Source: Halococcoides cellulosivorans
GTDB lineage: Archaea > Halobacteriota > Halobacteria > Halobacteriales > Haloarculaceae
Direction: 5' to 3'
Assembly: GCF_003058365.1 (NCBI RefSeq)
Contig: NZ_CP028858.1
Span: forward strand, 2,468,836-2,532,835
DNA: 64,000 nucleotides
Part shown: positions 1 through 64,000 of the stretch, piece by piece
Layout: each line of letters opens with the position of its first letter
How positions within the stretch are numbered: the first letter of the stretch is position 1
The notes under the pieces: model-generated
Databases searched by the model: none
Told to the model about the DNA's origin: nothing
The model's input: the letters and a program-made list of their open reading frames with translations, nothing else
Made by a program: the position numbers and the translations under genes

Positions 1-327
1 GAATCGGGACGTTCACGCCACCCCAGACCTGCGAGACAGGAAGTTTCAGCCACCAGTCCGTCAGGTCAGTGTCGTGCTGTTCCACGTTCACGCCGACGTC
101 GAACACGTCGTTGCGGATGAACCACGGGTAGTCGTGATCGTCGTGGAGGTTGTCGGTGTCCACGTAGGCGTCGGCGCATTGCTTCGTGGCCGAGTAGAGG
201 TCAGCGTCCTCGTCACCTCGAATATATCGCTGGAACGCCTCGTACTCGTGGATGATAGCGTCGAGTTTCGACTGCGTAAGGTCGTCGGTGAGGATTTTCG
301 CCACGACCGTCTTCTCGGCAGTCCGTT

Positions 328-331
<4 letters not shown>
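1..331 (-). CDS. tnpB: TnpB, RNA-guided nuclease, N-terminal part only
   Basis: The visible N-terminal 110 residues resemble haloarchaeal IS200/IS605 TnpB, the transposon-encoded RNA-guided nuclease ancestral to Cas12. The gene runs off the left edge, so the RuvC residues and zinc finger cannot be checked. The ATG at 331 overlaps the tnpA stop by four bases (ATGA), which is the usual coupled arrangement and decides the start. It reads from MKRTAEKTVVAKILTD. Because tnpA is intact next door, this could be an active two-gene element. Confidence 0.75.
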
Positions 332-744
<413 letters not shown>

Positions 745-970
745 TGGGTTCACTTTCACTATCGGGCTACCGCCAAATGATTCTTTGGTTTGGGTGTTTG
801 ATTTTGAATATACCCTAATCTCGTGTCGGCTGTATCCCCGCCCTACTGCGTCCTCAGAACGCGGAGCGTTCTGATGTGCGAACGAGAGCTTCGCTCTCTC
901 GAACGACTCCTTAACGGCGGGGACTTAGCCTCGCAAAAGTTAACGGCCCCGCCCCGCTATCCCGACCGAC

Positions 971-1366
971 GTGACTCCCGATTCAGGCCGCTTTCGAACG
1001 CTGGTGGCAGTCCTTTTGACCCTGTTTATTCCAGGGCTCGGTCACCTCTACGTCCGCGCGTACTACCGGGCGATCCCCTGGTTCGTGCTCGTCGTCGCCG
1101 TCACGGCCTGGATCGCGACCGTCGTGCCCGCCCCGGAGACCGTGTCGGTCGCGTCGCTGGTCGAGATGAGTCAGGCCATCCCGATCGAGGCCCAGGTCGT
1201 GAGCACCTCGATGACGCTCGTCGCCGCGCTCGACGTCTACCTCATCGTGCAGATGGAAGAGGGGTCGGTGGGCGAGGACGCGACGCGGTGTCCGTCCTGC
1301 GGGAAAGACATCGAGGAGTTCGAGGACCTGGATTTCTGTCCGTGGTGTACCGAGCGGCTGGAGTGA
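971..1366 (+). CDS. Small membrane protein with C-terminal zinc ribbon
   Basis: A 131-residue protein with a GTG start (no better ATG upstream). Residues 9-25 form a hydrophobic segment with the turn FIPGLGHLYV, followed by further hydrophobic segments around 34-50 and 77-92. The tail has two CxxC pairs (CPSCG and CPWCT), giving a short zinc ribbon that should face the cytoplasm. Membrane-plus-zinc-ribbon proteins of this kind are frequent in haloarchaea and have no known role. It lies just outside the IS200/IS605 terminus and may be a resident gene that the element landed beside. Confidence 0.75.
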   Translation: MTPDSGRFRTLVAVLLTLFIPGLGHLYVRAYYRAIPWFVLVVAVTAWIATVVPAPETVSVASLVEMSQAIPIEAQVVSTSMTLVAALDVYLIVQMEEGSVGEDATRCPSCGKDIEEFEDLDFCPWCTERLE

Positions 1367-1538
1367 GTACGACATCGCTACTTCCGATGCCCGGAGCGCA
1401 TCGCTGTTGCCCGATATCCGTAGGATATCGCTATTTCTCGATAATCGACTCCTCGATGGCCTCGCCGAAGTGCCGCGGGGTATCCCCGTGATGAGCCACT
1501 GCCGCCGTCACCCGAACAGTGACATCGAGTTGCGGCGG

Positions 1539-1898
1539 TCAATCTTCGACGATCGACACCTCGTACACCGAGCCGTTATACCTCACATATGGGGTATCCT
1601 GCTGATACCAGAGATTGTGGTCGACATCGTCCGGCACGTACGTCAGACCAGATTGGGTTCGAGCCTCGTCGAACAGTTCCTGTTGTCCCTGCGTCATTTC
1701 GTCGTACTCGACGACCTCGTCCGACGTCCAATCGTCCGACATCTCGTTGTCGACCGTTATCGCGACGCCCCGGCCCGGCGGTTCCACGAGGACAAACGAG
1801 AGGAAAAACGGGTGGAAGTACACGACGATGGCGAGGCCCACCGCGAGGAGACCAGCCAGCGCGACCCGTTTTCGGGAGAGGGGTTGATTCCAGTCCAT
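1539..1898 (-). CDS. Membrane-anchored hypothetical protein
   Basis: The 119-residue protein begins with MDWNQPLSRKR, then has one transmembrane or signal-anchor segment at about residues 11-35. The rest is an acidic extracytoplasmic domain rich in D, E and Y. The positive charges before the hydrophobic stretch predict the C-terminal part lies outside. I do not recognise the family beyond a resemblance to small haloarchaeal anchored proteins. It sits on the same strand as the metalloprotease remnant upstream, ending 12 bases after that frame, and may once have been cotranscribed with it. Confidence 0.65.
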   Translation of the reverse strand: MDWNQPLSRKRVALAGLLAVGLAIVVYFHPFFLSFVLVEPPGRGVAITVDNEMSDDWTSDEVVEYDEMTQGQQELFDEARTQSGLTYVPDDVDHNLWYQQDTPYVRYNGSVYEVSIVED

Positions 1899-1910
1899 GA
1901 ATTCGACGAG

Positions 1911-2270
1911 CTAGATCAGGTTTGAATCGATATACTCACGAATGCGTTCACGAGCACAGTGCATGAATCGGAATTGGCGATAGAGGTTCGGATCGTTGTC
2001 ATTGCAGGATTGTGCGTAATCCCCCGTCGCTTTCCCGACCACGTCGTAGCTCGAAACGCCGTAATTCTGCCAGTGCGACTCGTCACCTACATGGGAGCAC
2101 CCATAGATGTGAGCGAGTTCGTGGCCTATAGTGGCGTTTCGATTGTAAAAGCTCACATATCCGTACGCCTTATCAGTTCCGGCTTTCGAGACTTTCGCCT
2201 TGCCCCAGCCACCCGAAAGACAGCACCTGTTGTCGATGACGACTACCGCGTCGTAAGTATTCGGCCGTGT
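1911..2270 (-). pseudogene. Zinc metalloprotease remnant, 5' end lost at the IS
   Basis: The open frame reads continuously from the IS border to a stop at 1911. It contains ATIGHELAHIYGCSH, a classic HExxH zinc-protease motif with a downstream His, as in metzincins. Going upstream the frame passes through the apparent IS end and stops at 2271, and no N-terminal signal or pro-region is present. A GTG at 2156 could start an 81-residue product but lies only nine codons before HELAH and would omit the core fold. The likely history is that an intact secreted or membrane protease lost its N-terminal part when the IS inserted or when flanking DNA was deleted. Confidence 0.7.
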
Positions 2271-2294
2271 TTAGACGCTAGTAAGAGCGTCTAA
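2271..2294. repeat. Subterminal hairpin inside the left IS end
   Basis: TTAGACGCT and its exact complement AGCGTCTAA are separated by six bases. The first arm overlaps the terminal inverted repeat. The hairpin lies just before the transposase start and could bind transposase or block readthrough transcription into the gene. Confidence 0.7.
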
Positions 2295-2313
2295 TTGTCG
2301 AAGATACTAGGAA

Positions 2314-3168
2314 GTGAAGCGGGAAACGGAGTTTGTGCCTACGAAACTCGCCCGCTTCACTGGTCGCATCGTTTCGCTCGCTCAAAAAGCCGTCGTCGGT
2401 GAGCCAGATCCAGCGTACCAGGCCGGTGACGGAGGGTACGCAGACTGGGTAATCGTGGCAATTCACGGTCTCAGAGAATATCTCGATCACCCGTACCGGC
2501 GGCTGCTGGACGTGCTCCACGAGATGCCTGGAATCGTTTCGAAGCTCGACCTAGCGGTAACTGAACTTCCCGATTTTACCACCGTTTGTACGCGCAAGCA
2601 AGACCTCGAAATGCGAATCTGGCGCGTCCTTTTGCGGTTATCGGCGGAACTGCACGACATCGGCGACGTTCAGGCGATCGACGCAACCGGCATGGATCGG
2701 ATCGCTGCCAGCCAACACTACGCAAAACGGACGAACTACACGTTCCAGGCGGTGAAAGTGACCACGTTGATCGACTGCGATACAAATGCGATTCTCGACA
2801 TACATTGCTCGATGAAACAACCGCACGACTCCAAGATCGGCTGGCAAATGGTGAAGCGGAACCTCGACAAACTGAGTGTTCTCACCGCCGACAAAGGATA
2901 CGACTGGTGGCTCCTTCGCCAAAGACTGCGTGCAGAAGGCGTCAAACCAGTGATTCGCCACCGCGAATTCGGCTGGTACGGCGTCGCGAACAATATCTTG
3001 CAAGATGATACGATCTACCATCAACGCTCGAACGTCGAGTCGACGTTTTTCGCACTCCGGCGCAAATACGGCGAGATCGTTCGCGCCCGAACCTGGTTCG
3101 GTCAGTTCCGCGAACTCGTCCTGAAATGCGCTGTCAGAAACATTGAATTGAGCGTGAGCCGCTCATGA
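2314..3168 (+). CDS. IS5-family transposase, ISH1 group
   Basis: The 284-residue DDE transposase has a GTG start. The catalytic acids appear as D123 in AIDATGMD, D193 in TADKGYDW and E242 in RSNVESTFFALRRKYG, which is the IS5-type spacing. The C-terminal region (VRARTWFGQFRELVLKCAVRN) is typical of the group. The reading frame is uninterrupted and the element has both ends, so it may be active. It stands alone between its inverted repeats. Confidence 0.92.
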   Translation: MKRETEFVPTKLARFTGRIVSLAQKAVVGEPDPAYQAGDGGYADWVIVAIHGLREYLDHPYRRLLDVLHEMPGIVSKLDLAVTELPDFTTVCTRKQDLEMRIWRVLLRLSAELHDIGDVQAIDATGMDRIAASQHYAKRTNYTFQAVKVTTLIDCDTNAILDIHCSMKQPHDSKIGWQMVKRNLDKLSVLTADKGYDWWLLRQRLRAEGVKPVIRHREFGWYGVANNILQDDTIYHQRSNVESTFFALRRKYGEIVRARTWFGQFRELVLKCAVRNIELSVSRS

Positions 3169-3249
3169 CCGTAATATTAGGCGTCTAAACAAGGCCAAGA
3201 TATAGTAATATCGGACAGTTTAAAGAGCACTCCAGGATGTGGTTGTGGT

Positions 3250-3738
3250 ATGGACATCCCCACGGGCAGTGACCTGGAAGAAGCCCGCGAGGAGAGAGGA
3301 CTGACACAGACCGAGCTCGCACGTCGGGCCGATGTCTCTCAACCACTCATCGCCCGAATCGAAGGCAATGATGTAGACACCACGCTCGAAACGATGCACG
3401 ATATTGTATCTGCGATCAATGGGTCGGACACCAGTGTCGACCACGAGAAACTCGAACCACTTCTCCAGTCTTCGCTTAAACATTCACGAGATCAAGCTGG
3501 GTTGACCCAGGGGGAACTCGCAGACAAGGCTGGAGTCTCTCAACCGCTAATCTCGCGAATCGAAAACCAGGACCTCAATCCACGCGTCTCGACGCTCCGA
3601 TCACTGCTCGAATATCTCGATCCATTGCCGACTGATAAAACCACTACAGCATCGACAACTGCAGCGTCGACAAGTGAAACGAGTCTTCTTACAGAAATCC
3701 AATCGGACTTCGACGAATTGCCAGGCAAGGATATGTAA
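3250..3738 (+). CDS. Transcription regulator with two tandem XRE-type HTHs
   Basis: The 162-residue protein carries two Cro/C1-type helix-turn-helix domains, at about residues 8-55 and 74-121. Each contains the pattern RGLTQTELARRADVSQPLIARIE or its copy AGLTQGELADKAGVSQPLI. The internal duplication suggests a protein that binds two half sites. A Thr/Ser-rich linker and a short acidic tail follow. It lies just downstream of the IS and is convergent with the TGT gene. Such regulators often control adjacent mobile or defence genes, but no target site could be identified. Confidence 0.85.
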   Translation: MDIPTGSDLEEAREERGLTQTELARRADVSQPLIARIEGNDVDTTLETMHDIVSAINGSDTSVDHEKLEPLLQSSLKHSRDQAGLTQGELADKAGVSQPLISRIENQDLNPRVSTLRSLLEYLDPLPTDKTTTASTTAASTSETSLLTEIQSDFDELPGKDM

Positions 3739-3971
3739 TAATGAGACTGTCGACAGTCGGGCAGACCTGATCCAGTCTTGTGACTGCTTTGACAGCGAAT
3801 TATGGACCTGATTGGCGGCCAATTATGTCAGCACTACATTACTAGCGGTAGGGTGAGGGTCCCCTGAATGGGGCTCACCAAGGCAAATGAAATCCAATTT
3901 TCCAGACGAGATGGAGCTCTGAAGCAATCAGTTTGTCCCCTTCCGCATAACTCAGAATTTCTACGGATGTC

Positions 3972-5969
3972 TCAGCTGTGGGAGGTAGTCTGCTCGTCGA
4001 TGAAACTAATGAGTTCGTCGATATTGTCGTTTCGAAAGAATTCAGTGAGTTGTAACGCTGTAGGATCGCGTGGAAACACTGTTCCTCGGCCATACCTCTC
4101 AAATGAGTCTTCAGTTACCTGCCGGTACGTCTTACTCGTTACATACCCGAGAACGTGGTCGAACCGATCGCCAAATCTGTTAAGATACTCAGTGAGCCGG
4201 TTGGTGACGAGTTTTATTTGGTCCGTATCCTCTTTTGCAAGTACGTAATCGTATTCAGTAACCGGTTGCTGACGCTCACATTCTTCAGGAACTGGACCGT
4301 ACATGCCTGAAATAGTCACCTTATGGATATTCGATGTGCGGTGACTGAGTTTGTCGAACAATACAGAATGGGTACGCGACTCCGAGTAGGGCTTTTTCTG
4401 GCTACAGGGAATGACAAGCAGAATCTCTCTATCGGACGGTGGAGTATACGATTGAGAAAGTACGTTGAAGTCACCCGGGGAGTATTTGAGAGAAATCCGC
4501 TGCGTATCGAACGATTCATCCGCCCCTGCACCCCATTCTGAGAGCTTCATCTGATCGCTATTGAGGTTTGAGCCCGGTAACAAATCGTAGGCTCCCCGGG
4601 ATTCGAGATCTTTGCGGAGCCGCTTATCGCGAACCTGGGCATTCTTGAGGCCTCGCTTGATGTCGTCATGTTCTCTTGCGAAATCGATTACGTGTTCGAG
4701 GAGCTTTCCCTCGTCTATTTTTTTCCGCACTTCTCGAAGTTCTCGGTTGTATACCTCGAAATTGTGGCGAGCCAGTAGTGCGTAGTAATCGCTCTTGATT
4801 GGTTTCCCGTTTTCTTTTCGTTCCATTGTCGCTGTTCTCGACATGTCACTATTGAGTAGGTTAACCATCTCCTCGTATCCGACGGATTCCTCAGTACAGA
4901 GCGTACAGTTCGGAAGGTCACACGGGAAGGCTCCGTCCGGATCGAGGTGGTCGTCAAGCTCATCGAGTTCGTGGTGGACCCAGGTATCTGGGTGGAGATA
5001 TTTTTTGTACCGGGCCGTTTGCATATGTGTCGAGCAATCGAAAGAATCGACACCGAGGAGAGAAAGCAATCCGACCTGTTTGCCACCGACACCAAAGACG
5101 TGTATTCCGATTTCGTCAGCGCGGCTCTCCGGGATCGCGTCTTTTGCGCCCTGAACGATATCGACGAGAGTACGGACACTGTCTCTGAGTGGGACAAGCG
5201 ATCCTATAGCGAATCCCTCGAACGAGGTGTCGGCGTCGACGTCCTCGACACGTTCGATGAAATTTCCGACGTACCAGCTCACCGTCTCGTAGTCATGACC
5301 GTGGAGGGCGACGTAGACACCCGGCTCCTCCTCATCTTTCTTTTGTTGCCGAAGCCGTTTAGCTGCGCGTTTGTTGACCTCAAAGCGTTCCTCGAGGAGG
5401 CCCGGGTCGTCAAGGATCTGAAGACATTCGACAGCGCTGTCGATACTGCGATTCATTCGCTCGACCTTTTCTTCTTCTTTCAGCCTTGGAGGGATTGGGT
5501 AATCGAGAGTTGCCACGATGTCCGCCCCAAAGTCCAACTGAAGCCCGAGGATACTCTTCGGATCAGTGTAGAGCCCCCACTCGTTCGGGACGCCACCCTC
5601 TTCAGGAGCATCGCCGAACGTATTCGAGTTCATCAGTTTGAATCCGCCAGAGTCAATGAACACCGGGGCATCTAAGTCATCAAAACGCTCGTGAAATGTC
5701 TGTGTCCGCCAGAAATCGTTGAGATTGCCCGGCGATACACCGTAGTCAGTAAAACTCATCGCCTGGAACATGATGCCCTGGAGATGGTCCTTATCGATGA
5801 GTTTGTCCCGCATTCGCCGCCAGACGCCGCCCGATTCCACCGTGGTCCCACCGATAATGTTGACGACCGGAAAGAGCGCCGGCGTTTCGACAGGGCCATT
5901 GGGCACTTCGATCTCCCCAATACGCCCATACCCGTCTTCATCGGGATTCTTCACACGAAACGACGCCAT
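3972..5969 (-). CDS. TGT-family transglycosylase with ArcS-like C-terminal domain
   Basis: A 665-residue protein. The N-terminal TIM barrel has the tRNA-guanine transglycosylase signatures: DSGGF at 106-110 (acid/base Asp), the predicted nucleophile D311 in VDSFDCSTHMQ, and a zinc site at C350, C355, C358 and H402. The C-terminal part carries PCSQKKPYSESRTH at 521-534, which exactly fits the archaeosine synthase ArcS motif PCx3KPYx2Sx2H. Known families do these jobs separately: TGT swaps guanine for preQ0, and ArcS converts preQ0 to archaeosine. I infer one protein that could both insert and convert a 7-deazaguanine. Its position in an accessory island suggests DNA rather than housekeeping tRNA as substrate. 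No queuosine-type biosynthesis genes are visible nearby. Confidence 0.85.
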   Translation of the reverse strand: MASFRVKNPDEDGYGRIGEIEVPNGPVETPALFPVVNIIGGTTVESGGVWRRMRDKLIDKDHLQGIMFQAMSFTDYGVSPGNLNDFWRTQTFHERFDDLDAPVFIDSGGFKLMNSNTFGDAPEEGGVPNEWGLYTDPKSILGLQLDFGADIVATLDYPIPPRLKEEEKVERMNRSIDSAVECLQILDDPGLLEERFEVNKRAAKRLRQQKKDEEEPGVYVALHGHDYETVSWYVGNFIERVEDVDADTSFEGFAIGSLVPLRDSVRTLVDIVQGAKDAIPESRADEIGIHVFGVGGKQVGLLSLLGVDSFDCSTHMQTARYKKYLHPDTWVHHELDELDDHLDPDGAFPCDLPNCTLCTEESVGYEEMVNLLNSDMSRTATMERKENGKPIKSDYYALLARHNFEVYNRELREVRKKIDEGKLLEHVIDFAREHDDIKRGLKNAQVRDKRLRKDLESRGAYDLLPGSNLNSDQMKLSEWGAGADESFDTQRISLKYSPGDFNVLSQSYTPPSDREILLVIPCSQKKPYSESRTHSVLFDKLSHRTSNIHKVTISGMYGPVPEECERQQPVTEYDYVLAKEDTDQIKLVTNRLTEYLNRFGDRFDHVLGYVTSKTYRQVTEDSFERYGRGTVFPRDPTALQLTEFFRNDNIDELISFIDEQTTSHS

Positions 5970-6447
5970 TGAATCGACAGAGGATACAGGAGCGTAGGCT
6001 ATAGGCCCTTTGCTCCATCAAAGATACTCTCAATAAACAGCGTCGATAATTGTGAAAGCGAACTGCTAGTCTCCGAACTGTGGGAGCAGGTAGACCTTCT
6101 TAATTGACCGGGGACTGACAGTGCTGGCAGTTGCGAAATTGAAATTTGTGTCGCTCACACAAGGATTTGCCTAATCAATACGTCGACAGCCGCCTGTTTA
6201 GCCACTCCTCGCTGGAGAACTATGTGTATCACGTCGGCGTGGGTATAATCTACAGCCTCGTCCCAGAACAACCCTTACTTTGTGCCTCAAGGACTTGAAG
6301 TTCAATGATAGGTGAAGGGCTCAAGCGCAGTACACGAGCTCATCATCGGCGACCAGAGTCAAGAAGTTCGAGGCTTAGCTGGCGTAGCAAAATCGGAGTG
6401 ATCAGAGGAAGAATGCCCATTCGGTTTATACTACGGGAACTCATAGA
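5970..6447. other. Intergenic, no gene recognised
   Basis: About 480 bases between divergently oriented genes, with lower GC than the neighbours. I see no convincing reading frame, RNA gene or repeat. The promoters of both flanking genes must lie here, but no clear TATA element could be assigned. Confidence 0.5.
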
Positions 6448-6939
6448 ATGACAACTACAGGAACTATGCCACACTGTACCTATTGCGGAAGCGCCATTGA
6501 ATCGAGTCATCGATACTGTGGTTCGTGTGGGTCGGACCTCTCAGAGACAACCACCGCCGGAAAGGAGGTTCACGCTGCGATTGATCGCGATGGGTTCCTG
6601 AGCCATCACACAGTCTCCTACATAGCTGATGTCGTCAGCGGCAGCAGAGACATTGATACAGAATCGCCCGCCCACACGCAACTCCAGTCCGAGGTCCGCG
6701 ATGCGCTGGCTGATTTCGCTCTGTTGACGAAAGTCGAAGACCTTCATTTGATTCGCTTGTGGGCATCAGCGATCGATATCGACTCACTCGAAATCTACAA
6801 AGGTGAGATGGGTAATAACCAGCGACAGGACATTCTCGCAGCTCAGGGAATCCGGGCACTGCTCAGATTCTATGACAAATCTCTTGGGACAGAGTTCTGC
6901 GCCGAATATGATGATCGAATTTCGAATCTTGACGGATAA
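6448..6939 (+). CDS. Zinc-ribbon hypothetical protein
   Basis: The 163-residue protein opens with a double CxxC zinc ribbon: CTYCG at residues 10-14 and CGSCGSDL about a dozen residues later. The rest is an acidic, mostly helical region without recognisable catalytic residues. I do not know its role. It lies between the TGT-like gene and the broken HNH nuclease gene, all in a stretch rich in DNA-acting proteins, so a nucleic-acid-binding accessory function is possible. Confidence 0.7.
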   Translation: MTTTGTMPHCTYCGSAIESSHRYCGSCGSDLSETTTAGKEVHAAIDRDGFLSHHTVSYIADVVSGSRDIDTESPAHTQLQSEVRDALADFALLTKVEDLHLIRLWASAIDIDSLEIYKGEMGNNQRQDILAAQGIRALLRFYDKSLGTEFCAEYDDRISNLDG

Positions 6940-7037
6940 ACCAGACTCTCCTCCGTCGCGATTCCCGTCCAAATAATCTGACTACCACCCGAGTGACCGA
7001 GGAAAAGGATCATCAGTTGGCCACGTAACGTGTCTGC

Positions 7038-8022
7038 ATGCCCCAGGATTGGCTTCGCAGTATTGCTCCGATATTTGGTGGAGGGACGCAGTATGTCGAA
7101 ACGTTAGATTCGATTCTCGAGTTCGTCGAAGCGCATCAGCCGACGACGAATGAACTGGTGATGTGGCATCGTGAAGCGTTTTCGAATGTCTCGAGTCGAG
7201 AATCGATCATGCGGCGGCTGCGCTACTTAGAGCAGGTCGGGTTTCTTCGTCGAGAAAACGACCACTGGGACCTTGAGGAGGCTGGACGAGACTACGCCTA
7301 GAAAGGCGATATGACGAGGCTGCTCCGGATCATGTGTAATCGAAACGTCGGACTCCGAAGTCTTCTGTATGCGCTGGTGTCTGGCCCGATGACGATCACC
7401 GAAGTGAGTGAGCAGCAACTCGATACACATCCCGAATTGGGATGGAGTCCTGGGGAGACAGACATGGCGAACCAGCGGGTGAACTGGCTCCAGAGTATGG
7501 GCTTCGTTGAGAAGAACGGGAACAGCTGTGAACTGACGGCCGACGGGCGGAGATTCGTCGAGAGTGCGGTCGAGGAGTGGGCTGACTCAGACTGGACACC
7601 GTCGACGAGTGATCCCGAGTTGCGTGCAGGGACGTACGACACGACTGTCCACGCTCGTTCGATTGATCCAGAGTTCCGCGCAACGGTGCTGTCCCGTCAT
7701 GACCGTAGATGCCCAGTGTCTGGGGTGGACCATCATGGCCTGCTGGACGTTGCACATGTCACCGTGGAGCGACTATCCGAAACACCGGGTCGACCTCTCA
7801 AACGTACTGGCACTCAGCAAGACCCACCACGCGGCCTTCGACCGGGGGCTGTTCACCATTGATCGAGACTACCGGCTGCGGGTGAACCCCGAATTCGAGA
7901 CGAGGAGTGAGCTGTTGCAACGGACGATCACCGACCGGGACGGAGAGCGTATCTCGATCCCGGATGAGAGTCTGGAACCACAGTACGTCTCGCAGCACAA
8001 TGCGTCGCTCGAATGGGTGTGA
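7038..8022 (+). pseudogene. HNH endonuclease with tandem winged-helix N-terminus, broken
   Basis: Three segments add up to one nuclease gene. Frame 7038-7301 encodes a winged-helix domain ending at a TAG. The same frame resumes 9 bases later with MTRLLRIMCNRNVGL and a second winged helix, then RRCPVSGVDHHGLLDVAH, the first half of an HNH fold. Near 7760 the reading must shift by one base to continue as PWSDYPKHRVDLSNVLALS followed by KTHHAAFDRG, the second half. So there is one in-frame stop and one frameshift. A related tail at 11075-11134 suggests that even the stop at 8022 is premature. The architecture resembles HNH restriction-type nucleases of haloarchaea. As sequenced it should be inactive. 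Confidence 0.8.
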
Positions 8023-8171
8023 GTAGATCGCAGAGCGGTGGACGGTAAGCGGGTTCTGGAACGATCGGGCCGCGGGATTTACATCTTTACCTCCGTATGT
8101 TTACCAGGTGACATCCTCCCCGCCGTAAACGGCGGGGCTTCCCCTACGAGGGGAATCCGGGGTGGCAGGTT

Positions 8172-9419
8172 TCAGTCCGAGTACGCCGAAAGCGTCATCT
8201 GTCCGGGTTTCGGACTCGTCTCTCGGTGAACTGTGGCGCTGTCACGGGCGCTCCCATCCTGTGGCGAGTCATCGCGTTCCGGTTCCCAAGGAACACTCTC
8301 TCCCCACGGGTTAGCGCGACGGGCGATGTTCGCCGCCGCGTTAATATCCGCTTGGAACTCCGATACGTGGCAGTCGTCGTGCGGACACACAAACTCCGCT
8401 TGTTCATCCCGCCGACCGAGACGACCGCAGGCGTGGCAGGTCTGCGAGGTGTACGCCGCGTTGACGTACTCGACACGAATACCTGCCTCGGTCGCTTTGT
8501 CTTCGATTCGGCCCTGTAGCCGGGCGAATGCCCATGCGTGAAGGCGGCGGTTCATGAACTTACCGTAGTCCAACTGCTCGCGGATGTACGACAGGTCTTC
8601 CAACACGATGACGGGGTTCTCGAAGGATTCGGCGTATTCGACGGCCCGCCGAGACGCCTTCTCGACGATATCCGTCAGTGCGCTCTGGTAGTGGACGAAT
8701 CGTTCGTCCACGCGCCACTCGGCGGCGTCCCTCGACTGTAGCCGCCGAAGCGTGGTGGACATCTCTTTGCGGAGGTGTCGCGCTCGACTGCCACTGACGA
8801 GCATCGGCTTCCGTGGAACGTCGCGTTTGAGGGCACAGCCCGTAATCAACGCGCTCTCGCCGACGTCGAAGCCGATGTACGTCGGATCGTCCGACTCGGT
8901 CGGTTCGTCGACCGAGTATTCGACGGTCACGTGTAACTCCCACGATGTACGGTGTCGCTGTAGCCGCAACTCGCCCGCCGTCGCGTCCCCATCGAGTAGG
9001 TCGAACCAGAGCGATTCTTGCTCCGAGTTGATACAGAGCGGAATCCAGAAGTTCGTCCCGCGTCCGGGCATCGGAACCTGCCAGACGAAGCCGTGGTCGC
9101 GCTCCTCCGAGTAGTCGAATTTCGCGGCACGGTTGACGAGTCGAGCCGGATGCTCGTCGTCTAACTCCTCGGCGTTGTACGTCGAGCGGAGTTTCGGGAC
9201 GTAGGACTTGAGCGCGTCTTTGGCCTGATACGGCAGGTCGTAGGGCGTCACGACATCGTTGACGGCAGACATTGTGTCTGCCCTGTTGCCGAAAGCGTCG
9301 TGGAGTGCTTCACGGTAGGTGTCCAAGAGCCGCTGAAGGCGTTGCTCTTTGCCCGTGGTGGGCGTGGCGAGCGTGGCCTGTAGCGTCTTCGTCACCGTCT
9401 CGGACACACCCGTAGACAT
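8172..9419 (-). CDS. tnpB: TnpB RNA-guided DNA endonuclease
   Basis: A full-length 415-residue TnpB. The RuvC triad is visible as D185 in GFDVGES, E274 in VLEDLSYI and D358 in FQADINAAANIA. The zinc finger has cysteines at 328, 331, 345 and 350. TnpB cuts DNA matching its guide RNA, made from the 3' end of its own transcript. Here that RNA would run into the hairpins at 8118-8153. No TnpA accompanies it, so spread would depend on a transposase elsewhere. The intact triad suggests an active nuclease. Confidence 0.9.
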   Translation of the reverse strand: MSTGVSETVTKTLQATLATPTTGKEQRLQRLLDTYREALHDAFGNRADTMSAVNDVVTPYDLPYQAKDALKSYVPKLRSTYNAEELDDEHPARLVNRAAKFDYSEERDHGFVWQVPMPGRGTNFWIPLCINSEQESLWFDLLDGDATAGELRLQRHRTSWELHVTVEYSVDEPTESDDPTYIGFDVGESALITGCALKRDVPRKPMLVSGSRARHLRKEMSTTLRRLQSRDAAEWRVDERFVHYQSALTDIVEKASRRAVEYAESFENPVIVLEDLSYIREQLDYGKFMNRRLHAWAFARLQGRIEDKATEAGIRVEYVNAAYTSQTCHACGRLGRRDEQAEFVCPHDDCHVSEFQADINAAANIARRANPWGESVPWEPERDDSPQDGSARDSATVHRETSPKPGQMTLSAYSD

Positions 9420-9461
9420 AACGTAGTCAAAGTTAAGTGTGGCGAATATTTAGAACGACTA

Positions 9462-9596
9462 ATGCCACACATCAACTTCGAGGTAGACGAAGCACAGTAC
9501 GAGTCTCTGAAAGAGACGAAGAAGCGCCACGGTCTAACGTGGAAGGGAATGCTACTCCACGCTCAACGGGAGTTGGATTCCGGCAATGGCGATTGA
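9462..9596 (+). CDS. 44-residue protein divergent from tnpB
   Basis: A short frame beginning MPHINFEVDEAQYESLKETK and ending in an acidic tail, 42 bases from the tnpB start on the opposite strand. Codon use is haloarchaeal and the helix-rich, charged composition is protein-like. I recall similar short frames beside tnpB in other haloarchaeal elements, which supports a real gene. The pattern of a strand followed by two helices would fit a ribbon-helix-helix DNA binder, perhaps controlling tnpB. That is inference. No clear ribosome site is seen. Confidence 0.55.
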   Translation: MPHINFEVDEAQYESLKETKKRHGLTWKGMLLHAQRELDSGNGD

Positions 9597-9818
9597 CCGG
9601 GGGACTGCGTAGTAGAGCTTCCGCGATTCCCTCCCGGCCTAAAGGCCGGGATTCCCTCGCTGTTTGAAGATGGCGATGCGCCGGTGCCAAAAATTTTGGA
9701 CTGGCAGCCACGAGCCCGACCGTTTTCCCGGTATTCGAAGCTGATTCGTGATGGCGATTTTTGAATAGCGGGTCTTCTCGTCACTCCGAGCGTGGTTTGG
9801 TCAGGGTATCGCACCTCC

Positions 9819-10166
9819 TCAGAACTCCCCGAGACTGCGGTTTTTGGTCGGAGCTACCGCTTTCCCGACCTGGATGAGTTCGAAGTCCGAAAGCTCTCCA
9901 TCAACGCGTTCTCCAAGCAATTCCCGGACCTCATCGTCCAGTGATGAGACCTCGATCACCGTTATCGGTCGCTGGGTCAGTGCGTAACTGCTGGCCAATC
10001 CTGTAGGGCGAACAACGAGGACGGACTCAGCTGGCGTACGCTCTAGTGCGAGTTCCGCGTCGCGGTGGGTGTGAAGGATGGCATTGATCTCTTCGACTGG
10101 GAACAGGACGGACGCATCTCCGTGGTCTACGTACCCACCTCCATCAGTGAAATGCCCTACGCTCAT
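9819..10166 (-). CDS. Hypothetical acidic protein
   Basis: A 115-residue acidic protein starting at ATG 10166 (MSVGHFTDGGG). The C-terminal half (EVSSLDDEVRELLGERVDG) has typical haloarchaeal composition. No motif or family was recognised. It is divergent from the CBS-HEPN-like gene, with an AT-rich stretch of about 80 bases between the two starts that probably holds both promoters. It could be the cognate regulator or antitoxin of that gene. This rests on position only. Confidence 0.6.
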   Translation of the reverse strand: MSVGHFTDGGGYVDHGDASVLFPVEEINAILHTHRDAELALERTPAESVLVVRPTGLASSYALTQRPITVIEVSSLDDEVRELLGERVDGELSDFELIQVGKAVAPTKNRSLGEF

Positions 10167-10212
10167 CAATACGATATTAATAATTACTATTACTTATTCC
10201 TTGCGGCGGCCA

Positions 10213-10247
10213 AACGATTATACTCGGAGCGACCGCTATTCGAGGCG
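10213..10247 (+). promoter_or_regulatory. TATA-like element giving a leaderless start
   Basis: TTATA at 10218-10222 lies 26-30 bases before the ATG at 10248. This is the archaeal TATA distance, so transcription would begin at or next to the start codon. Leaderless mRNAs are common in haloarchaea, and this supports 10248 over upstream GTG or ATG choices that run into the divergent gene. Confidence 0.5.
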
Positions 10248-11036
10248 ATGGTTCAGGATCGGTACGTCTGTACAGCAGACGACCTCGCGACTCAAACAAT
10301 CGCCACAAAAGACCCTGAAGCGACCGTTTCCGAGGCAAGTGAGTGGCTCGAAGCTGAAGGATTCGACGTTGCACCAGTGAGTAGCGGGGAGGACATTCGG
10401 GGATATGTCGTCCTGGAGGAGCTACAGGATGCGCCGTCCACCGACCACATTGTGGATCATACAAAGCCGATAACGATCGGTGAGATTGTCTCTGCTGACG
10501 CTACGTTCGAAGAAGTACTATTAGCGCTCTACGAGGACCCCTTCTATTTCCTCGGTGGTCAAAATCGGTTGACAGGAATTCTGACACGAGCGGATCTGAA
10601 CACGTCTCCTGCGAGGATGCACCTGTTCGATCGAATCACGCTACTCGAGGATCAGTTCCGTAAACTCGTCCTCGACGTAGCGCCCGACTGGAAAGAGCAG
10701 GTCGCACTCAATACGAACGTGGTTGAAGACATCGAAGAGCGGCACGCTGAGGCTCGCCGGTCGAATATCGAACTCGACGAAATCCACTACGCCCAGTTTT
10801 CGACACTTGCAACGATCGTCAGCGACATCGAAGCGTGTTGGAAAGCCTCTGGATTTTCGAGCGATCATCGGGCGTCAAGCCAGCTTGATGACCTGACCGA
10901 TCTGCGAAATGCGGTTGCACATTCCCATCAGGTCGTCCAGAACACTGAAGGTGGATTCGGAGAGGGACGAACGATTGGAAATGTTGAACAAATATATACG
11001 ACTGTTGAAGGTTGTCTTGAAAGTCTCTCGTCATGA
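10248..11036 (+). CDS. CBS-domain protein with HEPN-like C-terminal domain
   Basis: A 262-residue protein from ATG 10248 (MVQDRYVCTADD). Residues 10-62 and 70-118 look like a CBS pair, which binds adenine nucleotides in known families; the second contains LGGQNRLTGILTRADL. Residues 125-260 are helical and include RNAVAH at 220-225, an exact RNxxxH motif of HEPN ribonucleases. The combined reading is a nucleotide-sensing module joined to a possible RNase. It is followed after about 180 bases by a CARF-like and PIN pair on the same strand, so the three may form one signalling-nuclease cluster. An alternative is a non-catalytic HEPN-like helical domain. Confidence 0.6.
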   Translation: MVQDRYVCTADDLATQTIATKDPEATVSEASEWLEAEGFDVAPVSSGEDIRGYVVLEELQDAPSTDHIVDHTKPITIGEIVSADATFEEVLLALYEDPFYFLGGQNRLTGILTRADLNTSPARMHLFDRITLLEDQFRKLVLDVAPDWKEQVALNTNVVEDIEERHAEARRSNIELDEIHYAQFSTLATIVSDIEACWKASGFSSDHRASSQLDDLTDLRNAVAHSHQVVQNTEGGFGEGRTIGNVEQIYTTVEGCLESLSS

Positions 11037-11074
11037 GTTTCAGGGAATGATCTTCAGAACCGTCGAAACCGAGT

Positions 11075-11134
11075 GATAATGCGTCGCTCGAATGGGTGTG
11101 GGTTGACCGCATAGAATGGACAATGTGCGAGTAG
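11075..11134 (+). pseudogene. Remnant tail of a second HNH nuclease gene
   Basis: Bases 11078-11100 are identical to 7999-8021, the last codons of the broken HNH gene. In the same frame this copy reads NASLEWVWVDRIEWTMCE before a stop. The reading at 8022 ends where this copy has Trp, so this is probably the original C-terminus. Confidence 0.65.
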
Positions 11135-11218
11135 TGGTGAGCTTTAGGCCCCGGATCCGAAGACGAGCCCAGCGTGATTGCAGGAACACTATTGTTACTG
11201 CCATATGTCGAGTCTACA

Positions 11219-11689
11219 ATGGCACGCATCTGGGTTACCAACGGGACGCCGACGATGCCTGGCCTTTTGAATCCACTCGCTGCTGCGTGTGACAGCGGGT
11301 ATGTCCCGGATGAAGCACGAATTCTGTCGAATCCTGGTGTTGCCGATTCGGTCGCGGACGCGAGCGAGATGTTTGAGACAATCATCGGGGCTCACGGCGG
11401 GGATGCGACTGTTTCGAAACACAGTCTCGAAACGGAGACGGATTTCCGAGAAATCATCGAGTTCTATCAGTCAGCGATTGAGGCGGCCCGTGAGAACGGA
11501 GATACGATCGCAGTCGACGTAACCCCCGGTCGGAAGTTCATGTCAGCTATTTCGTTCCAGGCTGGCTTCCGATTCGATGCCGACCATGTCTTCTACTTCT
11601 ATCGAAAAAGTGGAGCGTACTATGGCGACCTCTATGCGGAGATTCCACGAACTGCGACCGAACTCATCGATTTCACGGAGGTGATGTAA
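11219..11689 (+). CDS. CARF-like (Rossmann) ligand-sensing protein
   Basis: A 156-residue protein from ATG 11219. It begins with MARIWVTNGTPTMPG, a beta strand plus loop as in CARF Rossmann folds. At 100-108 it has DVTPGRKFM, the D-x-T-x-G-x-K-x-M motif shared by CARF and DUF1887-type proteins that bind cyclic oligoadenylates. It has no attached effector domain. Instead the next gene, a PIN nuclease, starts at its stop codon (TAATG), so the two are translationally coupled and probably form a complex. No cas genes are visible in the window. The ligand and its synthase are therefore unknown, and the CARF assignment rests on motif and fold pattern. Confidence 0.65.
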   Translation: MARIWVTNGTPTMPGLLNPLAAACDSGYVPDEARILSNPGVADSVADASEMFETIIGAHGGDATVSKHSLETETDFREIIEFYQSAIEAARENGDTIAVDVTPGRKFMSAISFQAGFRFDADHVFYFYRKSGAYYGDLYAEIPRTATELIDFTEVM

Positions 11690-12726
11690 TGCACGTCGAG
11701 CGCCGCCGATTGATGGTTCTCTTGAATGCACTGTACGATCACGGCGTGACCTCGATCCCCGTCGAACACCCGTGCGATGACATTGGAGAACTGCTGGTGG
11801 TCGAGTTAGAGGACAATGGACAGGCGACCGTTCGATTCACCCAGGGGTCGATGACCTATCAGGACAGTCGTGAGACGATCCCAGCGAAACACGGTGAGCC
11901 AGCCTACCTGGACCTACCGGACGCACAGACGTATACTCGAATGATGGTCGCCAGCGGGTACGTCGAGCCGAAGAACATCGATGAGGTGGTGGCGTTCCTC
12001 GATCGCCACGGATACCCGGACCTCGAAGCCGGGCACGATCCGGTCGTCGTCGGTCTTGACGCGAATATTTTGGCGTGGCGTCTCCCTGAAGTGCTCGGCT
12101 TTGACAGCGAGACAGGTGAAACAGATGCGAAGGGACGTCGGCCGACCAACGGCTACGCGTTGGCGACGGGCGTCGAAGAGGAACTCGACTGGCACTTTAA
12201 TCAGTACAATACCCACGAACTCACTTCGGCGTTCGGTTCGGAATTCGACCGCCTCGACGACCAGCCAGCCGGAGCGAACCGCGAAGGATTGCTCGGACTG
12301 TACGAGTACCGGCGGCTTCGGACCGATCGGACGGTTGACATCGTCGAGAGCGACACTGGTGACGAAGCGATCATCGACAGCTATCGCAAATTCAACGAAG
12401 AAAGTCAGAAACAGGCGATTCTGTTCAGCAACGATCACGGATTCGTCGAACGGAGTCTCGACACAGGTGTGCCAGCCCAGGTTGTCCAGTTCCCGATTGA
12501 CCTCCCCCAGACTGCGACGGGCTCGTGGACACAAGCAACGGAACTACTGTATTATCTCGCTGTGCTCTTCGGAGTTGTTGTTCTTCCGAAGGTGACCATC
12601 TACGGCGTGTGGAACGGGAAAAACGGCCGCCACTGGCAGTCCGAGCAACTCGATATCGATTGCCGAAGCCCAACGGTGGAAACACAACTCGAGCGCGATT
12701 TAACCATCCTCGACGCACGGACGTGA
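11689..12726 (+). CDS. PIN-domain nuclease partner of the CARF-like protein
   Basis: A 345-residue protein. The first 110 residues form an uncharacterised domain. A PIN-type nuclease follows: strand VVVGLDANIL with D124 and N126, acids E163-E165 in GVEEELDW, D230 in an alpha-helical stretch, and ILFSNDHGFVE with D249. These match the four-acid PIN active site, which cleaves RNA. The C-terminal 80 residues include a hydrophobic segment at about 278-297 (LLYYLAVLFGVVVLPKVTIY) that could touch the membrane. Its ATG overlaps the CARF-like stop by one base. I infer a nuclease switched on by the ligand of its partner. Confidence 0.7.
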   Translation: MHVERRRLMVLLNALYDHGVTSIPVEHPCDDIGELLVVELEDNGQATVRFTQGSMTYQDSRETIPAKHGEPAYLDLPDAQTYTRMMVASGYVEPKNIDEVVAFLDRHGYPDLEAGHDPVVVGLDANILAWRLPEVLGFDSETGETDAKGRRPTNGYALATGVEEELDWHFNQYNTHELTSAFGSEFDRLDDQPAGANREGLLGLYEYRRLRTDRTVDIVESDTGDEAIIDSYRKFNEESQKQAILFSNDHGFVERSLDTGVPAQVVQFPIDLPQTATGSWTQATELLYYLAVLFGVVVLPKVTIYGVWNGKNGRHWQSEQLDIDCRSPTVETQLERDLTILDART

Positions 12727-12761
12727 GTTCACCCGACCAGTGAGAGGTCTTCGGCGGAGAA

Positions 12762-13202
12762 TCAGATCTCCATGATTTCGTATCCATCTCCAACCTCATA
12801 CACGACGCCGTATTCCAGACAGCGGTCAAGCGCGTCCTCAAAGGCGTCGTCTGGAACATCGTGCTGGTCAGCAATCTCCCGAAGTTGAGTTTTCGAAAAC
12901 CCGGCTTCATGGGTCTCGTCGTCCTGTTTAGTCGATTCGAGAGCGCCCCATAATGTCGCTCCAGAGCTCACTGCATTGCGTGTGAAATCGGATTGGAGCT
13001 GCAATGTGTCATCGTCATTCTGGATGAGTAACCCACGGTCAATCATTGAATCGATAACGTTGTTGGCTAATTGTTTGGGAAATCCCTTCCCGAAATTAAG
13101 ATGCTCAACGATCTCAGACCGCTTGAGAGACTCTCTTGTAGAATAGAGATCACCCTTAAAACAAGAAATGACGGCCATTTCCGGGTTCTTCCAATTCGCC
13201 AT
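12762..13202 (-). CDS. Winged-helix hypothetical protein
   Basis: The 146-residue protein has helix-rich segments that look like two small winged-helix units. The first is residues 20-70 (RSEIVEHLNFGKGFPKQLANN). The second is residues 105-143 (FSKTQLREIADQHDVPDDAF) and ends in VVYEVGDGYEIMEI, a typical wing strand. It is convergent with the PIN gene, whose stop is 35 bases away. Its partner or regulon is unknown. It lies upstream in position of the ParA block on the same strand but is separated from it by its own stop. Confidence 0.6.
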   Translation of the reverse strand: MANWKNPEMAVISCFKGDLYSTRESLKRSEIVEHLNFGKGFPKQLANNVIDSMIDRGLLIQNDDDTLQLQSDFTRNAVSSGATLWGALESTKQDDETHEAGFSKTQLREIADQHDVPDDAFEDALDRCLEYGVVYEVGDGYEIMEI

Positions 13203-13271
13203 AGAAGAAAACCTCTCACCGCAATCTTAAGGGCTTTTTATCTGACCCCACACAGTCGTCAAATTCCCAAC

Positions 13272-13670
13272 TCAATCCCAGCCGTAGCCCCACTCATCGA
13301 GTGTCTGGGAGACCAGGTCGGGGTGTTCTTGAGCCACGGCCATCGCCGCCTCCGTGACGTCGGTTTTGTAGACGTCCTCTCCGAACTCATCTTCCATCTG
13401 ATCGACGAGGTCGTCAATCCCTTCCTCGATGTGTTCCCGCAAGAAGATAGGGCGCTGGATCCGGCCGTCTTTCACGCCGTCGCGGGAGTGGATGTAGGGG
13501 AGTGATTGACGCTGTGACGTCGAAGTGAGCTCGTCGGGAGACGGAGGGGAGTCGGGAGAGTCAAGCGAATCAGAAGTATTGACGACTGGCTCAGTGTCAG
13601 AACTCGACTGATCGCTGTCTTCGTCTTCGGGATCGTCTGCGAAGGGATCGTCCGTCGATCCTTGCTTCAT
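13272..13670 (-). CDS. Small ParA partner (predicted partition adaptor)
   Basis: The 132-residue protein has a disordered Asp/Ser/Pro-rich N-terminal half. A compact helical C-terminal half runs from about residue 75 (IFLREHIEEGIDDLVDQ). Its ATG overlaps the parA stop by four bases (ATGA). Small proteins in this position usually act as the centromere-binding partner or adaptor of ParA, although no ParB nuclease-like or HTH motif is visible here. The helical half may provide dimerisation or DNA binding. The partition role is inferred from the operon. Confidence 0.65.
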   Translation of the reverse strand: MKQGSTDDPFADDPEDEDSDQSSSDTEPVVNTSDSLDSPDSPPSPDELTSTSQRQSLPYIHSRDGVKDGRIQRPIFLREHIEEGIDDLVDQMEDEFGEDVYKTDVTEAAMAVAQEHPDLVSQTLDEWGYGWD

Positions 13671-14506
13671 GCTTCGACCACCTGCACGTTGCGGATGTGC
13701 TCCGCCAGATCATCCAGTTTCTGGAGCGTGTCGAGTTCGTGCTCTCGTTCCCGGTCCCGGTACTCATCGATATAGCGATATGCACTACATTGCTCCGCCC
13801 AACAGCCTTCGAACAGAGACGACCGTTCACGAAGACGGATTGGGAGCTTCCAGCCATCGTTCCGAAGCTCCTCCAGAAAACGGTCTTGGTCGTTCATGCC
13901 CTTGTATCGGTTTGGAACCACCGCAAGGACCCCGACCTCGATGCCGAGCGAGTCCTCAAGTCCGGACACAAGCTGGCCGAGGCCCTGGACCGACTCGTAC
14001 CCCTTCCCACTCGGTTCGAACGGAATCACCAGGTGCCGCGTCGCGTGGATCGCGTTGTGGAGTTTGATATCAGCGGTCGCCGGTGGATCGACAATCAGGG
14101 TGTCGTACTGTTCATGAACGCCGGCCTCCCGCAGCACCCGGAGGAGTTGCTTGTTTGGATTCCACGACTCGCCGAAATCAGCTGCTTCTTCTTCGCGCCT
14201 GCGGAGGTGCTTCGACGCGTATTCGAGAATGTTGTGCGAGGGGACGACATCGATCCCCTCACTCGTTTTGATGAGGTCATGGAAGTCGCCACGTGGGCGG
14301 TCGATCATGTGCCGCAGCAAGCTATCTGCCTGATCGTTATTCCGGTCGTCACCGACGTCGAGGAGGTGAGACAGCGATGCCTCCTGCGTGTCGAGATCGA
14401 CGACGAGGACGTCCCGCCCTTGCCGAACTTCAGCCTTTGCGAGGTTCGCAGCGAGAGTGGTTTTCCCGACGCCACCTGCTTCTGAATAGACGGTGTAGGC
14501 CAGCAT
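13667..14506 (-). CDS. parA: ParA-type partition ATPase
   Basis: The 279-residue protein starts at ATG 14506 (MLAYTVYSEAGGVGKTT). The deviant Walker A EAGGVGKTT begins at about residue 9, followed by VLVVDLDTQEASLS (Walker A' region) and TLIVDPPATADI (Walker B). These are hallmarks of ParA/Soj ATPases that move plasmid copies to daughter cells over the nucleoid. The predicted partner gene overlaps its 3' end. Iterated repeats just upstream of the start may be its centromere or operator. Nine extra codons upstream in frame were not used because the conserved family start is MLAYTV. Confidence 0.9.
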   Translation of the reverse strand: MLAYTVYSEAGGVGKTTLAANLAKAEVRQGRDVLVVDLDTQEASLSHLLDVGDDRNNDQADSLLRHMIDRPRGDFHDLIKTSEGIDVVPSHNILEYASKHLRRREEEAADFGESWNPNKQLLRVLREAGVHEQYDTLIVDPPATADIKLHNAIHATRHLVIPFEPSGKGYESVQGLGQLVSGLEDSLGIEVGVLAVVPNRYKGMNDQDRFLEELRNDGWKLPIRLRERSSLFEGCWAEQCSAYRYIDEYRDREREHELDTLQKLDDLAEHIRNVQVVEA

Positions 14507-14566
14507 ACTCACCCATTTGATCCGCATAGCCATAAAACTCAGTCAGACAAGATAGCCAAGTGACTT

Positions 14567-14690
14567 AGCTACATCTTCCAGCCCACTCACTTGACTATAC
14601 TGCTTAGCTATACCATCCAGCCGATCCGTATAGCTATACCAGTTAGCTATACCAGCCAGCTAATCCACTTAGCTGGATGGCTCAGTCAGA
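14567..14690. repeat. Iterated TAGCTATACCA repeats upstream of parA
   Basis: TAGCTATACCATCCAGC at 14605-14621, TAGCTATACCA at 14631-14641 and TAGCTATACCAGCCAGCT at 14644-14661 are near-identical. A weaker copy, TAGCTACATCTTCCAGC, lies at 14567-14583, and an inverted TAGCTGGATGGCT starts at 14670. They occupy the gap before parA and are a good candidate for the partition centromere or an autoregulatory operator. Confidence 0.7.
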
Positions 14691-14770
14691 TGTATCCGCC
14701 GCCTCAACTGCGCTATCGGGCAAATACGAATACATTAGTCGAATACAGAGGAGAGTCGTGGGACCGTCGA

Positions 14771-17700
14771 TCAGTGGTGCGAGACCAGATCAACCATCGA
14801 ACGAAGATCCGATTCGATCAGAGAGGACTCATCGGGATCCCATGCCAGCCGTTCCTCGATACCGGCGTCGGTGAACCGAAGCGAGGCGCGAACCCTACGG
14901 TCGGGGTCATGCTGGAAGAGAGCCAGAGCGTAAGCGAGCATCTGCGGGCGATAATGATCTGCGAGATCAGTCGTCGACTTCGAAGAGAGGTCGTTCGTCT
15001 TGTAGTCGATAATATGGAAGGCGTCCGGCGTGACCAGGAGCCGGTCGATGTCACCGACGACCCGTGAATCACCGATACGGGCACCGACAGAGAACTCGTC
15101 ATACACCGCTTGGAGTTGAACATCGGCCTCAACCTGGTCGACAAATTCGACCGCATCAGTCGCATGATCGACTGCATCGTGGAGGTCTGTGTCTGTCGGG
15201 TCTTCCCCAGCCATCCGACTCAGGCGACGAATGAAAGCAGGCCATTCGTCTCGCGGCGGCCGAAGTTCGATGAGGCGATGCACGACCGTCCCGAACGTGG
15301 TCGGGCTCAATCCAGTTACCTCACCCTCGAACGAGGAGCCATTGGCGCTCTCGCCGGCGTCCGCGACTGCATTCACGAGCGTTGTCGCTGTAACTCGGCT
15401 CGCTGGCGTCGGAGTCGGTGGCGTCGGAATCGAAATCTCCGGAGTGGGGTCTGAAGTCCCGTCGTCGGGGTGCCAGTCGACCGGCCGAGGAGGCTGACGA
15501 ACGGTGTAGCTAGCCGCCCCAAGCTGTCCTCGAACTACCCCCTCCCGATGCGCTCGGTCGAGGAGATCGTCGTCAAGAAGCAGGGGTTGAAGCCAATCAC
15601 GCCACCGATCGGCCTCATCGAACGCCGCCGGCTCACCGAGTCCGATGGCCCCCGACTCGTCAACGTCGATCTCATGGGTACCACAGAGCAGGAGGTGATC
15701 GCGCGCTCGCGTGCACGCGACGTAGAGCAGGCGTTTCGCCTCCGCTCGCTCTCGTGGGAGCGACTGTCGCTGTGCGTACTCGTGAACGGCAGTCTTCTCG
15801 ATCGAGAACGCATCGTCCGGACTGGGACCGCCGACGGCCGGGAGTGGCGGCGCGTCGTCGGTCCCCTCGACGAGCTGAACGTACCCGTGATCGTCGACGG
15901 ACCGGCCGAAGTTGAGTTGACCCCCGATGTCCGGCACGGTGACGATCGGAAACTCCAGCCCCTTCGCGGAATGGATCGTCATAATTCGAACACCCTCGAC
16001 GTCCCCTGGGATGTCGGCCTCTCCCTCTCGTGGATCGGTCTCAGCCTGTCGATCGATGCGGTGGAGGAGTCCCGCCGCCGTTCGAACGCCGTTCTCGCTC
16101 CAAGTTCGTACCTGATCGCGGAACTTCTCGACGTTCGCGACGGCCTGTTGGCCGCGTTCGTCGGCACTCACACTCGCCAGATAGCCAGTCTCGTCGATCA
16201 CACGCGAAAGCAGCCGATTCCACGGACGCACACCGTCTTCCGACGGCGTCGCACAGCCACAAAGCGTCCGCCACGTCGTGAGCAGGGCGTACGCGTCTGA
16301 AAGCTGTGAATCGTCGGCCTCGGCGAGGGCCTCCCAGACCGAATCAGCGTCTGCGACGGCCGGTGCGAGACGGTCATCGGTGAGCCCGAACAGTGGCGAC
16401 CGAAGCACGCCATATAGAGAGACATCGTCGTGGGGATCACCGAGCACCCGGAGCAGATTCGTGAGCGCCTGGATCTCGGGCGTGTCGTAGAACCCGACGC
16501 CACCGACGACTGTGAAGGGGATGTCGTAGCTCTCGAGCGCGCGCTGATACCGGTCGAGATGGGTTCGCCGGCGAAGGAGAATGGCGACATCGTCCGGCGT
16601 TGCCGCGCGGTGTTCCTCGGTCTCGGTATCCTGCACTGTCGGCGGGTCGTCGAACAGGTGGGTGAGCCGCGCGGCGAGAGCCTGGGCTTCAGCTTCGAGT
16701 GTGTGATCCAGCGCTCCGTCAGCCACGGGGTGGTCGTCTCCGAGGAGCGTCGCCGCGGTCTCAGCATCATCAGGCACTGGGAGATACTCGACGGTCCCCG
16801 CCAAGCCCTCGATGTCCTCCACCAGATCACGCTCGGTGGACAGCGACTGCGGGCGTGCCTCGTACGGTTCATGGTCCTCGCCGTCCGGCTGGAACACCGA
16901 CCCAAAGAGTTCGTTCAGGAAAGTGAGCGGCGCATCCAGCGTCCGAAAGTTCCCGGAGAGTTCGAGCCCAGTCGGACTCTTATCGTCGCTCTCGGGGACG
17001 GTGTCGACCCCACGGGCGTCGTTGACCGTCTCGAGTTCCGTCCGCGCCTCACCGAACGTCGTCACGTCAGCGCCACGGAATCCGTAAATGCTCTGTTTTT
17101 CGTCACCGACCAGGAACACATTCGACGCCGTCTGCGCGTCGACGCCCGTGAGGAGTTTGACTAGCGCCCACTGGCGCGGGTCTGTGTCCTGGAACTCGTC
17201 GACCATCACGGCCGCAAACTGCTCTCGAAGCTGGTCAACGACTGCATCGTTCGACCGCAAGAACTGAAGCGTCGTCGCGATCACGTCCGGGAAATCAAGG
17301 GAATCGCGGCGCTCCTTCTCCGCCGTGTAGGCCGCCAACACATCGTCGAAGACACGCATGAGCGCCACCGCGTACGGAGCGCTGTTCGCTTCGAGCTCAC
17401 CGGGCGTCGTCTCGACAGCGTCTGCGTGGGGCTCGACCGCCGCTAGAGTCGCGTCGATGGCACTCTTGAGATCATCGTAGACGTCTCCGTAGTCACCCCA
17501 GTCAGCTCGGTCGCCAACGACGTATCCGGAACTACTGTACAGCCCGCCGTTTTTCTTCTCACAGGCCTCGTAAAGGTTGAGGATCGCTCGCTGGCAGTCA
17601 CGCGGATCGCTTGCTTCGGGAGCGACCGAGAGTGTCGTCGCGATCTCATTGAAGGTCCTGTAGGCCCGGAGCCCGTCCTCGTCGGCGATCTGTGCCTCGT

Positions 17701-18412
17701 GGTCCACGCGGCCCGCGACTGTGCGAACCTGCTCGAGGAGGCCGTCCGCATACAGCGTCTGTCGTGCGTCGGCCACATCGAGATCACAGACGACGTCCCA
17801 GAGCAGATCGACGTACTCCTCGGCGTCGGCGTCACGCCACTCCTCGAGGACGGCCTCGCTCTGCGGGCGTTGGTCGAGCAGTCCCACGAACACGTCGATC
17901 AGTTGGTCTCGACCCCAGAGCTGGGCCAAGAGTTTGACATCCTCGTCGTCCTGGGTGTCTTCGAGAAACTCGGTCACGGCCTCCCGCTGGAGTTTCGCTG
18001 CGCCGTCTTCATCCAGCACATCGAACCCGAGGGGAACCGGGGCCTCGACGGCCCACTCCCGTAAAAGGCGAGTGCAGAACGCGTGAATCGTGTGGACGTA
18101 CCCGTCCTCAAGGTCGTCAAGGACAGCGCGCCAGCGCTGATACGCTGCCGGTGACTCCACCGCTTCGAGTCGGTCGTACACCTCCTCCCGGACGCGCTCG
18201 GTCAGTTCGGCCGCTGCCTTTCGGGTGAACGTGATCGTGACGAGGTTCTCCGGTGTGAGCGACGGATTCTCGGCCAGTATCGTCACGTATCGCTCGGTCA
18301 ACGCCGTCGTCTTCCCGGTCCCGGCGCCGGCGGTGATCGCAACGTTCCGACCCTGGACGAGTGCGTCCTCCTGTTGCTCGGTGAGTTCGAACTCCTCGGG
18401 TGCATCAGTCAT
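14771..18412 (-). CDS. AddA-like UvrD helicase with C-terminal RecB-type nuclease
   Basis: A 1213-residue superfamily 1 helicase. Walker A is AGAGTGKT at 28-35, Walker B is VDEFQDTD, then come MTIHSAKGLEFP and LLYVACTRARDHLLL. The C-terminus has a PD-(D/E)XK nuclease, GDIDRLL then IIDYKTN with the catalytic D-Y-K at about 1136-1138. This order matches AddA of the AddAB family, which resects double-strand breaks. Its start overlaps the AddB-like stop by eight bases, so the two are coupled. It may serve recombination repair of the replicon or degrade foreign ends. No Chi-type signal could be judged. Confidence 0.88.
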   Translation of the reverse strand: MTDAPEEFELTEQQEDALVQGRNVAITAGAGTGKTTALTERYVTILAENPSLTPENLVTITFTRKAAAELTERVREEVYDRLEAVESPAAYQRWRAVLDDLEDGYVHTIHAFCTRLLREWAVEAPVPLGFDVLDEDGAAKLQREAVTEFLEDTQDDEDVKLLAQLWGRDQLIDVFVGLLDQRPQSEAVLEEWRDADAEEYVDLLWDVVCDLDVADARQTLYADGLLEQVRTVAGRVDHEAQIADEDGLRAYRTFNEIATTLSVAPEASDPRDCQRAILNLYEACEKKNGGLYSSSGYVVGDRADWGDYGDVYDDLKSAIDATLAAVEPHADAVETTPGELEANSAPYAVALMRVFDDVLAAYTAEKERRDSLDFPDVIATTLQFLRSNDAVVDQLREQFAAVMVDEFQDTDPRQWALVKLLTGVDAQTASNVFLVGDEKQSIYGFRGADVTTFGEARTELETVNDARGVDTVPESDDKSPTGLELSGNFRTLDAPLTFLNELFGSVFQPDGEDHEPYEARPQSLSTERDLVEDIEGLAGTVEYLPVPDDAETAATLLGDDHPVADGALDHTLEAEAQALAARLTHLFDDPPTVQDTETEEHRAATPDDVAILLRRRTHLDRYQRALESYDIPFTVVGGVGFYDTPEIQALTNLLRVLGDPHDDVSLYGVLRSPLFGLTDDRLAPAVADADSVWEALAEADDSQLSDAYALLTTWRTLCGCATPSEDGVRPWNRLLSRVIDETGYLASVSADERGQQAVANVEKFRDQVRTWSENGVRTAAGLLHRIDRQAETDPREGEADIPGDVEGVRIMTIHSAKGLEFPIVTVPDIGGQLNFGRSVDDHGYVQLVEGTDDAPPLPAVGGPSPDDAFSIEKTAVHEYAQRQSLPRERAEAKRLLYVACTRARDHLLLCGTHEIDVDESGAIGLGEPAAFDEADRWRDWLQPLLLDDDLLDRAHREGVVRGQLGAASYTVRQPPRPVDWHPDDGTSDPTPEISIPTPPTPTPASRVTATTLVNAVADAGESANGSSFEGEVTGLSPTTFGTVVHRLIELRPPRDEWPAFIRRLSRMAGEDPTDTDLHDAVDHATDAVEFVDQVEADVQLQAVYDEFSVGARIGDSRVVGDIDRLLVTPDAFHIIDYKTNDLSSKSTTDLADHYRPQMLAYALALFQHDPDRRVRASLRFTDAGIEERLAWDPDESSLIESDLRSMVDLVSHH

Positions 18413-21400
18413 CGTTCATCACCGCCAGGAGATCCTCGTCATCGCGAACGCGAAGCGGGACGTAGGCGCTGTCGTCTTCTCGTGCGGTCTCGACGAACGC
18501 TCGCTTGCGGTGGTGTCGAACGTCACACGCGCGCCGGTAGTCACAATACCGGCAGTTTGCATCACGAGCGGACTGGAGCGTCGTGTGGAACCGCCCGTTG
18601 GCGATCGCCGTCTCGATATGGCCCAGCCACTCCGGAACGACATCGTCTAGGAAGCGACGAAGGTCAGATTCCGAATCGAATTTGGACTCCAAGCCACGCG
18701 GCAGTTTGAGATCGTTGGGCGGTCGAACTTGATAGTACGTCGCCGACAGCGAGGCCCGATCGAACAGATCGTCGCCAACGACATCGGCGGCAGCGAGCAG
18801 ATAGATCGGGAGCTGGAACGTCGTTCCGCCGGTCGTTTTCGTCATATACGGTGCCTTCCCAGTCTTGTAGTCGTAGAGGGCGAGCCTCGGTGGGTCACCA
18901 TCCCGGTTCACGTCGACACGATCGATGTATCCGCGTATCGAGACCGACGTTCCGTCCGGGCGTTCGACGGAGAAGGGACCGGCATCCGAATCGAACAGCC
19001 CCTCGCCGAACGGGACTTCGAATCTGTGTGGGCGGGCGTCCTCGTCCCGAGACAGCTCCTCGTCGAGGAACGTAATGAACAGCCCCCGTTCTGGCGCATC
19101 GTGCGGTGTCTCGTCGGCATCACCGAGAACGCTCCCGTCGTTCCCCAACCCCGCGAACAGTTCCGCCGTCCACCGTTCGTAAAACAGCCCTTCGTAGTCG
19201 AAATCGGCATCCTGGAGCTCTTCGGCAGCGACCTCACGAAGGTGGGTCAACAGCGTCTCGCGATCGAAGGTCTGCAGGTCGACGCCGCCATCTGTCTCGT
19301 CCTGTAAGTCTGCATAGAATCGTTCGAGAACGTTGTGGACGTACGAGCCAGTCTCCAGCGGTGTCGGGACCACCTCGACGTCGTCGGGGTCCTCGATTTC
19401 GAGGACGTTTTCGGCGTAGAACTTGAACCCGCACTCGACGTACCGTTCGATCCGACTCGCGCTGTAGGGTTCCCGTTCAGCCGGTGGGTACACGTCTGCG
19501 ACCGTCTCGGGATCCAATACGCCGTCGTGTTCGGAGAGGCCCGCTCTGCTTCTGTTGTCTGCGCATCGAAGGCCGCGGTCCGTGCGGGTCGTTTGCGCGG
19601 GCGAGAAATCTCCATGGTCGCCGGCGTGACTGACCGCAGCACGCCGGTCCGGTGTGTCAGCGACGTGCCGTTGGAGATCCTCACGAGAACCGACCCGATC
19701 GTCGACGCCGTCCTCTGGCTCGAGCCCAGTCACGCGCTGAAGCTCGTCGAGTACCGGCGACCGGACGACGGCGGATTCATCGCCGCCCGTCTCGGGCGTC
19801 GTGATCGTGATCTCGTCGACGTTCGCGAGCAGCGTCGCGAAGAGATAGCGGTCCCGAAGCCGTTCATCGCCGGTGTCGAATCGGGGGTGAGCGTTCGTCA
19901 TCTCCTCGAAGAAAGCGGGCCGTTCCGGTGTCGCCGGGAAGTGTTCGCTCGTCAGCCCAACGAGGAATACCCTCTCGAACGATCGCATCCGGGCGTCAAG
20001 CATCCCCATCACCTCGACGTGGCCGCCCGCAGCGCGCTGAGGAACCCGGATCTGTACGCCATCGAGGGCGCGAGTGAACAGTGCCACTGGGGCACGGTCG
20101 CTCGTGACGCCCTGGAGTGATTCGAACGACGAGAGAGCCTCGTCGACGACATCGTAGGCCCGCTGTTCGACAGCCCGTTCGGCACCACTGGCGTAGTTCT
20201 CGATCGCCGCCGTCACGTCGAGCTGGTCGTCCAGCAGTCGACGGAGCGTCGCGGTCGCGTCATCGACGTCCCCCGTCTGGAGCGTCTCCAGTGTCGCGAG
20301 CAGATCCTCGACCATGGCCGACGCAGGAGCGTCGAGATCGTCGAGCAGTGGAGCTATTGAGACGGTATCTCGCCGGCGGGCTGCAGTGGTGATCGAATCG
20401 ACCGTGTCGGCATCGAGGACATCGACCAGCGGGTTCGCCAGCAGCGACGTGAGGTCCTCCGCACGCGGGTCCGGCTCAGCGAGAGTCAGCAGATCGTGAA
20501 CGACACTCCCGAGAAAGGTCCGGTTCAGCTGTGTGGCGGCAGTCGTGACATACGGGACATCGTACGTATCGAACGTGTCCTCGACGTAGCCAGAATACGC
20601 CTCAGTACCGGGGATGACGACGGCAAGATCGTCGGGATCACGTCCATTCGCCAACGTGGTTCTGAGCTCACGAGCCACGAATCGAATCTCACGCTCTGGC
20701 GTGGGCAGCTCTCGCCACCGAAGTGTCTCGGGAACGGCAGCCGGCTCGGGATCCGGTCGGTAGAGCGACTGAGTGATCGCGCTGAAGCCATTGTTCGCAT
20801 CATCGGTTGCCCCAAGATCGACTGTCTCGAATTCCAGCGACTCGTAGACATCCAAAGCATCGGTCGCGACGGCATCGACCCCGCTCCGACCACCCTGATG
20901 GAGTGGCAAGAGAGCGATCACAGAGAACTCGCTGGCGATGCGTTCGATGAGGCGGCGTTCGACCGGACGGAACTCGTGGTACCCGGAGAGAATGATGACG
21001 TCCAGTTCTGGGGAAAGGGCTTCGAGCGATCGGTCCGCCGACGCAACTGAGTGGAACATCTCTCCGCGGGTGCAGACCCACTCGTCGACGTAGTCAGCGA
21101 AGAGACCACCGTAAGTGCGGTAGGCGTCGACCGTGGCTGTCGCAATCCGATCGTCCAGCGGTGAGCTCTCGAACTCCGTCGTCAGTTCGTCGGCAGTCCG
21201 AACGCCGGCGTCGTCGAAAAGCGAGAACCGACTGCTGAACGAATCCGCGAGTGAAGCGGACGCGGGCTCGCCGGCGAGAGCACCAGCCGTCTCGGCCGTC
21301 GTTCTGTCGAGGGCGTACTCGACGAGCCGGCGGTTCAGCTGTCCCGGCAGTGATTCAATCGGCCCATGGAGGTCCTCGTACCAGTCTCGAACGATTGCAT

Positions 21401-21593
21401 CGAGTGTCTCGGCCCGAAGGCGGAGTGGTGCGTACGACTCTGACCAGTGGTCCTCGACCGAAGTTCGACGGGCGTCGTTCCGAGCGATGTACAGGACTGA
21501 TCCAGGAAGCTCGCCAGCACGCTGGTCAGCCCGCTCGAAAGCAGCCTGTTCCAAATTCGAGTGTCGAGGGCCAGTGAGGAGTGTCTGCTGCAT
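18405..21593 (-). CDS. AddB-like nuclease subunit with Fe-S cysteines
   Basis: A 1062-residue protein from ATG 21593 (MQQTLLTGPRHSN). The N-terminal part is a degenerate helicase-like region (TLLTGP replaces Walker A), as in many AddB-type proteins. The C-terminus holds a RecB-family nuclease: IRGYIDRVDV, then LALYDYKTGK with catalytic D-Y-K. Cysteines in RYVECGFKFY and CRYCDYRRAC bracket this domain and match the four-cysteine iron-sulfur staple of AddB and Cas4. It is coupled to the AddA-like gene by an eight-base overlap. Together they should form a dual-nuclease helicase complex. Confidence 0.83.
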   Translation of the reverse strand: MQQTLLTGPRHSNLEQAAFERADQRAGELPGSVLYIARNDARRTSVEDHWSESYAPLRLRAETLDAIVRDWYEDLHGPIESLPGQLNRRLVEYALDRTTAETAGALAGEPASASLADSFSSRFSLFDDAGVRTADELTTEFESSPLDDRIATATVDAYRTYGGLFADYVDEWVCTRGEMFHSVASADRSLEALSPELDVIILSGYHEFRPVERRLIERIASEFSVIALLPLHQGGRSGVDAVATDALDVYESLEFETVDLGATDDANNGFSAITQSLYRPDPEPAAVPETLRWRELPTPEREIRFVARELRTTLANGRDPDDLAVVIPGTEAYSGYVEDTFDTYDVPYVTTAATQLNRTFLGSVVHDLLTLAEPDPRAEDLTSLLANPLVDVLDADTVDSITTAARRRDTVSIAPLLDDLDAPASAMVEDLLATLETLQTGDVDDATATLRRLLDDQLDVTAAIENYASGAERAVEQRAYDVVDEALSSFESLQGVTSDRAPVALFTRALDGVQIRVPQRAAGGHVEVMGMLDARMRSFERVFLVGLTSEHFPATPERPAFFEEMTNAHPRFDTGDERLRDRYLFATLLANVDEITITTPETGGDESAVVRSPVLDELQRVTGLEPEDGVDDRVGSREDLQRHVADTPDRRAAVSHAGDHGDFSPAQTTRTDRGLRCADNRSRAGLSEHDGVLDPETVADVYPPAEREPYSASRIERYVECGFKFYAENVLEIEDPDDVEVVPTPLETGSYVHNVLERFYADLQDETDGGVDLQTFDRETLLTHLREVAAEELQDADFDYEGLFYERWTAELFAGLGNDGSVLGDADETPHDAPERGLFITFLDEELSRDEDARPHRFEVPFGEGLFDSDAGPFSVERPDGTSVSIRGYIDRVDVNRDGDPPRLALYDYKTGKAPYMTKTTGGTTFQLPIYLLAAADVVGDDLFDRASLSATYYQVRPPNDLKLPRGLESKFDSESDLRRFLDDVVPEWLGHIETAIANGRFHTTLQSARDANCRYCDYRRACDVRHHRKRAFVETAREDDSAYVPLRVRDDEDLLAVMNDD

Positions 21594-21746
21594 CGAATGC
21601 CGAAACAAAAGGGCGCGCCCTCACTTCATTCTTGGCTAGACGAGCTCGGGCTGGTTTCGCGACCGCGGTTCTCGAGACGTCTGAATCACCGATCACTACA
21701 CCCCTGATCCAGAGTGTATCGCTGGATTTTGAAGCTGAACGAACGG

Positions 21747-22160
21747 TCACGCCTCTTCAGGACGGGGAGCGTTCTCGTATCTGACCATCTTCTCAGGCTT
21801 ATCAGAGATGGTCTCGTAGATCTGCTGAAGCGTTTCTTCGGCTGCAAGCAAGTTGTGGTCTTCGAGGAACTCGCGTCCCTCCGCTGAGAGAGCGTAGAAC
21901 TTCCGAGGATACCCCTGCCGACGCTGATCGTCGTCTAAAGCGACCTCTTTGACGATACCAGCCTCGATCAGCTTCTGGATGTGCTTGTAGACAGTGGCCT
22001 CGCTCACGCTGGGATTGAACTCCTCGAGCTCGTACATCGAGGGGAGTTGGTCGGGGTGCTGGAGAATATTGTTGATGAGCGCGAACCGCGTCTGTTGTGT
22101 GACGAAATGGACGAGTTCGCGGGATTGCGTTCCCTCACCGGTACCAAAATCGGAGCTCAT
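21747..22160 (-). CDS. Winged-helix transcription regulator (PadR/MarR-like)
   Basis: The 137-residue protein starts at ATG 22160 (MSSDFGTGEGTQSREL). A winged-helix domain spans about residues 18-100, with the recognition region SVSEATVYKHIQKLIEAGIV and the wing QGYPRKFYALSAEGREF. The C-terminal helix probably dimerises. Haloarchaeal plasmids often carry such a regulator next to orc1 genes, and here it lies between the AddAB-like operon and orc1, downstream of three origin boxes. It may control either neighbour. Confidence 0.8.
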   Translation of the reverse strand: MSSDFGTGEGTQSRELVHFVTQQTRFALINNILQHPDQLPSMYELEEFNPSVSEATVYKHIQKLIEAGIVKEVALDDDQRRQGYPRKFYALSAEGREFLEDHNLLAAEETLQQIYETISDKPEKMVRYENAPRPEEA

Positions 22161-22256
22161 GCGACAAGATACACGTCTTGACGGCAAGTAGTTTCACCGC
22201 TGGAAGAATCCACTATATGTTCATTCGAAACCCCAACCGGTTGTAGTGGACTGACC

Positions 22257-22346
22257 CACCACCCCACGTTTCCGACGTCTCCGTCGGGCCAATTGACCCC
22301 CCTTGTTTCCGTCGTATCTTAAAACCCCACCCCAGATTTCCGTCGT
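22257..22346 (+). repeat. Three ORB-like boxes downstream of orc1
   Basis: Plus-oriented copies: CACCACCCCACGTTTCCGACG from 22257, CCCTTGTTTCCGTCGTAT near 22300-22317, and CCCCACCCCAGATTTCCGTC from 22325. They share the core CCCC-N-GTTTCCGWCGT with the boxes on the other side of orc1 and are predicted Orc1/Cdc6 binding sites. Confidence 0.75.
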
Positions 22347-22378
22347 TCGAGCTCCCGGTGAATGAGGGGAGAAACTAG

Positions 22379-23611
22379 TCACTCACCAGGCCAGTCCTCC
22401 ATGAGGCTGTCCTCGAGGATCGTCTCGCGAACGACCTGCGGGTCTTCGATGAGACGGTTTTGAAGGTGGATGCCACCGGCACTTCCCTTGTTGATCTTCT
22501 CGATCTCGACGACCCCGAGGAACGCCTGTTCTTTGAGAATATCGCGGAACCGTCGAACCGAGAGGATGTCCATATCGAGGTGGTTGCAGATACGTTCATA
22601 CTGGTCGTACACCCGGCTCGTTAGGAAGGCGTCCTCGTCGGAGCTGACACTCAGTTCGGTCAGCGCGAGGAGCGCAGCCTTCGCCTGGGTGGGAGCCCCG
22701 TTCACGAGTTCTCGAAACCGGTCCTTTTCGGCGTGTTGCTGAGCCTGCCGAACGTGCTCCTCCGTCACTTGCTCTGCTCCGGCCTCATAGGCGACTTCCC
22801 CAGCATGACGAAGAATATCGATCGCCTTCCGGGCGTCACCATGCTCCTGTGCGGCAAAGGCAGCCGAAAGCGGGATCGCGTCCTCGGACAGAACGCCATC
22901 TTGGAAGGCGTCCTCCCGATTGAGCATGATCTCTCGCAGCTGGTTCGCGTCGTACGGTTTGAAGAACATCTCCTTGTGCTGGAAGCTGCTTTTCACGCGC
23001 TCGTTGACGTTGTCGACGTACTGGATCTTGTTACTGATCGCCATCACGCCCACACTACAGTCGATTTTCCCTGCTTCCTCAGCTCGTGAGAGTTTCATCA
23101 GAACGTTATCGTCGTTCATCAGATCGATCTCGTCCAGGATGATAATCACAGAATCAAATTGTGCGTCAAGCGTCTTCCAGAGGAGTTTGTAATACTTCGA
23201 CGTGCTGAGACCGGTGTGGGGAACATCGATTCCGGTCGTCGATTCATCGTTCAATTTCGCTGCAAGAGAAGAGACAGCTTGGGTCTCAGTATTGTCTTCT
23301 GCACAGTCGATATATGCAGTTCCGATCTCGACACCATCCTGAGCGGCATTTTGAGCCCGTTGGGAGACATGCTTTGAGACGAGAGATTTGCCAGTTCCAG
23401 TTTTTCCATAGATCATCACGTTCTCTGGAGAGTAGCCGTGGACAGCGCCGTTGAGACGTTTTGCGAGTTTCGAAATCTCGTCGTCACGGCCAACGATCCG
23501 GTCAGCTTCTGGAACATGGCCAATTTTCAGAAGATCCTTGTTCGCGAAGATTCGATGCCCGGATTCAAAGAGTGGATCGTCAACAGAACTGTTTGAAGAG
23601 TCGGGCGCCAT
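22379..23611 (-). CDS. orc1: Orc1/Cdc6 replication initiator
   Basis: A 410-residue AAA+ initiator. Walker A is YGKTGTGKSLVSKH (about residues 69-82) and Walker B is IIILDEIDLM. ISNKIQYVDNVNERVKSSF covers sensor 1 and the arginine finger. A winged-helix domain at the C-terminus (about 310-400) contacts origin boxes. It binds ORB repeats and loads the MCM helicase. ORB-like boxes sit on both sides of the gene, with the densest set just upstream of its start, so this is the probable initiator of the local origin. It is the only orc1 in the window. Confidence 0.93.
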   Translation of the reverse strand: MAPDSSNSSVDDPLFESGHRIFANKDLLKIGHVPEADRIVGRDDEISKLAKRLNGAVHGYSPENVMIYGKTGTGKSLVSKHVSQRAQNAAQDGVEIGTAYIDCAEDNTETQAVSSLAAKLNDESTTGIDVPHTGLSTSKYYKLLWKTLDAQFDSVIIILDEIDLMNDDNVLMKLSRAEEAGKIDCSVGVMAISNKIQYVDNVNERVKSSFQHKEMFFKPYDANQLREIMLNREDAFQDGVLSEDAIPLSAAFAAQEHGDARKAIDILRHAGEVAYEAGAEQVTEEHVRQAQQHAEKDRFRELVNGAPTQAKAALLALTELSVSSDEDAFLTSRVYDQYERICNHLDMDILSVRRFRDILKEQAFLGVVEIEKINKGSAGGIHLQNRLIEDPQVVRETILEDSLMEDWPGE

Positions 23612-23656
23612 TGAATATCGGACGGTGTGTGCGGAGGGGTCATAAATCTAGTGGAA

Positions 23657-24232
23657 ATTACCACCCCACGTTTCCGACGTTTCTTTCCCGATATCACTGA
23701 GAATGTGCCGTAATGCGGTGGAATTTGATTGCTGATATTATAACCGCGTTTCCGACGTGGAAGGGGAAATCAGGAGACGGCAGCGTGATAATGGTTCCGA
23801 ATCCCACCAAATTCACCACCCACACACCCCACGTTTCCGTCGTAATCGTGGATTGATGGGGAGGGGGAGTGGAAGGAGAGATCCATGAGAGAAGAAGCGA
23901 AACGAGGGTGCTTACACCGTCTACGAGAAGCCAAATAGATGGTTAGACAATACGGATCGTTTCGTCTGAACGGACGAAGTACTTCGCCCGTTCTATGGAC
24001 GAAGAACACTTAATGGACTTTTCGTACTTATAGTACTTATATCTATGTATGACGTAGATACCTCAACGATATATAGTATATGGATTAACATAGTTAGTGA
24101 GCGTATACCATTAATCTCCGTTTCCACCAGCGCTACCCTAGAGAAACGACGGAAACGTAGGGGGTGGGGCCCTCTTGACCTCAGTGTCTCCTCCCCTCCA
24201 ATCTGCAGTTACGACGGAAACGTGGGGTGGGT
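23657..24232. other. Replication origin with inverted ORB boxes and AT-rich core
   Basis: Upstream of orc1, plus-oriented boxes lie at about 23660-23682, 23741-23760 and 23824-23844, all with GTTTCCGWCGT. Minus-oriented boxes lie at about 24143-24170 and 24210-24231. Between them, 23960-24110 is strongly AT-rich with runs of TATATAGTATATGG type and is the likely unwinding element. Opposed ORBs around an AT-rich core next to orc1 is the standard haloarchaeal origin layout. Confidence 0.85.
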
Positions 24233-24241
24233 GTCTTCCCC

Positions 24242-24565
24242 TCAGTCATCTGGGTTGACCGGGGCTTTGTATTTTGACTTCACCTTCTCACCATCTCGCC
24301 ACTGCCAGTAGTAATACCGGTTGTCGTTGATCTCCTTGATCGTGATCGTCGCCTTTGCGGGGACGTCGGCTGGGAGGTCGTCCGGTCGCTCCTCCACTTC
24401 GTCTTGGTCTGCTGCCTTTTTGACGGGGGCCTCGCGTTCCTTGTGCTCGGCGAGTGCTTCGGCGTACGTGGCAATCTCTCGGAGACGCTCCGCAGTTGCC
24501 TCATTGAGCGTGTTGACAACCTCCGTCGGAAGGTTCGCCGGTGGAATCGGTGGTTCGTGGGTCAT
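24242..24565 (-). CDS. Conserved haloarchaeal plasmid protein, unknown function
   Basis: The 107-residue protein has a Pro-rich start, a coiled-coil-like helix (about residues 15-47) and a C-terminal beta-rich segment. That segment reads ATITIKEINDNRYYYWQWRD and then GEKVKSKY. The aromatic/basic ending looks like a nucleic-acid-contacting region, but the family has no known function that I recall. It directly follows the origin on its right side. An inverted repeat of the TTAACCAAC type lies 15 bases upstream of its start and may serve as operator or module border. Confidence 0.7.
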   Translation of the reverse strand: MTHEPPIPPANLPTEVVNTLNEATAERLREIATYAEALAEHKEREAPVKKAADQDEVEERPDDLPADVPAKATITIKEINDNRYYYWQWRDGEKVKSKYKAPVNPDD

Positions 24566-24579
24566 CGGCTGTGCTCGTG

Positions 24580-24620
24580 TTAACCAACATTCGGCGCCAG
24601 TCCATAGCTTTGTTGGTTAA
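24580..24620. repeat. Inverted repeat, copy a (TTAACCAAC, 23 nt, GTTGGTTAA)
   Basis: Perfect nine-base arms at 24580-24588 and 24612-24620. The spacer is unlike the other copies. It lies between the origin-side protein gene and the AbiE-like module. Confidence 0.85.
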
Positions 24621-24701
24621 GACTATCGCGCTGATGCTCTGGCGCTGGCTGTAACACTACTCGAAACAGATTGATATTCAAGTTTCGTACTATGTTACAC
24701 C

Positions 24702-24809
24702 GTGCTCCGTTACCTCGAGACGAACGGGGAGGTCCACGACGCCCGGCTCCCGGAGTGGGACGAGTTCCAGGAGCTGGCGGCTGACTACGAGGTGGACCTA
24801 CCCGAATGA
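24702..24809 (+). CDS. Possible 35-residue protein or gene remnant
   Basis: A GTG-initiated frame reading VLRYLETNGEVHDARL, rich in Glu, Asp and Leu with haloarchaeal codon choice. No family was recognised. It could be the C-terminal remnant of a larger gene. The surrounding 24621-24858 holds nothing else that I can identify. Confidence 0.3.
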   Translation: MLRYLETNGEVHDARLPEWDEFQELAADYEVDLPE

Positions 24810-24858
24810 GATCGGGTCGCTCTTGCCCACGAAGCGATGGAGCTCTCGCCGCCTTGTA

Positions 24859-25654
24859 CTACGAAACGCTGCTGATTTCCGTGTCTAATTGATTCCAGAC
24901 CAGCTCGAACGCTGGCGGATCACCGGTCAGGTCCGGTAGCGTGGTCTCCCACTGGTGGCGGATCGTCTCTTGTTGCTCGTCCGGGAGTCCATCGTTCAGA
25001 TCAATTGCGAGTCCATCGTGTTTGCACTTTGCCTCGAAGGCGGGTTTCACGTCGGCAAAGTCGATCGTGACTGAATCGGTTTCGAGCAGCTGGTAAAGAT
25101 CGTAGTAATCACGAGCGGCCCCGCGCTGGTAGATCGCCCGGAGCTTCTCGGCGAAGATTTCCTCGACGCTGTACGCCTGGAGGTCGAACTCGGGTATGTC
25201 CTCGTACGCGTGAGTGTGCTGAACAGGGTCGAAGGCGACGTACTCGTCGACCATCACGTCGATGCTGGTCGTGTTTGGGTGGTTGAGGACGGCCCGGTAC
25301 TGAATGCTGATGTCGACGTAGTGGGTCGGGTAGTGGTCCTGCTGGGATTCGTGATGCTCTCGAATCTCGAATTCGATGCCAGAGCGTTCGGCAATCGTAT
25401 CGAGGACCGTCCGGAGCTCTTGTTTGGACCCCTGGTACTCCTTTGACACCAAAATCGAGGTCCTCCGAGAACCGCCATGACTGCGGGAAATACAGTTTGG
25501 ATAGCGCCGTCCCGCCTTTGAACAGGAGGTTGTCGCCGTAGTCACTTGTGAAGATGCCCCAGAGGAGCCACGAATTGACGTAGTTCTTTTCGGCGTACCC
25601 TTGCCGAACGCCCAGTTCGCGAGCGAGGATTCGGAGCCGTTCCTGACTGATCAT
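24859..25654 (-). pseudogene. AbiEii-like nucleotidyltransferase toxin, frameshifted
   Basis: The N-terminal half, from ATG 25654, holds the nucleotidyltransferase signature LLFKGGTALSKLYFPQSWRF followed by SEDLDF. This defines the AbiEii/AbiGii toxin superfamily. The rest (KEYQGSKQELRTVL onward to FELVWNQLD) continues in another frame. Removing one G near 25440 would restore DF-VSKEYQGSK. So a single-base insertion separates the catalytic GG-S-DxD part from the C-terminal half. The AbiEi-like antitoxin gene lies immediately upstream and is intact. The shift could be real inactivation of a toxin or a sequencing error. Confidence 0.8.
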
Positions 25655-25659
25655 CGGGA

Positions 25660-26490
25660 TCAGGACTCCGTCGGCTCCAGCGTGGCTGGCTCAACGTTGA
25701 TCCGAAGACGATACGCACTGTCGGAGGATCCGGTGTCGGGTCGCGTCGGGTCCAGTGGGGAATAGCCACTCGTGAACGACTCGACGATTGCCTCACGACC
25801 GGGGAGATCGATATCCAGCTGATCGGCGAGGTAGACGATCCGCTTGGTCGCGGCGCCGTTGTCGAGCCGCTCGAGGTACTCACCGACGGTGTCCCAGGCG
25901 CAGCCCCGTTCGTCGGCAGTTCGCATCGCGGTTGCGAGTTCCCGAAGGCCACCGCAGAACTCGGGGTGGTCCGCACAGTCGACCAGCGTCTTCTCCAGGT
26001 CGCTGACCTGCACGGTCGTCCCCTCGATGGACGTCGGTTCAGACCCGAAGAACTTTCCTTCGGTGACTGTCGTGACACGGTACGGAACGCCGTGGATGTC
26101 CCGGCTTTGGGCCCGTGTCGGCGTAACGACGTACACCGTCCGGGGGACCTGTTCGGTCAGCCCATGGTGGCTGAGGGCGCTGTAGTAGCCGATGTACATC
26201 GGCTCGGCGACGTGGGCGGCGATGAGATATTCGTGAGTTGTGTAGACTCCCTCCTCGCCGGCAGCGAGTGGAATGATGAGATATGTGCCCGGGAAGAGCC
26301 GGTCGAGCCAGCCCTTCTCAGTGAGCCGGGAGGCGATCTCTCGGGCAGTGTTCGGGGGGACCTCCAGCGTCGTCTCGATGTCATCGACGGAGATGATCTG
26401 ATGACCAGCGCCAGCGAGTCTTGCAAGAAGTCGACTTTCTCGAGTCGAGAGACCCTGGCGTATATTTCCTGATTGGTCTATGGCACTCAT
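25660..26490 (-). CDS. AbiEi-like antitoxin, winged-helix regulator
   Basis: A 276-residue protein. An N-terminal winged helix (about residues 15-70: STRESRLLARLAGAGHQI, then REIASRLTEKGWLDRL) is followed by the AbiEi core with MYIGYYSALSHHGLTEQ and KTLVDCADHPEFCGG. In AbiE type IV toxin-antitoxin systems this protein represses the operon and neutralises the nucleotidyltransferase. The toxin frame begins five bases after its stop, giving the usual antitoxin-first order. An inverted repeat of the TTAACCAAC type lies about 70 bases upstream and may mark the module edge. Confidence 0.85.
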   Translation of the reverse strand: MSAIDQSGNIRQGLSTRESRLLARLAGAGHQIISVDDIETTLEVPPNTAREIASRLTEKGWLDRLFPGTYLIIPLAAGEEGVYTTHEYLIAAHVAEPMYIGYYSALSHHGLTEQVPRTVYVVTPTRAQSRDIHGVPYRVTTVTEGKFFGSEPTSIEGTTVQVSDLEKTLVDCADHPEFCGGLRELATAMRTADERGCAWDTVGEYLERLDNGAATKRIVYLADQLDIDLPGREAIVESFTSGYSPLDPTRPDTGSSDSAYRLRINVEPATLEPTES

Positions 26491-26562
26491 ACCTGCGTAT
26501 CTTACATAGAGTATAACGACGAGCCTGCATTAGCCTTGCGACTACGACGGAGACGGGCAGAC

Positions 26563-26603
26563 TTAACCAACGAAACTGGGACAAAGAACTGAGCGTTGGT
26601 TAA
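26563..26603. repeat. Inverted repeat, copy b (TTAACCAAC, 23 nt, GTTGGTTAA)
   Basis: Perfect nine-base arms at 26563-26571 and 26595-26603, upstream of the AbiEi-like gene. With copy a it brackets the AbiE module. Confidence 0.85.
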
Positions 26604-27082
26604 CCATTCAACTGTGCGGTAGCGCGGAGTCTCCTTCTGCTCACGGCTTTGCCGTTCGCATGGTCAGCGGAACCTTCGGTTCCGCACTATCCTCAAGCGC
26701 GAGCGAAGCGAACGGTAGGGAGCGGAGGAGCGCGTGTCGAAGCAGGGCACAACCGTTATTTTCACCCGGATCGTCGTCCCACGTAGTCCAGTCCGGGCTT
26801 CAGACAGCCCTGTGAAGGGTGCCGATACCAACATTGCGGGGGTAAAGGGACGGTATCTCGGGATGGACGGGCCGCCGTCAACCGGCCCCGAAGGACGGAC
26901 CGACGACGCGACCGCTCCGCGCTGGCTCGACCGGCCGCGAAGTCGCCGAGGTCACGTCCAATTAAATTGCCGCTGCCGACCGACCTCATCGGCAAACAAG
27001 TCGGTCCGGGACGATAACTCCCATCCGACGCCATGCAAGCCCCGTCCTCAGAGCGCCGAAGGCGCTCAGGGCGGGGTAGTTG
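26604..27082 (+). mobile_element. Gene-free stretch with a probable IS200/IS605 end remnant
   Basis: The first part (26640-26740) consists of short GC palindromes. From about 26860 to 27082 the sequence resembles the 3' end of a TnpB-type element. It finishes in a hairpin at 27032-27078 whose outer stem is CCCCGTCCT/AGGGCGGGG and whose inner stem is GAGCGCC/GGCGCTC. No intact frame remains. The identity is a judgement from the hairpin form. Confidence 0.4.
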
Positions 27083-28013
27083 ACCTACTGGCTTCGAGGA
27101 CGTCGATGATCTCTTCTGCCGTCCGACTGATCCGTCCGAGCCGGTCGCGAACGACCTCAGGATCGTCCGATTCCCACGCGGCCAGGTAGAACGCCGACCC
27201 GCTGGTGTCGAGCCCGCAGTACCGCCCGACGACGTACGCGACCGCTTCGGCCTCGACCTCGCGTTTCGACCGCTCAGTGTCGTCGGTAACCTCGAAGTGG
27301 AGCAACGCGTGTGCGTACTCGTGAACCAGCGTCCGCGCAAGGTCGGCATCGTTCTCTCGATCGTGCACCTCGACGAGCGGCTGCATGTCGATGAGACTCC
27401 GCTGCTCGCAGATGCCCTTTGCCTCCCCGTGCGTCCACTCGTCGGCTGCAATGATTCGAACCGTCACGCCGACATCGTCAGCGCGCTCGGTCAGCTGGGA
27501 GACGAGATCGCCGGCGTCACCAGTCGCTTCTGTATCGAGGTCAGGGAGTGGTTCGCCCTCGGTCTGGGAGACGTCGAACACTGGCGCGGGCTTGAACCCG
27601 ACCAGGCCTTTCGACCACTCGTCTGGTGGGGTCTCGTCGAACTCACAGTCACTGTTTGCGTGGTAGCTCGGCGAGTTCTCGCACTGTGGGCACTGCTTCG
27701 TGATGATCGGTGCCCAGATCCAGAGGGCTGACTCGCCTTCCTGGACGTGGCGATCGAACTCTTCCTGCCAGGTCCGGTAGCCCGCCACGCGGGTTGCCCC
27801 GGGACACTGTCGCTTGATCAGGAGCGTGTTTCTGTAGGAGTAGTCGTGGAAGCGACTCTGGATGTCGAGCCATTCCTGGAACTCCGCGCTGGCCTGCGCG
27901 TCGTCGACGCCGGCGACGAGCTCGTCGATCCACTGTTCGATGGTGCTGTTCATCTCGCCGGATCGTGTGTCGGTCTGCTCGAAGGCGACCGACGACTCAC
28001 TGGTTGTAGACAT
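27066..28013 (-). CDS. ArdC-like antirestriction protein with HExxH protease domain
   Basis: The 315-residue protein starts at ATG 28013, preceded by GGAGAT at a good distance. An N-terminal ssDNA-binding region (about 20-100, with YRNTLLIKRQCPGATRVAGY) is followed by a zinc metalloprotease-like region with TLVHEYAHALLHF. This is the ArdC architecture: proteins carried by conjugative plasmids that protect entering single-stranded DNA from restriction. Four cysteines (CPQC and a later Cys) are inserted in the middle. The last codons and stop fall inside the IS-end hairpin, so the original C-terminus may have been replaced. Confidence 0.85.
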   Translation of the reverse strand: MSTTSESSVAFEQTDTRSGEMNSTIEQWIDELVAGVDDAQASAEFQEWLDIQSRFHDYSYRNTLLIKRQCPGATRVAGYRTWQEEFDRHVQEGESALWIWAPIITKQCPQCENSPSYHANSDCEFDETPPDEWSKGLVGFKPAPVFDVSQTEGEPLPDLDTEATGDAGDLVSQLTERADDVGVTVRIIAADEWTHGEAKGICEQRSLIDMQPLVEVHDRENDADLARTLVHEYAHALLHFEVTDDTERSKREVEAEAVAYVVGRYCGLDTSGSAFYLAAWESDDPEVVRDRLGRISRTAEEIIDVLEASRSTTPP

Positions 28014-28060
28014 GGTAATCTCCAAATCGAATGCACGGCGACTGCGGCCGTTCAGAACGC

Positions 28061-28088
28061 GCCGCACCCCTCAGGGGGCGCAAAAAAA
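28061..28088 (-). promoter_or_regulatory. T-run plus GC hairpin leader of ardC
   Basis: Read on the minus strand: a T7 run, then GCGCCCCCTGAGGGGTGCGGC, ending 47 bases before the start codon. One of at least six similar leaders. Confidence 0.6.
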
Positions 28089-28168
28089 CGTCTCTGCGGC
28101 TTCGTTGAGGTCAGAACGGCTAACGAGGGTGTTGTTTTAACTACGGCGGGGGCATCAGATGAGCCAGC

Positions 28169-28315
28169 ATGGGGCTTGTGAGTTCGCTCCGGAGGACCGT
28201 CGACGGGGGGTTATCGACTGTGTGGGAGTGTCGAAACTGTGGCGAGACTCTCTCAGAGGACGCCGCCGAGTGCCCACGTTGCGGGGCGGAGGATGTCGCC
28301 CGCTACGAGATTTGA
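28169..28315 (+). CDS. 48-residue zinc-ribbon protein
   Basis: A small protein beginning MGLVSSLRRTVDGG and carrying WECRNCGETL and CPRCGAEDVARYEI, two CxxC pairs that form a rubredoxin-like zinc ribbon. Codon use is haloarchaeal and the frame is closed. Single-domain zinc ribbons of about 50 residues are numerous in haloarchaea and mostly uncharacterised. It is divergent from ardC and convergent with the next minus-strand gene, 15 bases away. TTTTAA about 35 bases upstream could be its TATA region. Confidence 0.75.
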   Translation: MGLVSSLRRTVDGGLSTVWECRNCGETLSEDAAECPRCGAEDVARYEI

Positions 28316-28330
28316 TCAGCGAAGCGTTTC

Positions 28331-28663
28331 CTATTCGTCAGCGAGACCGATCTTGTCGAGGTACTCGAGGAACTCGTCGAACCGCTCGACGTCACTGGGC
28401 GAGTCGGTCGCGAGATGACGTGCCCACTCGATGGCCCACTGGAAGGCGGGATCCGTTCCGCCTTTCCCGTGAATGTACCACCACCGCGCCGCTTTCAGCA
28501 CGACCAGCGGGTTCGTCGGCGGCTGCTCGCCGGCGAGCCCCCGGGTGATCGACTCGATTTCGTCGGGGACCGCGGTGGGATTGACGTCGCCTGATTGGTT
28601 GTTTGCGATATCGACTGGAATGTCGTCGATCGAGACACTGTTGGCGCTCTGTTGTTGACTCAC
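28331..28663 (-). CDS. Hypothetical haloarchaeal plasmid protein
   Basis: A 110-residue protein from a GTG start at 28663, chosen because GAGGAG stands just upstream and the leader hairpin lies 34 bases before. The first 45 residues are acidic and probably disordered. The C-terminal part (LVVLKAARWWYIHGKGGTDP, then AFQWAIEWARHL) is an aromatic-rich helical domain. No function is known to me. It belongs to the run of minus-strand genes that share T-run/hairpin leaders. Confidence 0.7.
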   Translation of the reverse strand: MSQQQSANSVSIDDIPVDIANNQSGDVNPTAVPDEIESITRGLAGEQPPTNPLVVLKAARWWYIHGKGGTDPAFQWAIEWARHLATDSPSDVERFDEFLEYLDKIGLADE

Positions 28664-28697
28664 TGGAAATCTCCTCTGGACGCGGACCCTCGATGAA

Positions 28698-28725
28698 GCC
28701 CTCGCCCTCTCTGGGGCGCGAAAAA
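28698..28725 (-). promoter_or_regulatory. T-run plus GC hairpin leader
   Basis: Minus strand: TTTTTCGCGCCCCAGAGAGG and GCGAGGGC, about 34 bases before the GTG at 28663. Same design as the leader of ardC. Confidence 0.55.
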
Positions 28726-28737
28726 CAACTCGCGGTC

Positions 28738-29736
28738 TCACGAGGGAAAGGAGACGCTCTGTTCGCCAGCGACTTCTTCGAGATTGTTCCGGTGGCGATG
28801 TGCGAAGTAACAGTCGTAGCTGCAGTATCCACAGAGTGCTCCAGTGTCGTACTCGGCGACGTAGGGACCACGCTCGCTCGTCCAGACGTTCGATCCACAC
28901 TCGGTACAGGCGGCGCTGTCGAGATCGCTCGGTGATGGCCCCTCGTAAGTGACGGTGAGATCGTCCTCCTGTGGCGTCGTTTCGGGCCAGACCCCGTGGT
29001 GCTTCCAGAACCCGCGAACCTGACCGAGACTGTGACGGACCGTTTTGCGAACCGTGAGGTGGTCCGCGTCGCGACCGCTGTTGTCCCATCCGCCGGCCGT
29101 CCAGAACTCCCCGAACTGCGCGCCCCGATGGAGGCCGTTCCAGTCGAGGCCGACGATATCCGCTGGCGGGTCGTCTGTGAGCGTAGGTCGAGTCAGCTGG
29201 CGGATGGCCTCGAGCTGCGTGGGTGGGCTTCCACCAAGGATGTGGACCCGTCGTCCGCGCCAGTCGGCCGGGTCGGAGAACTCTTCTGCCAATCGGTCGG
29301 CGTAGCCATGCGAATACCCGAGGGTGATGTCCTCGGGAATTGCATCGATCACTGCCTGGCACTTCGGAACGACGATGAGCTCGGCCTCGGGGTAGCTCGA
29401 ACGGATCTCGCGAACGGCAGCGACGTGGTCGTCGACGTCCCCCGGCTCGTAGACGTCGCCGACCACGCCAACCTGTGGCTCGTACTCGAAGAAGCGATCG
29501 ACGAATCGATCCAGATCGGGATTCCGGAAGTCGTTGTCGAGCATTCCAACGGGGAGATTGAGGTTTTGATACTGGTTTTCTTGATATCCACAGTCCTCCC
29601 GAAAGCCGGGAAGATATCCGAGGGCGAAGGCTCCGATAACGAACGGCGCTCGGTGCAGGAACGCAATGTAGTTGGTTTGTCTGGCAGCAGCGATGTCGCT
29701 CGCCGTACCGGTGGTCGGACTCAGATCGATGGACAT
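28738..29736 (-). CDS. DUF6610-like protein with barrel-like core and zinc finger
   Basis: A 332-residue protein. The N-terminal 220 residues show regularly alternating strands and helices. These include VGVVGDVYEPGD, LIVVPKC, ITLGYSHGYADRL, VHILGGSPPTQLEAI and ADIVGLDWNGLHRG, a pattern that suggests a TIM barrel. The HILGGSP loop reminds me of transglycosylase-type barrels such as DpdA, but this is inference. The C-terminal 60 residues carry CTECGS and CGYCSYDC, a zinc finger. I recall related haloarchaeal proteins listed as DUF6610. Substrate unknown. It has a T-run/hairpin leader, and copy c of the inverted repeat lies 72 bases upstream. Confidence 0.6.
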   Translation of the reverse strand: MSIDLSPTTGTASDIAAARQTNYIAFLHRAPFVIGAFALGYLPGFREDCGYQENQYQNLNLPVGMLDNDFRNPDLDRFVDRFFEYEPQVGVVGDVYEPGDVDDHVAAVREIRSSYPEAELIVVPKCQAVIDAIPEDITLGYSHGYADRLAEEFSDPADWRGRRVHILGGSPPTQLEAIRQLTRPTLTDDPPADIVGLDWNGLHRGAQFGEFWTAGGWDNSGRDADHLTVRKTVRHSLGQVRGFWKHHGVWPETTPQEDDLTVTYEGPSPSDLDSAACTECGSNVWTSERGPYVAEYDTGALCGYCSYDCYFAHRHRNNLEEVAGEQSVSFPS

Positions 29737-29765
29737 AATTTCACTCGCGAGGCCGCTGTTGGCTG

Positions 29766-29791
29766 CCCCGCACCCCTTCGGGGCCGAAAAA
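29766..29791 (-). promoter_or_regulatory. T-run plus GC hairpin leader
   Basis: Minus strand: TTTTTCGGCCCCGAAGGGGT then GCGGGG, 29 bases before the start at 29736. The hairpin has a clear CCCC/GGGG core. Confidence 0.6.
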
Positions 29792-29807
29792 CGCTCTCTT
29801 TACAGGA

Positions 29808-29849
29808 TTAACCAACAACCGATGCACTCAATCGCAGTTTGTTGGTTAA
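29808..29849. repeat. Inverted repeat, copy c (TTAACCAAC, 24 nt, GTTGGTTAA)
   Basis: Perfect arms at 29808-29816 and 29841-29849. It lies nine bases past the stop of the 72-residue protein gene and upstream of the DUF6610-like gene. Confidence 0.85.
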
Positions 29850-29858
29850 GAAACGACC

Positions 29859-30077
29859 TCACTCCTCGTCTGCACGTAGCTCGTCAGCCCTCCACTCGAG
29901 CCGACGCAGAATCTGCGTCCGGTTCTGGTGAGTGTTTTCGTAACCAACACACTCTCGAAGCGTCTCCATGTCCGGGATCGTCGCGATCCCGGCCTCGACC
30001 AACCGATGGCTCGGTGCTTCGAGACGTTTCTCGGGTGGAAGTCCGTCGGTACTCTCGCTCCTCGTGGACTGCTGCAT
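29859..30077 (-). CDS. 72-residue helical protein, paralogue A
   Basis: Starts at ATG 30077 (MQQSTRSESTDGLPPEKRLE). The central segment (SHRLVEAGIATIPDMETLRE then CVGYENTHQ) is nearly identical to a second gene at 31613-31831. Both are compact, charged and helical with a single cysteine. The function is unknown. The similarity extends into the upstream leaders, so the duplication included regulatory DNA. The Fic gene lies between the two copies. Confidence 0.7.
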   Translation of the reverse strand: MQQSTRSESTDGLPPEKRLEAPSHRLVEAGIATIPDMETLRECVGYENTHQNRTQILRRLEWRADELRADEE

Positions 30078-30155
30078 TGCTGTTGACCTCACCCTTCGAG
30101 GGCAAGATAGACAGAACGGGCGACTCCATTACACCGGATAGGGATTGGAGGAATT

Positions 30156-31337
30156 CTACGATTCTGAGAGTGGTTTGTCGAGACGTTCGTAAATGTCGGT
30201 AGCTTGGTATAGCTGACTACTGCCGTCGCTTTCAACCGCGGTGAGGACACCGTCTTCTTCGAGTGTTTCGATGAGCGAGTATGCGGTCGTGTGGGAGAAC
30301 CCGAACTGCTGTTCGGCTTGCTTGGCCGTGATGTAGGGGTTCTTAAAGAGCTGTTGGGTGAGTGGGAGAATGTACTCTGAGCGATGGGTTTGATACTCGG
30401 TGACGTATGTTCGCCGGAGTTCTAGCAGTTGTTCACCCCGCTCGACGGCTTCCTTCGCTTGCTGCCAGATACCCCGAAGGAAGAAATGGAGCCAATTGTC
30501 CCACGCACCGTGAGTACGAACGTGCGTGAGGAGGTTCGTGTAGTCATCGCGGTATTCGTTGAAGTATGCACTGAGGTACAGATACGGTTCTGTGAGGAGT
30601 TCTTCGCGCTGGAGCCCAAGACTGACTAAGAGACGGCCAAGGCGGCCGTTCCCGTCGCGGAAGGGGTGGATGGTTTCGAACTGGTAGTGGATGAGTCCAA
30701 GCTTAATGAGCGCGTGAATTGGTTGCGGGACGTTCGTGTATTCGAGGAGTTCGTCGAGTTTTTCACGGGCTTGCTTGGGTGGCGCCGGGACAAATGTTGC
30801 CTGAGAGATATCGGCGGCCTCGAAGGGAGCGAGGTAGTTTTGGATGTCCCGGATTTCTCCGGGTGATGGATCTTCGCTTCGGACGCCGTCGAGGAGAATC
30901 GAGTGCATCTCACAGAGGGTATCTGTGGTGATCTGTTCGTCTTGGTCGATGGCGTTGAGTCCGGTTTGGAGGGCCGTGAGATAGTTTTTTGCCTGTCGTG
31001 CCCCTTCGTTATCGGAGGAGGCTTCTCCGACAGCTTGCTGTGCCTCATATCGATACACATCTGAGAGTGTGACTTGGGTCCCTTCGATACGAGAGGATTG
31101 GACTGCCTCTTTCCGGGCGAACGCTTCGATGAGCATCGTGCTGGAGCCTGCTTTTGGACCGAGGTATTCGAGTGCGCCGAGCATCCGCATTGCCTGCCCG
31201 ATTTCCTTCGTGAAGTCACCTTGGTCCAGGTCGATTGCATCGAGATCGTCGGGAATGAATGAGGATAACTCGTATCCGTCGACGGTGGTGGTGACGAGCT
31301 CCCCAGGGGCGTTTTCTGTGAACTGGTTTTGATCCAT
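30156..31337 (-). CDS. Fic-family adenylyltransferase (self-inhibited class)
   Basis: A 393-residue protein from ATG 31337 (MDQNQFTENAPG). The catalytic Fic motif HPFRDGNGRLGR is complete. N-terminal to it, SSRIEGT matches the inhibitory S/T-x-x-x-E-G/N helix of class II Fic proteins, in which the Glu blocks ATP until released. The C-terminus (about 310-385) is a winged helix with ITAKQAEQQFGFSHTTAYSL, suggesting DNA binding or autoregulation. Fic enzymes attach AMP to hydroxyl side chains of target proteins. The gene sits alone between two copies of a small-protein gene and may have arrived as a unit. Confidence 0.9.
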   Translation of the reverse strand: MDQNQFTENAPGELVTTTVDGYELSSFIPDDLDAIDLDQGDFTKEIGQAMRMLGALEYLGPKAGSSTMLIEAFARKEAVQSSRIEGTQVTLSDVYRYEAQQAVGEASSDNEGARQAKNYLTALQTGLNAIDQDEQITTDTLCEMHSILLDGVRSEDPSPGEIRDIQNYLAPFEAADISQATFVPAPPKQAREKLDELLEYTNVPQPIHALIKLGLIHYQFETIHPFRDGNGRLGRLLVSLGLQREELLTEPYLYLSAYFNEYRDDYTNLLTHVRTHGAWDNWLHFFLRGIWQQAKEAVERGEQLLELRRTYVTEYQTHRSEYILPLTQQLFKNPYITAKQAEQQFGFSHTTAYSLIETLEEDGVLTAVESDGSSQLYQATDIYERLDKPLSES

Positions 31338-31361
31338 GTCATATAATCCTTTTGTGGCCAC

Positions 31362-31612
31362 TAAAGGTTTAGCGGGTATAGTTGAATGAGGTCAAGACCT
31401 GTTCAATGTAGCATGAATAGAAACAATCTTCATTCAACCTTCCCGGGGAGAGGGTTGAATATTGAGTGGCGGGATTCAGTATAGAACTGAATCAGAACAA
31501 TTCCCATAACAGCTTCCGACTATAAACTTGAATGGGCGAGGGGGCGAGTCGGCCCACGCTGAATTAGCTATTCACCGGTTCAACTTTAGTAGGTGTCTTC
31601 ACCTCTGTTGTC
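31362..31612. other. Intergenic with ATTCAACC inverted repeat
   Basis: ATTCAACC at 31432-31439 and GGTTGAAT at 31453-31460 form a hairpin with a 13-base GC-rich loop. Further GTTGAA/GTTCAA words recur at 31380, 31400 and 31577. This may be the Fic promoter-operator region. Confidence 0.45.
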
Positions 31613-31831
31613 TCAGTCCTCCTGTGTGCGGATCTCGCTGGCCCGGTGTTCGAGACGCCGAAGGATTTGGACTCGCTGCTGGTGGGTGTTTTCGTAGCCT
31701 ACACACTCTCGGAGCGTTTCCATGTCCGGGATCGTCGCGATACCGGCCTCGACCAATCGATGGCTCGGTGCTTCGAGACGCCTCTCGGGTGGAAGTCCGT
31801 CGGTACTCTCACTCATCGTGGACTGCTGCAT
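31613..31831 (-). CDS. 72-residue helical protein, paralogue B
   Basis: Starts at ATG 31831 (MQQSTMSESTDGLPPERRLE). About 85 percent of residues match paralogue A at 29859-30077; the differences are concentrated at the C-terminus. The upstream sequence (CACCCCTCGAGGGCGAGATAGACAG) also matches that of paralogue A with few changes. It follows the DUF932-like gene on the same strand. The role is unknown. The pair looks like a recent local duplication that brackets the Fic gene. Confidence 0.7.
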   Translation of the reverse strand: MQQSTMSESTDGLPPERRLEAPSHRLVEAGIATIPDMETLRECVGYENTHQQRVQILRRLEHRASEIRTQED

Positions 31832-31898
31832 TGCTGTTGGCCTCCACCCCTCGAGGGCGAGATAGACAGAACGGGGTGACTCCAGCACCGTCAGGGGC

Positions 31899-33059
31899 TC
31901 AGGCCATCGTCTCCTGGAACCGTTCGCGAAGCGCATCCTCGCGCTCTTCGAACCGATCGACTTTCCCCTTCAGATCATCGCTGACGCTCTCGATGCTTGC
32001 CAGCGCTCGCTCGCCGGCCAGCGACGCCTGCGACCCGCCGTCACCGTTCGCTTCCAGCTGTTGCTCGTACGCGTGTTCGACGCGCTTGATGGTGCCTTCC
32101 GGGTTGAACAGAATGTCGTTCGCGATGCGCACGTACTGATCAAGGGAACCCCCTTCTTTCCCCTGGAAGAAGTGGGTGAGCGCGTACGTGCCACCGGAAT
32201 GCAGCGTCCACATGTCGATCTCGAACGGTGACATCGCATTGGCTTCTGCGTCGCCTGCAGCGCGTTCGGACAGGTAGTCCGGGAAGCCGAGTAGCGTGTA
32301 AAACTCCGTGACGGTGAATGGAAGCTCCGAGAAGTCTAGGTCGATCTCCTGGGCGTCCCGGATGAACTCGAAGAGGTCGTCGGCAACGAGCTCGACCTGA
32401 GCGAGGATCTCCTCCCACCAGGTCCGGAAGTTCCGGATGTCGCCGACGTGCTTGATGACCTCCTTGTCGGTGAGCGAGCGCATCGTGTTCGAACAGTACC
32501 CGTCCTGGGCGAATCCTTCCACGTACACCGCGTGCTCGCCGAAGAAGTCATATCCCGACGTCACGCCCATCGTGATCGGCTCTGATCGACCGGGCAGACG
32601 CACCTCGAGGCCGTCGAACATGATGTCCATGTGGACCTCGCCACCGCCCCGGTAGCGCCGAATCTCGCCGAACATCACGTCACCCAGCGGCGTTTCGTCG
32701 AGGGTCTCCTCGCGGAGCACCGCTTCCAGCGGGTTGTACACGTCGACCGGATTGATGATTGAGTAGGAGTCGGTCGGGATGTGAAAGAGAGGATCCGTCT
32801 CGGCGCCCTGTTCGTGGGCCTCCGTGCAAGCCCGTCTCGGCTCGACGAGCGCGTTGAACCGCTCCGTCTCGACCCACTCGTCGGTGTATGGATTCTGGTA
32901 GGCCACGTTCGTCTCGACAGCTTGCGGGAGGTCACGGATCGCCTCGGCAAACGTCACGGGATTTTCGCCTCCGTGTCGGTTTCGATACCACTCAGGGAGT
33001 TCCGTCTCAGTCCGTCCATCGACGCCGGCGAAGATGGTTCTAGACGCTGGGTCTTTCAT
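31899..33059 (-). CDS. DUF932-like plasmid protein
   Basis: A 386-residue protein. The middle segment has the order GVTSGYDFFGEHAVYVEGFA then QDGYCSNTMRSL. It resembles the SYDGS and CxNG signatures of DUF932 proteins, which occur on plasmids and phages and have no settled function. The last 60 residues form a charged coiled coil (SVSDDLKGKVDRFEEREDAL). It has a T-run/hairpin leader 52 bases upstream. The DUF932 link is by motif pattern only and could be wrong. A role in plasmid upkeep or DNA transfer is possible from context. Confidence 0.55.
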   Translation of the reverse strand: MKDPASRTIFAGVDGRTETELPEWYRNRHGGENPVTFAEAIRDLPQAVETNVAYQNPYTDEWVETERFNALVEPRRACTEAHEQGAETDPLFHIPTDSYSIINPVDVYNPLEAVLREETLDETPLGDVMFGEIRRYRGGGEVHMDIMFDGLEVRLPGRSEPITMGVTSGYDFFGEHAVYVEGFAQDGYCSNTMRSLTDKEVIKHVGDIRNFRTWWEEILAQVELVADDLFEFIRDAQEIDLDFSELPFTVTEFYTLLGFPDYLSERAAGDAEANAMSPFEIDMWTLHSGGTYALTHFFQGKEGGSLDQYVRIANDILFNPEGTIKRVEHAYEQQLEANGDGGSQASLAGERALASIESVSDDLKGKVDRFEEREDALRERFQETMA

Positions 33060-33111
33060 TTTTGGTCACCTCGAATCAGGATCAGTCATCGACGAGTGCT
33101 TGCATCGTCTC

Positions 33112-33141
33112 GCGCCCTGCGCCCTCTGCCGGGCGCAAAAA
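33112..33141 (-). promoter_or_regulatory. T-run plus GC hairpin leader
   Basis: Minus strand: TTTTTGCGCCCGGCAGAGGG, then CGCAGGGCGCG, 52 bases before the start at 33059. Confidence 0.55.
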
Positions 33142-33175
33142 CACTACCACGCAGTCAGCTGTCAATCGAAATCTG

Positions 33176-33571
33176 CTACGCCAGATGCGACACCGCTTCT
33201 GGTTCCTCGATGTCGTCGAACTCACCACGTTCGACCGGCTCCCAGTCCTCACTTAGCGTCGGACTCCACCAGTCGATCTCGTAGGTGCCCGGTGCGCCGA
33301 AGACCTTCACTCGAGCCGATCCATCAGGCAGATCGCGACGGAGCTTCTCGTCGACGTGGAGATTCCAGGTCGTGGCGGTATCGAAGCAGGCGAGGACGGC
33401 TTCCTCGTACCCGCGTGTCTCTCGGGATTCCTGGAGTTCGACCTGGGTATTGCAGTTCTCGCAGAACACCCCCTCGTATGGAATGTGGCTGAACACCTCG
33501 TGCCCGCAGACCGGACACCAGAGGAACTCGAACAGTGCGTCGCTGTGACGGTCGATGACGTCCAAACTCAT
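33176..33571 (-). CDS. Zinc-ribbon protein, unknown function
   Basis: The 131-residue protein begins MSLDVIDRHSDALFEFLW and carries CPVCGHEV and FCENCNTQ, forming a zinc ribbon at about residues 19-42. The remaining 90 residues alternate strands and short helices with conserved-looking aromatic residues (WNLHVDEKLRRDLPDG, EIDWWSP). I recall similar haloarchaeal plasmid proteins without assigned function. The start is set by ATG 33571, the first Met before the zinc ribbon. Confidence 0.7.
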   Translation of the reverse strand: MSLDVIDRHSDALFEFLWCPVCGHEVFSHIPYEGVFCENCNTQVELQESRETRGYEEAVLACFDTATTWNLHVDEKLRRDLPDGSARVKVFGAPGTYEIDWWSPTLSEDWEPVERGEFDDIEEPEAVSHLA

Positions 33572-33767
33572 TGTGGATCTGGCCCGATCGGAACGGGCCA
33601 CCCATTTTGGCCCAATATAAACGTCACCGTGGGACGCGGCTAGCGGGGCTGACGGTCGCTCGAGACGCTGTCGTCTCGGTGGAGTCTCTATCATGGATAT
33701 CCTCTGGGGGACATTCGATTTCCCCTCATAACAGGGTCGAACCCTCTCCAGCTCTCACCGTCCGGCA

Positions 33768-35183
33768 TTAATCGGTGGCTCCTCGCTCGAGAACCCCAAC
33801 GATATCGGAGAGATCGAAGAGGCTGAGGTCGTCACGTTCGTCTGCAGCTTCCTGGACGGAGCGTTTGAACCCAGAGCGGCTGAACAGGGTGAATTCATAC
33901 GTCGGTTCGCCTCCGCCAGTGGGTGTCCAGTCGATGTGCTCCACGTCGTCCTCGAGGTCCGCGAGCACGTCATAGCCGAGAGGGGAGTTGGTAAATTTCG
34001 CCTCGCCTACGATCAGCGTTGACTCGTCAGTCGGGGCGACGACATCTATCTCCCGGCTCTTGTACCACCACTGGCGTGGCGCCTGTGTGAGCTGGTAGTC
34101 TGAATACAGCGCCGGCACCGCCTGGTGGCAGAGCGATTCGAACGTTTCGCTGACGAAGTCGGGCAGTTCTGGCTCGATGAGATCCGCATAGGCGTTTTCG
34201 CCATAGAGGTCGTACTGCCCCTCGCGACCGTAGAGATACCGGAAGTAAAACCGGAAGACGGGATCTCGAATCCGGTACCGAGTTCGCTTGCTGCGAGCTG
34301 GATCGGCGAGTGCCGGATGCTGTTTCTCGATGATCTGGAGCGTTTCAAGTCGGTCGATGTAGTATGACGTGTTGGTGGTCTCGATGCCGGCCCCCTGGGC
34401 GATCTCGTTTCGACTGTGGTTCCCGCTGGCCATCGACTCTAGAACCGAAAAATACGTGTTCACTTCGTTGAGCTCCATCTGAAGGACGGTTTCGGGCTCG
34501 TCGTGGAGTGGACCATCCGGGTCGCAGAGTAACCGCGTAATGTTCGCTCCGAGGCTCTGTGATGGCTCGAGTGGGCTGAGATATCGGGGGGTGCCGCCGA
34601 AGACGCCATAGACGAACACCCGGTCTTCGGGATCATATGTCGGCACGAACTCCTGAATTGTGTGAAACGGCAGATGGGTGAGTTCGAGGCGGCCGTTCGG
34701 TGTCTGGGACACCCGGCCGTAGAGGGGCGCACCGCCATCGAGGACGTGCGTATGGATCATGCCGATTGCCGAGCCTGTGAGGACGAGTGTTGCCTGATTC
34801 TCGTCGACAGCTGTATCCCACTGGTGTTGAATGATCGACGGGAGGCCCTCGTTCGATTCGACGAGGTACGGGAATTCGTCGATGACGATGACAGCATCTC
34901 TATCGGTGAGGTGTGTTAAGAGCGGTTCCCATTCCTCTTTGACGGCCGTGATGTCTGGATAGGTCGTCGCTGCTGCCTCGACGAATCGCCTGAGTTGTGT
35001 CGTCGCTGTTCCCTGGACGGCCTGATAGTACACGGCATCGTCGCGGTCGGCAATCGATTGACGGACGAGTTCGCTCTTCCCGATTTGACGACGCCCATAG
35101 ACGATTGCGAGTTCTGCGGCGTCACTCTCATAGAGGGTCTGCAACCGATCGAGTTCATCGAGACGATTGACGAACTGGTCCAT
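33768..35183 (-). CDS. Archaeal AAA-type ATPase with C-terminal DUF234 nuclease-like domain
   Basis: A 471-residue protein. Walker A is VYGRRQIGKSELV (about 28-40) and Walker B is DAVIVIDEFPYLVE. A winged helix occupies about 245-310. The C-terminal DUF234 part has REIDVVAPTDESTLIVGEAK, matching a PD-(D/E)XK pattern (D, then E-A-K). This domain order is common in archaeal single-gene ATPases, some of which behave as defence or toxin-like genes. Three 15-base repeats lie about 50-90 bases upstream. A single-gene unit is likely. Confidence 0.87.
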   Translation of the reverse strand: MDQFVNRLDELDRLQTLYESDAAELAIVYGRRQIGKSELVRQSIADRDDAVYYQAVQGTATTQLRRFVEAAATTYPDITAVKEEWEPLLTHLTDRDAVIVIDEFPYLVESNEGLPSIIQHQWDTAVDENQATLVLTGSAIGMIHTHVLDGGAPLYGRVSQTPNGRLELTHLPFHTIQEFVPTYDPEDRVFVYGVFGGTPRYLSPLEPSQSLGANITRLLCDPDGPLHDEPETVLQMELNEVNTYFSVLESMASGNHSRNEIAQGAGIETTNTSYYIDRLETLQIIEKQHPALADPARSKRTRYRIRDPVFRFYFRYLYGREGQYDLYGENAYADLIEPELPDFVSETFESLCHQAVPALYSDYQLTQAPRQWWYKSREIDVVAPTDESTLIVGEAKFTNSPLGYDVLADLEDDVEHIDWTPTGGGEPTYEFTLFSRSGFKRSVQEAADERDDLSLFDLSDIVGVLERGATD

Positions 35184-35235
35184 ACCTCTCTATCGTGGTG
35201 GGAGATACAAATGAGTGCCGAAGTTAGGAATGAGA

Positions 35236-35275
35236 CTATAATAGTTTGGGCTATAATAGTCTGAACTATAATCAT
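35236..35275. repeat. Three tandem CTATAATAGT words at 15-base spacing
   Basis: CTATAATAGT starts at 35236 and 35251, and CTATAATCAT at 35266, exactly 15 bases apart. On the minus strand each gives ATTATAG, so they may be stacked TATA-like elements or operator half sites for the DUF234 ATPase gene. Confidence 0.65.
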
Positions 35276-35342
35276 CCCGCCTCTATTACCGCACCGGCAC
35301 GCATCCATGGTGCTTGACCTCTATGCTCGCGGCCAGCGTTTC

Positions 35343-35759
35343 TCAGGACAGGTCCGCTCGTTCGACAGTGATGCTCAGGTCACCGGACTCGTAGTCGGCG
35401 TCGAACTCGACGGCGAGCGCACCGGAGTCGAAGGCGGCGTGGTAGGCACGGTACAGTTCGAGCGACCCGGTCGCCTTGAAGTGGAAGAATGCAACCGCGG
35501 TGTAGGGCCTGCTCTGGGTCTCGATTTGCGTCTCGACTGATGCCGGAAGCGCGATTTGGGGCGTCTCCGTGTCGATACTCGAAGCGAACGCTCTCGCTTC
35601 CTCGACGGTTGCTTGCGAATGGGCCGGTGTCTCGCCGGTGAAAACGTTCACCGGGGTTTCCGTGTCGTCGGTGAACAAGACGTCTTCGAACGTCTGTGTC
35701 CCGAGGATCGCCTCGGGATTCAACTCGCAGTCGTGGAAGTGATGGTCGTGTGTGGTCAT
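35343..35759 (-). CDS. Hypothetical protein
   Basis: The 138-residue acidic protein starts with a His-rich MTTHDHHFHDCELNPEA. It then shows alternating strands with AVAFFHFKATGSLELYRAYH and ends in DADYESGDLSITVERADLS, a beta-hairpin. No family recognised. An AAGGGC/GCCCTT hairpin lies about 30 bases upstream and is similar in kind to the leaders of other genes in this block. The His cluster could bind metal, but this is speculative. Confidence 0.6.
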   Translation of the reverse strand: MTTHDHHFHDCELNPEAILGTQTFEDVLFTDDTETPVNVFTGETPAHSQATVEEARAFASSIDTETPQIALPASVETQIETQSRPYTAVAFFHFKATGSLELYRAYHAAFDSGALAVEFDADYESGDLSITVERADLS

Positions 35760-35924
35760 CGAATCACGAGCCTTCGGAAGGGCTCACCCCTCGGCCCTTG
35801 ATAAACAGCTTCTGCTGACGCGGTCAGTACCCCGCCATTCTGTTGGGTTCACTCAGAACACCTACGAGTCTGGGCTCGTCGATTCATCAAGTGTTATGGG
35901 TGTGACGCGGTTAAATAATGTCTA

Positions 35925-38900
35925 ATGCCGGACCAACGGGCTATCAATAGCCTGCAGGACATCCGAGAAACGAAACTGAGGACGTATGCGAACGAGCCGC
36001 CGTTGGTGAGTAAAGATTTCAAGTTGGAAGCGGCTGACAGCGCGGACTACAGTCGTCGGTTCGTCTTCGAACTCCTGCAGAATGCGGACGACGAGATGCC
36101 GGATACCAGCGACGAATCCCGCGAGATTCGATTCGAACTGCACGAGAACTGCCTGTTCGTCGCCAACACCGGGCGCCCGTTCGATGCTGCGGACCTACAT
36201 GCAATTACGACTCTCACTCAGACCACGAAAGGGGACGATGGAGACGAGGCCACGATCGGGCACAAGGGGCGGGGATTCACGTCGATTTTGGATATCACAT
36301 CGAATCCGGGGGTTTACTCGCAGAACGAGGATGGCTTGCTGGCTGCAGAGTTCGACCGAGAACGGACCCGTGACGTTATCGAGCAAGCACTGCTCACGGA
36401 GGGCGTCGAAACCGGCGAACTACTTGATAACGTCCCACTCATGTCAATCCCGTTCCCGAGTGAACCCACGACTCGCGTAGGGGAACTTCTCGAAGCGGGA
36501 TATTCGACCGTGTTCCGACTCCCGCTCAGAGCTGAAAACCAGGAACGGATTTTCGAAACGATTGAGTCGACGTTCAGAGAGCAGGTGACGCGGGAGACTG
36601 TGGCGCTGCTTCCCAAAACGGACCGCATTGAGTTTGTCGTTGGTGAGCGACAGCGTGTTTGGACGAAGACCCGGCGGGAATGGCGGGGAGAAACGGCAGG
36701 TACCGTTATCGGTATCGAACGCCGGGGTGATCTCGATCCCACCACCCCCGTAAAGACCTCGGAGGAACTCATCTCGTTCGCCCGCGAGTACGACGTTCCA
36801 GAGCAGTCTTTTGCGGGAATCGACTCCGCGATTCTCGATGACATCGGGACACTGCGGTTGAGTGTGGCTTTCAGACTGGAGGACGACGAGGAGACATCAC
36901 TCAGACCGTTGTTTGTCGGAGATGAAGCGACAGAGCGACCGTTTGTTCACGTGTTCTTGCCGACCGAGGAACGAAGCCCGATTCCCGCTTTGTTGAATGG
37001 GACGTTCCAGGTGAGTACGTCTCGACGGAGTCTGAATATGCCGACAGACCCGGACACTGGCGCGGTCATGGGGTTGAACGGCTGGCTGTTCCAGCGGGTT
37101 GCTGATCTCCTTGCTGACGATGTCCTTTCGTTCGTAACGGAGACGGACACGACGCTTGAAGAATTTCTACGAACGATTGACTTTACCGCAGTCCACGCAG
37201 ACGAGACAGCTCGGACGAACCCGGTGAATCGGTGCTTTGTCACAGCGCTCCAAGATGCGTTCGAGGGTGTATCGTTCATTCCCCAGCTGGAACAGGTGGC
37301 GTCAGGCGTGACTGGGCTTGACTCTCAATTACGATCGCTCTCGGAGATTGTACTCCCGTACACGCATCCGGACGCAGACCGACTGGGTCCGTTGACGGCG
37401 ATGGTGTACGGACAGGACCGTCTCGAATTGAAGGATGGCGATGCTGACGTTGCGGGCTGGTTCCCCAGCACATCACTGCTCGACCATGATGTCGCGGCGG
37501 TTCTGGAGGAGTTGGGAGCAACTCGACTCGAGACCCATCGAACCCCTGCGGTTCTCGGTGCCGCCCCAGACGAGAATGCCATCCTCCAGTATCAGGATGT
37601 TCCTGACCGACTCACCGTCGATCCAATCGTGTACGCCCTGGCGAACACCTGGCAGACGCTCACTGACAGTGCGGACAAGCGACGGCTCGCTGAGGCAGCT
37701 CGAACGGCGGCTGTGTTCCCTGTCGGCGATCCCAAGGACGGTGAGCACGGCGCGTATTTCAGGCACGAGTCCACACCGGAGTCCGTCGAATGCTTCTTTC
37801 CACCGCAGCAGCGTGTCCCAACAGATGCTCTCGCGGGCATTCGACTGTTTCCGACGGAGCTGTATTACACGGACGGCTCTCTACAGGCGGATTCGGATGC
37901 TCGTGCCGAGATCCTCGAGGGCGGTGAGTTTGAGAGTGTCTTGGATGCCCTCTGGGACATCAACGACTTCGGGTTCCAGGACATCGCCGAGAAGGGTGTA
38001 TTTCCACTTCTTCCTGGACCATCGTCCGGCGATGTCGATGACAGCTCGCTCCGAGACACTGAGGTACTTGAATTCGTTCAGCGATTGGCGACGAGCAGTA
38101 CGACCGGAAAACCGCCAGCCTCTCCGAATGAGCCGCTCCCGTACACGTACCGCAGTAACGAGCCATACTACGACTTGTGTATGCTTCCGGTCCCGACGGC
38201 TGACGGTGGCTGGGCGCGTGCCTATGAGGTGTACTTCGGTGCCAGCTGGCAACGCAACAGGCCGGCTGCGGGCCGTGTAGAGCAGCTCCTTCAGACGGCG
38301 GGGGTATCACCGCCGGTGGTAGCACCCCCACGGGACCTCGGGCTAGACGACGCCGACGATTGGTCGAAGTGGCGGGAGTTTTTCCAATGGATCGGTGTCT
38401 CCGAACACATTCGTGTTACGCCGTTCTTCCACCCGACACAGTCCCACCGCTATAGCGTCACGGAACACGTCGACCGAGCAGCGAATTCCACGCTCGATCC
38501 GGAGAGTCAGTTTAGTCCGCGGCTGCTCTCCGAGGGCGAGCTCGATACGTACCTGACCGAGTTGAAGTCCGCTGCGGACGATGCAGTGAACGACGACGAT
38601 GGAGAGCGACCGTACATCTGGCAAGTCAATGGCCTAGAGTACGATCACGCGATACTCGGGGCCGGGAAGGATCGGGCGTTCGGAAATATGCTGATGGGGC
38701 ATCTGTACACGTGGTGGGAGAAACTCTCAGATCACGCGAACGCAACCGTTGCGCTCTATTCGAACACCCGACTCCGATACCAGACCACCTATCTGTTCGA
38801 CCAGGACGAAATCGAGGGCGTCATGCCGAACCTCTGGCTGTGGCAGCTCCAACGCGCCTCATGGTTGCCGACTATGCTCGGAGAAGTCTCTCCTGAAGAC

Positions 38901-40826
38901 GCATGGGTTCTCACCGACAAGGACATACAGCGCTACTCGATCGACATCGGTGACACTCGCCATCCGCTTCTCCCGACCCTCCGCCGAGAGGTGTATCTAG
39001 ACCTCATTGAGGAAACTCCTGATCTACTCGATGCGCTGTCGATTCGGCGGCGTGTCGAGACACGGACGCTCACGCCGCGCGACGCCAGAACGGTGGCAGA
39101 ACGAATTCGATCGCTCGTCGCGGAACTCTGGAGCGACTCCGGCCCTGGTGCCTACTTTCTCTCCGAAATTGAAGCGGTGTACAGCAACCTGAGTGAGGAC
39201 CTACCGCCACTCGATACCCAGGGCCAAATCCAGTCTTCCGAGTGGGAGCCGACTACAACCGGACTCGATTCTGCACCTATCCCTTCCATGGCCGGTGATG
39301 AGTTAGAGTTCCATCAGGCTTCAGAGACCTACTTTACGCGGAGTCACGAGGAGGCGTCACGGTTCGAGGACTTGGCTGTTCCTATTTTTACGTTAACTCG
39401 TGATGAGACGCCAACGATCGGCATGCACTTCGGGATGATCGACCTGGTCGAGGCTGTCGAGGAGACGCCACAGGTCGACGAAGAACGCATTGAGGCGACA
39501 GAGCGGTTCCAGGAGGATTGGTTGGATGTGGCTGCGCCATACGTTCTCTCTCGGCTGAAAGCGACGCGGAGTAGCCAACGTGAGGACGCAGCCGGACTGT
39601 CTCGGTTCGTCAATCAAATGGTCATTGTCGGCTCTCTGGACGTCATGTATGAGCTCCGCGATCGTCCGGAAGCGGACCCATCGACGCGGCCGGCGGAGTA
39701 TTTCATCGAGCGGGACGAGCACGGGAATCGAAAGCGGGTGTACGTCGTCGCTGACAGTCCTGATCCGGTTCAGGACGCCCCAGTGGAGACGATTTCCAAA
39801 GCATTCGCGGAGTATCGCGGCTTGGGGAGCTGGGAGTCTCTGTACGTCCTCCTCCAACAAGCGCCAGACACAGTGGCGATGCAGTCCCAACTAGAGGCGG
39901 CTGGCGCGCCAGCTAGCCAGCGTGAAATCGAGGCCAGACAGGCAGCCTACGAGGGGCGAGCAGACCAACAGCAGATCGAAACGGTCGCCAGCACTGGATT
40001 CGACAGTGAGAAAATCACTTCAGATGGAACCAACTCGACTGCCACTGATGCTGGAGACTCCAGCGACCCGTCAATGGAGACCACGGAGACGGGTGCCACA
40101 GTCCGGGACGGGTCACGTGTCCCGTCAGCCGACCAGCTGACTGGCATCGGCGACAGCTCCACGCTCGCTGTTGGGAACACGGACACAGGCAACAGCTCGC
40201 ATTCTGACGGATCCGGGACGACCGGGGGTGGGTCTGGAGACTCGTCGTCTCGAAAGACCACGGTGACGGCGAACTATATCGACAAAGTCGACGAGTTCGG
40301 GATGGAAGCAACGTATCGTGCGGAACTCCAGCGTCTGCGCGAAGAAGGTTGTACGGATCCAGATGCGTACGTTCACGATATCCATACGCGTAACCTCTAT
40401 CTTGAGGCAAAGGACGACGACATCGCTGGCCCAGTCCTGACTGCATTGGAGGAACAGGGCGTGATATCCAAGCCGTATCCAGGGTTCGACTTCTTGATTG
40501 TGGCTCGAGAGACGAGCGAGCCAGAGCGCTGTATCGAGCTGAAATCGTCTGGATCGAACACTCGACGACCCTCCATCAGCTGGAACGAATGGAAGTCAGC
40601 GCGAAACGAAGACCTCAGAGAGGCCTACTATCTATACGTCGCTGTCGAACTGGAGGCCGGCAAGAGCGGTGAGGCGAGATTGATTCAGGTTCCAAATCCT
40701 TTCTCAACACTCGATTCGCGTGAGCGAACCGTTCGATCGCAGAATCGAGAGGTTCAGGTAAAGCTCTCGGAGTTCCATTCGGACGAGCAGGAGGTGATTG
40801 AGCGGGCCATTCACTGGGAGGAATGA
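35925..40826 (+). CDS. Giant GHKL (sacsin-like) ATPase with NO VEIN nuclease-like C-terminus
   Basis: A 1633-residue protein. The N-terminus has a GHKL ATP-binding fold: ELLQNADDE at 49-57 (N box), ANTGRPF at 80-86 and GHKGRGF at 112-118. This arrangement is that of sacsin-type ATPases. After a long middle region and a Ser/Thr/Gly-rich linker (about 1370-1450), the last 180 residues resemble DUF3883, the NO VEIN domain. They include GFDFLIV and RCIELKSSGSN, which fits a PD-(D/E)XK nuclease core. GHKL-plus-NO VEIN proteins occur in prokaryotic defence islands. I infer an ATP-driven nuclease-like sensor. Two beta-propeller genes follow on the same strand. Confidence 0.8.
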   Translation: MPDQRAINSLQDIRETKLRTYANEPPLVSKDFKLEAADSADYSRRFVFELLQNADDEMPDTSDESREIRFELHENCLFVANTGRPFDAADLHAITTLTQTTKGDDGDEATIGHKGRGFTSILDITSNPGVYSQNEDGLLAAEFDRERTRDVIEQALLTEGVETGELLDNVPLMSIPFPSEPTTRVGELLEAGYSTVFRLPLRAENQERIFETIESTFREQVTRETVALLPKTDRIEFVVGERQRVWTKTRREWRGETAGTVIGIERRGDLDPTTPVKTSEELISFAREYDVPEQSFAGIDSAILDDIGTLRLSVAFRLEDDEETSLRPLFVGDEATERPFVHVFLPTEERSPIPALLNGTFQVSTSRRSLNMPTDPDTGAVMGLNGWLFQRVADLLADDVLSFVTETDTTLEEFLRTIDFTAVHADETARTNPVNRCFVTALQDAFEGVSFIPQLEQVASGVTGLDSQLRSLSEIVLPYTHPDADRLGPLTAMVYGQDRLELKDGDADVAGWFPSTSLLDHDVAAVLEELGATRLETHRTPAVLGAAPDENAILQYQDVPDRLTVDPIVYALANTWQTLTDSADKRRLAEAARTAAVFPVGDPKDGEHGAYFRHESTPESVECFFPPQQRVPTDALAGIRLFPTELYYTDGSLQADSDARAEILEGGEFESVLDALWDINDFGFQDIAEKGVFPLLPGPSSGDVDDSSLRDTEVLEFVQRLATSSTTGKPPASPNEPLPYTYRSNEPYYDLCMLPVPTADGGWARAYEVYFGASWQRNRPAAGRVEQLLQTAGVSPPVVAPPRDLGLDDADDWSKWREFFQWIGVSEHIRVTPFFHPTQSHRYSVTEHVDRAANSTLDPESQFSPRLLSEGELDTYLTELKSAADDAVNDDDGERPYIWQVNGLEYDHAILGAGKDRAFGNMLMGHLYTWWEKLSDHANATVALYSNTRLRYQTTYLFDQDEIEGVMPNLWLWQLQRASWLPTMLGEVSPEDAWVLTDKDIQRYSIDIGDTRHPLLPTLRREVYLDLIEETPDLLDALSIRRRVETRTLTPRDARTVAERIRSLVAELWSDSGPGAYFLSEIEAVYSNLSEDLPPLDTQGQIQSSEWEPTTTGLDSAPIPSMAGDELEFHQASETYFTRSHEEASRFEDLAVPIFTLTRDETPTIGMHFGMIDLVEAVEETPQVDEERIEATERFQEDWLDVAAPYVLSRLKATRSSQREDAAGLSRFVNQMVIVGSLDVMYELRDRPEADPSTRPAEYFIERDEHGNRKRVYVVADSPDPVQDAPVETISKAFAEYRGLGSWESLYVLLQQAPDTVAMQSQLEAAGAPASQREIEARQAAYEGRADQQQIETVASTGFDSEKITSDGTNSTATDAGDSSDPSMETTETGATVRDGSRVPSADQLTGIGDSSTLAVGNTDTGNSSHSDGSGTTGGGSGDSSSRKTTVTANYIDKVDEFGMEATYRAELQRLREEGCTDPDAYVHDIHTRNLYLEAKDDDIAGPVLTALEEQGVISKPYPGFDFLIVARETSEPERCIELKSSGSNTRRPSISWNEWKSARNEDLREAYYLYVAVELEAGKSGEARLIQVPNPFSTLDSRERTVRSQNREVQVKLSEFHSDEQEVIERAIHWEE

Positions 40827-40873
40827 ATGCATAGATTTTCTTACCGGCTTCAGTGAACCGCGAAGGAGATCGG

Positions 40874-42295
40874 ATGGTCGTCATCGCGACTCCGAACGTA
40901 ACCAGTCATGACGGATCGATATCGCTATCCCCCAAACCCACACAGTTCGATCCTGTGACTGAGTACCGTGTCTATCTCGATCGTCTGTATACGCCGGCGT
41001 GGGAACGGACGTTCGAGGGGTATATCGCGCAGGTCGTCGAGCACGATGGGCGGCTGATCTTCCGACTCCGAACGGAGCGTTCGAAGAACCTGATCGCGCT
41101 GGACGTCGATACCGGCGACCGGGTATGGCAAGTCTCTGAGGGGGCCCGACCGACGATGAGATTTCCAGGCTATGAGTGGTGTACGATCGTCGGCGACCGC
41201 CTCTGGGCTACAACAGCGGAGGCCGAATCCCGATACCGGATCGATCTCGACGATGGCCAGGTCCGGGAGCGTATCTCCGACTCGACTGTCCCGGCGGCCA
41301 CAGGCACCCTCGAAACCGATAGCCCTGTCCACCAGGTCCGCTCCGATGGCGATGTGGCGATTGCCCTTGTCGACGGCAGCGACGGCAAGCGGTTGCTCGG
41401 CGTCACTACAGACGGGAAGCAAGCCTGGGAACACGAGGGCGGTGACGGTGGCTTCTCGACGCTTCGATCCGGGCCCGATGGCGTGACCGCGTTGCAGGAC
41501 GACCCCGAGATCTGGCTGGCTGTCGACCCAGACACTGGTGAACTGCGTCCGGCCCGCCCGCAGCTACTCGAAAACGAGATCGCAATGCCGAACGGCCGTC
41601 GGATCGACCGCTTCGACAGCGTCAATCGCTTCGATCGGCACGCGAAAACGGTAGTGGAACTCAAAGAACAGAGATCGTGGTCTCCCTATCGGTTCGTCGA
41701 TCGCGATACGGAGGCGACCCTGGGCTGGGTAGACGATCCGGACGACCAGCGTCTCGTCTGTTTGAGCCAGGACGGATCGACGCGATGGACTCGATCGACT
41801 CGAGTCGACGAAGAGCGGTTCGTTACCTTCCGGTCGTTCGGTGACCGGCCAACCCTTCGAACGGACGACGGACGCTGGTTCGATCTGGACCTTGAGACTG
41901 GTGACGTGTCGCTGGCCTGCGGGACCAGTGGCCTGCCGTTGCCCGGGGAAACACGATCAGTCCCGCTCGACGTGCAGATGGCGTTTCAGGTCGACGATGT
42001 CGTGGTGGTGCGGTTCGATGTGGAGACCGACCGATCGGTCCCAATCGCTGACCTCGAGGCGTTCGAACCGGTCCAGCCACCGCTCGACCACGCCCCGACG
42101 TTCGGCGAACTCACCGAAGAACGACCGGTGATCGGCGTTGGACTCGACGGGACACTCCGCTGGCAACTGGAAGGCGCGGGTGCTGCGTTTCCTGGATTCA
42201 AGGACGTTCCTGGTGTGAGTGCCTGGGTGTACGACTTTCATATCACCTGGAATCCGTACACTGGCGAGTGCACCGATACCGGCTCGCGACGATGA
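40874..42295 (+). CDS. PQQ/WD-like beta-propeller protein, copy 1
   Basis: A 473-residue protein. I chose ATG 40874 because GGAG stands nine bases before it and the N-terminus then aligns with copy 2. Repeated blade motifs such as LIALDVDTGDRVWQVSEG, CTIVGDRLWAT and LEPDTGELRP-type strands show a propeller fold of six to eight blades. No signal peptide, so cytoplasmic. It starts 47 bases after the giant GHKL gene, suggesting an operon in which the propeller may present or recognise a partner. Catalytic residues are not evident. Confidence 0.75.
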   Translation: MVVIATPNVTSHDGSISLSPKPTQFDPVTEYRVYLDRLYTPAWERTFEGYIAQVVEHDGRLIFRLRTERSKNLIALDVDTGDRVWQVSEGARPTMRFPGYEWCTIVGDRLWATTAEAESRYRIDLDDGQVRERISDSTVPAATGTLETDSPVHQVRSDGDVAIALVDGSDGKRLLGVTTDGKQAWEHEGGDGGFSTLRSGPDGVTALQDDPEIWLAVDPDTGELRPARPQLLENEIAMPNGRRIDRFDSVNRFDRHAKTVVELKEQRSWSPYRFVDRDTEATLGWVDDPDDQRLVCLSQDGSTRWTRSTRVDEERFVTFRSFGDRPTLRTDDGRWFDLDLETGDVSLACGTSGLPLPGETRSVPLDVQMAFQVDDVVVVRFDVETDRSVPIADLEAFEPVQPPLDHAPTFGELTEERPVIGVGLDGTLRWQLEGAGAAFPGFKDVPGVSAWVYDFHITWNPYTGECTDTGSRR

Positions 42296-42466
42296 GCGGG
42301 TCGTCGGGACGATTGGCGATTCGAGTCAGTCAACATGCCTTCGTGACCACGACTCCCGGCCACGCCACCATCCTTGCGCTCAAAGTGGTTCATCACCGGC
42401 TTCTCGAAGGGTAATTCCTCGGTCGGGATGAGCAACTCTGGCCGGTCCCCGACTCGCTCAGCCAGC

Positions 42467-42709
42467 TTCCGTTTCAACCATCTTCCCGGCGGGGACGGGG
42501 AATACGCGTACTTCGTCCATTCCCACTATAGTGACTCGAACCAAGATTGCGCGGTGACTGCCTTGAGGGAGTCTGGGGTCAACTTTACCCATCTCGTCGC
42601 CAACGAGGCTGGCAACATGGTGGGCAGCAGTTCCCCCCCCTTTGAGAAGTGCGCCAGGACAGGGTTGGCGATTCTCCGGACCTTCGTCAGCTACTGCGAC
42701 GAACAGCGA
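42467..42709 (+). pseudogene. Fragment of hisH (imidazole glycerol-phosphate synthase glutaminase)
   Basis: Between the two propeller genes, the frame reads DGEYAYFVHSHYSDSNQDC then VNFTHLVANEAGNMVGSSSP and TGLAILRTFVSYCDEQ. This parallels the C-terminal part of HisH: the YFVHSYY strand, VANE.GN, the HPEKSG turn and GL.IL.NFV. The catalytic HPEKSG is degraded to SSPPFEK next to a run of nine Cs. The N-terminal glutaminase Cys region is missing. It is a decayed piece of a chromosomal histidine gene, evidence of past recombination here. Confidence 0.7.
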
Positions 42710-42722
42710 CGACAACGAACGG

Positions 42723-44144
42723 ATGTGCGTCCTGACCGCGACTGGAACCAGTCATCATAGATCGGTATTGCTATTGTCCAAACCAACACAATTCGATTCT
42801 GTGACCGAGTACCGGGTCTATCTCAGCCGCCTCCATACCCCGGCATGGGAACGGACATTCGACGGGCAGATCAAGCAGGTCATCGAGCACGAAGGTCGGT
42901 TGCTCGTGCGATTCTCGACGGGGGTTCGAAAAAACGTGGTCGCGCTGGACCCCAGTACCGGCGAGTTGGAGTGGACTGTCTCAGAGAGTGTCCGACCGAC
43001 GATGAAGAACCCTGGATTTGGATGGTGTACCATCCTCGGCGACACTCTCTGGGGCGAGACAGCAAGGGCCACGTCCCGATACCGGATTGACCCCGACGAT
43101 GGGCACGTCCAGGAGGAGGGCATCTCCGGCTATACTGTCCCGGCGGCAGAGGGCAGTCTCGAGACAGACAGTCGCGTCTACCAGGTCCGCTCCGACGGCG
43201 ACGTGGCGATCGCCCTCGTCGACGGCAGCGACGGCAAGCGATTGCTCGGCGTCACTCCTGACGGGAAGCTAGCCTGGGAAAACACGGGCGAAGACGGTGA
43301 GTTCTCGACGATTCGATCCGGGCCCGAACGCGTGACCGCGTTGGTGGACGATCAAGAGATCTGGCACACTGTCGACCCAGAGACCGGTGAGCTGCGTCCT
43401 GCCCGCCCACAACTGGCCGGCAACGAGATTGCAATGCCGAACGGTCGTCGGATCGATCGGTTCGACAGTGTCGAACGCCTCGATCGGCACGCGAAGACGG
43501 TAGTGGAACTCAAAGAGCACAGATCACGGGCCCCCTACCGGTTTGTCGATCGCGACACGAAGGCGACCCTGGTCTGGGTGGGCGATTCGGACGACCAGCG
43601 CCTCGTCTGCCTCGACCAGGATGGATCGAGGCGATGGACTCGGTCGACTCGAGCAGGCGAAGGTCGCTTCGTCACGTTCCGATCGATGGGTGACCGGCCA
43701 ACCCTTCGAACGGACGACGGCCGCTGGTTCGATCTTAACCTTGAGACTGGTGACGTGTCGCTGGCCTGCGGGACCAGTGGCCTCCCGTTGCCAGGGGAGG
43801 CACGATCAGCCCCGCTCGACGTGCAGACGGCGTTTCAGATCGACGATGTCGTGGTGGTGCGGTTCGACGTGGAGACCGACCGATCGGTCCCAATCGCCGA
43901 GCTTGAGGCATTCGAAACAGTCCAGCCACCGCTCGACCACGCCCCGCAGTTCGGCGAAATCACCGAAGAGCGACCGGTGATCGGTGTCGGCCTCGACGGA
44001 TTGCTCCGCTGGCACCTGGAAGGCGTGGGAATTGCGTTTCCTGGATTCGGGGACGTTCCCGGAGTGAGTACTTGGGTGTGCGACGACTATATGACCTGGA
44101 ATCCGTATACTGGCGAGTGCACTAAAACCGGCTGGCGGCGGTAA
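42723..44144 (+). CDS. PQQ/WD-like beta-propeller protein, copy 2
   Basis: A 473-residue paralogue of copy 1, starting at ATG 42723 so that MCVLTATGTSHHRSVLLLSK aligns with the copy 1 start. Long stretches match nearly exactly, for example EIAMPNGRRIDRFDSV and DVSLACGTSGLPLPGE, at DNA level as well. Divergence is patchy, which suggests gene conversion or recent duplication with selection on some blades. Same predicted cytoplasmic propeller. It follows the hisH fragment and ends the plus-strand block. Confidence 0.75.
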   Translation: MCVLTATGTSHHRSVLLLSKPTQFDSVTEYRVYLSRLHTPAWERTFDGQIKQVIEHEGRLLVRFSTGVRKNVVALDPSTGELEWTVSESVRPTMKNPGFGWCTILGDTLWGETARATSRYRIDPDDGHVQEEGISGYTVPAAEGSLETDSRVYQVRSDGDVAIALVDGSDGKRLLGVTPDGKLAWENTGEDGEFSTIRSGPERVTALVDDQEIWHTVDPETGELRPARPQLAGNEIAMPNGRRIDRFDSVERLDRHAKTVVELKEHRSRAPYRFVDRDTKATLVWVGDSDDQRLVCLDQDGSRRWTRSTRAGEGRFVTFRSMGDRPTLRTDDGRWFDLNLETGDVSLACGTSGLPLPGEARSAPLDVQTAFQIDDVVVVRFDVETDRSVPIAELEAFETVQPPLDHAPQFGEITEERPVIGVGLDGLLRWHLEGVGIAFPGFGDVPGVSTWVCDDYMTWNPYTGECTKTGWRR

Positions 44145-44239
44145 GCGACCCTATTTATTTGGTCGTCGGGAAGGCCCGACTAACTCGCGACCGACTTTCT
44201 CCACTGGGATTGTCGTCTAAATCTCGGATATTCGTTTCA

Positions 44240-44282
44240 TTAAACAACAAAACTCGGAACACCTCACAGGATGTTGGTTAAC
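44240..44282. repeat. Inverted repeat, copy d (TTAAACAAC, 24 nt, GTTGGTTAAC)
   Basis: The left arm at 44240-44248 has one mismatch; the right arm is at 44273-44281. It lies 17 bases beyond the stop of the zinc-finger gene at 44299. Confidence 0.75.
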
Positions 44283-44298
44283 TCTCGTTGACCCTCCA

Positions 44299-45174
44299 CT
44301 ACTCGAGGGCGGGGCCGTAGCGAGCTGTGCCACACTCTTGGCACCCCCAGATCGGTTGCCCTGACCACGTCTCGTCTGGGACCGATTCGTAGGCCTTGAA
44401 CCGATGCTCGGTCGCCTGGCCGCAGTTCTGACAGTCGAGGCGCTCAACACTCGGTCGGGACGAACGCTGGCTATCTGATTCATCCTCGCCAGCAGCGTCG
44501 GTCAGTGCCATCGCTGGGACCAGCCAGACCGCGTGGTCGGCGTCGTCGAGGACCTCACTGAGGCGAGACTCATCGTGGATCTCGTGTCCACACTCGTCGT
44601 AGAACTGCGTCGGGGCCTGCCGGTCGGTCGCCGACGTGCCGCGCCCAGCCCATCCTGTTGGATCACGGGCGGCTGAGAGCAGCTGCTCACCCGCTGGTGA
44701 GTTAACGTGGACTGCGTCGGGGAGGGATGGCCATCGATCGGTCAGCTGCGGTGCAGGCGCCTCCTCGAGGTCGTAGATGAGCGTAAAGTCGTCGGCCGAC
44801 TCCGTTCCCGTGGCGGTGTAGAGTTTCGTGGCGGCCCTGCCCTTCGCGACAGCGCCGTAGAACGTGGTCGAATCGACGACCATGTGGACGATCCCGAGCA
44901 ACGTCGTCGCCGTCTCGTCCGTACTGACGGCTTCGTTGCCGAGGTGGTTGCTGAGGCAGCACCGGCACTTTGTCTGGCCAACTGGGATCGAAGCCCCACA
45001 GGACTGGCATTCCGCTTCGGCATCCGACGAGACGTCGGGATAGCCCCCTGTGCTCGTTGCGACGCGTTGCCGCTGGGGGTCGCCATCACAGCCGTCTTCG
45101 AGAGTGTCGTCTGGAATGTGGGATACCTCGCCGGTTGGCCGTAGTTCCTCGAAGTCAGTATATCGGTTGTGCAT
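44299..45174 (-). CDS. Double zinc-finger protein, haloarchaeal plasmid family
   Basis: A 291-residue protein. An early zinc ribbon (CQSCGASIPVGQTKCRCC, about 56-73) and a late one (CQNCGQ with CQECGT, about 250-283) flank a central domain of mixed strands and helices. That domain includes TTLLGIVHMVVDSTTFYGAV and LYTATGTESADDFTLIYDL. I recall related haloarchaeal genes carrying the unhelpful name biosurfactant protein, with no evidence behind it. The domain order suggests nucleic-acid binding. It forms its own unit, with copy d of the inverted repeat right after its stop. Confidence 0.65.
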   Translation of the reverse strand: MHNRYTDFEELRPTGEVSHIPDDTLEDGCDGDPQRQRVATSTGGYPDVSSDAEAECQSCGASIPVGQTKCRCCLSNHLGNEAVSTDETATTLLGIVHMVVDSTTFYGAVAKGRAATKLYTATGTESADDFTLIYDLEEAPAPQLTDRWPSLPDAVHVNSPAGEQLLSAARDPTGWAGRGTSATDRQAPTQFYDECGHEIHDESRLSEVLDDADHAVWLVPAMALTDAAGEDESDSQRSSRPSVERLDCQNCGQATEHRFKAYESVPDETWSGQPIWGCQECGTARYGPALE

Positions 45175-45310
45175 CGGTTGACTCGTAGTTTCTTCCGGTA
45201 TCGTATTTCAATGTCTGGGGTGCCTCAATCGCGATAGTCTCTTGACTATACGAGAGGGTACAAACATATATGAGAGCCAGGCGCGAACACTCGTGATAGA
45301 GGTGACCAGT

Positions 45311-45862
45311 ATGTCCGAGTCTCCGGGAGATGGCGTCCAATCGTGGGCTGAGTCGATGAATGCCCGCGAACGTATTCGGTCGGTCGCGGAGACGCTTCGC
45401 GAACCCCGCTCAGTCAACTGGATTAGCGAGCAGGCCGACGCCGCATGGGGCACGACCAGCGAGGAACTTCAGGCGCTCGTCGAGCAGGGGCAGCTGCGCC
45501 GCGTTGAGGACGGGGAGACGACGCGCTATCGGCCGGACTTCACGCGACTGCTCTTCGAGGAAATCCGCACGCTCATCGAGGAGAACACGCGCGAGGAGCT
45601 TCGGAACGAATTGGCCGCGATCACCGAGGAGATTGAGGAGTGGCAGGCCACCTACGACGTCGAGACGTGGGAGGATCTCGAACAGTCGCTTGCCGACGGC
45701 GATCTCGGAAGTGAAGAACTCCGCGAACGGCGCGACGTTATCGCGTTCTGGCGCGAGAACGAGGAGGATCGTCGCCTCATCAAACACGCATTGGAACTCT
45801 ATTCAGATGTCATAGCTGCTCGCGAGGAAATGACCGATGTGGCTGACCGCGCCACGAGCTAA
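45311..45862 (+). CDS. HTH antitoxin-like protein (DUF7342-like), pair 1
   Basis: The 183-residue protein starts at ATG 45311 (MSESPGDGVQSWAESM). A helix-turn-helix (about 30-75, with SVNWISEQADAAWGTTSEEL and a wing) precedes a long coiled coil (EEIRTLIEENTREELRNELA). It is followed 17 bases later by a TumE-like gene. The same two-gene order, with related proteins, occurs at 49851-50850. This repetition supports a toxin-antitoxin reading in which this is the DNA-binding antitoxin. Confidence 0.75.
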   Translation: MSESPGDGVQSWAESMNARERIRSVAETLREPRSVNWISEQADAAWGTTSEELQALVEQGQLRRVEDGETTRYRPDFTRLLFEEIRTLIEENTREELRNELAAITEEIEEWQATYDVETWEDLEQSLADGDLGSEELRERRDVIAFWRENEEDRRLIKHALELYSDVIAAREEMTDVADRATS

Positions 45863-45879
45863 CCCCTCATTCCAACAGT

Positions 45880-46368
45880 ATGATCTTCCTTGCCGGTCGC
45901 GATCGATATACACAGCGAACCCTCCTCCGAGATGTTCCTGACCGATTGACGAGGGAGGCTGGGTGTGAAACCGTGCGGTATCGACCGTCTCGACGACGGC
46001 CGCGATACGTCATCGTGGATGTCGATCCGACACTGTTCCTGAGCAACTCCTACGACGTGGAGAACGCACGACTGGAGATTCGCTTCTGGTACCCAGCTGG
46101 CGTCGACCGTGAATACTACCGTATCAACTGGGTCGAACCGAACCGGAACCTGATGCTTGGCTTCCACCAGGACGGCGATCATCCGGACCTTGGGCCCTGT
46201 CACATCCAACTCAATCACGAAGACACGCCCGTCGATCGGCATGGTGCGACGTTTCTTGACGCACACCCGCTTTCCGTCCTTGATGACCGACTCCAGCAGC
46301 TCCCGTCGGCGGTAGAGGCGATGCGCTGGAAGAATGGGACCCCTTCGCTTCCAACCTGGCCGGTCTAG
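45880..46368 (+). CDS. TumE-like toxin candidate, pair 1
   Basis: The 162-residue protein has a beta-rich core with ARLEIRFWYPAGVDREYYRI and later CHIQLNHEDTP followed by His-containing strands. It resembles the TumE/DUF6516 toxin family, which pairs with HTH antitoxins. The similarity is by pattern: an R-E-I-R-W-type strand, a Y-x-Y or I-x-Y strand, then an H-rich turn. Its stop overlaps the TFB gene end on the other strand by four bases. Activity is unknown. Confidence 0.6.
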   Translation: MIFLAGRDRYTQRTLLRDVPDRLTREAGCETVRYRPSRRRPRYVIVDVDPTLFLSNSYDVENARLEIRFWYPAGVDREYYRINWVEPNRNLMLGFHQDGDHPDLGPCHIQLNHEDTPVDRHGATFLDAHPLSVLDDRLQQLPSAVEAMRWKNGTPSLPTWPV

Positions 46369-47291
46369 TCAGCTCGTTCAGCGATCGTCTCCTGATGCGC
46401 TCGGATGGTCGCCGTCGAGATGTTGGCGGCGTCTGCGGCCTCGGCTTGCGTCAGCCCGTGGCCCTGCTCGAGACCGGCTGTGTAGAGGCAGGCCGCTGCG
46501 AACCCGGCCGGATGGACGCCTGTCGTGGCTCCCAGTTCTTCAGCCCGCTCCGCGAGTCCCCGCGCCCGCTGGTGGATCGCATCGGGACAATTGAGGTCTG
46601 AGGCCAGTCGGGGTACGTACATACTGGGGACGACGGGTTCGGCAGGGAGGCCCAGTTCTTTGTTCAGCATGTTGTAGGCATTCGTGACTCGCGACGCCGC
46701 GACACGGGCCATCTCTGTGACCTCGCCTCGCAATCGCGAGAGGCCATTGCACCGGCAGGCTCCGTATACGCTGGCGGCGGCGATGGCCTCGATAGATCGG
46801 CCACAAAGCAGATTCTCGTTCTGAGCACTCCGGAAGAGCTGGCACGACTGGTCACGAATAGTTTCGGACAGCTCAAGGGCGCTCACGATCCGGCGGACCT
46901 CTCCGAGCCCGTGTGCGAGGTTCCGCTCGGCCTTCGACTGAAACCGTCCCCGGCTGTGCTCGCGTTTCATTCGGGCGACTTGGCGGCGTTTCCGCCCGGA
47001 GAGTGTGTTCCCCTTTGCGTCGGTACCGCGACCGATTTCGGTCGAGAGGCCCCGGTCGTGCCGAGCGGCCGTCAGCGGTGCCCCCGTTCGTTCGCAGTCC
47101 TCCTCGTCGTATGCCCGCCACTCCGGCCCGTGGTCGATACGCTGGTCCTGGATGACCAGGCCGCAGTCTTCGCAGAGTGTTTCGATCGCGTTGGTGCTGA
47201 CCCGACCGTCGCATTCGGGACAGTGGTTTGCACTCGAGTCCGTTCGAATGTCCTCGTCGAAGCCAGTGTCGTAGATGTCTCTCGTTGCCAT
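46365..47291 (-). CDS. tfb: Transcription factor B (TFB) paralogue
   Basis: The 308-residue protein starts at ATG 47291 (MATRDIYDTGFDEDI). An N-terminal zinc ribbon (CPECDG at about 24 and CEDCGLVI at about 40) precedes the B-finger region and two cyclin repeats with GRSIEAIAAASVYGACR and VHPAGFAAACLYTA. This is the archaeal TFIIB homologue that recruits RNA polymerase to TATA/BRE. Haloarchaea have many TFBs, and plasmid copies can redirect transcription to the element's own genes. It is intact and of normal length. Confidence 0.93.
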   Translation of the reverse strand: MATRDIYDTGFDEDIRTDSSANHCPECDGRVSTNAIETLCEDCGLVIQDQRIDHGPEWRAYDEEDCERTGAPLTAARHDRGLSTEIGRGTDAKGNTLSGRKRRQVARMKREHSRGRFQSKAERNLAHGLGEVRRIVSALELSETIRDQSCQLFRSAQNENLLCGRSIEAIAAASVYGACRCNGLSRLRGEVTEMARVAASRVTNAYNMLNKELGLPAEPVVPSMYVPRLASDLNCPDAIHQRARGLAERAEELGATTGVHPAGFAAACLYTAGLEQGHGLTQAEAADAANISTATIRAHQETIAERAD

Positions 47292-47519
47292 GATTCTCAC
47301 GAGGGGGGACCACGGCGATCGCAGCTCTCGGACGCCCCTCACTCATTGAGGGGTCAATAGACTCCCAGCGGTGGGGAGTCGGCGTACTGCTGTGCTGTGG
47401 CGAAAGCCCGGCTGTGAACGGAGTGAACAGCCCGGAACGTGGAGGAGGGTGGGGTGGGGGGTAGTGGGTGAACGGGCTTCAATGCCAGTGGCATGCTTGG
47501 TCCACGGCCGGCACCGACG

Positions 47520-47819
47520 CTACGGTTGCCGATGAATGGACACATCACCGAGCGATCCCGTCCACCTGCACTGGGCACATGTCTTCTCGTCCCGACCGTC
47601 GGTGTCCTGGCTGACCAGCGTCGACGCACCGCAGTTCGGACAGCGTTCCGAGTGACACTGCGACCAGGTGCACGACTGGCAGGCGAGCCCCGAGGTGATC
47701 TCGTACAGTCCCCCGTGGTGGAGCATCGGTTCGTAGGCCAGTGCGTCCTCGGTGCACTCGGGACAGCTGTCTGTCTCTGACACCACTTCCGTCGCCGATA
47801 TTGCGACTGTTGTCTGCAT
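47520..47819 (-). CDS. Zinc-ribbon protein with three CxxC pairs
   Basis: The 99-residue protein starts at ATG 47819 (MQTTVAISATEVVSETD). It contains CPECTE, CQSCTWSQC, CPNCGA and CAQCRW, enough for two zinc sites. No other domain is seen. A GC hairpin leader of the shared type lies 16 bases upstream. Probably a nucleic-acid or protein adaptor; the family is unknown to me. The region between it and the TFB stop side (47292-47519) has short GC palindromes but no gene. Confidence 0.7.
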   Translation of the reverse strand: MQTTVAISATEVVSETDSCPECTEDALAYEPMLHHGGLYEITSGLACQSCTWSQCHSERCPNCGASTLVSQDTDGRDEKTCAQCRWTGSLGDVSIHRQP

Positions 47820-47835
47820 TCCTGATTCCTCGCTG

Positions 47836-47860
47836 CCGCGCCCCTCTTGGGCGCCGATAA
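47836..47860 (-). promoter_or_regulatory. GC hairpin leader (T-run weak)
   Basis: Minus strand: TTTATCGGCGCCCAAGAGGG then GCGCGGC, 16 bases before ATG 47819. Same layout as the other leaders with a shorter T-run. Confidence 0.5.
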
Positions 47861-48033
47861 ACTCTGCCGATCGAATCGCCTGTGGTTCCGATCGTGATCC
47901 CTGCTCCTGGACCGCTGGGTTGAGGTCGTGGCTGCGCGCGCAGCGACCGCAGGGAGCGAGCACGGAGCGGAGGGTGGGGTGGTGGGGTTTGGGTCGGTCC
48001 GGCAAATAAAAAATAACTGGCTGAGCCAGCTGG

Positions 48034-48900
48034 CTATACTGTCCACCACTGACCGCGCTCTGGGAACCAGATCTGCGACCACCCGGTCAGCGCGATTGAG
48101 CACCGACCTTTGTACCAGTTCTTGGCTGCTCCCCGGAACTGGACCGTTTCGCCTTCTTGCACGACCGGCTGGTTGCTCTTGGTCCAGACGGTGAACTTGA
48201 TTTTCTCGCTTTCGTCTTCGATGAGCCCGACTTGTTGGATGCTTGGTGAGGATGGCTCCCAGAGTGTCTCGATGGTCCCTTCGACGGTTACCTCACCGAC
48301 CGGGACGTTCGGCACATCTGCAATGGGCACGATCGCCCCCGGCGCCGCCTTCAGATCTTCGAGTGTCTCCAGCACCGCCGTCGTGACGTCCTCACCGCGC
48401 TGGACCTTTTCTGCCATCTGTTTCGCGACGACTGCTCTCGACCAGCCACCGTTCACCTTGGCCTTGATCCGCCTCGCCTGCTCGTTCACCGTTGCGAGTT
48501 CGTCCTGTGATAGTTTCTCTCGGGGATCCGTCCGTTTCACTGCCTCGTGCTCTTCACGGCGACACTGCTCGCTGACGACCGCCCGCGTGCGCTCTTCCCG
48601 TCCCTCCTGCGTTCCCAGCTCGGCCTGGGCACTGATGTGTTCCAGTTCGGCTTCCCGTGCTCGAATGCATTCCTCCTGTTCGAGGGTGACTCCGTATATC
48701 CGATCCTCGCTCGTGTCTGCGATCCCGTCCGGGTGGTTTGCATCCACCTTTGCCTGTATCTCCTGCTCGACTGTCGCCTCGAACTCCGGCGTCTCGTCGA
48801 CGACCGGGAAGCCCTCTTCATCGACCGCCCGACCGCCCGCTGTCTCGAATGCCTGTTCATCGACCGAAACAACTTTTCCACTAGCGTTGTTAATTGACAT
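48034..48900 (-). CDS. RPA-like OB-fold ssDNA-binding protein
   Basis: A 288-residue protein. The C-terminal 110 residues form an OB fold: GEVTVEGTIETLWEPSSPSI, QQVGLIEDESEKIKFTVWTK and VQEGETVQFRGAAKNWYKGR match RPA-type single-strand binding domains. The N-terminal half is helical and charged, with a long Glu/Arg-rich coiled coil. Haloarchaeal megaplasmids often encode such RPA-like proteins. It probably protects or marshals single-stranded DNA during transfer or replication, in line with the primase genes further right. Confidence 0.8.
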   Translation of the reverse strand: MSINNASGKVVSVDEQAFETAGGRAVDEEGFPVVDETPEFEATVEQEIQAKVDANHPDGIADTSEDRIYGVTLEQEECIRAREAELEHISAQAELGTQEGREERTRAVVSEQCRREEHEAVKRTDPREKLSQDELATVNEQARRIKAKVNGGWSRAVVAKQMAEKVQRGEDVTTAVLETLEDLKAAPGAIVPIADVPNVPVGEVTVEGTIETLWEPSSPSIQQVGLIEDESEKIKFTVWTKSNQPVVQEGETVQFRGAAKNWYKGRCSIALTGWSQIWFPERGQWWTV

Positions 48901-49711
48901 TGGTATCTCACCTGGGTACCACTAAAGGCGCTCAGCGCCCGACACCGCGATGCTCCTACATCGCGGTTTTCCGATAACGACGACTGACAGACCCATCTGT
49001 GCGCTCTCGCTCGCGCCTTCGCGAGCGCCCTCTGGGCGCGAGCGAGAGCGCGCCTCAGGGAGCTACCCAACCAGAACCGCGCGCCGTCCTGCCGAGCGGT
49101 GCGTGGCCGACCGTCGGGAGGCCACGGGCTAGCGAGCGGGGAGTTCTACGACCCGCGAGCAGCGAGGCAGGGCTTGGAAGACGAACGGAGTGAGTCTTCC
49201 AGTGAACCGCCCGGAGCGAGCGTCCAGCGGAGTAAGCGTGAGGGGTGAGCAGCGACAGCGCGCAACCCCTCGCGCTTACCCGCTGGCGTCGAGGGCACAT
49301 TCATTTTAGCCCGGAACGGGCGCGGGCGGTGCGGAGAGCGCCCGCATGCCCGGAATGGTCGGTCGCGAGCGAAGCGAGCCGCGACCAGTCGGGAGCGGCT
49401 CGATGCGAACGGCGAACGCAGTGAGCCGTGAGTAAGCGGAGGGCGGCAGCGGCGAGCGGGGCGGGCCGGTACGTACACCTGGCCAGCCGTTTTCTCGCTC
49501 AGTGGGTCATCTCCCACCTGGTCGGACTCAGAAAGGGCGCGGCCGCCTCGGCCATCGGGAGACGCCGTCTCCCGAGCACACGGCGCGTCGCGCCGTGAGC
49601 GTCCCCCGACTCCGTCAAGCACCGCAGGCACGAGGCGCGCAGCGGCGGTCGCGGGATGCCGAGCGGCCGCGGGCTTTCGGGTGTGGTCGCCTCCCGAAAT
49701 GCAGGACTCCG
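48901..49711. other. GC-rich non-coding stretch with palindromes
   Basis: About 800 bases without a convincing gene. A perfect 17-base inverted repeat (GCGCTCTCGCTCGCGCC at 49001-49017 and its complement at 49035-49051) dominates. Shorter ones follow, such as GGAAGAC/GTCTTCC near 49175-49200. Words such as GCGAGCG and GGAGTGAG recur on both strands. It may be transcriptional punctuation, a structured RNA or decayed sequence. Confidence 0.5.
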
Positions 49712-49810
49712 TCAGTTATCTCCGGTCATCAGGTCCTCGATGAACCGGAAGATGATCGTGAGACTGCGGACCGCGTCAGCAACGTCATCGTGGGTGAGGA
49801 CGAGAGTACC
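49712..49810 (-). pseudogene. Possible C-terminal gene fragment
   Basis: Minus-strand frame ending TLVLTHDDVADAVRSLTII then FRFIEDLMTGDN before a stop. It looks like the last helix pair of a haloarchaeal protein but has no start. It may be the remainder of a gene whose front part was replaced by the TumE-like pair. Confidence 0.3.
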
Positions 49811-49850
49811 GGTACGTGATACCGACGGGAGATAGGGTCGCCGCCGTCCG

Positions 49851-50288
49851 CTACTCCTTCCAAAATGCCTCAATCCGTTCGTCGAGCCGATCGAGAACGG
49901 TACCGAGTACACCTCGCCACTCGTTTGGAAAGTCTTCGTCCTGGCCTGGTGTCGGTGCATCCGGGGGCGGGTGGAAGTGCTCACGGGTATTGTGATCGTT
50001 GGGGTGGCGGTCCCAGCGGCATTCCCACGAATTCCCGGTCTGGTATTGCTCGGCGTAGTGGATGCTGAAATCGTCAGTCTCGAACCAGCGAATCCGAAGG
50101 TACGCTCGCGTGACTCCGCTCGGGAAGTACCCCAGATCGTAGTCGGCAACGACAGCGTTCGGTGCAGACACAGGGCGTGCGTGGACCTTGTCGAAGCGAG
50201 CGCTTCGGTCGAGATGTCCGGCAATCCGGTCGAGGAGTTCAGCATCGATAGGACCCGTACTGGGCGGGTCAGCTGAATTGTCAGGCAT
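49851..50288 (-). CDS. TumE-like toxin candidate, pair 2
   Basis: The 145-residue protein has ADYDLGYFPSGVTRAYLRIR and FSIHYAEQYQTG followed by WECRWDRHPNDHNT and HFHPPP. This order (R-I-R-W strand, I-H-Y strand, then W-D-x-H-P with a His-rich turn) is the TumE/DUF6516 pattern. Its start overlaps the stop of the HTH gene by eight bases, so the pair is translated together. It is the closer TumE match of the two in this window. Target unknown. Confidence 0.7.
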   Translation of the reverse strand: MPDNSADPPSTGPIDAELLDRIAGHLDRSARFDKVHARPVSAPNAVVADYDLGYFPSGVTRAYLRIRWFETDDFSIHYAEQYQTGNSWECRWDRHPNDHNTREHFHPPPDAPTPGQDEDFPNEWRGVLGTVLDRLDERIEAFWKE

Positions 50289-50850
50289 CGATCGGGCCGG
50301 GTTTGCTACTGGCTGCTAAGTCATCGCGTCGTGCCGCGTCGAGGAGCGTTGCTCTACGTTCGAGCGTTTCCCACTCGGAGAGTGCCTCCCACGCGTCTTC
50401 GGTTGACATGTCACGACTGGCTTCCACCAGCGAGACATCGTTGGGAGCGTCTGCATCGAACTGGGCTCTGTAGTCTTCGATTTGATCAAGGGCGTCTGAG
50501 AGCGCATTGACGATCTCTTGGTCAGTGTATTCGTCGCGGATATGGTTGATGCGTCGCCACTGAAAGTACGTATTGTTACGCTCGTATCGAACGGGGCGGC
50601 CGTCGTGACGGTGAACGATCCCCATCTCGGTGAACCATTCGAGGTAGTCGCGGGCGGTCTCAGTATCACAGTCAACGAGGTCTGCGATGTCAGAGACCTT
50701 CGTGGGAGTTCGCAGTTCGATGATGATGTCGAGGAGTCGCTCCCGAATGGGGCCGTCCGTGAGTAGTGACTCGAGTGATTCGAGTTCGTTGAGGTCGGGC
50801 GGCGATTCGTCACCAGCGTACGCATCGTCGGGGATGTCGGTGATATCCAT
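50281..50850 (-). CDS. HTH antitoxin-like protein (DUF7342-like), pair 2
   Basis: A 189-residue protein. A winged helix at about 30-95 (RERLLDIIIELRTPTKVSDI, ADLVDCDTETARDYLEWFTE) is followed by a helical C-terminal half. It resembles the HTH protein of pair 1 at 45311-45862 in order and size. As the first gene of a coupled pair with a TumE-like protein, it is the probable antitoxin and operon repressor. Confidence 0.75.
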   Translation of the reverse strand: MDITDIPDDAYAGDESPPDLNELESLESLLTDGPIRERLLDIIIELRTPTKVSDIADLVDCDTETARDYLEWFTEMGIVHRHDGRPVRYERNNTYFQWRRINHIRDEYTDQEIVNALSDALDQIEDYRAQFDADAPNDVSLVEASRDMSTEDAWEALSEWETLERRATLLDAARRDDLAASSKPGPIDA

Positions 50851-50910
50851 TCGTGAATCCTCTTACTAGGGGTTACTGCTTGAAGCGATGTATATCTATC
50901 GCATACTGAA

Positions 50911-51264
50911 TTATTTCTGTTCGAATCGCGGTCGCATTCGTCTTTCGCTAAGACTGCTGCTGAAATCGAACGATGAGAAGAGCTGGAAATGAGATATTCC
51001 GGTTACCTCGGAGTCGCGCAACGGACCGTCGAGATGTCCGACCTCAACGCGGAACCGCGTCAGCGCCGCGAGCGCGTCGACGACGAGGCCACAGCCGTCG
51101 CAGGCGTAGAGGTTGCACTCGTCGGGGTCCGACCGCGTCTGGATGGCGCAGTCGACACAGATCGGGTGGCTGACTCGCTCGTCTTGTCTCCAGGTATGCG
51201 CCACGCCAGTCTCGGTGCCGGGCGGGGCGTCGCAAAAAGCACAGCCGACGAGTGTTTGTTGCAT
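50911..51264 (-). CDS. Zinc-finger protein, coupled to the upstream gene
   Basis: The 117-residue protein starts at ATG 51264, overlapping the upstream stop (ATGA). The zinc-binding pairs are CAFCDA at about 8-11, CVDC at about 36-39 and CDGC at about 54-57. The last 40 residues (FQLFSSFDFSSSLSERRM) look unlike the rest and may reflect an altered 3' end. Function unknown. It forms a two-gene unit with the 94-residue gene before it. Confidence 0.65.
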   Translation of the reverse strand: MQQTLVGCAFCDAPPGTETGVAHTWRQDERVSHPICVDCAIQTRSDPDECNLYACDGCGLVVDALAALTRFRVEVGHLDGPLRDSEVTGISHFQLFSSFDFSSSLSERRMRPRFEQK

Positions 51265-51548
51265 CACTCCTCGTCGGCGTACCGAGCCGCCGTCCAGCCT
51301 CGGTGGAAGACCGCCAGTAGTGTCGTCGAGTCGAACGCGGTCCCACTCGGTTCGTGGACCAGAACCTGGTGCTCAGGAATCGGAGTGACGACGTCCCCGT
51401 CGACGAGGTCGCTGATCAGGTTGCGGGCCATCGCGTCGTCGATGTCCGCTGTGTCGACGCCAGGAATGTCACGGTCTTGAGCGAGGAGCGTGGCTTCGAT
51501 CTGTTCGTAGTCAGCACTCGTATCGTCGTGAGGATCGGGAGTATCCAT
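51264..51548 (-). CDS. Acidic hypothetical protein
   Basis: The 94-residue protein begins MDTPDPHDDTSADYEQIEAT. It has a helical middle (DIDDAMARNLISDLVDGDVV) and a beta ending (HQVLVHEPSGTAFDSTTLLA). Its stop overlaps the start of the zinc-finger gene. An inverted repeat of GCACGCC/GGCGTGC type lies about 40 bases upstream, resembling the hairpin leaders elsewhere. No known family. Confidence 0.65.
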   Translation of the reverse strand: MDTPDPHDDTSADYEQIEATLLAQDRDIPGVDTADIDDAMARNLISDLVDGDVVTPIPEHQVLVHEPSGTAFDSTTLLAVFHRGWTAARYADEE

Positions 51549-51720
51549 AGTGAATCACGCCGCGCATTTGCCGCGCGCCGCACGCCTCGCGGCGTGCACG
51601 ACAAACCGGCCAGGGCGGCCAGCGTCAGTCCGGTCGCGGGTCGCGATAGCCAATGACGGCGACGTCGTCAATGAACAAGATTCCCTTCAGGAAAGCGTGA
51701 TGAGATGGCCCCACCGGCCA

Positions 51721-52539
51721 TTACTCGAAGTATGTACGGGTCGCCTCGGCGGTTTCCAAGCGGAACGTATCTGTCGGCTCGGGCACGCCAAAGGCTTGCT
51801 TGTGATCGATTGCATTGTCAGGTTCGTAGTCGTCGAAGCCGCTGTATTCCTGAAGAGGGCGGTATATTAGTGGCTCTTCATCGTGAAACAGTGGGATTTC
51901 CGGGCCATACTCTGATTCGAGGGCGTCGAGACGTTCGCTTTCAGCCAATAGCAACGGCGTATCGTCCCCAAGTGGTTCGCGACGACCAACGATCTCTAAA
52001 CCCAACTCCGCAAGTACAGTCTCATTGCAGAGCTCAGCAGCGGCGGTGTGATCCTGAACTGCCAGAGTTTCAGTGGCGTGTGGGTACAGTCGAAGCGCTT
52101 GTTCTGCGACCGTCTCGTTGGTCTCTGTGTCGGTAACCGTCACGATGAACACCTCAGGGTGCTCGCCCGAAAGTGACGGGTACCGAGCGTCGGGCTGGGC
52201 CGGGAGCGTCACGTCGACATCGTAGCCCCACTGGTCGAGAACGAGCGTTAATCGCTTCGGTATCTTGTGAGCGTGGACCTTGTAGTCTGCGCCCAAACTG
52301 GTCGGGAAAGCAATGAGGAACCAATGTTCAATGTTGGCCCAGGCGGTATCGAAATCCGGATCGGTCTCCGGATAGCCCCACCCCTCCTGGAAATGTGCGA
52401 TGAGGGCCTCTCGGGCAGTATCCGAGGCCTGGGCTGCAGGGATATCCGACTCAAGAATGGCTATTTCGTCGAAGCCAAAGAGTTCGAACGCGTGGATTGC
52501 AGCGTCGAACGGATCGTCGTATTCTTCCACAAGGGGCAT
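51721..52539 (-). CDS. Hypothetical protein
   Basis: A 272-residue acidic protein from ATG 52539 (MPLVEEYDDPFDAAIHAFEL). The first 90 residues are helical and include GFDEIAILESDIPAAQASD. The middle has alternating strands (RLTLVLDQWGYDVDVTLPAQ, VFIVTVTDTETNETVAEQAL) and the end is disordered. Upstream Met codons were rejected because that extension is basic and unlike the rest. No family recognised. It has no close neighbour on the same strand and may be a single-gene unit. Confidence 0.6.
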   Translation of the reverse strand: MPLVEEYDDPFDAAIHAFELFGFDEIAILESDIPAAQASDTAREALIAHFQEGWGYPETDPDFDTAWANIEHWFLIAFPTSLGADYKVHAHKIPKRLTLVLDQWGYDVDVTLPAQPDARYPSLSGEHPEVFIVTVTDTETNETVAEQALRLYPHATETLAVQDHTAAAELCNETVLAELGLEIVGRREPLGDDTPLLLAESERLDALESEYGPEIPLFHDEEPLIYRPLQEYSGFDDYEPDNAIDHKQAFGVPEPTDTFRLETAEATRTYFE

Positions 52540-52846
52540 ATGGCGGGCTTCGATGCACCAGGGCAAAAGCGTGTGGCGTCGGTCCCAAGTTGACTCCGCC
52601 TGGTTGGTGCGACTTTCTTCACAGATAGTGTCTAATGATGGCCACCTTGCAGATCTCATTACCGCTGTAGATCATTACTATGGTAATGGGTGGTTCCAAT
52701 CGCTATGAGTCGTCACGTCTCAGACCCACGTTCACTTTCATACTAATTTTCGGCTTGTATTGAATATACGCTCTGGACCTAACAGGTGGGTTCTGGTAAA
52801 TTCGGGGATATTGGAAATCCAATTTTCCATGCCACGCTCACCAGTG

Positions 52847-52888
52847 TTAACCAACACTGGGCGAGAATTGATTCGATATGTTGGTTAA
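52847..52888. repeat. Inverted repeat, copy e (TTAACCAAC, 24 nt, GTTGGTTAA)
   Basis: Perfect arms at 52847-52855 and 52880-52888, nine bases beyond the stop of the gene ending at 52898. Confidence 0.85.
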
Positions 52889-52897
52889 GAAATTACG

Positions 52898-53338
52898 CTA
52901 CGGTGTGTGGAGGTCTCGAACCGGCTTCACGGCGAACGTGTCTGGCTCGCACCCTGGCGCCTCACGAGGATGCTCCGCCATCGGGAATGATGATAGCCTG
53001 AGCTGGGTAATGAGTTCATCACGAACGGTCCGTCGAGGGATGGTGGTCTCGTACCATCCCAGCCGGTCATCGACGTACCGCTTCTGGAACCGCTCGCCGG
53101 TCTCGTCGATCGCGACGTACTGGGTGCGCGTCGTACTCCCGATCTGCCGTGAGACGAAGACGGCACCCACATCTTCGTGGGTCAACTCGACGAGGGCGCA
53201 CTCCACGAGTGAAACGACTGATGCGTAGTCCCGATCGATCGGAGCCGTCACCTCAAGGCTCGCCCACGGAGCTTTGTCGTCGGAAGTAGTTGCCTCTCGC
53301 TGCTCTGACCGTGTCTCGCCGGTTCGTTCCGAAATCAT
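52898..53338 (-). CDS. Hypothetical protein
   Basis: The 146-residue protein starts at ATG 53338 (MISERTGETRSEQREATTS). The core has strand-helix elements (SLEVTAPIDRDYASVVSLVE, GAVFVSRQIGSTTRTQYVAI) and aromatic strands (YVDDRLGWYETTIPRRTVRD). No motif recognised. A T-run/hairpin leader lies 21 bases upstream, and copy e of the inverted repeat follows its stop. Confidence 0.6.
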   Translation of the reverse strand: MISERTGETRSEQREATTSDDKAPWASLEVTAPIDRDYASVVSLVECALVELTHEDVGAVFVSRQIGSTTRTQYVAIDETGERFQKRYVDDRLGWYETTIPRRTVRDELITQLRLSSFPMAEHPREAPGCEPDTFAVKPVRDLHTP

Positions 53339-53359
53339 AGTCTGAAGAGCGCTTGTGTT

Positions 53360-53390
53360 GCGCCCCTCCGCCTCTCGAGGGGGCGAAAAA
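53360..53390 (-). promoter_or_regulatory. T-run plus GC hairpin leader
   Basis: Minus strand: TTTTTCGCCCCCTCGAGAGG then CGGAGGGGCGC, 21 bases before ATG 53338. Strong CGCCCC/GGGGCG stem. Confidence 0.6.
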
Positions 53391-54142
53391 CACCACCGGA
53401 GCGGAGCGGTTTGATCAATGCGGTGATTTTGATATATCGTGGACTTCAACTGTCCGGGGATGGCCTCTCGGCCTGAGAGAGCCGGCGGCCTTCGCACCCT
53501 GTATAGCGGTTCTTTCTTTGGACGAATCGCGCAATATGCAATTCAATATAACGGCTGGATATCGTAGTAGAGTCCCGTCGGGCCGATTAGAGGGCGTTAA
53601 ATATACCCCGACGATTTCGGGGATATTTCTGCGATTCAAATATTTGCTTGACGGCGGGGTAAGGAAGGAGATATCGGCGGTATTCGAAGGTCTTCGGGTT
53701 CGCGAGTCCCCTATCGTGAGTTCTTCGAGGGTTTCAGCTCAGCACTTCGAACTATGAAATACCCCCGATACCTTGGAATATGACCGTCTTAGCTGCTGAG
53801 AATTGCCCGACGACGATTTAGAGGCGTCTGTCCTGATCCGCAATCTAAACCTAGTATTTCTGATGGGAGTCTAACTCTGCGAAACCTCAAACTGTATTCT
53901 GCTGCGGGAGTCAACTAGTTGGATACCGGTCACTTACACACCGATCACCCTACCGAGTTTCTCAATATATTTCAAGAACACCGTGCGTGATATAGAGCCT
54001 GAGTTCAGCATTCCGGCTTCGCTTCTTGAAGGAATCCTGGTCTGAGGGGTGTTCAGGCAAAAACAGAACCGTCGATTTTAATCAGATGGATGGGTTGAGA
54101 TAGATGCGATTTCCGATGGAATCGCTAGGTTGTCGGTGAAAC
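53391..54142. other. Intergenic, lower GC, no gene recognised
   Basis: About 750 bases separating the accessory block from the lipoprotein gene. A small hairpin CCCCGAC/TCGGGG near 53607-53625 is the only clear structure. Open frames here lack haloarchaeal composition. It may be decayed sequence between two recombined segments. Confidence 0.45.
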
Positions 54143-55339
54143 TCACTGTGCTTGAAGAGCATAGAGATCACCGGGAGCCGTGGCAACATATACGAGGTCG
54201 TCAACGACGGCGAGACCACTATTAACCCAGCCTCGCTCGTAGTCTCCGAACAGTACTTCTCTTGTTTCGAACTGCCAGCCTTCGTCGCCGTTACTCGCAT
54301 CGAAGGTGTACAGCGTTTGGCCTGCGACGACGTACACAATATCATCTGCGACGACAGGTGGTCCCGAGAGCGTCGCACTGACGGAACGCCTCCACTCTTC
54401 GTGCCCGTCAGACGCAGTCAGTGCTATCAAAGACTTTTCCTGGCCTGGAAGGAATAGGGTTCCATCAGCGATAGCGACAGGACCAACGGAGCCGGTGCCA
54501 AGGCTACGTCGCCACACATTCGATCCATCGTCGGCATCGAGGGCAAGGAGGTCTCCCTCACCTGTACCGAGATATAGGATTCCGTCCCCGATGACTGGAG
54601 TCGAACGCTTGATATCGGCCGATGGGGTTCGACGCCACTGTTCCTCTCCGCTGGTCGCGTTTATCGCGTAGATTGTCGATGTTTCGTCGATGCTGTAGAC
54701 CGTCTCGTCGGCAACCGCCAGCGGAAAACGACCCTCACTGTCGGGTTCAAATCGCCAGATTTCCTCTCCGTTCGATGCATCGACGGCGTAGATAGTCGGA
54801 TCGTCGAATTGGCCTCGCGTGTATACTGTCCCGTCTTCGACGGCTGGAGTCGCCAGCCCACCGCTATCACTGTCGGTCTCGAACGTCCAATCACGTTCGC
54901 CAGTCGTCGCGTCAAGTGCGAGTAAATCGTGCGCCCCAACGTATACTCGTCCGTTGTCGAACGTCGGTGTACTAGCGTGGCTGTCCCACTCACCACCGAC
55001 CGCGCGGCCCGTCTGACCGTCCACTACGAGACCACCGGCAGAAACACGTCCGTCGTGGACGACGGCACCGGATTCGGCCTCTGTACACGCGGGATATCGC
55101 CAGGCCACCTCGACATCGTCTTTCGGACCGCTCGCCTCCGGATTGTGTCCGGTGTTCGCCGAGTCGTACTGGTACGATGGCCACGATGCTGCCTGGTTAA
55201 GATTGGCGTCAGATTCGTGAACCAACTCTTCGTCGGAACAGTCAGCTGGTGGGTGGCCTGAGAGGGATGAACAGCCTGCTAGACCAGCGATAGCGATGGC
55301 ACTTCCCTTGAGGAACCGTCGACGGGAGGGCCCGTTCAT
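54143..55339 (-). CDS. Tat-exported lipoprotein beta-propeller (PQQ-like repeats)
   Basis: The 398-residue protein starts at ATG 55339 (MNGPSRRRFLKGSAIAIAGL). The twin-arginine signal SRRRFLKG and the lipobox LAGC predict Tat export and lipid anchoring at the outer face. Seven or eight repeats of the form YAVDASNGEEIWRFEPDSEG make a PQQ-type eight-blade propeller. Haloarchaea have many of these. They may act in surface binding or redox processes, but no cofactor residues are evident. It is unrelated in sequence detail to the cytoplasmic propellers at 40874-44144. Confidence 0.88.
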   Translation of the reverse strand: MNGPSRRRFLKGSAIAIAGLAGCSSLSGHPPADCSDEELVHESDANLNQAASWPSYQYDSANTGHNPEASGPKDDVEVAWRYPACTEAESGAVVHDGRVSAGGLVVDGQTGRAVGGEWDSHASTPTFDNGRVYVGAHDLLALDATTGERDWTFETDSDSGGLATPAVEDGTVYTRGQFDDPTIYAVDASNGEEIWRFEPDSEGRFPLAVADETVYSIDETSTIYAINATSGEEQWRRTPSADIKRSTPVIGDGILYLGTGEGDLLALDADDGSNVWRRSLGTGSVGPVAIADGTLFLPGQEKSLIALTASDGHEEWRRSVSATLSGPPVVADDIVYVVAGQTLYTFDASNGDEGWQFETREVLFGDYERGWVNSGLAVVDDLVYVATAPGDLYALQAQ

Positions 55340-55491
55340 AATCAAATCATTCTCGCATTATCATATAGGCTTTCTGTGCAATACAGATTTGAATGTGTGA
55401 ATCAGTCCCTTAGAATTAGATACTGAACAGCTGATTCATATCCGACAGTGTCCAATCGACCGTTTATTACCAGATCAAGAAATCTTGAGGT

Positions 55492-57009
55492 TCAGAACTC
55501 CTCGGGGCGACCGCCGGACTCCTCGTCGACCTGCTCGTACATCTCATCAGGGAAGGGGAGACTGCCCCAGATCGAATAGGGACACTGGTCCTGGCCGATG
55601 CAGTAACGCTGTAGATCGTCGTTGTCGCAGTTCATTGGCAACGGCGTGTCGCCGTCGATCGTGTTCGAGAACTCGTAGCGAACCTGGTACTCGGTTTGCT
55701 GCTCGTCATACCACGGCCACCGGGCGAAGACAGCCTTGAGGTCCGCGACGATCTCCTCAAGGCTGCGGTCTCGATACTGCGGGAGCCACATCACCATTCG
55801 CGCGAAGTTGTAGAGGTCTTTCCGGACGGGCTTTTTCTCGTGCAGCCGCTCCTCCATGTTCGCCATACAGGGCAGTTCGAAGAGGTCCTCGATCTCCTGG
55901 ACCTCGATCTGCTCTGCGCCGGTCCCGGATCGTTCGATTCGATACGTGTTGACTCGCCCATCGCGGTCGATCGTGACGGCCGAGTGGGACTCGTGGTCGG
56001 CGAGCGTCTTTGCGAGACTACTCGGACTCGAGATCCAGTCCGTCACCGAGGATTCCCAGTCGTCTTCGGCATCGTACGCCTCGATCGCACGATAGAGTTC
56101 TTTCGCGGTGTGGAACTCCCCCGTTTGGGCGATGTCGTCGGAGACATCGTTGAGCGCCCGTCGAAGCACGCGGATCGTCCGCTCGCCACGGTCCCAGTTT
56201 CGCCAGATGCGCTCGTGATGTCCGGTCTCGAGGAAGCGGTCGATCCGCTCTGTAATCGCCGACTCGTTCGTGGTCAACCACGTCAGCTGATCTTCTGAGA
56301 GGCCATCCTCCTGCACCTGGAGAAGCGCCTTGAACGCCCGCTCGGCATACTCCCGATACTTGGTGTCGAAATCGCCGACCGGGACGTACAGGTAGTTGTC
56401 TTTCACTCGCGTCAGTAGCTCTCCGCCATCACTCCTCGACCCTTCGCCTTCCCGAACGAGACAGCTGCGAGAGGCCGCCACCATCGGGATTTCGAGATAC
56501 AGGCCATCCCCGAACTCCGGCAGCTCGGTGATGCCCGTACAGACGCGGCCGGGGTGTGGGCCGTCCTCGCCGGGCTCCTTGCGGTACAGCACCTCGGCGA
56601 TGTCCTGCTGGAGCGACCCGTCACCGTGGGCGCGGATGAGCGACGCGAGATTGTTGACGAACAGCTCCCGGATGTCGTAGAGCACCTGGATGTTCCGTGG
56701 CGACGCGTGCTCGAATTTCGGGTGGGCTTTCACACAGATCGCACTCAACGTCGCGAGCACGGCGAGCGTCCCCGGCTCGTCGACGAACGGCTCCTCGACG
56801 GCGTCGGCACGCACCTGTTCTTTGAACGCGGCCGTTCCGAACCGCTCGATGTCGTGGAGGAGGTCTTCGGGCTGGTCCTCGCCGTCGACGACGTATCGGT
56901 TGTAGCCACGCGTAAACAGCTGGTTGATGCGGGTCTCACCGTACTCCACCGGGAGCGCGGCGACCCGATACGCCGCGTCCTCATCCTCGGTGGGGACACT
57001 CGTACTCAT
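55492..57009 (-). CDS. PriL-like primase large subunit with Fe-S cysteines
   Basis: A 505-residue protein. The C-terminal region has four cysteines at C381 (FELPCMANM), C461 (LPMNCDND), C470 (QRYC) and C476 (DQCPYSIW). Their spacing matches the iron-sulfur domain of archaeal/eukaryotic primase large subunit, preceded by the helix RKDLYNFARMVMWLPQYRD. The N-terminal half is helical and more divergent. It overlaps the PriS-like gene by four bases, so the two should form a heterodimer. The PriL call rests on the cysteine pattern and this partner. Confidence 0.7.
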   Translation of the reverse strand: MSTSVPTEDEDAAYRVAALPVEYGETRINQLFTRGYNRYVVDGEDQPEDLLHDIERFGTAAFKEQVRADAVEEPFVDEPGTLAVLATLSAICVKAHPKFEHASPRNIQVLYDIRELFVNNLASLIRAHGDGSLQQDIAEVLYRKEPGEDGPHPGRVCTGITELPEFGDGLYLEIPMVAASRSCLVREGEGSRSDGGELLTRVKDNYLYVPVGDFDTKYREYAERAFKALLQVQEDGLSEDQLTWLTTNESAITERIDRFLETGHHERIWRNWDRGERTIRVLRRALNDVSDDIAQTGEFHTAKELYRAIEAYDAEDDWESSVTDWISSPSSLAKTLADHESHSAVTIDRDGRVNTYRIERSGTGAEQIEVQEIEDLFELPCMANMEERLHEKKPVRKDLYNFARMVMWLPQYRDRSLEEIVADLKAVFARWPWYDEQQTEYQVRYEFSNTIDGDTPLPMNCDNDDLQRYCIGQDQCPYSIWGSLPFPDEMYEQVDEESGGRPEEF

Positions 57010-57890
57010 TGGTCGATCACCTCCGGCGTCGCGGACTGCACGTCGAACGCCGGACTCTCGATCGGCTGGACGATTTTGCAGACGTCGGCGTGAAGCGAGT
57101 AGGGCAGGCGAGCGACGCGCCGGCGGTCGGCCGTCACGACGGGGTCGATGGGGATCTCGTAGCTCTCGAGGAGGAGGTCGTTCAACACTTCTCGGCTCTG
57201 TGCGTCGTATCGGTGCGCCGGGTCCGTATCGAGGAGGTAGACGTGGACGCCTTGCCCGGTGTACACGACCATCGTCTCCTCGGCGTCGAAATCATCCTCG
57301 AAGATGTCGCGCACTTCGAACCCGTACTCGATCGCCCGGTCGACATCCTCGAAGGCATACGGATACCCCTCCGGAGCGGCCTCGAGGATCCCGACGGCAT
57401 CGAGAAACGCATCGCTGTCCGGGTCGTCGACGGCTATCGAGACCATCTCCGCTGCTCGTTGCCTGGCGATCTCTTTCGCGTCGATATCGACGAGGAGGAC
57501 CCACGGCCGCTCCCAATGATCCAGTGCGTAATAGACTGCGTCGGGGCGTGGATCCTTTTTGTCCACGACATCCGGATCGGCGAGCGCGAACCGGCTCCGA
57601 TCGAGCGGATCATTGCGAGCCGGATGCCGAATGAACTCCACGACATCGTCGACGTCGTCGAAATTGGCGGTCGTTCGGTCGCCCGATGCATCGGTCTGCC
57701 ACGTATCCCGTCGGATGAACTCCCTGTCGGGGACGTCGTCTTTGCGAACGGGATGGGGATCTCGAAAGGCGACGGCGTACTGTTTCGGCCCGTCAGCCGT
57801 GATGAACTCGGGAAGATTCTCGACGTGGCGGGGAAACTCCGTGGCGTAGAACGCGTCGATCTCCTCGCGGGTCGCCTGCCGCCACGTCAT
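57006..57890 (-). CDS. PriS-like primase catalytic subunit
   Basis: A 294-residue protein. The AEP-primase signatures are present: WVLLVDIDAKE with the catalytic pair D135 and D137, GQGVHVYLLD at 212-221 (cf. SGxGxHxW), and IDPVVTADRRRVARLPYSLH (cf. the DxxVT-HLLRxPFS-H motif). This is the archaeal-type DNA primase. Its start overlaps the stop of the TraD-like gene (ATGA) and its stop overlaps the PriL-like start. I infer that it primes transferred or replicating plasmid strands. Confidence 0.82.
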   Translation of the reverse strand: MTWRQATREEIDAFYATEFPRHVENLPEFITADGPKQYAVAFRDPHPVRKDDVPDREFIRRDTWQTDASGDRTTANFDDVDDVVEFIRHPARNDPLDRSRFALADPDVVDKKDPRPDAVYYALDHWERPWVLLVDIDAKEIARQRAAEMVSIAVDDPDSDAFLDAVGILEAAPEGYPYAFEDVDRAIEYGFEVRDIFEDDFDAEETMVVYTGQGVHVYLLDTDPAHRYDAQSREVLNDLLLESYEIPIDPVVTADRRRVARLPYSLHADVCKIVQPIESPAFDVQSATPEVIDQ

Positions 57891-60800
57891 TGGCTGATCT
57901 CCCGATCGAGATTTCTGAACCCACGAACGGTGGTCATCCCGGGGGCATCGAACTCAGCGATCGCGTCTTGGATCGTCGAGAATGACCGTGCGTCACGTCC
58001 GTTGACGCTCTCTTCGAGTCGGTCCGCCTCGACCAGCCGGTCAAGCACCTCGACAGCCGTCTCACGGGTGTTGAACGTCCAGATTGCGTCTGCGTCGACC
58101 GATTGCAGCTTATCGTAATCGTTGACCGGCGCGTGGACGTTGTTGCTCGGCAGTTCTGCTTCGCCAACCCAGACGAGGTCACCATCTGCACCGAACCCGG
58201 CGACGTCGAACACGGTCTCATTATCGTATTCATAGTACGGCTCGACACGCTCGACGTCGTCTTGCTGTCGAATCCACAGCTCCAGGAGTCTGACCCCGAC
58301 CTTGTGCGGGGTTTTCTCGCCGATATCGCCCAGACCGGGACCCACCTGTAGCGTGTCGCCCAGAAGCTCGCGTCCTGCTGGGAGGACGGTGTAGTATTTC
58401 CGGCCACAGGCTGATGCTTCCTCGAGGAGATTCTGGTCGATAAGGCGCTGAACATCGAGATCCTCGAACTCGTCTCGGAGCGACCGCATCGAGTCGAGCA
58501 GTGTGTACTCGTCGGCGTCTCTGTTCATCACGTCGAGGACGCGACGCAGGAAGCTGACGTCGTCACGGCTGAGTCCGCGTTGTTCGAGTTCGTCGTCTGG
58601 GACTGCCACGTCGCTCTCTCGAACTGGAGTCGAGCCGGTTTCCGACAGCTCCGTCTGGTCTGCAGCGGCTGCCTTCTCGGTCACGGTGGAGCCCCCGACC
58701 ACTGGGCTGATCTCCTGGGGATCCTCCTCGGTTGCAGTCCCAGCGGCCAGGGAGTCGCTCGACGTGGACCCCGTCTCGGTCGTTGGGTGATCGATAAACG
58801 AGGACTGAGTCGGGGCTGCGGTCGATGCCTCGTCGTCGGTTGCGGTGGGTGTGTCAGCGCCTGGACTCCCCCAGCCAGCTGTGTCTGCGGAACCACCCGA
58901 TTCAGTCGCCGCTGTGAGTCCGTACTGGGCCTGGGAGCGTTCCATCATCCGTGGTCGGGACACTGACTCGAAATGGTCTTCCTGTGGCTCAGTCAGCGGC
59001 TGATCGCTTTCTGGATGCCCAGGTGCAATCGGGAGCGGCGCGAGTGAAAACGGAGCGGGACCAGTCGTTCCGAACGACGGGCTCGGGAGTTGGGCGATCC
59101 ACTCGCCACTCGGAAGCGTGTTCATTCTGTTGCGGAGTTCGGTCGGGCTGAGATCTTCGTGGGCCAACGATTCGGCGAGATCCCGCTCGACCGAGATGTT
59201 CCCGATGAGTTTCGTCTTGATGTTGTTGAGCACCTCGCTATACGCCCGCTCGTTTCGATTTCGAACCTGTTCGGGGAACTGCATCACGAGCCCCATACTC
59301 AGCCCGAACGACCGTCCCTGGGGCAGGAGCTGTTCGGAAACGAGCTTCGTCGACGCGACCGGGGCTGCCTCCTCGATGATGAGGTTCGTGAGCGTCTCGT
59401 AGTCGGTCTGGTTTTCGCGTCGACGAACCTGAACGGCGTCCCAGAGATTGCTCAACAGCAGGAGGGTGATCGCTCGCTGAGCCTCCGGTCGGAGGTCGCC
59501 GAGGTCGAAGAGAAGGGTTGCGTCTTCATCGAGAAACGCGCGGAAGTCGAAACGGTTGTCGACGTACTCGCCGGCGTCGTTCTGCTCGGGCACGTGGCTG
59601 AACATCCGCCGAAGATGCGCGTCTTCTCTGAGCTTGTCGAGACGGTTTCCGACGGCGTCCATCGACACCTGGAACTGGCGGTCGTCTTTCGAGAAGTGAC
59701 GCGTCAGCGATTCTTCTATGGCCTGGTTGTCGGCTGCAAGGGGTGGAATCGTCTGGTCGCGTTGCATCCGGAGGGCTGCGTCGAAGAGATCGTTCAGACC
59801 GAACACGTCGCTCCCGTACTCTTCGTCGAACAGTGCCCTGATCAGGTAGCTGAGGATCTCGTTCGCGACGAACGCCTGGCCGTACTGCTCGCGGCCCATA
59901 ATCATCCCGAGGATGTCGTGAAAGTGCTCGACTTTGTCCTGTATCGCATCTTCTCGGTTGCGACCCGCCTCGAGGGCGGGACGGATGTCGAAAAAGGAAA
60001 AGGCGGGGATGGTCTCGGGGACGCGGAACTGGTAGACGTCGTCGAGGCCTCCGAACTGTTTGTAGTGGCACCGCAGGTAGTTCTCGCACATTCCGTCGCC
60101 TTTCGGGTCGACGATGACGACGGGCCCGCCGGTCGTCTCTCGAAGCGAGAGGGCATCGTTGATGATTGCCTTCGATTTCCCACCCCCAGTCGATGCGAAC
60201 CGTCCGTAGTGGGTCGTCAACAGATCTGGCGGGATTCGGATGGGATCCGGTCGCGGCTCGCCGTTCTCGTCGAGGGCGTACCCGATGGCCATTCCGTCCT
60301 GGAACTGCTCGATCAGATCGGGATTGGGCCACGGGAGTGGGTTCCGACTCTGCTGTTCGGCTCTCGTCCCCCGAGTCCCTTCGACCGTCAACTGCTCGGA
60401 GGAGGGGACGAGGACGAAGTTCGCGAGTTCCGTCCCACAAAGAACCAGCTCTGGCCGGGTCTTGCCCCGTCCGGTCGTCAGCTCGCGGTCGAGGAGGCGC
60501 TGAAGAGCGGCCCGTGCTTTCTTTGCCTTCGTTTTCTCACGGAAGCCACTGTTTCGGAGGCGTTTCCCCTCGACCTCGTAGAACGGCCCATCGAGCGGGT
60601 CGAACACCGGGAGCAGTGACTCCATCCGGGCATCGAGGTCGTCGCGGGTGTCATCGGTGGGGACGCCGATCGCACGGATATTGGCTGTGAACGACCGGTT
60701 GGCGTTCTTCGCGTCGATATACTCGAGTCGCTTCTCGATGGACTCGTTGAGCTGCCGTCTGTCAGGGTCGCTCCGCTGGTTGTCGCCCTCGAACAGTGAT

Positions 60801-61708
60801 CCGATGACCTCTTGGAAGAACGTATCCCGGCCGTCGATGAGGTCCTCTTTTCGCACTTCTGCGTCGGATTGCCAGTTGGCCCGCCGTTCGAAGACGACTT
60901 GGAATGCTGTCGGCGCTCTCGCCTCCATCAGGTGGTCGACGAGCGACGCCAGCGCTGCGCCGGGGTGGTCGACGGAGGAGAGCGCTCTGTCCGTCTCCTT
61001 CGTTGTGAATGGTGTCAGAGAGGTCATCCAGTCCTGCTTTCGCGTTGCCGACCCACACCACTGGACACCGAGTGGCGAGACAGTATCCCGCGCTGGACGA
61101 GCCAGAATCGTTCCCGCTGGTGTCAATGTCGGCTTCTCGATGGCGCGTGGCTCCCCGTCCTCAGGGAGTGCATCAGGCGGCGCTAGCTCGAGTGCTGTGG
61201 CCCCGGCAACAACGTGATGGGTCGGGACTAAATCGAGTGTCTTTCTCCCGTCGACAATGGGGTTCGCGTTGGGTGGCTCGGAGTCAGTTGACTCCTCGTC
61301 GACAATATCGTACTGTTCCGCCGGACCGAACTCGTACTGCAGTCGCCCGGCCTCGTACTGATCGACGAACTCCTGGGGTGTGAACTCGACGGGCTGGATG
61401 AGCCGAGCAGCGACGTCCACGTCGACGCGCTCGATGTCGAACGTGGCCGGGTAAATCGAGCGGAGGCGTTTCTCGAGCGTCTCGAGATGCGCATCGGCCC
61501 CGTAGAGGAATTCTACTGGGTCGTCCGGGCCATCACTGATCGCGAGGAACTCGAATCGAGGTGGTGTCTTACTGGTGAGTGGGTTCAGCTTCGCTCCGAA
61601 CCCGGACGAGCCGGACGTGGTCAGTTTGTGAAGGCTGTCGAGGACGCGGGGTATGCTCTCGGGATCGAGTCGCTCGGATGTCGGCCTAACGCGAAGGTAG
61701 TCAGGCAC
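57887..61708 (-). CDS. TraD/HerA-like conjugation ATPase with C-terminal extra domain
   Basis: A 1273-residue protein. The start is GTG 61708, which overlaps the VirB4-like stop by eight bases and has GAGGAG seven bases before it. Walker A is STGGGKSK at about 506-513 and Walker B is VVIVDPKGDG; LIIEEAAPVASTKLV and LSMGLVMQFPEQVRNRN follow. This is the coupling-protein/HerA fold that pumps DNA. After a disordered Ser/Thr linker the last 250 residues hold a winged helix and a nuclease-like segment (FDVAGFGADGDLVWVGEAEL, with D then E-x-E). In conjugation it would hand DNA to the VirB4-driven channel. Confidence 0.83.
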   Translation of the reverse strand: MPDYLRVRPTSERLDPESIPRVLDSLHKLTTSGSSGFGAKLNPLTSKTPPRFEFLAISDGPDDPVEFLYGADAHLETLEKRLRSIYPATFDIERVDVDVAARLIQPVEFTPQEFVDQYEAGRLQYEFGPAEQYDIVDEESTDSEPPNANPIVDGRKTLDLVPTHHVVAGATALELAPPDALPEDGEPRAIEKPTLTPAGTILARPARDTVSPLGVQWCGSATRKQDWMTSLTPFTTKETDRALSSVDHPGAALASLVDHLMEARAPTAFQVVFERRANWQSDAEVRKEDLIDGRDTFFQEVIGSLFEGDNQRSDPDRRQLNESIEKRLEYIDAKNANRSFTANIRAIGVPTDDTRDDLDARMESLLPVFDPLDGPFYEVEGKRLRNSGFREKTKAKKARAALQRLLDRELTTGRGKTRPELVLCGTELANFVLVPSSEQLTVEGTRGTRAEQQSRNPLPWPNPDLIEQFQDGMAIGYALDENGEPRPDPIRIPPDLLTTHYGRFASTGGGKSKAIINDALSLRETTGGPVVIVDPKGDGMCENYLRCHYKQFGGLDDVYQFRVPETIPAFSFFDIRPALEAGRNREDAIQDKVEHFHDILGMIMGREQYGQAFVANEILSYLIRALFDEEYGSDVFGLNDLFDAALRMQRDQTIPPLAADNQAIEESLTRHFSKDDRQFQVSMDAVGNRLDKLREDAHLRRMFSHVPEQNDAGEYVDNRFDFRAFLDEDATLLFDLGDLRPEAQRAITLLLLSNLWDAVQVRRRENQTDYETLTNLIIEEAAPVASTKLVSEQLLPQGRSFGLSMGLVMQFPEQVRNRNERAYSEVLNNIKTKLIGNISVERDLAESLAHEDLSPTELRNRMNTLPSGEWIAQLPSPSFGTTGPAPFSLAPLPIAPGHPESDQPLTEPQEDHFESVSRPRMMERSQAQYGLTAATESGGSADTAGWGSPGADTPTATDDEASTAAPTQSSFIDHPTTETGSTSSDSLAAGTATEEDPQEISPVVGGSTVTEKAAAADQTELSETGSTPVRESDVAVPDDELEQRGLSRDDVSFLRRVLDVMNRDADEYTLLDSMRSLRDEFEDLDVQRLIDQNLLEEASACGRKYYTVLPAGRELLGDTLQVGPGLGDIGEKTPHKVGVRLLELWIRQQDDVERVEPYYEYDNETVFDVAGFGADGDLVWVGEAELPSNNVHAPVNDYDKLQSVDADAIWTFNTRETAVEVLDRLVEADRLEESVNGRDARSFSTIQDAIAEFDAPGMTTVRGFRNLDREISQ

Positions 61709-63917
61709 CGGTACTCTCCTCGGTGAACCAGCCGTCCGGCGTGGCTTTGATCGAGTCTGGCTCCTCGTTCGACTCACTCGTTTCGCTCATTTCCCGACGT
61801 TCGAGCCGCTCTTGGAACGCCTGGATCTCGGCATCGACGGCGTCGTCACCGGCGCCGGGCAGTGAGGACCGTCGCTGTACGGAGGGGTCGAAGTCGATGA
61901 CCTGCTTCTCTTTGGGCATCGCTTTGACCTTGGTGCCGCGCCACTCGCCGTCGACACCGACCAGCGCTTCGGAGAAACCGGCGTCTTCGTTGCCGGGGAC
62001 GGCATCCTGGACGAACCGCATCTGCGCGTAGTTCAGGCCGAACTCGTCGGCCCACTCCTCGTCCATCCCATCCAATCGGTGGAACTGCTTGACTGCACAC
62101 TGGTCCAAAATCGCCTCGGATTCGGCGTGTTCGAAGAACTCGTCGACGGTCTGCGTGACTAGCCGGATCGAGAGGTCGTGGTGGCGGTGGTGCCGGAAGA
62201 CCGTCTCGAGGAACGCCAGGCTCGCGGCGTCCTGCATGATATACCGCGCTTCGTCAATGTAGAACACGACCTCCTTCTCTGTGACTTTCGCGCGCTCGTA
62301 GACCAGCGAGATGAGCAACTGCATCGTCAGTGCCGTGCTGCTGTCGACGCTCCCCTCTTGTTGAGCGAGATCGAGATAGATGACTTTCTCGTTGCGAATG
62401 TCGAAATCCGACGGCTGTCCGAGGTTGGCATGTCGACCACCCTCTTCGAACGGCCGGAGCTGGGTGAGCAGCCACGTCGCATCCTCTTTGACTTTGCCTG
62501 CCTCCTCATCGGATCGGACGACGAACGTCTCGGGTTTGTCGACCATATCCTCAAAGACGTCCATCATATCGCGAATGGTTGGACTCGGGTTTCCGTGCGT
62601 GGCGATGTCGTCGGTGATGCCGTTGCGTTTGTACGACCGCTTGAGACCGAGTTCCAGTGTCGTTCGGCGGTCACCCAGTGAGATACCCCGGAGTGCGAAG
62701 AAGTTGGTGAGGAAGCTCATCGCGTCGTCGAGCTTCTCGTTGAATGGACTGGCGTCCTCGCCCATCGCTCGCTGGACGTGCTCGGGCGTTTTGCGGATCT
62801 CCAAGGGATTGAGGCCGAGCGTTCCGCCGACGGTGATCCGTTTGGCATCGAGTGCTTCCGAGACGCCAGCCCAGTTGTTCAACGGTTCGAGAATGATTCC
62901 GATACGGTCCTTACTCTGCTCGATTGACCGGATGAAGTTCTGTTTTGAACTGAACGATTTTCCCGACCCCGTGTCGCCGACCGTGAACATCGCGTACCCG
63001 TTATCTCTGGCGAACGGATCGATGACGACCGGACTCTGATTGTCCTTGTGAATCCCGAATTCGACTCCGCCCTCCTCGAGGATCGTCGCGTTGTGCGGTG
63101 AGGAGAGCAACGCACCGACGGCGCCGCCGAGTGCAATCGACGTGCGTCCGAACGCGTTGTCGCCGATGGGCGCGGCGGCCTGAAGGGCCAGATCCTGCCG
63201 AGCGATTGCGGTCTTTGGCGTCAGGTGCGCCGGATCGTCACGGAGTGTACTCTTGACCTTCTGGACGGCGTCCTGGAGGTCCGCCTTCTCGTCGGCTCGC
63301 ACCGTGATGAACATCCCCTGGTCGAAGACGCTTGCTCCGTTCTCGACGGCCGTGTACGTCGCCGCAGCTTCGTGCGCCCGTTCCTGGAGATACCCACTCC
63401 GGACACTCTGTTCGAGATCGGCGTCGACCTGAAGGTCATCAGCGATGTCCTGCAGTTCGTTTCGCGCCAATTCCTGGTTCTTCGGGGTAATATGGGCTGT
63501 CAGGTCGAATTTGACATCGCTCATCTCGAAGAGTTCACTGAGATACCCGTCTTTAGGGTAGTCAGGATAGTCAGCGATGGATAGCGTCGTCGTCCACTGT
63601 TCCCCGACCCGTGCGGATCGCGTTTCCCATTCGATGGCGGCTGGCGCCGTCACCGTCTTGTGCGACTCAGAAATATCGTCCAGGAGCTGGTGTTCGACTG
63701 TCGCCTGTTCGAGCGTCTCCTCGTCGAGAACATCGGAGAACTCGACCTCCTCGGTGTCGTTCTCGGTATACCAGTCCCAGAGGAGTTTCAATTCGATTGC
63801 GATCAGGGTGAGCAAGATGAGATAGAGAACCGCGCCTCCGAGAGAGAACGGGTTGGTGAGCCATTCGACGAGCTGGCTGATCAATCCGCCTCCCGCTTGG
63901 AGGACGACATTATGCAT
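61701..63917 (-). CDS. VirB4-like conjugation ATPase
   Basis: A 738-residue protein. A hydrophobic segment at about 27-47 (GGAVLYLILLTLIAIELKLL) anchors it to the membrane. Walker A is GDTGSGKS at 314-321 and Walker B is VVFYIDEARYIMQD. The rest has the VirB4/TraC layout with VTQTVDEFFEHAESEAI. It energises assembly of the type IV secretion-like channel. Its ATG overlaps the previous gene by eight bases and the TraD-like gene follows by overlap, forming a tight operon. Confidence 0.88.
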   Translation of the reverse strand: MHNVVLQAGGGLISQLVEWLTNPFSLGGAVLYLILLTLIAIELKLLWDWYTENDTEEVEFSDVLDEETLEQATVEHQLLDDISESHKTVTAPAAIEWETRSARVGEQWTTTLSIADYPDYPKDGYLSELFEMSDVKFDLTAHITPKNQELARNELQDIADDLQVDADLEQSVRSGYLQERAHEAAATYTAVENGASVFDQGMFITVRADEKADLQDAVQKVKSTLRDDPAHLTPKTAIARQDLALQAAAPIGDNAFGRTSIALGGAVGALLSSPHNATILEEGGVEFGIHKDNQSPVVIDPFARDNGYAMFTVGDTGSGKSFSSKQNFIRSIEQSKDRIGIILEPLNNWAGVSEALDAKRITVGGTLGLNPLEIRKTPEHVQRAMGEDASPFNEKLDDAMSFLTNFFALRGISLGDRRTTLELGLKRSYKRNGITDDIATHGNPSPTIRDMMDVFEDMVDKPETFVVRSDEEAGKVKEDATWLLTQLRPFEEGGRHANLGQPSDFDIRNEKVIYLDLAQQEGSVDSSTALTMQLLISLVYERAKVTEKEVVFYIDEARYIMQDAASLAFLETVFRHHRHHDLSIRLVTQTVDEFFEHAESEAILDQCAVKQFHRLDGMDEEWADEFGLNYAQMRFVQDAVPGNEDAGFSEALVGVDGEWRGTKVKAMPKEKQVIDFDPSVQRRSSLPGAGDDAVDAEIQAFQERLERREMSETSESNEEPDSIKATPDGWFTEESTGA

Positions 63918-64000
63918 CGAACTCGTCCTCCCGGTGCGAGTGGCCGATAATGGGCTGCTGGCGAACGAAGCGTTCTGCTTTGTCGTGGTCGTGTTCGCGC
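63910..64000 (-). CDS. Conjugation operon gene, C-terminal end only
   Basis: The last 29 codons of a minus-strand gene end HSHREDEFDA before a TAA at 63912, overlapping the VirB4-like start. The segment is His- and charge-rich (REHDHDKAERFVRQQPIIGH). It probably encodes a channel-associated protein, but too little is visible to name it. Confidence 0.6.
   Translation of the reverse strand, partial: REHDHDKAERFVRQQPIIGHSHREDEFDA

Follow-up and report, generated by a model that had tools for sequence, protein, structure and literature searches.

We found that a gene in the analysed window (the whole stretch of 64,000 nucleotides, part of the 2.72-Mb single-contig genome of the haloarchaeon Halococcoides cellulosivorans) encodes one protein with two enzyme sites, a TGT catalytic barrel and an ArcS core. 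Each site is intact and conserved; the tRNA enzymes of the host are other proteins, and genetic linkage ties this one to an island of preQ0, helicase and nuclease genes. In a haloarchaeal, Dpd-like 7-deazaguanine restriction-modification island of BRIGADE type, this TGT-ArcS protein probably acts as the maturing DNA transglycosylase. We infer the DNA substrate, the reaction order, the final base and the self-marking role; because relatives of the gene almost always lie in antiviral gene clusters, marking of the cell's own DNA rather than of tRNA is most likely. The reading is based on co-occurrence with a GHKL ATPase, the island neighbours, the conserved motifs, the canonical TgtA and ArcS of all 38 genomes carrying the gene, and the precedent of Vibrio phage nt-1.

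The TGT-ArcS protein (665 aa) is encoded on the minus strand at 3972..5969, with an ATG start and no internal stop. Its TGT catalytic barrel and zinc region (residues 13-435; 4665..5933, minus strand) was identified with Pfam PF01702 (E 3.1e-27, 96 bits against a cut-off of 26.3) and by an AlphaFold/Foldseek match to ArcTGT (1j2b/1iq8) and bacterial TGT. The ArcS core domain (DUF5591, residues 504-632; 4074..4460, minus strand) was identified with Pfam PF17884 (E 1.8e-20, 73.7 bits against a cut-off of 26) and by a phmmer match to 2q07 (AF0587). Within it, the ArcS motif PCSQKKPYSESRTH (residues 521-534; 4368..4409, minus strand) fits PCx3KPYx2Sx2H exactly. The AlphaFold model, built from 18 sequences with a mean pLDDT of 78.7, shows three parts (TGT barrel, helical region, C-terminal alpha/beta domain) and matches the structures of ArcTGT and bacterial TGT with E about 1e-17 (Foldseek). 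The original prediction that a TGT barrel and an ArcS motif share one protein is thus borne out by the intact reading frame, the two Pfam domains and the exact motif.

The catalytic residues of the TGT domain could also be placed. DSGGF (residues 106-110; 5640..5654, minus strand) was read from the sequence and is invariant in the family alignment; it contains D106, the general acid/base position of TGTs. D311 (in GVDSFD; 5037..5039, minus strand) occupies the nucleophile position in the HMMER alignment to GVDLFDSASY of Pyrococcus ArcTGT (PDB 1iq8). The zinc ligands C350, C355 and C358 (4896..4922, minus strand) and H402 (4764-4766, minus strand) align with the FPCSCPVC and ALHNLWV segments of 1iq8 and fall in invariant columns of the family alignment, although the cysteine spacing is Cx4Cx2C, compared with CxCx2C in the 1iq8 alignment. 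DSGGF, the nucleophile and the CCCH zinc site had been proposed at the outset, and the alignment and the conservation among relatives agree with all three.

We searched 392 genomes of the class with a profile and obtained 43 matches; five of them (G130, G027, G142, G295, G371) were a shorter TGT only and were left out. The full TGT-ArcS protein was therefore found in 38 of the 392 haloarchaeal genomes, a patchy distribution of about 10%. When the window protein is counted in, D[ST]GG and GxDxxD are present in all 39 fused proteins and the complete ArcS motif in 36, with variation in the other three. Because these motifs are kept across the family, the catalytic residues are no chance match. 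The differences between the fused gene and its nearest relative at the three codon positions were 0.196, 0.114 and 0.594, and therefore the gene is under purifying selection. Judged from its sequences, TGT-ArcS is a real conserved family of two-site enzymes.

It may nevertheless be that only one of the sites is active. Either the TGT site inserts the base and the ArcS core serves for DNA binding or structure, or a second TGT inserts it and the fused protein only matures it. Not all domains of the DUF328/DUF6884 type are known as catalytic, the island does contain a second TGT, and the ArcS motif varies in the three proteins mentioned. However, the D106 and D311 positions in 39/39 proteins and the ArcS motif in 36/39 indicate that both sites are under selection, and we consider this alternative, which overlaps with DNA marking, possible but clearly the weaker choice.

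Relatives were found in Haloplanus, Salinibaculum, Natronorubrum, Halorussus, Halorubrum, Natrinema and other genera in a scan of named genomes, and two of them, in Natrinema and Haladaptatus, are plasmid-borne. The Haladaptatus plasmid island (L010:15001-19700) encodes two TGT-ArcS proteins in opposite orientation with intact motifs in both, the second being a paralogue with 45% identity to the window protein. An anti-restriction role has been shown or proposed for DpdA of phages and archaeal viruses (PMC6884629, PMC8651126). This precedent and the two plasmid-borne relatives would suit a viral-type gene that protects mobile DNA rather than marking the host. But the viral contigs and phage records contained no close relative of the fused protein, only weak TGT similarity, and the relatives are linked to effector genes. 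Anti-restriction in the viral sense, which had been part of the original prediction, is accordingly less likely than self-marking, and we regard it as very improbable.

Three single clades appeared in a TGT-domain tree: the fused proteins, the small TGTs of the island, and TgtA. The fused clade was not placed with bacterial DpdA, and the fused protein was not among the matches listed for the DpdA equivalog (NF041059, cut-off 200 bits). Both results count against DNA marking, though the deep branches and those of bacterial and phage DpdA are long. It may also be supposed that archaeal TGTs ancestrally had a TGT plus C1 layout and that the fused protein has simply retained both sites, and the TgtA of the window genome has a degenerate-looking YCSAES..GPVP stretch that would fit. 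However, an HMM of the ArcS-core domain of the fused protein detected ArcS and did not detect TgtA.

We then consider the tRNA pathway of the host. The fused protein scored 106.6 bits against TIGR00432 (ArcTGT, the tRNA G15 transglycosylase; cut-off 350) and 112 bits against NF040592 (ArcS; cut-off 440), far below both equivalog cut-offs, whereas the host's own TgtA and ArcS scored 573 and 706 bits with the same models, and its RaSEA scored 411 bits against a cut-off of 212. The original prediction would have been overturned by a host lacking tgtA or arcS, and this host has both. Canonical TgtA and ArcS were above the curated cut-offs in 38/38 genomes carrying the fused gene; the gene therefore does not stand in for a missing tRNA enzyme, and we rejected it as the tRNA enzyme of the host. 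Among the 38 genomes, the canonical TgtA of this host (chromosome 978100-979395) and its ArcS are the lowest-scoring, and the branch of this TgtA is unusually long.

An accessory enzyme that modifies an additional tRNA position, another RNA or an invader's RNA is a different matter. It would be in keeping with the tRNA function of TGT and ArcS, with the known existence of TGT paralogues that have other tRNA targets, and with the nearest structures, which are those of ArcTGT with tRNA. All 21 fused members scanned with Pfam contain TGT and DUF5591 without any other Pfam domain, and the tRNA-binding domains TGT_C2 and PUA were found in none of them. This absence is a weak discriminator against TgtA, because a haloarchaeal TgtA (P0011) also lacks Pfam matches for TGT_C2 and PUA; ArcS (P0010) has both. 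Further points against such an RNA enzyme, which we consider improbable, are that the host has the full tRNA pathway, that the distribution is patchy, and that the fused gene is almost always linked to an island carrying queDEC together with DpdJ-like helicase and PLD nuclease genes.

To describe this island, we took about 40 kb around 35 fused genes, predicted ORFs there by a simple filter for acidic composition, and grouped the encoded proteins into clusters. The fused gene was adjoined by a recurrent operon of DUF6884 (about 155 aa), TGT (about 413 aa) and GHKL ATPase (about 518 aa) genes. The full-length GHKL ATPase was found in 42 of the 392 genomes, that is, in 37 of the 38 with the fused gene and in 5 of the 354 others (Fisher's test, p = 2.8e-45). 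The test counts related genomes as independent, so this p-value overstates the strength of the association, and physical linkage is the stronger evidence: 30 of the 37 pairs of fused gene and ATPase lie within 6 kb and 33 within 20 kb. The neighbourhoods also repeatedly contain QueD/QueE/QueC (Pfam PTPS, radical SAM, QueC), a PLD nuclease, several proteins of unknown kind and two helicases. One helicase, of about 1576 aa, has an MZB domain and is of YprA type; the other has DpdJ as its best PADLOC match (170 bits, E 1.5e-50). Gene content varies, and not each gene is found in each island within the stretch fetched. A PLD-type cluster (C19) lies beside the helicase in seven relatives; in the window genome, neither of the two neighbourhoods yielded one.

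The original prediction held that the protein could install and mature a 7-deazaguanine, possibly in DNA as a self mark. The preQ0 genes, DpdJ-like helicase, PLD nuclease and YprA-type helicase in the islands of relatives favour this suggestion. Even so, co-location in a defence island can reflect shared mobility and not shared function.

Two other genes of the operon have distant links to known DNA-modification proteins. The small island TGT matched DpdA with 26 bits (NCBIfam), and its G032 relative with 30 bits (PADLOC). The DUF6884 HMM gave a match (E 3e-9) to the N-terminal domain of a Nostoc protein annotated as DpdA, in which a DUF6884-like domain is fused to TGT. For the DUF6884 model (pLDDT 91.6), the closest relevant folds in Foldseek were AF0587 and E. 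coli YaaA/DUF328, with a probability of 1.00 each but E only about 1e-3 and TM about 0.55; the alignment behind this fold and profile includes two rows of only about a dozen residues. A comparison of DUF6884 with the ArcS core by hhalign gave a probability of 65%. These models suggest that the DUF6884 protein and the ArcS core are likely to be distantly related.

A 2025 preprint predicted BRIGADE as a 7-deazaguanine cluster with PLD nucleases and two kinds of YprA helicase, Dpd-like and ARMADA-like; its main text describes BRIGADE as found only in halophilic archaea and makes no mention of TGT, transglycosylase, ArcS or archaeosine (PMC12458937). As BRIGADE is described there, the island shares with it the occurrence in halophilic archaea and the 7-deazaguanine cluster and, apparently, the DpdJ-like and YprA/MZB helicases and the PLD nuclease. 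The operon has queD/E/C close by both in this genome and in many relatives, and both helicase types were found in many relatives by a domain search rather than a YprA tree. The island genes fit the definition in the preprint text, and the island therefore appears to be of an already predicted kind. The window genome differs in that it lacks the large MZB/ARMADA-like helicase, while BRIGADE is defined there with both helicases.

Bacterial Dpd (DpdA-K) likewise combines genes for preQ0 synthesis with a TGT homologue, a PLD nuclease and a DpdJ-like helicase, and the N-terminal DUF6884-like domain of Nostoc DpdA corresponds to the separate DUF6884 protein of the haloarchaeal operon. The haloarchaeal island differs by two TGTs and a GHKL ATPase, and by an ArcS core that replaces, or stands beside, a DpdC-type domain. 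With the tRNA enzymes ArcTGT (TgtA) and ArcS, the fused protein shares the TGT fold, the catalytic Asp pair, the zinc site and the ArcS-core motif in DUF5591, but here both motifs are in a single protein. In Vibrio phage nt-1, DpdA2 occurs with an ArcS core encoded on its own, and dPreQ0, dG+ and dADG are present in the phage DNA (PMC6884629). The phage thus pairs a DNA-modifying TGT homologue with an ArcS core as the haloarchaeal protein does, although in the phage the two are separate genes with very divergent sequences.

The mechanism may be explained as follows. PreQ0 would be supplied by QueD/E/C of the host or the island, and the TGT site (D106, D311, Zn) would swap guanine for preQ0 in DNA; the second TGT, encoded in the DUF6884-TGT-ATPase operon, and the GHKL ATPase possibly join in this exchange. 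The ArcS core would then attack the nitrile of the inserted preQ0. If host RaSEA takes part, the product would be deoxyarchaeosine; otherwise it would be a lysine or amide adduct. This mark would label self DNA, and the helicase and nuclease effectors (DpdJ-like and YprA-like helicases, PLD nuclease and, in some genomes, a PbeABCD-like cassette) would attack unmarked DNA.

Thermococcus ArcS transfers lysine to preQ0, does not require L-shaped tRNA and accepts preQ0 nucleotide, but its activity requires RaSEA in complex (PMC11298593). We found no RaSEA homologue in the neighbourhoods of the fused genes, which counts against DNA marking; the last step would therefore need host RaSEA or a different nucleophile. 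The base class predicted from TGT-ArcS is preQ0 matured at the nitrile. If the prediction is true, a self mark of this kind (deoxyarchaeosine, or deoxy-preQ0-lysine without RaSEA) has no earlier report from a cell's own genome in the literature cited here. In known 7-deazaguanine DNA systems, insertion and maturation are carried out by separate proteins. TGT-ArcS is thus the first enzyme to test in the predicted haloarchaeal restriction-modification island.

The layout of the window genome is exceptional. The fused gene stands alone at 2.473 Mb, 179 kb from the operon, the largest separation among the 37 pairs. The intact DUF6884-TGT-ATPase operon and queDEC are at about 2.641-2.655 Mb of the same chromosome, and the DpdJ-like helicase is at about 2.664-2.668 Mb; it is the only one present, the large MZB/YprA-like (ARMADA-like) helicase being absent from this genome. 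An insertion sequence of 968 bp (2254..3217, plus strand) has a second copy, 95.2% identical over 968 bp, beside the DpdJ-like helicase at the distant locus, and it is plausible that recombination between such copies separated the fused gene from the operon. The lone position and the missing helicase count against DNA marking here. Together with the insertion sequence at both loci, they would fit a stranded remnant of an IS-driven rearrangement that no longer belongs to a working system in this genome, which is compatible with our explanation of the family. However, the reading frame is intact with all motifs, and the branch of the fused gene is not unusually long for this genome. Because the operon, queDEC, the DpdJ-like helicase and a Pbe-like cassette are on the same chromosome, the fused enzyme could act in trans. 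We therefore consider stranding rather unlikely, and the likely partners of the fused protein are the intact operon genes 179 kb away.

A frameshifted HNH gene near the fused gene (7311-8022) had been proposed as a lost restriction partner. We rejected this candidate, as none of the fused gene's neighbours in the window, the HNH gene included, recurs beside relatives; another HNH gene does lie in the neighbourhoods of some relatives. The gene is an HNH_2-type nuclease gene with an N-terminal winged-helix-like region, and it lies in two frames with a frameshift near 7.8 kb.

A PbeABCD-like cassette lies directly beside the DUF6884/TGT/ATPase operon (chromosome 2655605-2663595; L006:10606-18596), with a PbeA-like helicase of 535 bits and a PbeC-like protein of 752 bits. 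PbeABCD has been described as a partner of Dnd phosphorothioation, and many solitary cassettes have an unknown partner (PMC6459918). In the Dnd system DndC accompanies PbeABCD, but this genome has no DndC. A PbeC with at least 58% identity to that of this genome was found in 8 of the 392 haloarchaeal genomes. In seven of the eight, the window genome among them, the fused gene is present and DndC was not found (p = 3.5e-7, a value that treats related genomes as independent and uses an identity line drawn after the list was seen). In the eighth (G233) the fused gene is missing and DndC is present; nor was the fused gene in any of the eleven genomes with a more distant PbeC. Pairing of a PbeABCD-like cassette with a 7-deazaguanine mark would be new, but shared island location is also enough as an explanation. 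If they are paired, TGT-ArcS could partly answer what solitary PbeABCD pairs with when Dnd genes are missing. The wider proposal, that insertion of preQ0 into cellular archaeal DNA and its elaboration there are the work of one enzyme and that the mark can serve alternative effectors including a PbeABCD-like cassette, is tentative and somewhat doubtful.

Some other genes were observed during the analysis. On Haloarcula pHsi139 (L012:4569-11026), a third haloarchaeal DpdA-like TGT of 344 aa lies with QueE, QueD, EVE-domain and BREX-type ATPase genes, and this type is on eight haloarchaeal plasmids, pHsi139 included. An AT-rich archaeal MAG contig (L034:165-5775) has a large helicase ORF followed directly by a 386-aa TGT ORF and a DUF5591-like ORF with LTKPYSKSRTH, a pair that is a distant relative outside haloarchaea; genes resembling Cas7/Cas5, as judged by eye, come next. 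Beside another island (L066:11110-17110), genes for RAMP/Csm3-like, weakly Cmr3-like, RNase H-like and HNH proteins form a set that recurs in about seven genomes and that, we presume, may be an HRAMP-type system. In the window itself, a TnpB-like protein of 415 aa with a Cas12f1-like TNB domain is encoded at 8172-9419 (minus strand). A CARF protein (PADLOC CARF_m1, 216 bits) followed by a CARF/PIN-type effector is encoded at 11174-12726; the pair is of a small CRISPR-ancillary type, with a weakly HEPN-like gene ahead of it at 10065-11036.
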